Part shown: positions 1-34,717 of the stretch, one piece after another
Position numbering within the stretch: the stretch's first letter is position 1
Layout of the letters: each line of letters begins with the position of its first letter
Origin: Actinotalea fermentans ATCC 43279 = JCM 9966 = DSM 3133
GTDB lineage: Bacteria > Actinomycetota > Actinomycetes > Actinomycetales > Cellulomonadaceae
Assembly: GCA_000767215.1 (NCBI GenBank)
Contig: AXCX01000011.1
Coordinates: 1-34,717, forward strand
Direction: 5' to 3'
Length of the DNA: 34,717 nucleotides
Program-made: the position numbers and the translations under genes
The notes under the pieces: model-generated
Databases searched by the model: none
Seen by the model: the letters and a program-made list of their open reading frames with translations, nothing else
What the model was told of the DNA's origin: nothing

Positions 1-95
1 CGACCGGTGACGCCGCGACCGGGCCGCGACCGGCACGCGGGCCGTCCGGAGCCCCGCGTCGACCCGCGGGCGCCCGTCGCGGCGACGACGGGCAG

Positions 96-518
96 GTGAT
101 GATCCTCGCCCTGGCCTTCGGGCTCCTGGCGATCCTGCTCGTCGGCGTCGTCGTCTCCGCCACGGCCGTCCACCTCGAGCGCAAGCGCCTGCTCGCCCTC
201 GCCGACCTGGCCGCCCTCGAGGCCGCCGACACCGTGGACCTCGCCGGGTACTACGCGGGCCCGCCCGGCTCGCCGGACGCCTCACCCGTCACCCTCAGCC
301 TCGACGGCGTGCGCGACGCCGTCGAGGCGTACCTGGAGAGCGCGCCCGCTGCCGAGCGGTTCCAGGACCTGGAGGTCGTCGCCGCCACGACCGACGACGG
401 ACGCACGGCGGTCGTCACGCTGCGGGCCACCGCCGACGTCCCGCTGCTCACCGTCGCCACGGCGGCCTGGTCGGACGGCGTCGAGCTGGTCGTCACGGCG
501 CGGGCCCGCGCGGACTGA
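96..518 (+). CDS. TadG/TadE-like membrane-anchored protein, possibly 5'-partial
   Basis: A short protein with one N-terminal membrane helix followed by an amphipathic segment rich in Leu, Ala, Asp and Glu (LADLAALEAAD). This is the layout of the actinobacterial 'helicase/secretion neighbourhood' TadE/TadG-like proteins, minor pseudopilin-like components of Flp/Tad pilus loci. The rest looks like a small exported domain. The listed start is a GTG followed at once by ATG, but the frame stays open to the left edge of the window and reads GDDGQVMILALAF across this point. That polar stretch before the helix is typical of the family's N-terminus, so the true start may lie upstream or outside the window. 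The family is recognised from layout only; a function in pilus assembly is inference. Confidence 0.6.
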   Translation: MMILALAFGLLAILLVGVVVSATAVHLERKRLLALADLAALEAADTVDLAGYYAGPPGSPDASPVTLSLDGVRDAVEAYLESAPAAERFQDLEVVAATTDDGRTAVVTLRATADVPLLTVATAAWSDGVELVVTARARAD

Positions 519-546
519 CGCAGCCGCCCGCCCCGCGGGAACGGCA

Positions 547-579
547 GTGGGGAGGGCCCGTGAACCGGACCCTCCCCAC
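547..579. terminator. Hairpin between convergent genes
   Basis: A perfect 10-bp stem (GTGGGGAGGG at 547-556, CCCTCCCCAC at 570-579) closes a 13-nt loop. It lies between the stop of the TadG-like gene and the stop of the convergent permease gene. There is no T-run on either side, as is common for terminators in high-GC actinobacteria, so bidirectional termination is inferred from position and stem strength. Confidence 0.55.
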
Positions 580-653
580 CCTGTCGCTCGCCCGCCCCGC
601 GCCGGATCGGGGCGCGGCGGTCGACGCTCGTGACGCTTCTCGCGCCCGCCCGG

Positions 654-1565
654 CTACCCCTTGACGGCGCCCGCCATGATCCCGGAGATCAGCTGCTTAC
701 CGGCAGCGATGTACAGGACCAGGACGGGGATCGTCGCCATGACCGCACCCGCGAGCACGATCGAGTAGTCGATGTAGTACCCGGACTGCAGGTTGGCCAG
801 GGCCGTCTGCAGCGTCGGGTTCCCGGCGTCGAGGATGATCATCGGCCACAGGAAGTCCGTCCACGCCATCATGAACGTGAACAGGCCGAGGATCGCCATC
901 GCGGGCCGGGCCGCCGGCACCGCGACGTTCCAGAAGGTGCGGATCTGGTTGCAGCCGTCGACGCGCGCGGCCTCGATGAGCTCGTCCGGGATGACGCCCA
1001 CGAGGTACTGGCGCATGAGGAACACGCCGAACGCGGTCACCAGCGTCGGCACGATGACCGCCTGGATCTCGCCCGTCCAGCCGAGGTTCTTCATCACCAT
1101 GAACAGCGGGATGATGCCGAGCTGCGTCGGGATCGCCATGGTCGCGATCACGAAGATCATCAGGCCGTCGCGGCCCTTGAACTTCAGCTTCGCGAACGCG
1201 TAGCCGGCGAGCGTCGAGAACGTCACCACGGAGATCGTGACGACCGACGAGACCAGCAGGGAGTTGCCGAGCGCCTTCCAGAAGGGGATGGCGTCGAGCA
1301 CCTCGTTCATGTTCTTGATGAAGTTCGGCCCCGGGATGAACGGCAGCGTCTGCCCACGCGTGGCGTTCGTGCCGCTCGCGACCACGAACGACCACCACAG
1401 CGGGTAGGCGAAGAGGAGCACCGAGATGCCGAGGACGAGGTAGACCGGCCAACCGGCCCTCTTGTACAGGCCGACCTTGCCACCACGCCGACCACGGCGC
1501 GCCGGCTGCGGCGCCGGGACTGCCTGCGGCGCCCCCTGCTGCTGGCTCATGCCCAGCGCGGTCAT
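654..1565 (-). CDS. Carbohydrate ABC transporter permease, MalG/CebG type
   Basis: Inner-membrane permease (303 aa, usual for MalG-type proteins) of a CUT1 sugar importer. After a Gln/Pro/Arg-rich cytoplasmic N-terminus it has six hydrophobic segments. The EAA loop that docks the ATPase is visible as EAARVDGCNQIRTFWNVAVP. Its ATG overlaps the stop of the upstream permease by 4 nt (ATGA at 1562-1565), indicating translational coupling. Gene order is binding protein, MalF type, MalG type. No ATP-binding subunit is encoded nearby; in actinobacteria such CUT1 systems usually share an MsiK-type ATPase encoded elsewhere. The substrate is not shown by this sequence; the operators upstream of the operon suggest a cello- or related plant oligosaccharide. 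Confidence 0.93.
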   Translation of the reverse strand: MTALGMSQQQGAPQAVPAPQPARRGRRGGKVGLYKRAGWPVYLVLGISVLLFAYPLWWSFVVASGTNATRGQTLPFIPGPNFIKNMNEVLDAIPFWKALGNSLLVSSVVTISVVTFSTLAGYAFAKLKFKGRDGLMIFVIATMAIPTQLGIIPLFMVMKNLGWTGEIQAVIVPTLVTAFGVFLMRQYLVGVIPDELIEAARVDGCNQIRTFWNVAVPAARPAMAILGLFTFMMAWTDFLWPMIILDAGNPTLQTALANLQSGYYIDYSIVLAGAVMATIPVLVLYIAAGKQLISGIMAGAVKG

Positions 1566-2647
1566 CGGGCCACCGCCTTCCGTGCCTCGGCCGCCCGCTT
1601 GATCGCGCGGCGCTCCGCCCGAGTGAGCTTCGGCCCCTCGTCACCTGCGACGAGCCTCTTGGAGATGAAGAAGTTGACCAGGCCGATGCTGACGATGAGC
1701 ACGAAGAGCAGCAGGGCCACCGCAGACGCACGTCCGAGGTTCCTTCGGAAGAACGCCATCTCCCACAGGTACAGGACGGTGGTCTGGAACTGCCGCTCCG
1801 CTCCGCCGATGCCGCCGGCGTTGGCGACGTCGTACAGACGGGGCTCGGCGAAGATCTGCAGGCCGTACACCGTCGCGGTGACGATGACGAAGAGCAGCGT
1901 CGGCCGGACGTTCGGCAGCGTCACCGAGAAGAACCGCCGCACGGGGCCGGCGCCGTCGATGGCGGCGGCCTCGTAGAGCTCGCGCGGGACGGCCTGCATC
2001 GCCGACAGGAGGATGAGCGCGTTGTAGCCGGTCCACCGCCAGTTGACCATCGAGGCGATGGCGATGTGGCTCGGCAGCCGGTCCCGCTTCCACTCGACCT
2101 GGTCCAGGCCGATCGCGTCGAGGATGTTGTTCGCGAGGCTCGAGTCACCCGCGTTGCGGAAGATGCTCGAGAAGATCAGCGCGACCGCGACCGGGGTGAC
2201 GACGTAGGGCAGCAGGACGCCCATCCGCCAGGCGGTCTTGGCCCGGATCTGCTGGTCCAGCAGGGCCGCGATGACGAGCGCCCCCAGGAGCTGGGGGAAG
2301 GTCGAGAGCGCGAAGATCGAGATCGTGTTCTCGATGGAGTTCCAGAACGTCCCGTCCGTGAGGGCGGTGGAGAAGTTCTCGAGTCCGACGAAGGACTCCT
2401 TGCCCGACAGCAGGTCCCAGTCGTACATCGCCACGTAGAACGTGTAGACGAGAGGGAAGAGCCCGACGAGCGCGAAGAGGAGGAAGAAGGGGGAGATGTA
2501 CAGGTAGGGCGAGGCCTTGAGGTCGAAGCGGCTCAGGCGCTGGCGCCACGTCGGTGTGGAGCGACCGCCCTGGAAGGCGCCCTCCCCCGATCCGGCGACC
2601 GCCCCGCCGGGGCTCGCGTTGAGCCCCTTGTCGAGCGTGGAGGACAT
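1562..2647 (-). CDS. Carbohydrate ABC transporter permease, MalF/CebF type
   Basis: First permease of the sugar importer (361 aa). A Gly/Ser-rich cytoplasmic N-terminus precedes a membrane helix at YLYISPFFLLFALVGLFPLV, five further hydrophobic segments and the EAA loop (YEAAAIDGAGPVRRFFSVTLP). It would pair with the overlapping downstream permease to form the channel. The ATG at 2647 has only a weak ribosome site (GGGAA), and an 18-bp stem-loop lies between it and the binding-protein gene. Together these suggest the permeases are made at lower stoichiometry than the binding protein. The C-terminus is basic and Ala-rich (RAERRAIKRAAEARKAVAR). Family assignment is firm; substrate specificity is inferred from operon context only. 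Confidence 0.93.
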   Translation of the reverse strand: MSSTLDKGLNASPGGAVAGSGEGAFQGGRSTPTWRQRLSRFDLKASPYLYISPFFLLFALVGLFPLVYTFYVAMYDWDLLSGKESFVGLENFSTALTDGTFWNSIENTISIFALSTFPQLLGALVIAALLDQQIRAKTAWRMGVLLPYVVTPVAVALIFSSIFRNAGDSSLANNILDAIGLDQVEWKRDRLPSHIAIASMVNWRWTGYNALILLSAMQAVPRELYEAAAIDGAGPVRRFFSVTLPNVRPTLLFVIVTATVYGLQIFAEPRLYDVANAGGIGGAERQFQTTVLYLWEMAFFRRNLGRASAVALLLFVLIVSIGLVNFFISKRLVAGDEGPKLTRAERRAIKRAAEARKAVAR

Positions 2648-2676
2648 GTGGGTTCCCGTCGCGTTTCCGGCTGCCG

Positions 2677-2720
2677 AACGACGGGCCCCCGGGCCAGGTA
2701 CTGCCCGGGGGCCCGTCGTT
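2677..2720 (-). promoter_or_regulatory. Intercistronic 18-bp stem-loop between binding-protein and permease genes
   Basis: Perfect inverted repeat: arm AACGACGGGCCCCCGGGC at 2677-2694, an 8-nt loop, and its exact complement at 2703-2720. It starts 16 nt past the stop of the binding-protein gene and ends 30 nt before the MalF-type start. There is no U-tract on the minus strand. The position matches the malE-malF type of intercistronic structure that protects upstream mRNA or partly terminates transcription, giving excess binding protein. That role is inferred; the repeat itself is seen directly. Confidence 0.75.
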
Positions 2721-2736
2721 CAACGTGACATCTGAC

Positions 2737-4086
2737 TCAGTTGTTGACGACGAGCTCGTTCAGGAGCGCGATCGCCGCGTCCCAGGCCCCGGGGCCGTCG
2801 AGCGACCCGTCGTCGAGCTGCTGGAGCGCCGGGCCGAAGACGTTCTCCTGGATGACGGAGTCGTCCGGACCCTTGAACTGTGCCTGGATACCCTGCGCCC
2901 GGCTGGCCAGGATCTGGCCGGCGGGGGCGTTGTTGAAGGTCGCACGCGGGGTCGCCTCGGCGGCCAGCGTGTCAGCGGCCTCGACCGTGCTCGGGAACGC
3001 ACCCGCGGCCTCGAACGCCACGAGCTGCTGCTCGGGCTCGGTCAGCCAGCTGGCGAGGGCCGCAGCGGCCTCCTTGTGCTCGGACGTCTCGGAGACGGCG
3101 AGGAAGGAACCGCCCCAGTTGGCCGCGCCACCCGGGAAGACGTCAGCGAAGTCCCAGACCACCGACGCCGGGTCGACGCCCGCAGCCTCGGCACCGGTCT
3201 GGACCTGACCCTCGACCACACCGAGCATCCAGCCCGGGCAGACGAACGTCGCGAAGGTGCCGTCGACGAACGACTGGCCACCGTTCCAGTCCCACACGGC
3301 CTGGCCGGCCGAGAGACCGTCGGCGACGGCCTCGGCGACGAGGTCGAAGCTGTCGCGCATGTCGGCGTTGTCCTCGACGTTCAGCTCGCCGTCAGCGGTG
3401 TAGTAGCCCTCGTCCATCTGGTTGACGATGCCGTTCCAGATGAAGCCGGAGTGGTCGTACCACGCCTTGCCGGTGGCAGCCTGGTACTCGCGGCCGACGT
3501 CGAAGTAGTGCGCCCAGTCGCCCTCGAGGTAGTCGGCGACGGCGTCGCGCTCGCTCGGCAGGCCGGCAGCCTCGAACAGGTCGGGGCGGTAGCAGATGCC
3601 CTCGGGGCCGATGTCGGTGCCGTAGCCGATGACGCGGCCCTCGGGGTCGGTCGCCTGGTTGTACTTCCACTCGAGCCAGTCGCTCTTGCGGTCCTCGATG
3701 CCGAAGTCGCGCAGGTCGGCGAACTGGTCGGAGACCTCCATGATCGCGCCGAGCCAGCCCTCCTCGAGCGCCACGATGTCGGTGAGGCCGGAGCCCGCCG
3801 CGATCTTGGTGAAGGTGTCGGTCCGGGCGTTGCCGCCGGTGTCGATCGCCGTCGCCTCGATGGTGATGTTCGGGTTCTCCTCCATGTACTGCTCGTAGAG
3901 GGCCTCGTAACCGAACTGGTTGAACGTCGTGATGGTGAGGGTGATCTCCTCGTCGGTGGCCGGCGCGTCGGCGTCAGGCTCGGTGCCCTCGCCTTCGTCG
4001 CTGTCGCCGCCACAGGCGGTGAGGAGGAGTGCAGCTGCTGCACCGACCGCGAAGAACTTCGCGGACCGGGTTCGAGACCACTTCAT
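2737..4086 (-). CDS. Sugar ABC transporter substrate-binding lipoprotein, CebE-like
   Basis: Exported binding protein of the importer (449 aa from the chosen start). The N-terminus MKWSRTRSAKFF has basic residues, a hydrophobic core (VGAAAALLLT) and the lipobox LTAC followed by GG and an acidic linker, so the mature protein should be a lipid-anchored family 1 solute-binding protein. The ATG at 4086 is preceded by AAAGGGG at a good distance. An upstream in-frame ATG at 4158 would put 24 polar residues before the signal peptide and would start upstream of the predicted transcription start, so it is rejected. The operon is binding protein, then two permeases; the CebR-like boxes before it suggest induction by cellobiose or a related oligosaccharide. 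Ligand assignment is inference. Confidence 0.92.
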   Translation of the reverse strand: MKWSRTRSAKFFAVGAAAALLLTACGGDSDEGEGTEPDADAPATDEEITLTITTFNQFGYEALYEQYMEENPNITIEATAIDTGGNARTDTFTKIAAGSGLTDIVALEEGWLGAIMEVSDQFADLRDFGIEDRKSDWLEWKYNQATDPEGRVIGYGTDIGPEGICYRPDLFEAAGLPSERDAVADYLEGDWAHYFDVGREYQAATGKAWYDHSGFIWNGIVNQMDEGYYTADGELNVEDNADMRDSFDLVAEAVADGLSAGQAVWDWNGGQSFVDGTFATFVCPGWMLGVVEGQVQTGAEAAGVDPASVVWDFADVFPGGAANWGGSFLAVSETSEHKEAAAALASWLTEPEQQLVAFEAAGAFPSTVEAADTLAAEATPRATFNNAPAGQILASRAQGIQAQFKGPDDSVIQENVFGPALQQLDDGSLDGPGAWDAAIALLNELVVNN

Positions 4087-4108
4087 GCCATATCCCCTTT
4101 GGTGGCTG

Positions 4109-4157
4109 TGGGTGCGCTCCCACGTTGGAGCGCTCCCACACTGTAGTCGCGCTCCCA
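4109..4157 (-). promoter_or_regulatory. Three CebR/CelR-like LacI-family operators
   Basis: The known CebR/CelR target in actinobacteria is the 14-bp palindrome TGGGAGCGCTCCCA. Here 4109-4122 reads TGGGTGCGCTCCCA (13/14) and 4125-4138 reads TTGGAGCGCTCCCA (13/14), 16 bp apart centre to centre. A weaker copy at 4144-4157 keeps GCGCTCCCA (11/14 overall). The copies span the predicted spacer, transcription start and leader of the binding-protein gene, as expected for repression. No lacI-family gene is in the window, so the regulator must be encoded elsewhere. Confidence 0.82.
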
Positions 4158-4167
4158 CCGAAGTCGA
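4140..4167 (-). promoter_or_regulatory. Candidate promoter of the sugar-importer operon
   Basis: On the minus strand TCGACT (4167-4162) and TACAGT (4145-4140) are separated by 16 nt, giving a predicted start near 4133. The weak operator overlaps the spacer and -10, the second operator overlaps the start, and the third lies in the leader. The -35 is poor. Assigned by pattern only. Confidence 0.45.
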
Positions 4168-4303
4168 CAGCGAGGTCGATCACGGAATGGTCACAATGAG
4201 GTCTCGGCTGGTCGCGGCCTTCCTGAGCGCTAAAGAAGGGGTGTCGCCAGGTCTCGAAAGCGTTGCGGAGCGGGGTCGCCGAAGCCGTCCGCGCCCGCTC
4301 CGG

Positions 4304-4309
4304 TAGCCT
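4304..4309 (+). promoter_or_regulatory. -10 element of a leaderless prfB promoter
   Basis: TAGCCT fits the actinobacterial TANNNT -10 consensus and would start transcription at 4316-4318, on or next to the GTG start of prfB at 4318. No ribosome site precedes that GTG, which supports a leaderless transcript. No clear -35 is visible. Confidence 0.5.
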
Positions 4310-4317
4310 GGACGGTC

Positions 4318-5451
4318 GTGGCCACCGACTTCCCTGCCGAGATCTCCGCCCTGCGCACGACGCTCGGCACCATTCGTGCCGTGAGCGACCCCGAGGGCCT
4401 CCGCAAGCGGATCGCCGAGCTGTCCGACCAGGCCGCCGCCCCCGACCTGTGGGACGACCCCGACGCCGCCCAGAAGGTCACCTCTGCCCTCTCGCACGCG
4501 CAGAACGAGCTCGAGCGCGTCGAGAGCCTCGGCTCGCGCCTCGACGACCTCGAGGTCCTCGTCGAGATGGCGCTCGACGCCGCCGAGGACGACCCGGAGC
4601 GCGCGACCACCCTGGCCGACGCCGAGTCCGAGCTGGCCTCCCTCCAGAAGGACCTCGGCGTCCTCGAGGTCCGCACGCTCCTCAACGGCGAGTACGACTC
4701 GCGGGAGGCCGTCGTCACCATCCGGTCCGGCGCCGGCGGCGTCGACGCGGCGGACTTCGCCGAGATGCTGCTGCGGATGTACCTGCGCTGGGCGGAGCGG
4801 CACGGCTACCCGACGGCCGTCCTCGACACGTCCTACGCAGAGGAGGCCGGCATCAAGTCGGCGACCTTCGAGGTGAAGGTCCCCTACGCGTTCGGGAACC
4901 TCTCGGTCGAGGCGGGCACGCACCGGCTCGTGCGCATCTCGCCGTTCGACAACCAGGGGCGTCGCCAGACGTCGTTCGCCGCGGTCGAGGTGGTGCCGCT
5001 CATCGAGCAGACCGACCACATCGACATCCCGGAGAACGAGCTGAAGGTCGACGTGTTCCGCTCGTCCGGCCCGGGTGGGCAGTCCGTCAACACGACCGAC
5101 TCCGCGGTCCGCATGACCCACATCCCGACCGGCATCGTCGTCTCGATGCAGAACGAGAAGAGCCAGATCCAGAACCGGGCCGCCGCGCTCCGCGTGCTCC
5201 AGTCGCGCCTCCTGCTCGTCCGCCAGGCCGAGGAGAAGGCCACCCAGAAGGAGCTCGCGGGGGACATCAAGGCGAGCTGGGGCGACCAGATGCGCTCGTA
5301 CGTGCTGCAGCCGTACCAGATGGTCAAGGACCTGCGCACCGAGTTCGAGGTCGGCAACCCGGCCGCGGTCTTCGACGGCGACATCGACGCCTTCATCGAG
5401 GCCGGCATCCGCTGGCGCCGCCGCACCGCGCTCGAGGCCGAGCGGGGCTGA
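4318..5451 (+). CDS. prfB: Peptide chain release factor 2 (RF2)
   Basis: Terminates translation at UGA and UAA on the ribosome. The 377-aa protein is full length. It has the helical N-terminal domain (about 1-110), the codon-recognition tripeptide SPF (residues 208-210, in [15 protein letters not shown]) that defines RF2 rather than RF1, and the catalytic GGQ loop (253-255, in [17 protein letters not shown]). The reading frame is continuous, so the autoregulatory +1 frameshift of many bacterial prfB genes is absent. The GTG start at 4318 lacks a ribosome site and sits beside a -10 element, so a leaderless mRNA is likely. The gene precedes ftsE by 227 nt, the usual actinobacterial order. Confidence 0.98.
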
Positions 5452-5678
5452 CGGCGCCCGGCGGGCCGCCCGGCGTGAACGCGCCACCCGCCCGGTTCGC
5501 CCGCGTTCGCCCCGTTGCCCCGCGCCCGACGGCGTCCGGCCCGCCTGTGAGGCCGGTCACCGGCGGCGTGTCCCCGACTGGCCCGGCCGACGGCGTGCCT
5601 ACCCTCACGAGAAGGGTGGCCTGACCGAGGCCTCTCCCGGCGCCTGCCCGGCGTCGCCTGCCGACCCGCGAGGACCCG

Positions 5679-6368
5679 TTGATCCGCTTCGAGGACGTCA
5701 CCAAGGTCTACGCCAGGGGTGCCCGACCGGCGCTCGACCGCGTGGACCTCGAGGTCGAGCGCGGGGAGTTCGTCTTCCTCGTCGGGGCCTCCGGCTCCGG
5801 CAAGTCGACCTTCCTGCGCCTGGTGCTGCGCGAGGAGCGCCCGACCGCGGGCCGCATCTTCGTCGCCGGCCGCGACCTGTCGACCCTGTCCACGTGGAAG
5901 GTGCCGCACCTGCGGCGCCAGATCGGCACCGTGTTCCAGGACTTCCGGCTGCTGCCGACCAAGACGGTCTTCGAGAACGTCGCGTTCGCGCTCCAGGTGA
6001 TCGGCAAGCCCCGGCACCACATCCTGACGACCGTGCCGGACACCCTCGAGCTCGTCGGGCTGGGCGGCAAGGAGAAGCGGCTCCCCCACGAGCTCTCCGG
6101 CGGTGAGCAGCAGCGCGTCGCCATCGCGCGCGCGTTCGTCAACCGGCCGTCGATCCTCCTGGCCGACGAGCCGACGGGCAACCTCGACCCCACGACGTCG
6201 GTCGGCATCATGCGCCTGCTCGACCGGATCAACCGCACCGGCACCACGGTGGTCATGGCCACGCACGACGACGAGATCGTGGACCAGATGCGCAAGCGCG
6301 TCATCGAGCTCGACTCCGGGCAGCTCGTGCGCGACCAGTCCCGCGGCGTGTACGGCTCGGACCGGTAG
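5679..6368 (+). CDS. ftsE: Cell division ATP-binding protein FtsE
   Basis: ATPase half of the FtsEX complex, which sits at the divisome and uses ATP binding and hydrolysis to switch on peptidoglycan hydrolases outside the membrane. All ABC motifs are intact: Walker [10 protein letters not shown] (36-44), Q-loop in [10 protein letters not shown], signature LSGGEQQR (139-146), Walker [13 protein letters not shown] (159-170) and the H-loop histidine in ATHDDE. Length (229 aa) is normal. The start is TTG at 5679 with GAGGA just upstream. The ftsX ATG follows the stop after 9 nt, so the two are co-transcribed. A TANNNT hexamer (TACCCT, about 5599) in the 227-nt gap after prfB could be its promoter, but this is weak. 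Confidence 0.98.
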
Positions 6369-6377
6369 GGGGCCGTC

Positions 6378-7292
6378 ATGCGACTTCAGTTCATCCTCGC
6401 GGAGATCGGCCACGGCCTGCGCCGCAACCTGTCCATGTCGATCTCCGTCGTGCTCGTGACCTTCGTGTCGCTGACGTTCGTCGGGGCCGCCGGCCTCCTG
6501 CAGATGCAGATCGACACCATGAAGGGCGAGTGGTACGACCGCGTCCAGGTCTCGATCTTCCTGTGCCCGGACTTCTCCGACGTGCCCAGCTGTGCGGGCG
6601 GGGAGGCCACGCCCGAGCAGATCGAGGCGATCCGGGCCGAGCTCGAGGGCGAGGGCCTCGCCCCGTACGTCGAGCGCGTCTACTTCGAGACGAAGGAGCA
6701 GGCCTTCGAGTCCTTCCAGGACCTGTACGGGGACAACAGCACCTTCGCGGCCGTGACGGTCGACCAGATGCAGGCGTCGTTCCGGGTGGCCCTGGTCGAC
6801 CCGTCCCAGTACGAGGTGGTCTCCGAGACCTTCCAGGGCCGCACCGGCGTCGAGACGGTCGAGGACCAGCGGGAGCTGCTCGAGCCGCTGATCCTGCTGC
6901 TCAACCGCAGCAGCCTCGTCGCCGCCGGCCTGGCCGCCGTCATGCTGCTCGCGGCCGTCCTGCTCATCACGACGACCATCCGGCTCTCCGCGATGAGCAG
7001 GCGCCGGGAGACCGGCATCATGCGCCTCGTCGGCGCGTCGAACCTGTTCATCCAGCTGCCGTTCATGCTGGAGGGCGCCATCGCCGCGACCATCGGGGCG
7101 GCGATGTCCATCGCGGGCCTGTGGTTCGGCGTGACGTACCTGATCGAGGACTGGCTCGCCGGGTCCATCCGGTTCGTCAACTTCATCCAGGCCGACGCCG
7201 TCTGGACGGTGGCACCGCTGCTCGTGGTGGTCGCCATCGGGCTGGCCGCGATCTCAAGCGTCGTCACCCTGAGCCGATACACGAAGGTGTGA
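6378..7292 (+). CDS. ftsX: Cell division protein FtsX (permease-like)
   Basis: Membrane half of FtsEX. The 304-aa protein has the expected four membrane segments: one near residues 18-42, then a large extracytoplasmic domain of about 130 residues, then three more near 180-203, 228-256 and 274-297. The extracytoplasmic loop recruits the hydrolase partner and contains two cysteines ([10 protein letters not shown]) that could form a disulfide. Basic residues before the first helix and the conserved [14 protein letters not shown] cytoplasmic segment match the family. Its stop overlaps the GTG start of the downstream coiled-coil M23 peptidase by 4 nt, a strong hint that the peptidase is its partner. 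Confidence 0.97.
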
Positions 7293-8620
7293 GCACAGTG
7301 TCCGGAATCGCCCCCCGCGCCCGGCATCGGGCCGCCGCGCAGCTCGCCGGCCTCCTGGTCACGGTCGTCGCCGCGGCCCTCGCGCTCACGGCCGGCAACC
7401 CGGCCCTCGCCGACGAGTGGGACGACCGGCGCAACGTCGCGCAGGAGCGGGCCGACGCGGCCGCCGCGGCGGCCGAGCGCCTGCAGGAGGAGCTCGAGGG
7501 CGCCGAGACGGCGCTCATCGCCGCGGCGGCGGAGCTCGAGGGCATCAACGCCGCGATCCCCGTCGCGGAGCAGCAGCTCGCGGCCGCCGAGGCCGAGCTC
7601 GCCCGGCTGACGCGCGAGGCGGAGATGATCGCGCAGCGCCTGACGGACGCGGAGGCCGAGGAGCGCCGCGTCACCGAGCAGATCGCCGCGGACGAGCAGC
7701 GGGCGGAGGACATCCAGGTCGCCATCGGCCGCATGGCACGCGAGGCGTACCGCGGGGACATGGGTGCCTCGTCGCTGTCCGCCGTCCTCGACGCCGAGTC
7801 GACCGACGACTTCGTCACCCAGTCCGAGATGGCGCAGACGGCGATGCGCACCCAGACGCAGGCCCTGCGCGAGCTCGAGCAGATCACCGCCGCGAACCGC
7901 AACCGCCAGCTCCGCCTCGAGGCGGTGCGTGCGGAGATCGCCGACCTCAAGGCCGAGGCCGACGCCAAGGTCGCGGAGGCGGAGGTCGCCCGCCAGGCCG
8001 CGCAGGCCCAGCGGGACGAGCTCGAGGCCCTGCGCGAGGAGGCCGAGCAGAAGCAGGCCTACATCGAGTCCCAGCGGGCCTCGCTCGAGGCGCAGCTCGC
8101 GGAGGCGGACCAGCAGGCAGCGCAGCTCGCCGCCGACCTCGCCGAGGTCATCCGGCAGCAGGAGGAGGCGCGGCGCGCCGCCGGGAAGAACCCGATCGGC
8201 TCCAACGCGAACCAGCCGTTCGTGAACCCGACGTCGATCAACCCGATCTACAAGACGTCGGACTACGGCAACCGGCTGCACCCGATCCTGGGCTACTACC
8301 GCCTGCACGCCGGCACCGACCTGCGCACGTACTGCAACAACGAGATCTACGCCGGCGCGGCCGGCCAGGTGCAGTGGGCGCGGAGCCGGTCGGGCTACGG
8401 CAACCAGGTGATGATCAACCACGGCTACTGGAAGGGGAACTCGCTCATGTCGAGCTACAACCACCTGTCCAGCATGGTCGTGGGGGCCGGGCAGAACGTC
8501 GCCCAGGGCCAGCTCATCGGGTACTCCGGCAACACGGGCACGTCGGCCGGCTGCCACCTGCACTTCGAGGTCTACGTGAACGGCGCCACGGTCGACCCGT
8601 GGCCGCTCATCGCGAAGTAG
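7289..8620 (+). CDS. Secreted coiled-coil M23 (LytM) peptidase, probable FtsEX partner
   Basis: A 443-aa exported cell-wall hydrolase. A signal peptide (about 1-41, likely cut after NPALA) is followed by a long Ala/Glu/Gln-rich coiled coil (about 45-295) and a C-terminal M23 domain (about 318-440). The zinc ligands appear intact: H340 and D344 in RLHAGTD and H425 in HLHFEV, with the catalytic H391 in NHLS. It should therefore cleave peptidoglycan cross-bridges itself, unlike EnvC, whose LytM domain is inactive. The coiled coil resembles the part of EnvC and RipC that contacts FtsX. The GTG at 7289 overlaps the ftsX stop; a second in-frame GTG is at 7298. Role as the FtsEX-activated hydrolase is inferred from coupling and architecture. 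Confidence 0.9.
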   Translation: MSTVSGIAPRARHRAAAQLAGLLVTVVAAALALTAGNPALADEWDDRRNVAQERADAAAAAAERLQEELEGAETALIAAAAELEGINAAIPVAEQQLAAAEAELARLTREAEMIAQRLTDAEAEERRVTEQIAADEQRAEDIQVAIGRMAREAYRGDMGASSLSAVLDAESTDDFVTQSEMAQTAMRTQTQALRELEQITAANRNRQLRLEAVRAEIADLKAEADAKVAEAEVARQAAQAQRDELEALREEAEQKQAYIESQRASLEAQLAEADQQAAQLAADLAEVIRQQEEARRAAGKNPIGSNANQPFVNPTSINPIYKTSDYGNRLHPILGYYRLHAGTDLRTYCNNEIYAGAAGQVQWARSRSGYGNQVMINHGYWKGNSLMSSYNHLSSMVVGAGQNVAQGQLIGYSGNTGTSAGCHLHFEVYVNGATVDPWPLIAK

Positions 8621-8670
8621 CGCCGCGCGTCGGGCCGGCAATCCCGTACGGCCCGACGACGCCGCTCCCC

Positions 8671-8676
8671 TAGCCT
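8671..8676 (+). promoter_or_regulatory. -10 element of a leaderless smpB promoter
   Basis: TAGCCT, the same hexamer as before prfB, ends 7 nt before the smpB ATG, placing the predicted start at 8683-8684, on the ATG. No ribosome site lies in the 8-nt gap. The -35 is unclear. It would give smpB its own promoter in addition to read-through from ftsEX. Confidence 0.5.
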
Positions 8677-8683
8677 TGGGTGC

Positions 8684-9154
8684 ATGGCACGGGAACGAGG
8701 ACGACAGGTGGTCGCGTCCAACCGCAAGGCGCGGCACGACTACCACATCGAGGACGTCTTCGAGGCCGGCCTCGTCCTGACGGGCACGGAGGTCAAGACC
8801 CTGCGTCTCGGCCGGGCGTCGCTCGTCGACGGGTTCGTGAGCGTCGACCGCGGCGAGGCCTGGCTCGAGGGCGTGCACATCCCCGAGTACACCGAGGGGA
8901 CCTGGACGAACCACACGCCGCGGCGCAAGCGGAAGCTGCTGCTGCACGCGCGCGAGATCGAGGAGCTGGGCCGGGAGGTCCAGGCCAAGGGACGCACCAT
9001 CGTGCCGCTGGCGATCTACTTCGTCGACGGGCGCGCCAAGGTGGAGATCGCCTTGGCCCGCGGCAAGAAGGAGTACGACAAGCGGCAGACCCTGCGCGAG
9101 AAGCAGGAGAACCGCGAGGCACAGGCAGCGATGAGCCTGCGTCGCCACGAGTGA
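8684..9154 (+). CDS. smpB: SsrA-binding protein SmpB
   Basis: Binds the tRNA-like domain of tmRNA and delivers it to stalled ribosomes during trans-translation. The 156-aa length is normal. Conserved blocks are visible: [29 protein letters not shown] at the N-terminus, [14 protein letters not shown] in the C-terminal tail that enters the mRNA channel, and a basic end. Its partner RNA, ssrA, lies 3.1 kb downstream on the same strand, separated by a DUF2207 gene and a GGDEF gene. The stop overlaps the GTG of the DUF2207 gene by 4 nt, so the two are coupled. Confidence 0.98.
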
Positions 9155-11052
9155 CCGCCGTGGCCGCACCAGCACCGATGGGGCCGACGACGGCGCCCCT
9201 GGCACCGCTGCGCCGATGGGCGCGCGCCGCCGTCGTCGGGCTGGGGCTGGCCGCCGCGACGGGGGCGGGCCTGCTGGCGACGGCGTCGCCCGCCGCTGCG
9301 AGCGACGCCGAGGACGTCATCCGCGAGTACGCGATGACGATCGACCTGGACCCCGACGGCGTCGCGCACGTGACGCTCGACCTGGCGGTGGACTTCGGGG
9401 TCCGGCCGAACCACGGCCCGTACCTCATGTGGGTGGTCAAGGAGCGGTACGACGACGAGCTGGACCGGGTCTACCGGATCACGGACTTCCGGGCCTCGAG
9501 CCCCGACGCGTCCGGTGACGTGCGCACCGAGGAGCGCCTCGGCAGCGGCGTGACCGAGATGGCCTACCTCATCGGCGACGAGGACGACACCGAGGTCGGC
9601 GTGCACGACTACCGCGTGACGTTCGACGTCGAGGGCTGGGTGAACTCGGCCGGCTACCCGTGGGCGGCCGGGCCGCTCGAGCGCGACGAGCTGTACCTGG
9701 ACGTGCTCACCCACTGGGACATCCCCGTGGAGCAGGTGAGCGTGCAGGTCAACGCGCCGGCGGACGTGCTGGAGGTCGCCTGCTACGACGCCTCGGGCGA
9801 GTGCTCGGCGGCGTCGAGCGGGCCGCTCGCGACGTTCGCCGTGGACCGCGTGGAGCCGCGCCGGCCGCTGACCATCGCCATCGCGTACCCCGCCGGCACG
9901 TTCGGTGGCGTGGAGCCCGTGCTGCAGGAGCGCTGGGCGGTCGGGCGGGCCTTCGAGGTCACGCCGGCCACCGGCGGCCTGGCCGCTGCCGTCGCCCTGG
10001 GCGGTGGGCTGCTCCTGGCCCGGCGGTTCCGGCGGACCGGGCGCGACGAGGCGTTCGCCGGGCTGACCCCCGGCGTCGTGCCGGCGGCCGGCCAGGCCGC
10101 GGTGGTGTCCCCCGCGCGTCGGGCGCCCGTGGCCGTGCAGTTCACGCCACCGCCGGGGCTGCGGCCGGGGCAGCTGGGCACCCTCGTCGACGAGCGGGCC
10201 GACCCGCGCGACGTCACCGCCACGATCATCGACCTCGCGGTGCGGGAGTACGTGCGGATCGTCCGGCTGCCCGACGGCGACGGCGACTGGCGGCTGGACA
10301 GGTCGACCAAGCCCGACCACGACCTGCGCCCGTACGAGCGGACGCTGCTGCGGCAGATCTTCGCGGGCCAGGGCGTGTACTCGGTGCGGCTGTCGGACCT
10401 GAGGACCACCTTCGCGGAGTCGATGGCGCAGGTGCAGGGCAAACTCTACGACGAGGTCACCGAGCTCGGCTGGTTCCGCGGCAGCCCCAAGGCGGCGCGC
10501 GGGGCGTGGGCGGCGCGCGGGGCGCTCACCCTCGCGGGGGGCGTCGTGGCCACCGTGGTCCTCGCGATCTTCACGCACTGGGCCCTCGTGGCGGTGCCGG
10601 TCGTCGTCCTGGGCATCGTCTCGCTCGGGCTCACGGGCGCCGCGCCTGCGCGTACGGCCGAGGGCTCGGCCGTGCTCGCCCAGACGCAGGGCTTCCGCCT
10701 CTACCTGGAGACCGCCGAGGCGAACCAGCTGCGCTTCGAGGAGGGCGAGGACCTCTTCAGCCGCTACCTGCCGTTCGCGGTGGCGTTCGGCCTGACCGAG
10801 CGCTGGGCGGCCCTCTTCGCCGAGCTCGCCGCGCAGGGCCGCGCGCTGGCGGAGCCCACGTGGTTCCTCGGCACCACGGGCGGCTACCCCTTCTGGGCGG
10901 CGGCGGGCTCGCTCGGGCACGACCTGACGTCCTTCACGTCGGCGGCCACGTCGGCGTTCTCCGCGCCCGCTCCGGGCTCGTCCGGGGGTTCGGGCTTCAG
11001 CGGTGGCGGCGGTGGGGGCGGCGTCGGCGGCGGGGGCGGCGGCACGTGGTGA
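9151..11052 (+). CDS. DUF2207-type membrane protein with Gly-rich C-terminus
   Basis: A 633-aa protein of the DUF2207 layout. It has a signal peptide (cleavage likely near [10 protein letters not shown]), an extracytoplasmic beta-rich domain (about 50-265) starting with [17 protein letters not shown], a membrane helix ([19 protein letters not shown]), a cytoplasmic domain, two more hydrophobic segments (about 455-500) and a tail ending in a run of glycines and TW. The function of the family is unknown; the Gly-rich tail is typical of it. The start is taken as the GTG at 9151, which overlaps the smpB stop (GTGA); further in-frame starts are at 9160 and 9178. Confident in family type, no function claimed. 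Confidence 0.85.
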
Positions 11053-11153
11053 GCGACCGGGCGTAGGGGCGCGTCTCGCACTGTGGGCGAAGGCTCACAT
11101 CTCGGCCGGGCCCTGCCGATAAACGGACAGCTCCCCCCGAGAAGGACCCTCAC

Positions 11154-12158
11154 TTGCCTGCTCGCTCCCCGATCGCTCCCATGCGCCTCGCCCGCCGCGA
11201 GGAGGCGCGCGTGCTCGCGCACGCCTGCGCCATCGCGGGCGCCGTCACGGCGCTGACCGTCCTCGCGCCGTTCAGCCCGACGGCGCCGCGCGCTCTCGGC
11301 GCGGCCCTCACGCTGGTTGCGCTGGGGCTCTGGGCGGCGCTGATCCTCGGGGCGGACCGCGTGCGGGCGTGGCAGCTGCACGCCGTGCTGGCCACCGCGA
11401 CGGTGCTCGTCACGGTGGCCCTGGGCGCGTCGACGACGCCGTTCGGCGCGCTCGTGGGCGCCGTCGCCTACGTGTGGATCGCCATCTTCAGCGGCGTCTA
11501 CCACCGGACCACGGTGCTGCTGCGCTACCTCGGGGGCGTCACCGTGGGCCTCGCCGTGGGGTTCTGGCACGCGGGGACGCCGTCCTGGCCGCAGGCGTGG
11601 GCGTTCCTGGCCGCCACGTTCGTGGCGGTCGCGCTGGTGCTCAACCGCCGGGTGAGCGCGCTGCGCCGGGAGGCGATGACCGACCCGCTCACGGGCGCGT
11701 TCACACGACGGGCGTTCGAGCGCGCCGCGGAGCTGGACATGGCCCGCGCGTCGCGCATCGGGATGCCGCTGACTCTCGCGGTCATCGACCTGGACGACTT
11801 CAAGCTGGTCAACGACGCCCACGGCCACGCCCGCGGCGACGAGGTGCTCGTCGGCCTGACGCAGGCGTGGCAGGCGACCCTGCCGCGCGACGTCCTGCTC
11901 GGGCGGCGCGGCGGCGACGAGTTCGTCCTCCTCTTCCCCGGACGCACGCTCGCCGAGGCCGAGAACGAGGTCCGCGCGCTGTCGGACGACCTGTGCGGGT
12001 GGTCCACGGGGCTTGCCCAGTGGGACGGCGGGCGGGACCTCGCGGACCTGTTCGCCGCGGCCGACGCCGACCTGTACGCCTCCAAGCGCGGCGAGACCGC
12101 GGCGGGCCGGGCGTCGTCGTCGGCCGGAGGAATGGGCTCGGAGCCCGCGGCGTTGTGA
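11154..12158 (+). CDS. Membrane GGDEF protein (putative diguanylate cyclase)
   Basis: Makes the second messenger c-di-GMP from two GTP, if active. The 334-aa protein has an N-terminal membrane region of about six hydrophobic segments (25-165) and a C-terminal GGDEF domain starting at TDPLTGAF (176). The signature GGDEF is at 253-257, and the metal-binding DLDDFKLVND segment (212-221) is intact. No RxxD inhibitory site lies at the usual spacing before GGDEF (the sequence is LPRDVLLGRRGGDEF), so product inhibition is probably absent. The start is TTG at 11154 with AAGGA 7 nt upstream. The membrane sensor type is not recognised. It lies between the smpB unit and ssrA. Confidence 0.88.
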   Translation: MPARSPIAPMRLARREEARVLAHACAIAGAVTALTVLAPFSPTAPRALGAALTLVALGLWAALILGADRVRAWQLHAVLATATVLVTVALGASTTPFGALVGAVAYVWIAIFSGVYHRTTVLLRYLGGVTVGLAVGFWHAGTPSWPQAWAFLAATFVAVALVLNRRVSALRREAMTDPLTGAFTRRAFERAAELDMARASRIGMPLTLAVIDLDDFKLVNDAHGHARGDEVLVGLTQAWQATLPRDVLLGRRGGDEFVLLFPGRTLAEAENEVRALSDDLCGWSTGLAQWDGGRDLADLFAAADADLYASKRGETAAGRASSSAGGMGSEPAAL

Positions 12159-12161
12159 CGG

Positions 12162-12167
12162 TAGGCT
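12162..12167 (+). promoter_or_regulatory. Possible -10 element of the ssrA promoter
   Basis: TAGGCT, a good TANNNT hexamer, lies just past the GGDEF gene and about 85 nt before the mature tmRNA 5' end. It would give a precursor with a short 5' leader for RNase P to remove. There is no convincing -35, so this is tentative. Confidence 0.3.
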
Positions 12168-12252
12168 GGAGGACGCTCCGCAGCCGGGTGACCGGCGTCG
12201 GAGGCGGTGCCGCGGTGGGTATGGCGACTGCCGCGGGTTTGACAACTGCACA

Positions 12253-12620
12253 GGGGGTGATCGGTTTCGACGATGGTCGTCGATCCAGGTGAAGCGGGCC
12301 GAGGATGTTGGGTTATCTCGTTAACGCTCCCAGCAAACCTATAGGTGCCGATTCCAAGCGCACCGACTTCGCCCTCGCCGCCTGAGCGAGGCTTCGAAGT
12401 CCGTCAGCCCGAGCTCGCTCTCGTCTCGGTTCCTGGCGTCATCTAGAGAGCCACTGCTCGTAGCCCTCGTCATCGGGGCTGCGGGGACACTCAGATGACT
12501 GGGCCCGTCCGCGACATGTCTGCGTGATCGCGGGGGCCAAGAAAAGCGCAGCAGACTGCGCCCGGAGAAGCCCTGGTTCACTGCCGTCGGACGCGGGTTC
12601 GATTCCCGCCACCTCCACCC
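12253..12620 (+). ncRNA. ssrA: tmRNA (transfer-messenger RNA)
   Basis: Rescues stalled ribosomes with SmpB. The 5' end GGGGGTG (12253-12259) pairs with CACCTCC (12610-12616) to close the acceptor stem, followed by discriminator A at 12617. The T-arm is GCGGG-TTCGATT-CCCGC at 12593-12609, and the 5' tRNA-like part reads GATCGGTTTCGAC. The tag frame at 12347-12385 encodes ADSKRTDFALAA and a TGA stop, so the full degradation tag is AADSKRTDFALAA, ending in the ALAA signal read by ClpXP. The CCA end is not encoded (ACCC follows). The last 25 nt coincide with the left attachment repeat of an integrated island, so the 3' end was rebuilt by the element and still pairs correctly. Confidence 0.96.
12594..12618 (+). 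repeat. attL: 25-bp direct repeat in the ssrA 3' end
   Basis: This sequence, beginning CGGGTTCGATTCCCG and ending CCTCCAC, is repeated exactly at 24038-24062. It covers the T-loop, the 3' half of the T-stem and the acceptor 3' strand of tmRNA, the classic target of tyrosine integrases. Flanking bases differ on both sides (G versus A before; C versus T after), so the identity block is exactly 25 bp. Confidence 0.93.
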
Positions 12621-12654
12621 GTGTGACCTGCGGAAACGCTGGTCATGTTGACAG

Positions 12655-12690
12655 GAAGGTAGTCATCCGTTGACGCGGAGGGCTACCTTC
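12655..12690 (+). promoter_or_regulatory. Inverted repeat over the candidate integrase promoter
   Basis: GAAGGTAG (12655-12662) and CTACCTTC (12683-12690) form an 8-bp stem around a 20-nt loop. The right arm contains TACCTT, a TANNNT -10 that would start transcription at about 12696, next to the integrase GTG at 12698. It could be an operator for integrase, a weak terminator for ssrA (TTGTGTTGT follows), or both. Confidence 0.4.
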
Positions 12691-12697
12691 TTGTGTT

Positions 12698-13894
12698 GTG
12701 GCGAGCATCCGGGAGCGTCGGCGTGCCGATGGGACGCGGTCGTTCGCTGTGCTGTGGCGCGACCCCGACACCGGGCGGCAGACGTCGCTGACGTACGACG
12801 ACGAGCGGGATGCGCGGGTTGCGCGGGAGCTGATCGAGGCCGCCGGCGGGCGGGCCGACGAGGCCGCACGGATCGCCGAGGCGGTGCGGAAGCCTGGGCC
12901 GACCGTTGAGGCCGCGATCACGGAGCACATCGACTTGCTGACCGGGGTCGGGGCCGATACGCGCTCGCACTACCGCGGGCAGCTGCGTTCGCACATCGCG
13001 CCTGCGCTCGGGGCTCTGCCCGTGTCTGCGGTGACCTACCGGCATGTGGCCGGGTGGGTGCGCGCGATGACCGAGAAGGGCCTCTCCCCCAAGACGATCG
13101 CCAACGTGCACGGGCTGCTGTCCGCGGCGATGACGACGGCCGTGCGGCTCGGGTACCGGGCGGACAACCCCTGTGTCGGCGTCGAGCTGCCGAAGTCGGT
13201 GGCGACGCGTGACGAGATGACGGTGCTGACGCGCGACGAGTTCGGGCTCCTGCTGTCGAAGGTCTCGGCGCACTACCAGCCGCTGGTACTGACACTGGTG
13301 GCGACCGGGCTGCGCTGGGGCGAGGCGACGGCGCTCACGGCCGGGGATGTGGACCTGTCGGCACGGCCGGCGACGGTGCGCGTGACGAAGGCGTGGAAGC
13401 GGGATGCCGACCGGCGCTGGTACGTCGGGCCGCCCAAGACGAAGCGCGCACGGCGGACGGTGTCGCTGCCCGACGACCTGGTCGACGTGCTGCTGCCACT
13501 CGTGGCCGGCAAGGCGCCCGACGAGCTGCTCTTCACCAACACCGTCGGCTCGCAGATCTCGTCGTCGCGCTTCTGGACGACGACGTGGACTCCGGCGCTC
13601 GACGCCGCCTGCAGCCCGCGGCTCGCCGACGGCTCCCCCGACCCCGACGCACCACGACTGACCAAGCGGCCGCGCGTGCACGACCTCCGCCACACCCACG
13701 CATCGTGGATGATCGCCGCCGGGACGGACCTCTTCGTTCTCCAGCGTCGCCTGGGCCACGAGTCGATCACCACGACAACGGAGACCTACGCCCACCTGCT
13801 CCCCGACCAGCAGCGCGCGGCCGCCGACGCCGCGGGGCGTGCACTCGGCGGATTGGCGTTGCGCCGCCGTGGGGCCGATCTCGGTCGCTGGTAG
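12698..13894 (+). CDS. Site-specific tyrosine integrase of the island
   Basis: Catalyses integration and excision at ssrA. The 398-aa protein has an N-terminal arm-binding region (about 1-60: RADGTRSFAVLWRD), a core-binding SAM-like domain (about 68-155) and a catalytic domain (about 175-375). The active-site set is complete: R206 in TGLRWGE, probable K247 in PPKTKR, H328 and R331 in HDLRHTH, H354 in LGHES and the nucleophile Y364 in TYAHL. It starts at GTG 12698 without a ribosome site, next to a -10, so it may be leaderless. Its place beside attL and its orientation into the island are usual. The protein looks functional, so the element may still be able to excise. Confidence 0.96.
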   Translation: MASIRERRRADGTRSFAVLWRDPDTGRQTSLTYDDERDARVARELIEAAGGRADEAARIAEAVRKPGPTVEAAITEHIDLLTGVGADTRSHYRGQLRSHIAPALGALPVSAVTYRHVAGWVRAMTEKGLSPKTIANVHGLLSAAMTTAVRLGYRADNPCVGVELPKSVATRDEMTVLTRDEFGLLLSKVSAHYQPLVLTLVATGLRWGEATALTAGDVDLSARPATVRVTKAWKRDADRRWYVGPPKTKRARRTVSLPDDLVDVLLPLVAGKAPDELLFTNTVGSQISSSRFWTTTWTPALDAACSPRLADGSPDPDAPRLTKRPRVHDLRHTHASWMIAAGTDLFVLQRRLGHESITTTTETYAHLLPDQQRAAADAAGRALGGLALRRRGADLGRW

Positions 13895-13904
13895 ACCAGG
13901 CGGG

Positions 13905-14369
13905 TCAGGCCGCGAACGGCGCCCCACACACCAGGCAGTACAACCGCGCGGTGGCTGCCTCGGGAACCTTCACCGGCTCATTGGGGTGGCACGGCGGCTC
14001 GACGATGATCATGTCGTCGGGCTCGACCAGCGGATCCGGGGTCGGTGTGCCAAGACCGAAGTCGGCGTTCTGCCTAAACGTCACACCTCTGATGCCTCTG
14101 AACGCGTCGCCGATGGACTCCCTGATCACGCGATCGATCTCGGGCGCAGCCACTCCTTGCATGTACGCCAGTTGCGCTGGCGTCCACCACGAATCACAGC
14201 CAGCCGGTACACCACAGAGCGGGCAGAAGTACTGCTCAGCTACCTCGGCATCCGGATCGCCTTCATCGTGACTGAACCACTTGAACTCCCCCTCGCAGGT
14301 AGGGCACTCGCGTCGGAGGAACCCGTCGCTGTCGAGCGGGATGCTCACCGGGACGCTGAAGTCGTCCAT
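13905..14369 (-). CDS. Double zinc-ribbon protein, partner of the TIR-like gene
   Basis: Not recognised as a named family. The 154-aa protein has cysteine pairs C22-C25 (CPTC) and C49-C52 (CPLC), which would form one zinc ribbon. A C-terminal second set has C127 followed by C145-C148 (CLVCG). Between them lies an acidic helical region with the segment WWTPAQLAYMQGVAAPEIDRVIRE. There is no membrane segment or signal peptide. Its ATG is 3 nt after the stop of the TIR-like gene (TAG GCC ATG), so it is translated from the same mRNA. The tight pairing suggests a sensor, adaptor or regulator of the TIR-like protein; that is inference. Confidence 0.7.
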   Translation of the reverse strand: MDDFSVPVSIPLDSDGFLRRECPTCEGEFKWFSHDEGDPDAEVAEQYFCPLCGVPAGCDSWWTPAQLAYMQGVAAPEIDRVIRESIGDAFRGIRGVTFRQNADFGLGTPTPDPLVEPDDMIIVEPPCHPNEPVKVPEAATARLYCLVCGAPFAA

Positions 14370-14372
14370 GGC

Positions 14373-15890
14373 CTATCCGTTCAGATCTAGGAAGACATCC
14401 TGGGTGAAGATCGCGCCGGCGTCTGTCCGGGCCGACACGGACACGTCGAACGCGGCGGTCCCCTGCCTGCCGCCCAACAACCGGCTCCGGTTCATGACGT
14501 CGATCGTCACTGACTTTCCACCGCCAGGGATCTTGGGGATGCCCTCATGGCGCATGAGATCAAGCGCCGCATCCTCGGGAACTGAGAGCGTCACGTCGTA
14601 GGCGACCTCGGTCCCCCGGTTGACGATCTGCAGCTTGTCGACATGGTTGCCGCCCCTGCTGAAGTACTTGACGTCGAAGTCAATCGGTGGGCGGATCGTT
14701 GTTGCGGCGGGAACACGGCGCCCCAGGGGCAGTCCTTCGCCGGGGGGACTCGGAGCCGTGAAGTCCCCCGCGGAGTGCCAATCGGTACCGCTGAGGTTCA
14801 CCGCACAACCAGCCGTCTCGAGACGCTTGGCCAGTTCCTGGCGACGCTTGAGGTCGTTGGAGAGCCTCACGACGTGGCGCCCGGCGACGTCGCTGAACGG
14901 ACGGACGGAGCCCACTTCGACGAGCACAGTACGGCGTGCATCGCGGCCCAAGGCCATTCCGGCTTCGAACAAGACGTTGGGGCGTGCCTGCGGAGCCGGG
15001 GCGATCTCGGGGTCGTCCGCACCGCTCCCGTACCGCGGTTGAAGGTAGGCGACCTCGTCAGGCGTCAGGAGGACGACGACGGCAGTCGCCCGGTCGAAGG
15101 CCACGTCCAGGACCTGCCCGATGTACGGCGACCCATCGCCGGTCCACTCGACTGCCGTCGTCCACTCCATGGGCGAGAGATCGATGCTCCGCAAGAAGTC
15201 GAACATCGACCGTCGCAGCGCCTCATTGCGCCCATGCACCACGAACACCTGGCGCCCGCCCGCCGCAGGACCTCGCTCGTCTTCCCGAGGCATGGCACCG
15301 ACGCTAGCGCGCTGACCAGAGCCGGGTAGCGCGCCCACACCGCTCACCGCCGCATCGCGCGCTAGGTAGTCCGCCAGATCTCGCACGCCGCGGAAGGGGC
15401 GAAGGCCCTTTCTGCGGAGAAGGATCTTCCAGTCCCCTTCACCCTGACCTTTCGAGAAGCCCAGCCATAGCCCGCCCACGGTCTCCCACAACAGGGCCTG
15501 GCGCGCGAGCATGCTGGCGCGCCCCGCCGCCGGCAGTCTCACGTGTCTAGCAAGGTCTTCTGGGGTCAGCAGGACGTCATCCGAAGGAGGGCTGTCTTGC
15601 GCCAGCTGAGCGGCATAGCGAACGCCCTCGACGAAGATCGCCGCGTCCTCGGCTGCCTCCGGGCACTGAGCAAGTCCCTCGATGGTCAAGGCGATCTTCT
15701 GGTCGTCGGGCGGTTCATGTGCGCCCGCGCCCCAGAGAAGCCGCCGGTCGAGCTTGCTGACCTCCCCCCACGGGTCTTCGAGGCCCAGCGTTCGGTCAAG
15801 CTCGTAGTCGACCTCGCTCCAGGTCGGCCACCGGTCATGCCGCGTAAATAGCCGAAAGATGGCCTCAAGAATCTGCTGGGCCCCAGCCAC
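14373..15890 (-). CDS. TIR-like nucleotide-binding protein, candidate anti-phage effector
   Basis: A 505-aa protein with three parts. Residues 1-205 are a helical region of unknown family with an insert starting LTPEDLARHVRLP. Residues 214-364 match the TIR-like domain of the CAP12/Pycsar-effector type (PF10137): VFVVHGRNEALRRSMFDFL, then VVVLLTPDEVAYL, then ARPNVLFEAGMALGR. The glutamate in NVLFEAG (E309) sits where these TIR domains have the catalytic NADase residue. Residues 401-505 look like a beta-sandwich (KLQIVNRGTEVAYDVTLSVP). GTG 15890 was chosen because GGAGG lies 7 nt upstream; the frame also has a GTG at 15974 with a poor ribosome site. It forms an operon with the zinc-ribbon gene. 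NAD cleavage after phage sensing is inferred from the domain. Confidence 0.8.
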   Translation of the reverse strand: MAGAQQILEAIFRLFTRHDRWPTWSEVDYELDRTLGLEDPWGEVSKLDRRLLWGAGAHEPPDDQKIALTIEGLAQCPEAAEDAAIFVEGVRYAAQLAQDSPPSDDVLLTPEDLARHVRLPAAGRASMLARQALLWETVGGLWLGFSKGQGEGDWKILLRRKGLRPFRGVRDLADYLARDAAVSGVGALPGSGQRASVGAMPREDERGPAAGGRQVFVVHGRNEALRRSMFDFLRSIDLSPMEWTTAVEWTGDGSPYIGQVLDVAFDRATAVVVLLTPDEVAYLQPRYGSGADDPEIAPAPQARPNVLFEAGMALGRDARRTVLVEVGSVRPFSDVAGRHVVRLSNDLKRRQELAKRLETAGCAVNLSGTDWHSAGDFTAPSPPGEGLPLGRRVPAATTIRPPIDFDVKYFSRGGNHVDKLQIVNRGTEVAYDVTLSVPEDAALDLMRHEGIPKIPGGGKSVTIDVMNRSRLLGGRQGTAAFDVSVSARTDAGAIFTQDVFLDLNG

Positions 15891-16101
15891 TCCTCCCCCT
15901 CCACCCAATGGCACGTACGGCTGCAAGTGCGGGCTCCACCGGAGGCCTTGCCGCCGTTGGTGATCTTCCCTCACCTACCCGACATGGCGCAGCGGTCCCG
16001 CGGGCTCCTCTTGCTCGCAGCAGCCGCACCGGCGACTCGATGCGCTCGACCCGGCCGAAAGTCCCCTGTTACGTTCCCCCCGACGTCGGTCGACAGAATA
16101 T

Positions 16102-16115
16102 GTCGCCTGTGCGAC
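16102..16115 (+). promoter_or_regulatory. Possible operator before the HTH/NTase pair
   Basis: GTCGC-CTGT-GCGAC is a short inverted repeat 9 bp before the ATG at 16125, in the intergenic region shared with the divergent TIR-like operon. The encoded HTH protein may bind here. The arms are only 5 bp, so this is tentative. Nothing else was recognised in 15891-16124. Confidence 0.3.
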
Positions 16116-16124
16116 TATTTATGG

Positions 16125-16796
16125 ATGACGCAGATGGCCACGAGTGCTGCGGCTGAGCGGCTGGGTGTTTCCCAGCGCCAGGTGCAGCGTCTCATCGAAA
16201 CCGGACGGTTGCCGGCGACGCGCACGGCGGGTGACGTGTGGGTCGTCGACGCTCTCGCCGTCAACGCTTTGGCCCGAACGCGTCCCGAGCGGGGTCGTCC
16301 GTGGTCCCCAACTACGGCCTGGGCAGCGCTGTGGCGGCTCTCCGGCCTCGACGTCGACTGGCTCGACAGGCGCACGGCCAGGCGTCTTGACGACCGGCTC
16401 GCGTCCATCGACGCCGAGGAGCTCGTGCACGCGGCCCGACGCCGCGCATCAGTCCGCCGCTACCGGGCGAGCGAGTCGTTCCTCGCTGAACTCGACGCGT
16501 CCGTCATCCGCACCGGCGCCCGTGCGACGGAGCCGTCCCGGTTCGCCCTGGACCGGGACCTCAGTCGCGTTGACGGCTATTGCACGAGTGAGGTCGCGGC
16601 TCGGCTGGTACGCGACTTCCACCTCGCTGAGGATCCGCGCGGGAATGCCACCCTGCGGGTAGCCGCCGCGCCGAGCTCGGTCATGGAGGGACGGGACACG
16701 ATGCCCGTCGCCGTCATCGCGGCAGACCTCGCAGAGTCGCTCGAGGTCAGGGAGCGGTCGGCTGGCTTCCGCGTGCTCGAGGAACTGCTGCGATGA
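16125..16796 (+). CDS. HTH DNA-binding protein, putative antitoxin of an NTase pair
   Basis: A 223-aa protein whose N-terminus is an excisionase/MerR-like helix-turn-helix (about 4-42: ATSAAAERLGVSQRQVQRLIETGRLPATRTAGDVWVVDA). The remaining 180 residues are Arg-rich and helical, with no recognised domain. Its stop overlaps the ATG of the nucleotidyltransferase gene by 4 nt. An HTH protein coupled to a minimal nucleotidyltransferase is the layout of AbiE-like toxin-antitoxin modules, in which the HTH partner represses the operon; that role is inferred. The start is ATG 16125, with a second in-frame ATG at 16134; neither has a strong ribosome site. A longer reading from 15927 is unlikely because its N-terminus has no resemblance to a folded domain. 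Confidence 0.75.
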   Translation: MTQMATSAAAERLGVSQRQVQRLIETGRLPATRTAGDVWVVDALAVNALARTRPERGRPWSPTTAWAALWRLSGLDVDWLDRRTARRLDDRLASIDAEELVHAARRRASVRRYRASESFLAELDASVIRTGARATEPSRFALDRDLSRVDGYCTSEVAARLVRDFHLAEDPRGNATLRVAAAPSSVMEGRDTMPVAVIAADLAESLEVRERSAGFRVLEELLR

Positions 16797-17560
16797 CGAC
16801 TCTGCGCGTCATCGCACCGCCTGGCGGATGGGCGCCACCGTGGCCCGTCGTCATCGAGATCGCCTCCGTGCTGCCACCAAGGTCGTGGGTGCTCGTCGGC
16901 GGGCTCATGGTGCAGCTGCATGCGCGGGCGGCCGGCGTCGAAGGGGTCCGCCCGACGCGTGACGTCGACGCGCTCATCGATGTCATGGCCGCTGGCGTCA
17001 GCATGGCCGGAATCACAGGAGCGCTCACGGCCCGCGGATTCGCGGTCGTCGAGCCCGGCTGGCCAGAGTCACCGGTCCACCGTCTCCGGCGCGATGGCGA
17101 CGTCATCGACGTTCTCGTCGCCGACCACCTGCCAAGGCACGCCCAGCCGCGCCTGCACCGCCGTCCCGTCATGGCCATTGACGGCGGCGCCCAGGCCCTC
17201 GCCCGCACTCAGCAGGTCGTCATCGAGCACGAAGGCGGCACGGTCGAGGTGGCGGTGCCGGACCTGCTCGGCGCCCTCGTCCTCAAGGCGGCCGCGCACA
17301 TCGCCGACCGGCGGGATCGAGAGCGGCACCTCAGGGACGCTGGGCTCCTCGCATCCCTGATCGCTGACCACCGACGCGAACTTGGGCGCCTCCAAGGCTC
17401 CGATCGCAAGCGCCTGCGTCATCTCGCGGAAGCGCTCAGCGACCCTCTCGACGACGCATGGCTCCTGCTGCCCGATGACGCGCGCCAACGCGGCCAGGAC
17501 ACACTGCGCATCCTCTCCACATACCCCGCCCGAGCCGCGGCCCCGGAACCACGCTACTAG
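16793..17560 (+). CDS. Nucleotidyltransferase-fold protein, AbiEii-like putative toxin
   Basis: A 255-aa protein with the minimal nucleotidyltransferase signature. GG at 36-37 (WVLVGGLMVQLHA) is followed by TRDVDALID with the metal-binding pair D57 and D59, and a third acidic residue, D106, lies in DGDVIDVLVAD. The C-terminal half is helical and basic (KAAAHIADRRDRERHLRD), as in AbiEii and related toxins that nucleotidylate tRNA or other targets. Its ATG overlaps the HTH gene stop (ATGA), so the pair is translationally coupled. Known AbiE systems cause abortive infection. The catalytic fold is well supported; toxicity and target are inference. Confidence 0.8.
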   Translation: MTTLRVIAPPGGWAPPWPVVIEIASVLPPRSWVLVGGLMVQLHARAAGVEGVRPTRDVDALIDVMAAGVSMAGITGALTARGFAVVEPGWPESPVHRLRRDGDVIDVLVADHLPRHAQPRLHRRPVMAIDGGAQALARTQQVVIEHEGGTVEVAVPDLLGALVLKAAAHIADRRDRERHLRDAGLLASLIADHRRELGRLQGSDRKRLRHLAEALSDPLDDAWLLLPDDARQRGQDTLRILSTYPARAAAPEPRY

Positions 17561-17569
17561 GGGCGCCGG

Positions 17570-19987
17570 CTACTTGGCCGTGCCGATCCAGGCGAAGAAG
17601 TCCTCGGCAGAGAAGACGGGCTTCTCGAGCTCCTTGGCCTTGCGGGCCTTTCCTGATTGCGTACCCACCTCGGCCACCACCAATGCGTCGCACCTCGACT
17701 TCGTCACGGATGACACGGGCACGAGGCCGCGGGCAGCGGCAGCCGCGTTCATCTGATCCCGATCCCAGGTGACGCCACGGGCGTCGACGGCGGTGCCGGT
17801 GAAGCACACTCGCGCTCCCCGGCAGAGGACTTCGTCAATGGCGCCGCGGCCCACGGTCGTCGCGGCCACGATGGCGTCGACGACCGCGATGCCCAGCACG
17901 CCCTCGAGCACGCGCAGTCGGGCGAGCAACTCGGCGGGTAGCGCGGTGGTCCGCGCAGCGGCCGCCATCAGGCGCTCGGCGACGACGTCGCGTACAACGG
18001 CCGCCACCGCGGCGTCCGCAGTGGCACCCGCCCCGACGGGAAGTGAAGCCCGCCCGAGGAGCACACCGCTCAACAGGCGGCTCGTGTCCATGAGCGCGGA
18101 CAGCGTGGGCATCGCCGCGCTCGCCGGTGCCTGAGCGTCACCGTCGCGAGTGAGGAGGTACGCCGCGCCCGATGTCGGCCCAACGTCATCCTGCTCATCG
18201 AGGCTGCTCGCGTCGAACACGGAGCCGCCCGAGGCGTCGATCCCCGTTCGCTGCGCCACCCGCATCGCGGCGCGAGCGCGGGCGAGCGCCGTGGGCTCGG
18301 CCAACGCCTGTCGCTCTTCGGCCCGGAGTCCCGTTGGGGGGATCTCGATGCCGAGCGGCAGTGGCACCACGAGCCCGAGCCGCTTGAGCTCGAAGTCGAT
18401 GAGCGAGAGTGTGTCGTCGATCTCCAGCCCGACTGGCACACAGCCGTCAAGCAGGGGCGCGATGGCGAACCACACCTCCGCCAAGGTCGGCGACAGAAGC
18501 ACGTCGTCGACCGTGACGCCGTAGGCGGTACGGGCATCGTCAAGGTCCCGCTGCGGGTTGACGAGCGTGCTGATCGCGGAGCCGTCGTCGAACGCGACGG
18601 CCAGCTCGACCGGGCGGGGCCGTGACATGCGCCCTTCCATGCCAACGGTGAGGATGCTGATGGCGCACAGCCTCAGGGTGCGATCGGGCGCCGTGGACGC
18701 CCGGAGGAACCGCAAGACCCGTCGGTCGGTCTTCAGGTCCTTGGGCAGCACGGGCCGCGTGAGCACGAGCCCGTCCATCGACGTACAGCGGCTCAGCGCC
18801 ACGTACACCTGCCCGTAGTCGAACGCCCCGCCCCGAAGGTCGACGACCAGCCGGTCCATCGTCTGGCCCTGGCTCTTGTGGATGGTGATGGCCCAGGCGA
18901 GCTTCAGCGGGAGCTGCGTGTAGGCGCCGACGACCTCACGTCGCAGGGTGCCGCCGTGGATGACAGGACGCGTCGCCTCCCAGGTGTGAGGCCGCACTTC
19001 GGCACTCGTGCCGTCCCGGAACTCGACCTTCACGGCGAGCCCGTCGTCGTCGTGCCAGAGCTCGGTGACCTTGCCGAGCGTCCCGTTGACCCAGCGGTCC
19101 GCGGAGTCGTTGTTCAGCAACATGACCTGGGCGCCGACCTTCAGCTCCACGACCTTCTCGACCGGCGGGTCGAACAGACTCAGATCCCCGGACTCAACCG
19201 CGACGTGCACGACGCCGTCCCCGGGCAGGCGCTCGAGGTGCTGCCGGTTGCGTGCCGTGACGACCCTGTTCGTCGGAGCGAGAGTGAGCCAGAACTCGTC
19301 GTCGGGCGGCTCGAACTCCGCGTCGGTGCGCGCGTTCAGCTCCGTCCGGGCGCGCTCGACCAAGACGCCCTCGCGGACGGCGTTCAGCAGACCCGTGAGC
19401 CGCTGGTCCCCGAGCTGCCGGAACACCGTCGTCAGGGCGACAGTCGGGAAGTCGTCACGGGAGAACCGGTCGGCCGAGAAGAAGTAGGGCGTGGCGTATC
19501 GGGTCTCGAAGAACTCCTTCTCGTCCTCGGGTACGACTGGCGGCAGCTGGAACAGGTCGCCTACCAACACCACCTGGACACCACCGAATGGGGCGCCCCG
19601 TCGCGGGCCGAACCGCTCGAGCGCCGCAACGAGCATGTCGAACAGATCGGCACGCACCATCGAGGCTTCGTCGAGGATGAGCGTGTCCAGTGAGGCGAGC
19701 GTCGCGCCGAAGCGGCCGGGGCGGTAGTCACCGTCCAGCACTGCGCCCAGATCCGTTGTCGCTGTGAAGCCGAAGAGCCGGTGGATCGTATAGCCGTCGA
19801 CGTTCAATGCAGCGATACCTGTTGGCGCGGCCACGACCACGCGCCTCTTCGTCGTCGCCATGAAGTGACGGATCAGGGTCGACTTGCCTGTGCCGGCCTT
19901 CCCGGTGAGGAACAGGTTGCGCCCCTCGTCGAGCAGTGTCAGGGCATGCCTGAACTCGTCCGTGATGATGATCGGTGCGTCAGCCAT
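17570..19987 (-). CDS. Pif1-type helicase with degenerate DnaQ-like domain and C-terminal BRCT
   Basis: An 805-aa superfamily 1B helicase fusion. The helicase part (1-430) has Walker A GKAGTGKST (29-37), DEAS (106-109), VGDLFQLPP (142-150), TTVFRQ (186-191), TIHKSQGQT (368-376) and YVALSR (395-400), so it should unwind DNA with 5'-3' polarity. Residues 440-545 follow the 3'-5' exonuclease fold pattern (STLVNPQRD, YGVTVDDVLLSPTLAEVW, FELKRLG), but the DxE of ExoI reads as ISILTVG and the ExoII Asp is not at its place, so this domain is probably non-catalytic. A helical linker leads to a BRCT domain (722-805: RVCFTGTAV to FSAEDFFAWIG). ATG 19987 has GGAG 6 nt upstream; the frame extends to 20128 without a better start. 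A role in DNA repair, element maintenance or defence is possible. Confidence 0.88.
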   Translation of the reverse strand: MADAPIIITDEFRHALTLLDEGRNLFLTGKAGTGKSTLIRHFMATTKRRVVVAAPTGIAALNVDGYTIHRLFGFTATTDLGAVLDGDYRPGRFGATLASLDTLILDEASMVRADLFDMLVAALERFGPRRGAPFGGVQVVLVGDLFQLPPVVPEDEKEFFETRYATPYFFSADRFSRDDFPTVALTTVFRQLGDQRLTGLLNAVREGVLVERARTELNARTDAEFEPPDDEFWLTLAPTNRVVTARNRQHLERLPGDGVVHVAVESGDLSLFDPPVEKVVELKVGAQVMLLNNDSADRWVNGTLGKVTELWHDDDGLAVKVEFRDGTSAEVRPHTWEATRPVIHGGTLRREVVGAYTQLPLKLAWAITIHKSQGQTMDRLVVDLRGGAFDYGQVYVALSRCTSMDGLVLTRPVLPKDLKTDRRVLRFLRASTAPDRTLRLCAISILTVGMEGRMSRPRPVELAVAFDDGSAISTLVNPQRDLDDARTAYGVTVDDVLLSPTLAEVWFAIAPLLDGCVPVGLEIDDTLSLIDFELKRLGLVVPLPLGIEIPPTGLRAEERQALAEPTALARARAAMRVAQRTGIDASGGSVFDASSLDEQDDVGPTSGAAYLLTRDGDAQAPASAAMPTLSALMDTSRLLSGVLLGRASLPVGAGATADAAVAAVVRDVVAERLMAAAARTTALPAELLARLRVLEGVLGIAVVDAIVAATTVGRGAIDEVLCRGARVCFTGTAVDARGVTWDRDQMNAAAAARGLVPVSSVTKSRCDALVVAEVGTQSGKARKAKELEKPVFSAEDFFAWIGTAK

Positions 19988-20153
19988 CACCGGCTCCGTC
20001 GCCGCGTGAGCGTCCACCGCAGCTCGCTCGTCACCTGGCCTCGCACCAGCTCCACCCTCTCCACGCCCCAGGGGGACGCGAGCAACATAGCGACGGGAAT
20101 GATCCCCCGGAGGAAGAATCGACGCCAAGCACGCGCCATCCGGCGACGCAGGG

Positions 20154-20182
20154 CGTCATCGTCCCCGTCAATGACGATGACG
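20154..20182. terminator. Hairpin between the small HTH gene and the helicase gene
   Basis: CGTCATCGTC (20154-20163) and GACGATGACG (20173-20182) form a 10-bp perfect stem with a 9-nt loop. The right arm lies within three tandem ATGACG units (20171-20188). It follows the stop of the minus-strand HTH gene by 41 nt and could terminate or attenuate transcription into the helicase gene. There is no U-tract. Nothing else was recognised in 19988-20222. Confidence 0.4.
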
Positions 20183-20222
20183 ATGACGCATGCGCAGACG
20201 GCGCCCGGGAGGCAGACACCGC

Positions 20223-20534
20223 CTAGAACAGCCGCCCGTCCCCCTGCACGTGCGGCCGACGCCGATGAGCGCGCACCGACTTCGCCGTCGGGCCGAGTGC
20301 CGTCAGGTCCGATGACGCCGCGGCGGCCGGAGCCCGAGCGTCATCGGCCACGCCGCCATCGACGGTGTACAGCGCGACGAGGGCGTCGACGTGCTCGGGC
20401 AGCAGCCGGATCCTGCCCTTGGCCAGGCGCAGGTGCGGGATCCGCCCGCGTCGCGCCTGCTCGCGCACCCACCACGGCGACATCCCCAGGGTCTTGGCGA
20501 CCTCCTCGGGGGTCAGAGTCACGTACTCGGTCAT
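20223..20534 (-). CDS. Small HTH protein, excisionase-like
   Basis: A 103-aa protein with an N-terminal helix-turn-helix of the excisionase/MerR group (about 6-46). TPEEVAKTLGMSPWWVREQARRGRIPHL is the HTH and RLAKGRIRLLPEHVDALV is the wing and dimer helix. The C-terminal half is Ala/Asp-rich and basic at the end, with no domain. ATG 20534 gives an N-terminus that begins right at the HTH; a longer frame from 20600 adds 22 residues and overlaps the upstream gene. In this island it could be the excisionase that controls the direction of the integrase reaction, although it lies 6 kb from the integrase gene, or simply a local regulator. Confidence 0.7.
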   Translation of the reverse strand: MTEYVTLTPEEVAKTLGMSPWWVREQARRGRIPHLRLAKGRIRLLPEHVDALVALYTVDGGVADDARAPAAAASSDLTALGPTAKSVRAHRRRPHVQGDGRLF

Positions 20535-20596
20535 CGCTGCACCGCCCTTCTGCTCGCTTTCACCGACAGGTATGCGGAATGCCGGAGAAGATGTGG

Positions 20597-21040
20597 TCAA
20601 CGCCCGAACTGCTGTGGATCACGGGGGTCCTGGCGGATCCCGTGGGCACCGCTCACATCGCCGAAGCGCTGACGGGCACCCTGCCGACTGATCCCCAACG
20701 CCCGCCCGACCTGCGCCCAGCTGGCCCCATCGACCCGCAGGTGGGCGACGGCGATCTCGACCTCCTCCTCGAGCCCATCGACCACGCGCCGAGCCTCCGC
20801 GCGCGCAGCAGCGAGCTCCCTCAAGTCGGCAAGTGCGTCCGTCACCCGCGCCGCAGCCCGCCAGGCGACGTCGTACTCCTGCAAGCCGCCGACGACGCCG
20901 TCGGGTGCCACCTCGGGCGCCTCCGGGCCCGTTGAGGCAAGCGGTACGACAGCGATCCCGAATGCCGCGCCCGACGACGGCACGGGCCTCCCTAGCCGGT
21001 CCACGTGCCGGCTCGCCCGGACCCGACTCCCCTTGCCCAT
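20597..21040 (-). CDS. HTH-containing protein of unknown function
   Basis: A 147-aa protein with a basic N-terminus (GKGSRVRASRHVDRLGRPV), a coiled helical middle with acidic and Arg residues (LADLRELAAARAEARRVVDGLEEEVEIAV, about 72-98) and a C-terminal helix-turn-helix (107-127: SWAQVGRALGISRQGARQRFG) resembling a sigma-70 region 4 type fold. Such proteins are common in actinobacterial chromosomes and plasmids without an assigned role. ATG 21040 has AGAAGGGGG just upstream, which decides the start over 21097. It lies 62 nt upstream of the excisionase-like gene on the same strand, so the two may form an operon. Confidence 0.65.
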   Translation of the reverse strand: MGKGSRVRASRHVDRLGRPVPSSGAAFGIAVVPLASTGPEAPEVAPDGVVGGLQEYDVAWRAAARVTDALADLRELAAARAEARRVVDGLEEEVEIAVAHLRVDGASWAQVGRALGISRQGARQRFGDVSGAHGIRQDPRDPQQFGR

Positions 21041-21930
21041 GGCGCCCCCTTCTCCCTGCTCCTGCCTGCGCTGCGACCCGACGGCGTGGGACTCCACTAC
21101 CTCTAGGTCTGCGACAGCAGACGAGGGCGAAGTCGGTCACGCACACGACGCCAGACTCCTCACGCCCGATAGCCGGAGCGATGACGAATTGGCGTCGCCG
21201 CCGATGACGGGAAGCAAATGCGATGACGGCGCTCCTGGGCACCGGCCTCGTCATCACATCGGTGGCGCCTCAGCGCCCGTGGACCCGAGCGATCAGTGCG
21301 GCCGCGGCCTCCGTCAGCCGGGACGGCCCGAGCGAGTGAGGCCGAGCGGTGCCTGCATGAGCGAGGGGGTCAAACCGCGCTGCGGCATCCTGGCGGCGCT
21401 ATGGCCTGGGCTGATGGCCGAGCTCGCAGGGCAGATTTCGCACGTCATCGCTGTTCGACGCCCGCTGGGCAAACACCTGCACGTCGTAGGACAACGCTCC
21501 TCCTCGAGCCGCTCGTGGTCGTAGGGCGCGGTACTCCGTCCAAGAACCGCCGGCCGACTGAGCGAGGACACGTCGCACGGCGGCAACCAGGGTTGTCGAG
21601 ACAGGGACGAAGAGGACCGGACTCCTCTGGCACCGCCGGCAACCGCAGTTGCCGCACGAGATCTCAACCACGACGCAGCCGCCGGCGAACGCTACCGACT
21701 GCCGCCACGGCGAGGCACTGACTGACCTGCGCGAGACCGAAGCCGACCGCCGTTCACACAATGAGGACCCGCCGTCGCCCCTTGAGTGTCGGCATGCGCA
21801 CCAGCCCGAGACAGGAGCGCATCGCCCAACCACGGTCTCGCCAGCGGCGTGTCATATGGACAGCCAGGCCGGTGCCTGCCAATCTCTGCCCAGGCACCGT
21901 GAGCGGGCGTCACGTCGATTAAGGAACACA
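21041..21930. other. 890-bp stretch without a convincing gene
   Basis: Several overlapping open frames exist on both strands, but none has a recognisable domain, a ribosome site or a codon pattern like its neighbours. They are rich in Arg, Ser, Cys and Pro, as expected of chance frames in GC-rich DNA. One minus-strand frame (21399-21833) contains a CGNCGCRRC cluster that could be a decayed zinc-binding gene. The stretch separates the minus-strand HTH genes from the plus-strand DUF262 gene, so divergent promoters should lie here; none was identified with confidence. Confidence 0.5.
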
Positions 21931-23745
21931 ATGGCCAGCGAATCTGATGTCAACGTCCGTTCCTTTAGCATCCAGCAGATCTACGACCTTTACCGGCGCG
22001 ACCGTTTCAGCGTTAACCGCCGATATCAGCGGAAACTCGTCTGGAGCGTGGAAGAGAAGCGCCGATTGATCGACTCTGCGATGAAGCAACTGCCGATCCC
22101 GCTGTTCCTTGTTGCGGAGAAGACGGGGGAGGTCCTCAGTGAGTTTGAAGTCATCGACGGGCTCCAGCGACTCAACGCAATAATCTCGTTCATCGAGAAT
22201 GAGTATGGAATCGACGGTGGTTACTTCAACCTGGAAGCCCTCGCCGACACGAAAGACCTCAAGGACCGAGGTGAGCTCGCGCAGCGGGAACCAGTGCTCG
22301 GTCGCGACGACTCGCGGCGCTTTACCAACTACACCACGGCCCTCTCCGTGTTCCGAAGCGACAGCGCCGAGGTCATTGATGAGGTGTTTCGCCGCATCAA
22401 TTCGAGTGGCAGGAAGCTGTCCTCGCAGGATCTTCGGCAAGTCGGATCGATGTCGGGACTCGCGTCACTCGTTCGGGAACTGTCCGCGCAAGTTCGAGGC
22501 GACGCATCCCGTACCGATCACGTTCCTCTATCAGCCATGTCGCGCCTCAGCATCTCCAACAACGACCTGAAGTACGGCATCGATGTCGACTCCATCTTCT
22601 GGGTCAAGCAGGGGATTCTCAACCGGGAACTGGTTCGCTCTTCGCGAGACGAGGAAGTCGTCCTTGACCTCCTTGGCGACATACTGAGCTCCACGACACC
22701 CACTAGCAGCGCCAAAGCTCGGGACGCATTGTTCAACTTCACCAGCACAGACAACGCCGAACCGACAAAGCAGTCGGTCGAAGTCGAGTCCGCCATCCTC
22801 GCCCGCACCCCTGACGGGGTGCGGGAGGACTTTGAACGGGCGTTTGACGAGCTTCGGCGGATCATCGACGCGGGCGGCGAAAGGTTCTGCGACCTTATCG
22901 GGATTGGCTCAGGAAATCCGATCCCGCGGTACTTCCACTGCGCATACATGGCCGTGTTCGAACTCACCGTCGAGGATGGGCGGGAGTTTAGCGACTACGC
23001 ACTTGCCGCGAACCAGATTCGCGGCAAGTACAATCGCTTCGGAGTACAGGGAAGTGGCGGCGACTGGAGTTCGGCAAACAAGCTCGATGCGATCGGGGCG
23101 GTCAAGTCGCTGCTTCATCGCGCAACGGTCGCCAGTGCCAACGGGGCGAGTGCCACACACGGGCGAGCTTCTTTCGTGGAAAGGGTGCTCTCGAACAGCC
23201 GAGTAGAGCACCAGTTGTTCGAGTTGAAACAAGGCTTCTTGCTTCTTGAGCCAGGAGCGTCCGATTCGAAGCCCATGGTTCAGAAGATCGCACGGACCGC
23301 GACGGCGATTGCCAACACGGCGCCACCCACACCCGGGTTCATCGTTGTCGGGATCGCCGAAAAGCGAGGCGACGCCGAACGAGTCCTGGAGATCGACGGA
23401 GTGCCTTCGGTCGCTTACGCGGAGTTCAACGTTGTCGGACTCTCCCGCGAGGCAAGACGCGTCGCAAACCGGTCGCTGGCCGACTACTGGGACTCGGTCG
23501 TTCGTCAGCTGCGGATGACAGATGGGCTTGACCCCGAGTTGGCTCAGTCGCTCACGAACAAGATGCACCTCGTGCCGTACCACGGCCTCGAAGTTGCCGT
23601 GATCGAAGTGGTCCCAGGCACTCGGCCCTACTTCTTCGGCACTGAACTCCTGGAACGAAGCGGCTCCGAGACCGTTGTGGTACCGCAAGCGAACTACCAC
23701 TCGGTGTACCAGCGGTTCGCCGCGGCGGCCGGCGTGACGGCCTAG
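21931..23745 (+). CDS. DUF262 (GmrSD-like) protein fused to a Schlafen/AlbA_2-like domain
   Basis: A 604-aa protein with two recognisable parts. The N-terminal DUF262/ParB-fold region has a Pro-free version of the YQRxxVW element (RRYQRKLVWSVEEKRRLIDS, 30-49), the nucleotide-contact motif D76-G-L-Q-R80 (usually DGQQR) and EVFRRINSSGRKLSSQDLR (151-169). Such domains hydrolyse NTP in the GmrSD and BrxU defence nucleases. The C-terminal part (about 422-600) follows the AlbA_2/Schlafen pattern: VEHQLFELKQG, then TATAIANTAPPTPGFIVVGI. No HNH nuclease domain is seen where GmrD would be. ATG 21931 has AAGGA 5 nt upstream; a longer frame from 21649 lacks similarity. Third codon positions use more A and T than chromosomal genes nearby. 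A defence role is inferred. Confidence 0.85.
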   Translation: MASESDVNVRSFSIQQIYDLYRRDRFSVNRRYQRKLVWSVEEKRRLIDSAMKQLPIPLFLVAEKTGEVLSEFEVIDGLQRLNAIISFIENEYGIDGGYFNLEALADTKDLKDRGELAQREPVLGRDDSRRFTNYTTALSVFRSDSAEVIDEVFRRINSSGRKLSSQDLRQVGSMSGLASLVRELSAQVRGDASRTDHVPLSAMSRLSISNNDLKYGIDVDSIFWVKQGILNRELVRSSRDEEVVLDLLGDILSSTTPTSSAKARDALFNFTSTDNAEPTKQSVEVESAILARTPDGVREDFERAFDELRRIIDAGGERFCDLIGIGSGNPIPRYFHCAYMAVFELTVEDGREFSDYALAANQIRGKYNRFGVQGSGGDWSSANKLDAIGAVKSLLHRATVASANGASATHGRASFVERVLSNSRVEHQLFELKQGFLLLEPGASDSKPMVQKIARTATAIANTAPPTPGFIVVGIAEKRGDAERVLEIDGVPSVAYAEFNVVGLSREARRVANRSLADYWDSVVRQLRMTDGLDPELAQSLTNKMHLVPYHGLEVAVIEVVPGTRPYFFGTELLERSGSETVVVPQANYHSVYQRFAAAAGVTA

Positions 23746-24037
23746 GCCCAGTGCTGGAGACGACGCGGGGGGCACGACCCTAGTCACGGCTGGACTGGCG
23801 ATGGCGAAGGGGCCGACGCCCACCGTGCTGCTTCCGGCATATGCACGAGCGGCTCCTTTGGCTGCCTTCAGCCGTCGCCACAGAAGAGCCGGTAAGCCCT
23901 TGCGACCCCGGAACCCGCTCCGGGCGCTTGCGTTGACGCCGTCAACAGCCAAGGCCGACTGAACCGTCGCCACCGATGGCGTTCCGCGCGCTCCCGCAGA
24001 TCAGGGCCCTGCACCTCTAGTTCGCAACACATCCCGA
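23746..24037. other. Non-coding right end of the island
   Basis: No gene is supported here. A short stem (CCCGGA at 23907-23912, TCCGGG at 23919-23924) could end transcription of the DUF262 gene. A small inverted motif or decayed coding sequence cannot be excluded. Minus-strand frames that run through attR are reading the tRNA-like repeat and are not taken as genes. Confidence 0.4.
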
Positions 24038-24062
24038 CGGGTTCGATTCCCGCCACCTCCAC
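24038..24062 (+). repeat. attR: 25-bp direct repeat of the ssrA 3' end
   Basis: Exact copy of 12594-12618. It holds only the 3' part of the tmRNA T-arm and the acceptor 3' strand; the rest of a tRNA-like structure is absent upstream, so it is the displaced target fragment and not an RNA gene. Sequence to its right (TGTGCAACC) should be the original chromosomal flank of ssrA. Confidence 0.93.
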
Positions 24063-24120
24063 TGTGCAACCGAGCTGGTGAAGCCCGGTTGACGGCCGGA
24101 CCGCAAGGTCCGTGCAGATC

Positions 24121-24154
24121 GAAGGCCGCCGCCCCGCGAGGGGCGGCGGCCTTC
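24121..24154 (+). terminator. Strong hairpin, probably the original ssrA terminator
   Basis: Perfect 15-bp stem GAAGGCCGCCGCCCC (24121-24135) and its complement (24140-24154) around a GCGA tetraloop. It begins 59 nt beyond attR. Before island insertion it would have been about 60 nt downstream of the tmRNA 3' end, the expected place for the ssrA terminator. It now stands between the island and the minus-strand Crp/Fnr gene. No further gene was seen in 24063-24301. Confidence 0.75.
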
Positions 24155-24301
24155 GTGCCTGCGCTGGCGGACCGGTCGCTCGCCCCAGCCTCGGCGAGGG
24201 CTGCGTGGAAGATCTGCCGCGGAAAGCGCGGGAAAGCTTCCACACAGCAGCGCCACCTGGGGCCGAACTGCCACCGGAGCCTTGGGCTGCCGGTCAGCCG
24301 C

Positions 24302-25078
24302 TCAGGCGACCCCCGCGGCCTCCGCCTCGAGCCGGCGGCGGTCCAGCAGGGCCGTCCACCGGCGTCCGGAGTTGATGACGCCCTCCTTCTTCCAGCGGCT
24401 CATCACCCGCGACACCGACTCCGGCGTCGACCGGGCGAGGCCGGCGAGGTCCGCGCGCGACAGCGGGACCTCCAGCAGCACGCCGTCGGCGCCGCGGTCT
24501 TCACCGAGCTTGTCCGCCAGGCGCAGCAGCGCCGTCGCGACCCGCTGCGGGACCGTGTCCGTCGTCTGGCCGCCGATGTCGGCGTGGGCCCGGGCCAGGC
24601 GCGCCGCGACGTCGTCGAGCACCCGCAGCCCGACGCGCGGGTAGGTGGCCAGGACCTCCCGGAACGCGTCCTGGTCGATGCGCAGCGCACACGTGGCGAC
24701 CAGCGCGGACGCCGACTGCAGGTGGTACGGCTCCCCCAGCGTCCCCATCGCCCCGAACAGCTCCCCCGGCACGAGGATGTCGGTCACCGTCTCCGTCCCG
24801 CCGGCGGTGACCTGGGCGACCTTCACGCTGCCCTCGGCCACGACGTACAGCGCGTCCGCGGGGTCCCCCGCGTGGTAGATGTACCCGTCCGCCGGCACGG
24901 ACATCGTCCGCATGCGCCTGTCGATGACGTCGAGCTCGGCCTCGCTCAGCCCGCGGAAGTAGGGCGCCCGCGCGAGCACGTACATCCGCACCGGGCGCGG
25001 GCACTGGTGCGGCAGCGTCACCTCCCGCAACGGGATGGTGCGCCGCCCCGCTGCCGACGGCGGGCTCGGGTGGCTCAC
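24302..25078 (-). CDS. Crp/Fnr-family transcriptional regulator, FNR-like recognition helix
   Basis: A 258-aa cytoplasmic activator/repressor. It has an N-terminal cyclic-nucleotide-binding-type beta barrel (about 35-150; ADGYIYHAGDPADALYVVAEGSVKV), a dimerisation helix (about 150-168) and a winged HTH (about 175-240). The recognition helix reads ESVSR (220-224), matching the E-x-x-S-R pattern of FNR rather than the R-E-x-x-x-R of CRP, which predicts TTGA-type half sites. Only one cysteine (C26) precedes the barrel and one more (C130) lies within it, so an FNR-like four-cysteine iron-sulfur cluster is unlikely; the effector is unknown. It is divergent from the HMA/P-type ATPase operon, and a suitable dyad lies between them. 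A role in metal or redox control is inferred. Confidence 0.9.
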   Translation of the reverse strand: MSHPSPPSAAGRRTIPLREVTLPHQCPRPVRMYVLARAPYFRGLSEAELDVIDRRMRTMSVPADGYIYHAGDPADALYVVAEGSVKVAQVTAGGTETVTDILVPGELFGAMGTLGEPYHLQSASALVATCALRIDQDAFREVLATYPRVGLRVLDDVAARLARAHADIGGQTTDTVPQRVATALLRLADKLGEDRGADGVLLEVPLSRADLAGLARSTPESVSRVMSRWKKEGVINSGRRWTALLDRRRLEAEAAGVA

Positions 25079-25127
25079 GCCGCCAGAGTAGCCCGACGCG
25101 CGGGCGTCGTCGCAGGTCAGCGACCTT

Positions 25128-25157
25128 GCGGCAGATTGACGGCCGTCATGTTGCCGC
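25128..25157. promoter_or_regulatory. Crp/Fnr-type operator between divergent genes
   Basis: The core TGACGGCCGTCA (25137-25148) is a perfect 12-bp palindrome within TTGACGGCCGTCAT. It sits inside a 30-bp dyad with 15-nt arms (25128-25142 and 25143-25157) matching at 12 of 15 positions. TTGAC-N4-GTCAT fits an FNR-type recognition helix. It lies 50 bp from the regulator's start codon and 70 bp from the metallochaperone's. Confidence 0.75.
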
Positions 25158-25171
25158 GCGGGGACCCCTCG

Positions 25172-25177
25172 TACGTT
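25172..25177 (+). promoter_or_regulatory. Candidate class II promoter -10 of the metal operon
   Basis: TACGTT gives a predicted start at 25184. The centre of the dyad (between 25142 and 25143) is then at exactly -41.5, the canonical site for class II activation by Crp/Fnr proteins. No separate -35 is needed or seen. Confidence 0.45.
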
Positions 25178-25227
25178 CGACGCAGACCCGAGGGAACCCC
25201 CCGACGACCGGACGAAGGACGTGCACC

Positions 25228-25464
25228 ATGACCGCGACCCCCGCCATCACCCACTCGGTCTTCCGCGCCGAGGGCTTCAGCTGCCCCTCGTGCGTCACCA
25301 AGATCGAGAAGCAGGTCGGCCGCCTGCCCGGCGTGCAGGACGTCGCCGTGAAGTTCGCCTCCGGCCGCGTCGAGGTCGACCACGACGCCACCCTGGTCAC
25401 GACCGACGACATCGTCGCCGCCATCGGCAAGGCCGGCTATCAGGCCACCCACTCGGCGTTCTGA
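25228..25464 (+). CDS. HMA-domain metallochaperone (CopZ-like)
   Basis: A 78-aa cytoplasmic protein consisting of a single heavy-metal-associated ferredoxin-like domain. The metal site is GFSCPSC (CxxC at about residues 19-22), followed by KIEKQVGRLPGVQDVAVKF and a C-terminal KAGY loop typical of the fold. It binds Cu(I) or another soft metal and passes it to an ATPase. The ATG at 25228 has AAGGA 8 nt upstream. It is the first gene of an operon with the P-type ATPase, which has no N-terminal metal-binding domain of its own, so this protein probably supplies that function in trans. Confidence 0.92.
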   Translation: MTATPAITHSVFRAEGFSCPSCVTKIEKQVGRLPGVQDVAVKFASGRVEVDHDATLVTTDDIVAAIGKAGYQATHSAF

Positions 25465-25474
25465 GGAGCGGGCC

Positions 25475-27460
25475 GTGAACCACCGACGCCACCTCCGCAG
25501 CCCGTGGGCGATCCCCGCCGGCGCGGCGCTGCTCGTCGCCGGCGCCGCCGCGCTCTCGTTCGCGGCGGGCGCCAACCCGTTCACGGGAGGCCACGAGGCC
25601 GGCGGGGCCGCCGACGGCGCGGGACTGCTCCGCGCGTCCGACGGCGCCATGGCGGCCGCCGCCGTGCTGGCCGGGTACCGCATCGTCGTCCGGGCGGTGC
25701 GGTCCCTGGCCCTGCGGATGGTGTCGATCGAGCTGCTGGTGTCGATCGCGACCATCGGCGCCCTGGTCATCGGCGAGTACTGGGAGGCCGCCGCGGTGAC
25801 CGTCCTGTTCGCCGTCGGGCACGCGCTCGAGGCCGCCACGGTCAACAGGACCCGGTCCGCGCTCGCCGAGCTCGTCGCCGTGGCGCCGGACACCGCGATC
25901 GTGCTGCGGGACGGCGCCCAGGTCGAGGTCGCCGCCGCGGCCGTCGCCATCGGCGAGACGGTGCTCGTGAAGAACGGCGCCAAGGTGCCCGTCGACGGCG
26001 TCGTCGTCGGTGGGACGGGCGCGCTCGACGAGGCGTCCATCACCGGGGAGTCCATCCCGGTGGAGAAGGTGGCGGGCGACCGCGTCTTCGCCGGCACCGT
26101 CTCGGCGGGCGGGTTCCTCCAGGTGCGCGCCACCGGCGTCGGCGCCGACACGACCCTCGCCCGGATCATCCACCGCGTGGAGGAGGCGCAGGACGCCCGG
26201 GCCCGCACGCAGACGTTCCTGGAGCGGTTCTCCCGTTGGTACACCCCGGGGATCATCGCGCTCGCCCTGGTCACGGGCCTGCTCACCCGCGACGTGGTGC
26301 TGGCGCTGACCCTGCTGGTCATCGGCTGCCCGGGCGCCCTGGTGATCTCGATCCCGGTGGCGATCGTCGCCGGCATCGGGCGCGGCGCCAAGGACGGCAT
26401 CCTCATCAAGGGCGGGGAGTACCTGGAGACGTCGGCGCGGATCTCCGCCGTCGCCCTCGACAAGACCGGCACGCTCACGCAGGGCCGGCCGCAGCTGACC
26501 GACGTCGTCGCGCTGGATCCTGCGCTCACACAGGCCGACGTGCTGGGCTGGGCCGCGCGCGCCGAGGCCGGCTCCGAGCACCCGCTCGCCCGGCCGATCG
26601 TCGACGCCGCCGCCGCCGAGGGGCTGGCCGTCGTCGGCCTGCCCACCCACACCGAGCCCGTGCCGGGCAAGGGGATCATCGCCACCCTCGACGGCCGTCG
26701 GGTCAGCGTGGGCAACCTGCCGATGCTGTCCGCGGAGGGCATCGCCGACGACGGCGCGGCCACGGTGGTCGACCGGCTCGCCGCGGCCGGCCGCACGCCG
26801 ATGGTGGTCACGCTCGACGGCCGGGTGATCGGCGTGGTCGCCGTGGCCGACCGCGTCCGGCCCGACGCCCGGGAGATGGTCGACCGGCTGCACGCGGCCG
26901 GCGTGCGCAGGGTGGTCATGCTCACCGGCGACGCGCGGGCGGTCGCCGAGGCCGTCGCCGCACAGGTCGGCGTCGACGACGTCCGTGCCCAGCTGCTGCC
27001 CGAGGACAAGCTGGCCGCGGTGGCCGAGCTGCGGGCCGCCGGGCACGTCGTCGCGATGGTCGGCGACGGGGTGAACGACGCCCCGGCGCTCGCCGCCGCC
27101 GACATCGGCGTGGCGATGGGCGCCGCCGGCACCGCGGTGGCGATCGAGACGGCCGACATCGCGCTCATGCGCGACGACCTGCGCTCGCTCCCGCAGGCCG
27201 TGTCGCTGGCCCGGCGGACCGTGCGCGTCATGCGGCAGAACATCGCGATCGCGCTGCTCACCGTCCTGGTCCTGCTCGCCGGGGTCTTCGCCGGAGGTGT
27301 CACGATGGCGATCGGCATGCTCGTGCACGAGGCGTCGGTGCTGGTGGTGATCGCGAACGCGATGCGCCTGCTGCGACGTCGCGCCGAGGTGGGCCGTCCC
27401 GGCGGCCGGCCCGACGCCGTCGAACCGCTGTCCGTGCCCGCCGCGGCGCCCACCGCCTGA
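25475..27460 (+). CDS. Heavy-metal-translocating P1B-type ATPase with CPG motif
   Basis: A 661-aa membrane metal pump. Motifs: actuator TGES (190-193), CPG (285-287) in the sixth membrane helix, phosphorylation DKTGT (329-333), SEHP (367-370) of the nucleotide domain, and GDGVND (530-535). The ion motif in most P1B pumps is CPC, SPC or CPH; CPG removes the third ligand. The last helices contain MLVHEASVLVVIANAMRLL, close to the HEG(S/G)T motif of the P1B-4 group (Co, Fe, Zn exporters), so specificity cannot be named. There is no N-terminal HMA domain; the separate gene upstream provides one. GTG 25475 has GAGGAG 6 nt before it. It is an operon with the chaperone and the oxidoreductase. Confidence 0.93.
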   Translation: MNHRRHLRSPWAIPAGAALLVAGAAALSFAAGANPFTGGHEAGGAADGAGLLRASDGAMAAAAVLAGYRIVVRAVRSLALRMVSIELLVSIATIGALVIGEYWEAAAVTVLFAVGHALEAATVNRTRSALAELVAVAPDTAIVLRDGAQVEVAAAAVAIGETVLVKNGAKVPVDGVVVGGTGALDEASITGESIPVEKVAGDRVFAGTVSAGGFLQVRATGVGADTTLARIIHRVEEAQDARARTQTFLERFSRWYTPGIIALALVTGLLTRDVVLALTLLVIGCPGALVISIPVAIVAGIGRGAKDGILIKGGEYLETSARISAVALDKTGTLTQGRPQLTDVVALDPALTQADVLGWAARAEAGSEHPLARPIVDAAAAEGLAVVGLPTHTEPVPGKGIIATLDGRRVSVGNLPMLSAEGIADDGAATVVDRLAAAGRTPMVVTLDGRVIGVVAVADRVRPDAREMVDRLHAAGVRRVVMLTGDARAVAEAVAAQVGVDDVRAQLLPEDKLAAVAELRAAGHVVAMVGDGVNDAPALAAADIGVAMGAAGTAVAIETADIALMRDDLRSLPQAVSLARRTVRVMRQNIAIALLTVLVLLAGVFAGGVTMAIGMLVHEASVLVVIANAMRLLRRRAEVGRPGGRPDAVEPLSVPAAAPTA

Positions 27461-27475
27461 ACCGGAAGGAACGCC

Positions 27476-28381
27476 ATGTCCAAGGTCTTCGTCTTCACCG
27501 CCTTCGGCGGACCGGAGCACCAGCAGCTCACCGAGCGCGCGGCTCCGGTGCCGGGTCCGGGAGAGATCGCGATCGCCGTCCGCGCCGCGGGCGTGAACCC
27601 GGCCGACTGGAAGCGGCGCCGGGGTGCGTTCGGGACCGACGGCGCGCTGCCGGTCGCGATGGGCCTCGAGGCGGCGGGCGTGGTGACGGCCGTCGGCGAG
27701 GGCGTCGAGGGGTTCGCCGTGGGAGACGAGGTGCTCGGCACCCCGGCTCGCGGGCTCGGCGCGTTCGCCGAGCACACGGTGCTCGACGCCGCGGCGAGCG
27801 TCGCCAAGCCCGCGGACGTGCCGTTCACGGACGCCGCGACGATCCCCGTGGCCGCCACGACGGCCTACGACCTGACCCACCAGGTGGAGATCGAGCCGGG
27901 CCAGACGCTGCTGGTCCTCGGCGCCGGGGGCGGCGTCGGGCTCATGGCGCTGCAGATCGCGAAGGTGCACAGGTTCCAGGCGGTCGGGGTCGCGTCGGAT
28001 GCCAAGCGCGAGCTCGTCGAGTCCACCGGGGCGACGTTCGTGGCCTCCGGGCCGGGCGCCGCGGACCGCGTCCGCGCGGTCGCGCCGGACGGGATCGACC
28101 TGCTCGCCGACCTCGTCGGCGGAGACGCCCTGCGCGCCCTGGCGCCGTTGCTGAAGGACCCGAGCCACCTCGTCTCGGCGGCGGACCCGGCGACGGCCCG
28201 GGAGCTCGGCGGCTCCGGGCGGGTCCGCACGGAAGGCGTCCTGGAGAAGATCACCGGCGTGGTCGGCTACGGGCTGGTCAGCCCGAACGTCGTCGCGACC
28301 TACCCGCTCGACCGCGCCGCGGAAGCGCTGGCCCTGGTCGAGTCTGGCCACAGCGCCGGCAAGGTCGTGATCGTGCCCTGA
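27476..28381 (+). CDS. NADP-dependent oxidoreductase, quinone reductase-like MDR family
   Basis: A 301-aa cytosolic medium-chain reductase of the zinc-free quinone-oxidoreductase group. It has a GroES-like N-terminal domain (APVPGPGEIAIAVRAAGVNPADWKRRRG) and a Rossmann NADP-binding domain with LLVLGAGGGVGLMALQIAK (about 140-160), then ATFVASG and a C-terminal segment for substrate binding. No catalytic zinc cysteines are present. It probably reduces quinones or enones with NADPH. Its ATG is 15 nt after the ATPase stop with GGAAGGA upstream, so it belongs to the metal operon and may handle redox stress from metal overload. That link is inference from position. Confidence 0.88.
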   Translation: MSKVFVFTAFGGPEHQQLTERAAPVPGPGEIAIAVRAAGVNPADWKRRRGAFGTDGALPVAMGLEAAGVVTAVGEGVEGFAVGDEVLGTPARGLGAFAEHTVLDAAASVAKPADVPFTDAATIPVAATTAYDLTHQVEIEPGQTLLVLGAGGGVGLMALQIAKVHRFQAVGVASDAKRELVESTGATFVASGPGAADRVRAVAPDGIDLLADLVGGDALRALAPLLKDPSHLVSAADPATARELGGSGRVRTEGVLEKITGVVGYGLVSPNVVATYPLDRAAEALALVESGHSAGKVVIVP

Positions 28382-28393
28382 CCGCGGGTGCGG

Positions 28394-29188
28394 TCACTCG
28401 GGGAGGGCGAGGCCGCTCAACCACGCCTGCCAGGCCGGCTCCTCGCGCCGGACGTAGTCCGCGGCGTCGGGCGCGAAGAGGTACGCGCTGACGAAGGCCA
28501 TGGCCTCGGCGTCGCCCATGGCGTGCACGGTCGCCTGCAGGAGGCCGGGCACCGGGCCCATCAGGCGGACGAGCGCGTCGCGCTCTCCGATCCGCTCCAC
28601 GACGCCCGTCGTACCTCGCAGCTTCACCGGTGCACCCTGCGCGCCCAGGGAGAGCTCCTCGCGCACTGCCGACCAGAGCTGCTCAGCGGTGACCGAGTGC
28701 GTGGCGACCGCCTCCATCGTTGTTGCCCGCTGGCCGACGAAGTGCGCCAGGTAGAGCCGCAGCTTGTCGAACTGGGGCACCCAGCTGGCACCCATGTCGT
28801 CCCACCACTCCGCCTCCCAGGAGGCACCGGTCCCGAACCCGCTGCTGGTCACCCGCACCACGCAGGTGCCGCCGGACTGCGCCTCGACGACGAACTCCGA
28901 GGTCAGAGGGCTGAGCGCGTCCGCGTCCTGGCCCATGAGGGCCGCCCAGTCCTCCTGGTAGACGAGGCGATGCGGAGGCTCCCAGGCGGTGACGTGCCCG
29001 TCCGAGCCCATGTCGGGCCCCATGGAGAAGTGCAGGGCGCCGCCCTCGCGCTCCTCCAGCTCGGCGGGCAGGAACCAGGCGCTCATGCCTGCCGCCGTGG
29101 CGAGGGCCTGCCACACCTGCTCGGGCGTTCCCGGGACCTCGACGGCGAACTCGAGCCGGTACGGGACGGACGGGGTCGTCGTGCTCAT
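28394..29188 (-). CDS. SRPBCC/AHSA1-domain protein
   Basis: A 264-aa protein with an SRPBCC (START-like, activator of Hsp90 ATPase type) lipid-binding fold. It opens with VPYRLEFAVEVPGTPEQVWQALATAAGMSAWFLPAELEE and contains GPDMGSDGHVTAWEPPHRLVYQEDW, both typical. A second part (about 160-264) is helical, so the protein may hold two related halves. Its ATG overlaps the stop of the ArsR-type regulator by 4 nt (29185-29188). Pairing of an ArsR-type HTH with an SRPBCC protein is frequent in actinobacteria; the ligand is unknown. It converges with the oxidoreductase gene 12 bp away. Confidence 0.85.
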   Translation of the reverse strand: MSTTTPSVPYRLEFAVEVPGTPEQVWQALATAAGMSAWFLPAELEEREGGALHFSMGPDMGSDGHVTAWEPPHRLVYQEDWAALMGQDADALSPLTSEFVVEAQSGGTCVVRVTSSGFGTGASWEAEWWDDMGASWVPQFDKLRLYLAHFVGQRATTMEAVATHSVTAEQLWSAVREELSLGAQGAPVKLRGTTGVVERIGERDALVRLMGPVPGLLQATVHAMGDAEAMAFVSAYLFAPDAADYVRREEPAWQAWLSGLALPE

Positions 29189-29763
29189 GCGCTCTCCTCG
29201 GGTCGGGGGTGGGCGGCGACGACGAGCCGGTACGGCTCGCCGTCGTCGTGGTGGTAGCGGGCGGCAAGATCCAGCACAGCGGCCGTCGCCTCCTCGGCAA
29301 AGGCCGCGCGGTCGGCGGCCGACCGGAAGCCGATGACGGTGTCGACGGTGAAGGTGGGCACGCGCTCCCCCGGTTCGGCCGCCCGCCGGACCAGCGCACC
29401 GACCTCACGGACGAGCCGGCCGGCGAGGGCGACGAGGTACCCGGCAGAGAGCCGGTCGGCCTGGTGGCCCGGGTCCGCGCACGCCGCGCTGATCGCGGCC
29501 GGCGAGACCACGTAGGAGGCCGCCGACGCGCGGACGACCCGTTCCGTGAGCCCGCCGTGCCGGCGCTCCTCGGAGAGCTCGACCAGGCCGTGCGCCTCGA
29601 GCATCCGCAGGTGGTAGTTGACCTTCTGGCGCGGGAGCCCGACCCGCGCGGCGAGCGTCGCCGCGGACGCCGGGACGCCCAGCTCGCCCAGGAGCCGGGA
29701 CCGGATGGGGTCGAGCGCGACCGCGGCCGCGGCCGGGCTCTCGATGACGTCGACGTCCTGCAT
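29185..29763 (-). CDS. ArsR-type winged-helix regulator
   Basis: A 192-aa DNA-binding protein. The HTH is near the N-terminus (about 18-70: SRLLGELGVPASAATLAARVGLPRQKVNYHLRMLEAHGLVEL), as in ArsR/GntR-type winged helices. It carries no cysteine pair typical of metal-sensing ArsR proteins, so a small organic ligand is more likely. The C-terminal half is helical. It starts at ATG 29763 with GAGGG just upstream, and a perfect 10-bp-arm palindrome lies 14 bp before it. It is coupled to the SRPBCC gene. Autoregulation is strongly suggested by the palindrome; the signal is unknown. Confidence 0.87.
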   Translation of the reverse strand: MQDVDVIESPAAAAVALDPIRSRLLGELGVPASAATLAARVGLPRQKVNYHLRMLEAHGLVELSEERRHGGLTERVVRASAASYVVSPAAISAACADPGHQADRLSAGYLVALAGRLVREVGALVRRAAEPGERVPTFTVDTVIGFRSAADRAAFAEEATAAVLDLAARYHHDDGEPYRLVVAAHPRPEESA

Positions 29764-29776
29764 GCCCTCAGTCCAT

Positions 29777-29800
29777 CCTTGACAAGGATTCTTGTCAAGG
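29777..29800 (-). promoter_or_regulatory. Operator of the ArsR-type regulator
   Basis: Perfect inverted repeat CCTTGACAAG (29777-29786), spacer GATT, CTTGTCAAGG (29791-29800). It ends 13 bp before the regulator's ATG and contains a TTGACA that may be its -35, so binding would block transcription of both coupled genes. Confidence 0.82.
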
Positions 29801-29823
29801 GCCCGGCGACCACCCGGACGCGC

Positions 29824-30633
29824 TCACCCCGCCGGTTCTGCGCCCGCGTCGCCGCCGGTGCCGGGTGCCCTCGTGAGGCGCGCCGCCCGCACCGCGCGTC
29901 GGCGGTCGACCACGACGACGCCGCCGAGCACCGCCAGACCGACGGCCGCGCCGGCAGCCACGTCCGTGACGAAGTGGTAGCCGAGGTAGAGGCGGCTGCC
30001 GGCCACCAGCGCGATGCCGAGCACGGCGACCACGACCCACCACACGAGCGAGCGCACCGCGGGCCGCCGGATCCACAGCAGGTACCCCACGACCAGCAGG
30101 AACGTCGCGGTGCCGACCGTGTGTCCCGAGGGGAACGAGTACGTGGACTCCGAACCCGGCACGGACATGGTGTCCAGCGGTGGCCTCGGCCGCGCCACCA
30201 CCGCCTTGGCCGTCAGAGAGAGCACGGTCGAGGCGACCATCCCGCCGGCCAGGAGGGTCGGCTGCCACCAGGAGCGCGTCACGAGCCCCCAGCCCGCGGC
30301 GGCGACGAGCACGACGACCGGCAGCACGCTCGGCCCGGTGACCAGCGACACGGCCGTGAGCACCGCCGTCACCGGCGCGCCCCGGGCCGCGACGAGCGTG
30401 CGCAGCACCGGACGGTCGGCCTCGGCCAGCCCGTCGCCGTCCGACACCGTGTGCAGGACCGCGAAGAACACCACGACGCCGGTGACGACCAGCACGAGCC
30501 CGATGACGACGGCGGCCCGCGAGTCCGGCTCGCGCAGCTCGCCGCGGCGCGCCCACAGCAGCCCGACCCGGGCGCGTACCCGGACGACGACGTCGCGCAC
30601 GCGGCCGCCCCCGGCGCGCTCCCGTTCGCTCAC
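29824..30633 (-). CDS. PAP2-family membrane phosphatase
   Basis: A 269-aa membrane phosphatase of lipid phosphates or undecaprenyl pyrophosphate. The three catalytic motifs are present: KAVVARPRP (KxxxxxxRP), PSGH and SRLYLGYHFVTD (SRxxxxxHxxxD). The protein has about six membrane segments, with a basic cytoplasmic N-terminus (SERERAGGGRVRDVVVRVRARV). GTG 30633 is the start. Substrate is unknown; recycling of the cell-wall lipid carrier is a common role. It lies between the ArsR operon and a DUF305 gene, with no overlap, so it is probably its own unit. Confidence 0.9.
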   Translation of the reverse strand: MSERERAGGGRVRDVVVRVRARVGLLWARRGELREPDSRAAVVIGLVLVVTGVVVFFAVLHTVSDGDGLAEADRPVLRTLVAARGAPVTAVLTAVSLVTGPSVLPVVVLVAAAGWGLVTRSWWQPTLLAGGMVASTVLSLTAKAVVARPRPPLDTMSVPGSESTYSFPSGHTVGTATFLLVVGYLLWIRRPAVRSLVWWVVVAVLGIALVAGSRLYLGYHFVTDVAAGAAVGLAVLGGVVVVDRRRAVRAARLTRAPGTGGDAGAEPAG

Positions 30634-30685
30634 CCCCGGATCCTCGCAGCGACGAGGGGACGCGGCGACCGCGCCGCGGCGTCCG

Positions 30686-31261
30686 TCAGTCGCGCGGACA
30701 GGTGCGCAACGAGGTGCCCCGGACGTCCGGGACGGCCCGCGCGGCGGCGTCCGCCGCCGTCGTCGCCGGGCCGTTCGCGCGAATGTCCTTGATCAGCCAG
30801 TCCATCTGCGCGATCTCGCGCTGCTGCGCCTCGATGATCCCGACGGCGAGCCGGCACACGCGGACGTCCTCGATCTGCGCACGCTCGGAACGGGTGATCG
30901 CGAGGGAGTGGTGCGGGATCATCGCGCTCATGAATGCGGTGTCGTCGACCGTCACCTGGCTCCGGTCGAGCGCGATACCGCCCCCCAGCAGCAGGACGCT
31001 CACGGCGACGATGGCGACGTTCGCCTTCGCGTTCTTGTACATGTTCAGCATCCAGCCGAGCATGACCAGGCCCATCGTGCCGCCCATGGTCACGGCCATG
31101 AACACCCGGCTCTGACTGAACCGGACGTCGCTCCACTGCCATGAGCCGACGAACATCACCGCGTACATGACGACGATCGCCGTCAGGATCATCGCGGCGA
31201 ACCGCAGGTACATGCCCGTCATGTGATCACCGCGCTCGCTCGCGCCCTCGCGCCGCGCCAT
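30686..31261 (-). CDS. DUF305 membrane protein
   Basis: A 191-aa protein with three hydrophobic segments (about 17-41, 53-72, 82-100) and a C-terminal DUF305 domain (FMSAMIPHHSLAITRSERAQIEDVRV, then AQQREIAQMDWLI). The MIPHHxxAI and MDWL motifs are hallmarks of this ferritin-like four-helix family, linked in some bacteria to copper handling. Two cysteines lie in the domain (RVCRLA and the C-terminal TCPRD). ATG 31261 is preceded by GGAGGA at 6 nt, which decides it over ATG 31222. Proximity to the metal operon (3 kb) is suggestive but they are not co-transcribed. Confidence 0.87.
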   Translation of the reverse strand: MARREGASERGDHMTGMYLRFAAMILTAIVVMYAVMFVGSWQWSDVRFSQSRVFMAVTMGGTMGLVMLGWMLNMYKNAKANVAIVAVSVLLLGGGIALDRSQVTVDDTAFMSAMIPHHSLAITRSERAQIEDVRVCRLAVGIIEAQQREIAQMDWLIKDIRANGPATTAADAAARAVPDVRGTSLRTCPRD

Positions 31262-31349
31262 CGCTGCTCCTCCCCACGTGGACTCCCGACGCTACGGAGG
31301 AGGTCATACGACTGCACCTCGAGGGGGCCAAGGGCCGGCGTCCGAGCGG

Positions 31350-31757
31350 TCAGCCGACGACGACCCCCAGGACGACAACCGCACCCACCGCGACCATCCC
31401 GCCGGCCAGTACGGCGATACCCGCCGCCGCGCCCGCGCGCAGGCGAGGCACCCTGGTCGCGAGCGTCCGCCCTCCGGCCGTGGCCACGACGAGCCCGAGC
31501 GTGGTGGTGAGCGCGAAGAGCGCAGACGGCGCACCCACCGCGATCGCCACAGGTCGGCCGGTGAAGTCCGTCTCGAACGCCTCGGCGGCGAACCCTGCCG
31601 TGAGGAACAGGACGGAGGCCCACGCCGCGGTCATCGCACACAGCGGCACGATCCACACCCAGCACAGCCGCCGCGCAGACCGAGCGACACCGACGGCCCG
31701 ACGCTCCTGTGCGGAGGCCGCCGAGGACGGTGCGTTCGGTGACGCGCTGGCAGTCAC
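31350..31757 (-). CDS. Small membrane protein of unknown function
   Basis: Not recognised. From GTG 31757 it is 135 aa: a polar Ser/Ala-rich N-terminus (TASASPNAPSSAASAQERR), then three to four hydrophobic segments (CWVWIVPLCAMTAAW, APSALFALTTTLGLVVA, AGIAVLAGGMVAVGAVVVL). A longer reading from 31835 adds an Arg/Cys-rich stretch that looks untranslated. No strong ribosome site is present at either start. It lies 88 nt downstream of nothing conserved and upstream of the DUF305 gene on the same strand. The hydrophobic pattern supports a real gene. Confidence 0.55.
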   Translation of the reverse strand: MTASASPNAPSSAASAQERRAVGVARSARRLCWVWIVPLCAMTAAWASVLFLTAGFAAEAFETDFTGRPVAIAVGAPSALFALTTTLGLVVATAGGRTLATRVPRLRAGAAAGIAVLAGGMVAVGAVVVLGVVVG

Positions 31758-31876
31758 TGCGCGAGTCTGACGCCGTCGCGCAACGCGCGACCCACATCGC
31801 GGCGCACCTGCCCGAGCTCTGCACCATTCCTGCACGAGACATCACCGCGCGCGTCGAACGTCCGCGCTCACAGCGG

Positions 31877-31897
31877 GTGTTCACCCGGGCGAAACAC
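31877..31897. promoter_or_regulatory. Imperfect dyad upstream of the second GGDEF gene
   Basis: GTGTT at 31877-31881 and AACAC at 31893-31897 flank a central CCCGGG, with 3-nt asymmetric gaps. It is centred about 70 bp before the GGDEF ATG and could be a regulator site. No matching regulator is known here. Confidence 0.3.
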
Positions 31898-31956
31898 TCG
31901 CGCGATACTGGACGGGCCCCGCCGCGCCGACGAATCCTCGATCAGGAGGGTCGATC

Positions 31957-33009
31957 ATGGGCGAGCTCTCGCAGGCCGAGTTCCACGCCTTCGCCATGCG
32001 TATCGCCCAGCGCGACGCGCCCCGGACGCTCACGTGGGTGGGCACCGTCGTCGTCCTCTTCGCCCTCGTGAACATGGCGGTGCCACCGTCGACACCCCCC
32101 GGCGACTTCGCGGGACTCCTCGGGACGGCGGTCTTCATGGCCCTCCTCGGCCGGGCGCTCCGCCATCCGCGTCTGCCAGCCGGCGCCACGCCGTGGCTCT
32201 TCTGCGGGTCGATCACGATCGTGATGGCCTACCTCCTGCGCGTGTACGTCGTGGAGCACGACGCGACCGACCTCACGTACGTGCTCATCGGCGTCACCGC
32301 CTACGCGCCGCTGTCGTTCGCCTGGCTCCCCTACCTGACCTCGAGCGGGCTGATCTTCGCGCTCACCGCCCTCGCGATGGCCGACCAGCAGCAGGCAGAC
32401 CGGGGCGACTGGCTCGTCGCCTTCGCGGCGGCCATCACGCTCGGTGGCGTGCTGCTCGCCCTGCGTCTGCGGCTGCTGCGTGAGCTCGCCGAGGCCGAGG
32501 CGGAGATCGCCCGTCGCGGCACGACCGACCCGCTCACCGACCTGCTCAGCCGGCAGGGACTGACCGCGCGGGTCCCCGACATCTGGGGCCGCGCACACCG
32601 GAGCGGCGTACCCGTGTGCGTCTGGTTCCTGGACGTGCGAGGGCTCAAGCGGGCCAACGACGACTACGGCCACGAGTTCGGCGACGAGGTCCTCCGCGAC
32701 ACCGCCCGCGCGCTGCGCGTGGCCGTGCGCTCGGAGGACGTCGTCGTGCGCTGGGGTGGCGACGAGTTCGTCGTCCTCGGCGTGGGCTCCGACGCCGACG
32801 CCGACGCCCTGCACGACCGCGTCGTCGCCGCGGTCGCCGCCGACGGGCGTGCCCGGCGCGACTGGTGGAGCGGGGACGTCACGGTCGGTCTGGCGACGGC
32901 GCTCGCCGACGCCGCGTCGTTTCCCGAGCTCCTCGAGCTGGCCGACCAGGACATGTACCGCCGCCGGCGCACCCGCACCGAACCGCCGTCGTCCGACGTG
33001 GCGCCCTGA
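31957..33009 (+). CDS. Membrane GGDEF protein with intact inhibitory site
   Basis: A 350-aa putative diguanylate cyclase. Five or six membrane segments (about 25-170) form an unrecognised sensor, followed by a short helix (LRLLRELAEAEAEIARRG) and the GGDEF domain from TTDPLTDLL (189). The signature is GGDEF (267-271) and the inhibitory RxxD site is R258-S-E-D261, at the exact 5-residue spacing before GGDEF, so c-di-GMP feedback should operate. The substrate helix keeps FLDVRGLKRANDDYGH; the usual D-L-D-x-F is D-V-R-G-L here. ATG 31957 has AGGAGGG 6 nt before it. It differs from the other GGDEF protein in the window by having the I-site. Confidence 0.9.
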   Translation: MGELSQAEFHAFAMRIAQRDAPRTLTWVGTVVVLFALVNMAVPPSTPPGDFAGLLGTAVFMALLGRALRHPRLPAGATPWLFCGSITIVMAYLLRVYVVEHDATDLTYVLIGVTAYAPLSFAWLPYLTSSGLIFALTALAMADQQQADRGDWLVAFAAAITLGGVLLALRLRLLRELAEAEAEIARRGTTDPLTDLLSRQGLTARVPDIWGRAHRSGVPVCVWFLDVRGLKRANDDYGHEFGDEVLRDTARALRVAVRSEDVVVRWGGDEFVVLGVGSDADADALHDRVVAAVAADGRARRDWWSGDVTVGLATALADAASFPELLELADQDMYRRRRTRTEPPSSDVAP

Positions 33010-33015
33010 CGGCCC

Positions 33016-33077
33016 GGCCGGAACCTCCGGCCATCGCGACCGCGGGGCCGGGGAACGCGGGCGCGCGCCTCGCGTCC
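33016..33077. terminator. Two hairpins between convergent genes
   Basis: GGCCGGA-ACC-TCCGGCC (33016-33032) is a perfect 7-bp stem with a 3-nt loop, and GGGGAACGCG (33050-33059) with CGCGTCCCC (33069-33077) is a longer stem with one bulge. They fill the 84-nt gap between the GGDEF stop and the GH62 stop and probably end transcription from both sides. Confidence 0.6.
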
Positions 33078-33093
33078 CCCGCCCGGTGGCCGG

Positions 33094-34635
33094 CTACCGC
33101 TGGAGCGTCAGCAGGCCCGGGCGGTACGGCAGCAGGCCGTAGTCGCCACCCGAGCTCGGGCTGCGGCCCTGGTAGAGGAGCTGGAGGTTGCAGGGGTCGA
33201 CCGTCATCGTCTGGTCGGCGCTCACCCGCAGCAGCTCGCCGTGGCTGATGTCGTTCGTCCAGGTCGCGCCGCTGTTCGCCTTGCCCGCGAACGGGTTGGA
33301 CTCGCTGGTCGCCTGCGGCGTCCAGCTGCCGCTGAGGCTGGTGGCCGTGAACGAGCGGAAGTACCGCCCCTGGGAGCCGATGGCCTCGACGATCATGAGG
33401 TACGTGGTCTGCCCCTGGAGCTTGTAGACCTGGACGGCCTCGAACAGGTTGTTCGTCGAGTCGCTCATGACGACGGTCGAGCTCGACCCGAAGCTGCCGG
33501 GGAAGTTCCCGATCGGCATGCTCGCCCGGTAGATCCGGCCGTTGTCACCGGCGAAGAACAGGTACATGTTCTGGCCGTCGCCGATCAGCGCCTGGTCGAT
33601 CGGTCCGGTCGAGGAGTTCGAGATGCTGCCGGAGAACAGCGTCTGCGGCGCTGACCAGCTGTTCACGTTCGCGGGGTTGGTCGAGGTCCGGTAGGAGAAC
33701 GCCGGCCCGCCCCACTGGTAGGCGAGCACCCACACGCTCTTCGGTGCGAAGTAGAAGAGCGTCGGCGCGACGGCGCTGAACGGCATCGCGTTCTGGCTCG
33801 CCGAGCTCATCTGGTTCCAGGAGCTGAAGAGCCCGAAGTTCATCGACCCCCACGAGGTGCCGAAGTCGTGCGTCGTCGCGTAGACGAGCTGCTGGCCGTT
33901 GTACGGAGCGACGGTGAAGTCCTTCAGGGAGGCCCAGCCAGAGCGCGGGTTCGCGAGCACGCCGCTCGACGACCAGCGGTACGTGCCGGGCAGGGCGCAC
34001 GACGCCGGGTCCGTCGGCGTCGGCGTCGGTGTCGGCGTCGGCGTCGGTGTGGTCCCGCCGTCGACCCGCACGAGCTGCCACTGCTGGTTCGCGCCGCCCC
34101 AGCTCGTGTACTGCACGACGTTCGCGCCGTCGGCCGTCGAGGCCCCCTGGACCTCGATCGCCTTGCCCGAGTGGCGGCTGATGAAGGTCACGTAGTCGTT
34201 CCCGTTGTCCTGCACGCGGAACTGCTGGTTCGCCTGGTTGTAGTCGGTGTACTGGACGATGGCGCCCCCGTTGGCCGTCGACCAGTTGTAGACGTCGAGC
34301 ACCTTGCCGGACAGCACCGAGCGGATCCGGTAGTTGCCGTTGCCCGAGTCGACGAACTGCCACTGCTGCTGCGCGCCGTCGTTGCGGCTCCACTGGGTGA
34401 TCCGGGCGCCGTCGTTGGTCGCGAGGTTGTACACGTCGAGGGCCTTGCCGCTGCCCCGGTTGAGCAGCACGTACGTCGCGTTCGGGTCGATCGTCGCCGC
34501 CGACGCCGCCGGCGCCGTGGCCAGCGACAGGGCGCCGGCCGTCAGGGCCATGGCCGCCGTGACGAGCACGGCCGCCCAGTGGCGCCGACGCCCGCCCGGC
34601 CGGGCCCGCAGGTCCGCTCCACGTGCTGGTCTCAT
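33094..34635 (-). CDS. Secreted GH62 alpha-L-arabinofuranosidase with N-terminal CBM13
   Basis: A 513-aa exported enzyme that removes arabinose side chains from arabinoxylan. Signal peptide (about 1-47, cut after ASAA), then a ricin-type beta-trefoil CBM13 (about 48-190) with three QxW-type repeats (QQWQF, NQQFRV, NQQWQL), a TP linker (196-208) and a GH62 five-bladed propeller (about 212-513) starting [13 protein letters not shown]. Candidate catalytic acids are D239 (LKDF), D347 (PIDQ) and E399 (FEAVQ). The start is ATG 34635 with AGGAG 6 nt upstream. No CebR-like box was seen in 34636-34717, but the promoter region is cut by the window edge. It fits the plant-polysaccharide lifestyle suggested by the sugar importer. 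Confidence 0.94.
34012..34050 (-). repeat. Thr-Pro linker microrepeat in the GH62 gene
   Basis: About 39 bp made of 6-bp units GTCGGC/GTCGGT (plus-strand reading), coding for alternating Thr and Pro at residues 196-208. Such linkers separate carbohydrate-binding and catalytic domains and vary in length by slippage. Confidence 0.85.
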
Positions 34636-34717
34636 GCTGCTCTCCTTCGAGTCAGGCCGCCGCCAAGCGGGCCGGCCGCGGACGCGCGGACCGACGAGAG
34701 CACCGACCGGCGGGGGC

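Follow-up and report, generated by a model that had tools for sequence, protein, structure and literature searches.

The window analysed here is a 34,717-nucleotide stretch of Actinotalea fermentans DNA (contig AXCX01000011.1), and it carries an 11.4 kb integrase-type island (12594-24062) at the 3' end of the tmRNA gene. The tmRNA gene, the site of integration (ssrA, 12253-12619, found with ARAGORN; features are on the forward strand unless marked reverse), holds within its 3' end a 25-bp repeat that forms attL (12594-12618), and a second copy, in perfect direct repeat, forms attR (24038-24062). In a relative (genome G398) the joined flanks align and the island is absent, giving an empty site. 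The island has its own tyrosine integrase (12698-13894; Pfam Phage_integrase, E 7.8e-22; phrog_1 integrase), followed by a TIR-domain protein of the CAP12/PCTIR type (14373-15974, reverse; PF10137, E 1e-24; PADLOC PDC-S35, E 1e-17), which is a candidate defence effector. An overlapping pair comes next, consisting of an HTH_17 protein (16125-16796; Pfam E 2.9e-7) and a second gene (16793-17560) that has no Pfam match at E <= 0.01 and whose product is presumably nucleotidyltransferase-like, judging by motif. Then lie a PIF1/Dda-like helicase (17570-20128, reverse; an 852-aa ORF with a C-terminal match to PDC-S48), an excisionase-like HTH protein (20223-20600, reverse; phrog_1840, E 2.3e-8) and an HTH DNA-binding protein (20597-21097, reverse; phrog_686, E 1.3e-8). 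The last gene (21931-23745) encodes a fusion of a DUF262 (GmrSD_N) domain, a helical linker and a Schlafen/AlbA_2 domain. The original prediction had placed it at the right end of an island richer in A/T, and this holds with sharper borders: it is the final gene before attR and its G+C content is 59.9%, against 69.1% in the remaining island and 71.7% and 73.6% in the flanks. At third codon positions it has 73.5% G+C, compared with 78-91% in six other island genes.

The reading frame of the fusion gene is open from the ATG at 21931 to the stop at 23745, giving the 604 residues expected, and the TAAGGA 5' of the ATG may serve as its ribosome-binding site. All the motifs quoted in the original prediction are present: RRYQRKLVW (residues 30-38), DGLQR (76-80), FRRINSSGRKLSSQ, FELKQG and AIANTAPPTPGFIVVGI. 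A chance ORF is ruled out because colinear relatives exist. From 119 loci, 14 viral ones were left out as partial or duplicate; among the 105 tested, 11 were set aside because stops interrupt the matched frame (one stop in seven loci, many in four), and 94 were open over 578-652 aa. The alignment used for conservation (A2) has 91 sequences, with L062, L089, L099 and L136 of the 94 loci left out, and subsets of 81 (A3) and 70 (A4) of its rows were used where those totals are given.

The N-terminal assignment to DUF262 is secure, as had been claimed. Residues 17-169 (21979-22437) match GmrSD_N (PF03235), a domain of ParB/Srx type, with E 8.7e-21 and 75.4 bits against a curated cut-off of 33.2, the domain is found in 81/81 family members at E <= 0.1, and residues 1-162 align structurally to SspE (VIA Z 8.5). 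The domain carries the motifs NRRYQRKLVW, IDG[L/M]QR and VFRRIN. Invariant in all 91 sequences are D76, G77, Q79, R80, F153, R155, N157 and G160, and the (I/V)DGxQR nucleotide-pocket motif is thus intact throughout. Residue 78 is M in 64 members and L in 27, in place of Q, so DGLQR is an ordinary variant here. The middle of the protein (residues 170-407; 22438-23151) is mostly helical in the model and has no Pfam match in the window protein.

In the C-terminal part (residues 408-604; 23152-23742), SLFN_AlbA_2 (PF04326) matches residues 447-566 of the window protein with E 0.0062 and 17.5 bits, under the cut-off of 25.3, which taken singly would be weak; the match rises above chance because 76/81 relatives also match at E <= 0.1 (best 2e-10) and because of fold comparison. 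The latter is needed since sequence searches of the PDB are weak: the best match of the C-terminal profile is the blue-light photoreceptor 2mwg (E 0.0043), which is not an AlbA_2 protein, an AlbA_2-like stretch of 9ylu ('CbCash') follows at E 0.61, and the whole-protein profile has two matches, 2mwg (0.0015) and BrxU (0.0024). The whole-protein model has a pLDDT of 93.0 and a pTM of 0.91, and the model of residues 408-604 alone a pLDDT of 96.2. The best VIA matches of the domain are DIP2311 (Z 11.5), SAMD9 (10.3-11.3) and SLFN5/11/12/13/14 (6.1-7.6). The 19 top rows (Z 11.5-6.1) comprise 15 whose titles name Schlafen or SAMD9, two titled only 'DNA/RNA binding protein', and DIP2311 and a RecG-related protein, both of which we take to be AlbA_2; the first unrelated row, a methyltransferase, has Z 4.7. 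The Schlafen rows lie below Z 8, and the domain's Foldseek TM-scores are about 0.5 or less. Residues 408-604 are therefore predicted, from the model together with the family matches, to have the AlbA_2/Schlafen fold, as first proposed.

The conserved residues point in the same direction. A putative active-site stretch (23206-23229) contains E426, E431 (D or E) and K433, each kept in 91/91 sequences, and a putative third acid, E477 (23359-23361), is D in 84, E in 6 and N in 1, so that the acidic triad and lysine occur together in 90/91. Sequence conservation thus argues for a family-wide nuclease triad of the Schlafen/AlbA_2 type. The spacing of five between E426 and E431 equals that of E205/E210 in SLFN13 (12 in SAMD9L), and the 46 residues from 431 to 477 compare with 45 for E198-D243 of SAMD9L and 38 in SLFN13. 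Mutants of SLFN13 at E205/E210 are reported to be inactive on tRNA (PMC5862951), and E198-D243 of SAMD9L to be required for translation shut-off (PMC11221667). SLFN5 is described as binding tRNA without cleaving it, so domains of AlbA_2 type may be binders only (PMC11221667). HNH-like motifs of the kinds tested ([DE]HxxP) are found neither in the window protein nor beyond residue 250 in the 91 aligned members, and DUF1524 is absent from the Pfam families listed for 81 members. This agrees with the original prediction, which saw no HNH nuclease. Its view that a known sensor carries a different effector is consistent with the sequence, with the model and with the residues that are conserved.

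The closest relatives in overall design are GmrSD and BrxU, which like the fusion protein are single chains with an N-terminal DUF262 domain, the IDGxQR motif and a helical middle; when the complete model is compared with Foldseek, BrxU alone matches at E <= 0.001. They differ in their C-terminal DUF1524/HNH nuclease, whose place is taken here by AlbA_2, and as rigid bodies the models superpose poorly (rmsd 11-18 A). SspE has the same DUF262 fold and likewise couples its NTPase to a C-terminal nuclease (PMC10952713), but the fusion protein lacks DUF1524, and no Ssp or Dnd models are found among the ten window ORFs scanned (PADLOC). GmrSD, BrxU and SspE are all described as acting on modified DNA (PMC10952713). 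On the effector side, the AlbA_2 tRNase domain of animal SAMD9/SAMD9L aligns over 154-156 residues (Z 10.3-11.3), and the acidic triad and a logic of sensor plus AlbA_2 are held in common; the first two acids are 5 apart rather than 12, and the sensor is DUF262 rather than that of SAMD9, which is a P-loop ATPase and repeats. The N-domains of SLFN5, 11, 12, 13 and 14 match in their C-lobe region (Z 6.1-7.6) and share the E-x4-[DE] spacing. Each of these is a pseudo-dimer of two lobes, whereas the fusion protein has one, and a dimer would therefore be needed.

Several catalogued systems come near without fitting. In PADLOC the DUF262 part matches NsnA (E 4.7e-30) and PD-T4-2_A (E 9.2e-22), models of 385 and 363 positions that are matched here only by residues 6-186. 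NsnA is presumably Menshen. Menshen is reported to work with a predicted OLD nuclease (PMC10952713). No further Nsn model is present in the ten window ORFs scanned and no neighbour cluster occurs in more than 9/94 loci, so that a Menshen operon is not seen. The PADLOC candidate PDC-S50 matches 28/70 C-terminal domains (best E 4.3e-8) and only 12/81 whole proteins at E <= 0.001. The full-length model phrog_26759 covers residues 11-581 (E 9.7e-70) and represents the same family, catalogued under unknown function. A 2025 preprint by Taboada et al. reportedly deals with bacterial Schlafens and with Schlafen domains in phage defence. In the available text of the 2015 GmrSD survey the extra domains are DUF4268, DUF4357 and DNA_binding_1, and the word 'Schlafen' does not appear (PMC4619093). 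A full-text literature search named no DUF262-Schlafen or DUF262-AlbA_2 protein in the titles and abstract openings among the matches listed, and these held no activity, phage-challenge or growth results for family members.

The one-gene family is colinear, widespread over seven phyla, and carried by islands, prophages and plasmids. In the genus the full-length gene occurs in 1/19 genomes, that of the window, and the other 18 have no full-length copy; in the order it occurs in four of 396. A fixed housekeeping gene, which would have spoken against the defence idea, is thereby ruled out. Plasmids account for 144 records at 80% coverage or more, and for 696 when partial matches are counted, 524 of them typed conjugative. 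At 80% coverage the gene is missing from all 50,697 phage records, and the window protein, used as sole query, gave no match in viral contigs. In five viral contigs the gene lies between gpA-like and gpQ-like genes, a slot that in P2-like phages of E. coli is reported to be a hotspot of anti-phage genes (PMC9122126), and in another P2-like contig (L118), with a portal match 7.4 kb off and no gpA match, it lies outside that slot as far as seen. The genome scan used the best 80 of 315 relatives. In 698/803 matching E. coli genomes, no single place has as much as 80% of the gene, and the commonest break is inside the effector domain; uninterrupted members occur on E. coli plasmids. The patchy distribution and mobile carriage expected of an anti-phage gene are thus seen. 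In IncF plasmids the gene adjoins pemIK, and one candidate identity of the homologue there was tir of R100, which inhibits the transfer of RP4. This identity is ruled out, since in R100 a gene for a CPBP protein directly precedes pemI and the DUF262 gene follows pemK. Two papers give the order tir-pemI/K-ycdA-ycdB, or tir beside pemIK, and by position tir would be the CPBP gene.

The gene has no recognisable operon partner. BLAST clustering of the ORFs of 70 aa or longer near the 94 loci gave three clusters that are shared most widely, at 9 loci each; one is an integrase, and the other two we take to be a UvrA-like ATPase and a methylase-like protein. With no neighbour cluster in more than 9/94 loci, the fusion protein probably acts alone. 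A matched case-control comparison of neighbours (20 of 22 genomes; PADLOC counted per model, not per protein) gave 43 PADLOC models from 138 case ORFs and six from 133 control ORFs, and it shows no clear enrichment of defence genes near the family. The 25 case models listed are mainly reverse-transcriptase models, which look like one retron, with PRTase and PDC-S02; the first 25 of 71 Pfam families, tabulated for the case set only, are mostly ordinary genes, with RadC (2), Mrr_cat (2) and IS66 transposase (1).

The best explanation, to which we give a probability of about 0.6, is that the gene encodes a single-gene, NTP-controlled abortive defence protein, in which DUF262 senses infection and releases a Schlafen-type RNase; such a protein probably shuts down infected cells. 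In resting cells DUF262 and the helical middle would block the AlbA_2 lobes or prevent them from meeting. On infection the DUF262 half would bind a cue, which might be a phage protein or DNA that is modified or foreign in some other way. Binding would alter its nucleotide state and the geometry of the dimer, in line with reports on BrxU and SspE, and would bring two AlbA_2 lobes together as a competent nuclease. Cleavage of tRNA (or rRNA) would then stop translation before phage matures. The fold and residues in this scheme are computed, the predicted use of NTP would follow from the DUF262 family and the predicted RNase from SLFN13/SAMD9L, and the cue and target are guesses.

A type IV-like restriction activity, with DUF262 reading modified phage DNA and AlbA_2, in place of HNH, nicking or cutting it, would suit both the known action of GmrSD, BrxU and SspE (PMC10952713) and the DNA-bound structure of SAMD9 AlbA_2 (7ksp). 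It is nevertheless unlikely, because the characterised relatives of the fold that bear this triad are RNases. The methylase-like neighbour cluster, which from its motif is presumably a DNA adenine methylase, lies at a median of 3 kb and would fit such restriction, but neither it nor any other neighbour exceeds 9/94 loci.

Alternatively, the protein could be a mobile-element regulator or competition factor whose DUF262/ParB-like and AlbA_2 domains both bind DNA and jointly repress or exclude rival plasmids or phages with no nuclease action. This would agree with the frequent carriage on plasmids, mostly conjugative, and with the fact that two good structural matches, DIP2311 and 2kyy, are not Schlafens; yet the presence of E426, D/E431, K433 and D/E477 in 90/91 sequences is hard to explain for a protein that only binds, and we consider this reading improbable. 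The adjoining pemIK in IncF plasmids, and the breaks in the effector domain in E. coli, which would be expected if the effector were costly, could instead mark it as an addiction (toxin) gene that serves plasmids and islands and has no antiviral role. This seems very improbable, since no antitoxin-like neighbour is seen to be kept across the 94 loci, and the breakpoint, being shared, points to a single insertion passed on by descent, not to loss on many occasions.

In the protein described here a known restriction sensor is coupled to an effector of quite another kind, whose nuclease type is among the few common to bacterial and animal antiviral proteins. Tentatively, and at rather less than even odds, it may be a bacterial counterpart in design of SAMD9: a pan-bacterial one-gene immune family in which a restriction-type DUF262 NTPase senses foreign nucleic acid and, instead of cutting DNA, activates a Schlafen-type tRNase through dimerisation, so that translation is shut down. 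If this is true, the sensing of type IV restriction would be linked to the branch of animal antiviral immunity that cleaves tRNA. With uninterrupted members present on E. coli plasmids, the idea can be put to the test directly in a laboratory strain, and the occurrence of the family on IncF plasmids, in P2-like phage contigs and across seven phyla makes it common enough to matter for the phage resistance of ordinary strains.

The reading frame at 21931-23745 (+) runs for 604 codons without a stop, and its translation contains all the motifs on which the original prediction drew. The DUF262 domain expected at the N-terminus is certain from the window sequence alone, with a Pfam match to GmrSD_N at residues 17-169 (E 8.7e-21). 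For the AlbA_2 domain expected at the C-terminus, the same sequence gives a suggestion only, because its SLFN_AlbA_2 match (residues 447-566, E 0.0062) falls under Pfam's own cut-off; the assignment is made firm by the relatives and by fold comparison. GmrSD_N is present in all 81 members scanned and SLFN_AlbA_2 in 76 of them (E <= 0.1, best 2e-10), and the frame is open in 94 of 105 loci tested, with lengths of 578-652 aa. Thus, the fusion is a colinear family. An HNH motif, noted at the outset as lacking, was indeed not found in the alignment of 91 members.

At the level of the order, 56 of 396 genomes have a match, which is near-full-length in four only: that of the window and three others, each from a different family. 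Matches occur in 696 plasmid records, 144 of which match over at least 80% of the query in a single place; in at least one of these (H7) a transposase separates the gene into two pieces. With a seven-sequence alignment as the query pattern, genome contigs yielded 423 pattern stretches and 315 relatives, the best 80 of which were used, and viral contigs yielded 39 matches.

Each of the two domains is already known, as is a defence role for each. The combination appears to be undescribed as a family in the literature searched, since no title or abstract start among the matches listed names the fusion; a preprint cited in PMC12839542, which deals with anti-phage defence by bacterial Schlafens, may include it. 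A model of the whole fusion was not found in PADLOC or NCBIfam scans of members. The PADLOC candidate PDC-S50 matches the C-terminal domain in 28 of 70 relatives, and PHROGs holds a full-length model of the family, phrog_26759, listed with function unknown.

The AlphaFold2 model of the whole protein, built from the 91 sequences, has a pLDDT of 93.0 and a pTM of 0.91. Its sole Foldseek match at E <= 0.001 is BrxU, with a poor rigid superposition (TM 0.18). VIA-align places residues 1-162 onto SspE (Z 8.5), residues 7-397 onto BrxU (Z 8.3, rmsd 12.2 over 272) and residues 409-602 onto SAMD9 (Z 10.0-11.0) and DIP2311 (Z 11.0). The nineteen best rows for the C-terminal domain modelled separately (pLDDT 96.2) span Z 11.5 to 6.1, followed by a gap and then methyltransferases at Z 4.7; the tool warns of common arrangements at Z < 8, with the Schlafen rows under this value and the SAMD9 and DIP2311 rows above it. 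By title, 15 of the 19 are Schlafen/SAMD9 and two 'DNA/RNA binding protein', and the others are DIP2311 and a RecG-related protein, which we take to be AlbA_2 proteins. The predicted domain is a member of the Schlafen/AlbA_2 fold, and a distant one, because its Foldseek TM-scores are ~0.5 or less. The solved 297-aa protein 'CbCash' (PDB 9ylu) has an AlbA_2-like stretch weakly matched by the C-terminal profile (E 0.61) and is possibly another bacterial Schlafen.

Conservation points to a putative active site. Residues E426, K433, G435, G474, G503 and R576 are invariant in all 91 sequences, position 431 holds D (63 sequences) or E (28), and position 477 holds D (84), E (six) or N (one), so that the set E, D/E, K, D/E (426/431/433/477) is jointly kept in 90 of 91. 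On the DUF262 side D76, G77, Q79, R80, F153, R155, N157 and G160 are invariant. Cleavage of tRNA by SLFN13 depends on E205 and E210 and less strongly on D248 (PMC5862951), and translation shut-off by SAMD9L depends on E198 and D243, tested as a double mutant, with E186 as the third acid (PMC11221667). The first acid spacing of SLFN13, 5, is the same as that of 426-431, whereas the second is 38 against 46 for 431-477; in SAMD9L the first is 12 against 5, and the second, 45, is near 46. From spacing and motif, we infer a pairing of the fusion residues with these acids.

The fusion gene was predicted to end an island richer in A/T, and it is the last island gene, with a G+C of 59.9% compared with 69.1% for the island remainder. 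A 25-base att repeat at the 3' end of the tmRNA gene (12253-12619) lies at 12594-12618, with an exact second copy at 24038-24062, and between them are genes for a tyrosine integrase, a CAP12/PCTIR-type TIR protein, an HTH and nucleotidyltransferase-like pair, a PIF1-like helicase, an excisionase-like protein and another HTH protein, besides the fusion. In one of 18 relatives (G398) the joined flanks align as a single stretch (positions 1-462 of 484, 86%), so this is an empty integration site; in the others the alignment ends at the tmRNA end or at most 3 bases off, except for one truncated contig in which it ends sooner. Exact or near-exact short matches to the att core, 22-27 bases long, recur in G263, G396, G403, G407 and G410, with eight in G403 and several ~30 kb or less from the tmRNA gene, which suggests that the tmRNA 3' end is an island hotspot in the genus. 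This is not a fixed housekeeping gene, which would have counted against the defence idea: it is missing at full length from all the other 18 genomes of the genus, and G398 has a weak match to the DUF262 part only.

The TIR protein (14373-15974 (-), 533 aa, TIR mid-protein at residues 242-372) is similar to the PADLOC candidate PDC-S35 and probably gives the island a second defence gene. The overlapping genes at 16125-17560 (+), an HTH_17 gene that also resembles mad1 and one that is presumably nucleotidyltransferase-like by motif, look like a toxin-antitoxin or abortive-infection pair. The C-terminus of the PIF1/Dda-like helicase (17570-20128 (-), 852 aa) matches PDC-S48 and has a weak match to NAD-dependent DNA ligase, suggesting a BRCT-like region there. 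Elsewhere in the genome (contig C603, locus L172), a second DUF262 protein, an open frame of 428 aa with 27% identity over residues 6-187, is encoded at a distance of ~5 kb from 93 bp that share 92% identity with the window sequence just past attR; a tmRNA gene is absent from the 18 kb examined there.

If the fusion were habitually a defence-island gene, its neighbours should show defence genes. At 20 matched loci, 138 case ORFs drew 43 PADLOC models and 133 control ORFs drew six; the 25 case models listed are for the most part reverse-transcriptase models, each with a single member, which look like one retron, plus a PRTase and PDC-S02. Defence enrichment was not clearly seen by PADLOC among these neighbours, and Pfam on the case set found mainly ordinary genes with a few mobile or restriction ones. 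The fusion gene appears to be cargo carried on its own. A 311-aa protein, which we assume from its motif to be methylase-like, recurs near it in nine loci (L092, L108, L119, L120, L122 and L133-L136; median 3 kb).

In five viral contigs (L120, L121, L132, L135 and L136) the gene is flanked by gpA-like and gpQ-like genes, 47-525 bp from the latter; PHROGs named only the L121 gpQ (portal) and the L136 gpA (nicking at the origin of replication), the rest being assigned by similarity, and the gpA-like gene of L121, at the end of its contig, is a fragment. In a further contig, L118, a gpQ match lies 7.4 kb off and a gpA match was not found. In P2-like phages of E. coli the interval between gpA and gpQ has been described as an anti-phage hotspot (Rousset et al. 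2022, PMC9122126), and the main text of that paper makes no mention of DUF262, AlbA, Schlafen or GmrSD. None of 50,697 phage records covers 80% of the gene. A 73-row tree, in which seven phyla by record title cluster with some mixing, has 16 label changes against a minimum of six, an excess that is no proof of transfer; many rows are metagenome bins, and L043, titled Rhodococcus, is filed by name under Cyanobacteriota.

The plasmid copy is matched in 803 of 5,426 E. coli genomes, 105 of which hold at least 80% in one place, some still interrupted (H71, H72), and plasmids account for 862 of the 890 places. Among 25 records taken at even ranking steps, four are whole (two in pieces), 11 hold nt 1-1284, seven hold nt 1276-1773 and three hold less; the gene parts carry separate protein annotations. 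On plasmid R100 (NC_002134) the 1773-nt homologue is split into these two parts (L037 16231-17514 and L218 11994-12491), each adjoining an IS1 copy at either end of a stretch with mer, sul1, aadA1 and catA1. The pieces overlap by 9 nt, as expected for IS1 target duplication, and the gene is broken at the putative active-site segment of its AlbA_2 part. Other plasmids carry the gene without interruption.

In BrxU and SspE, according to PMC10952713, DUF262 acts as an NTPase linked to a nuclease at the C-terminus; the BrxU dimer becomes a monomer when it binds NTP, and the SspE NTPase is triggered when modified DNA is recognised. The fusion protein differs in having, in the place of that nuclease, an AlbA_2 domain whose triad is conserved. 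There is precedent for an RNase effector with DUF262 in HEPN fused to ParB/DUF262 (PMC3710099), and Schlafen-family RNases have been proposed as suicidal back-up effectors in BREX loci (PMC12839542). The most likely working is therefore one, given a probability of roughly 60%, in which the DUF262 part would do the sensing, upon which the AlbA_2 RNase would be released or assembled and translation stopped.
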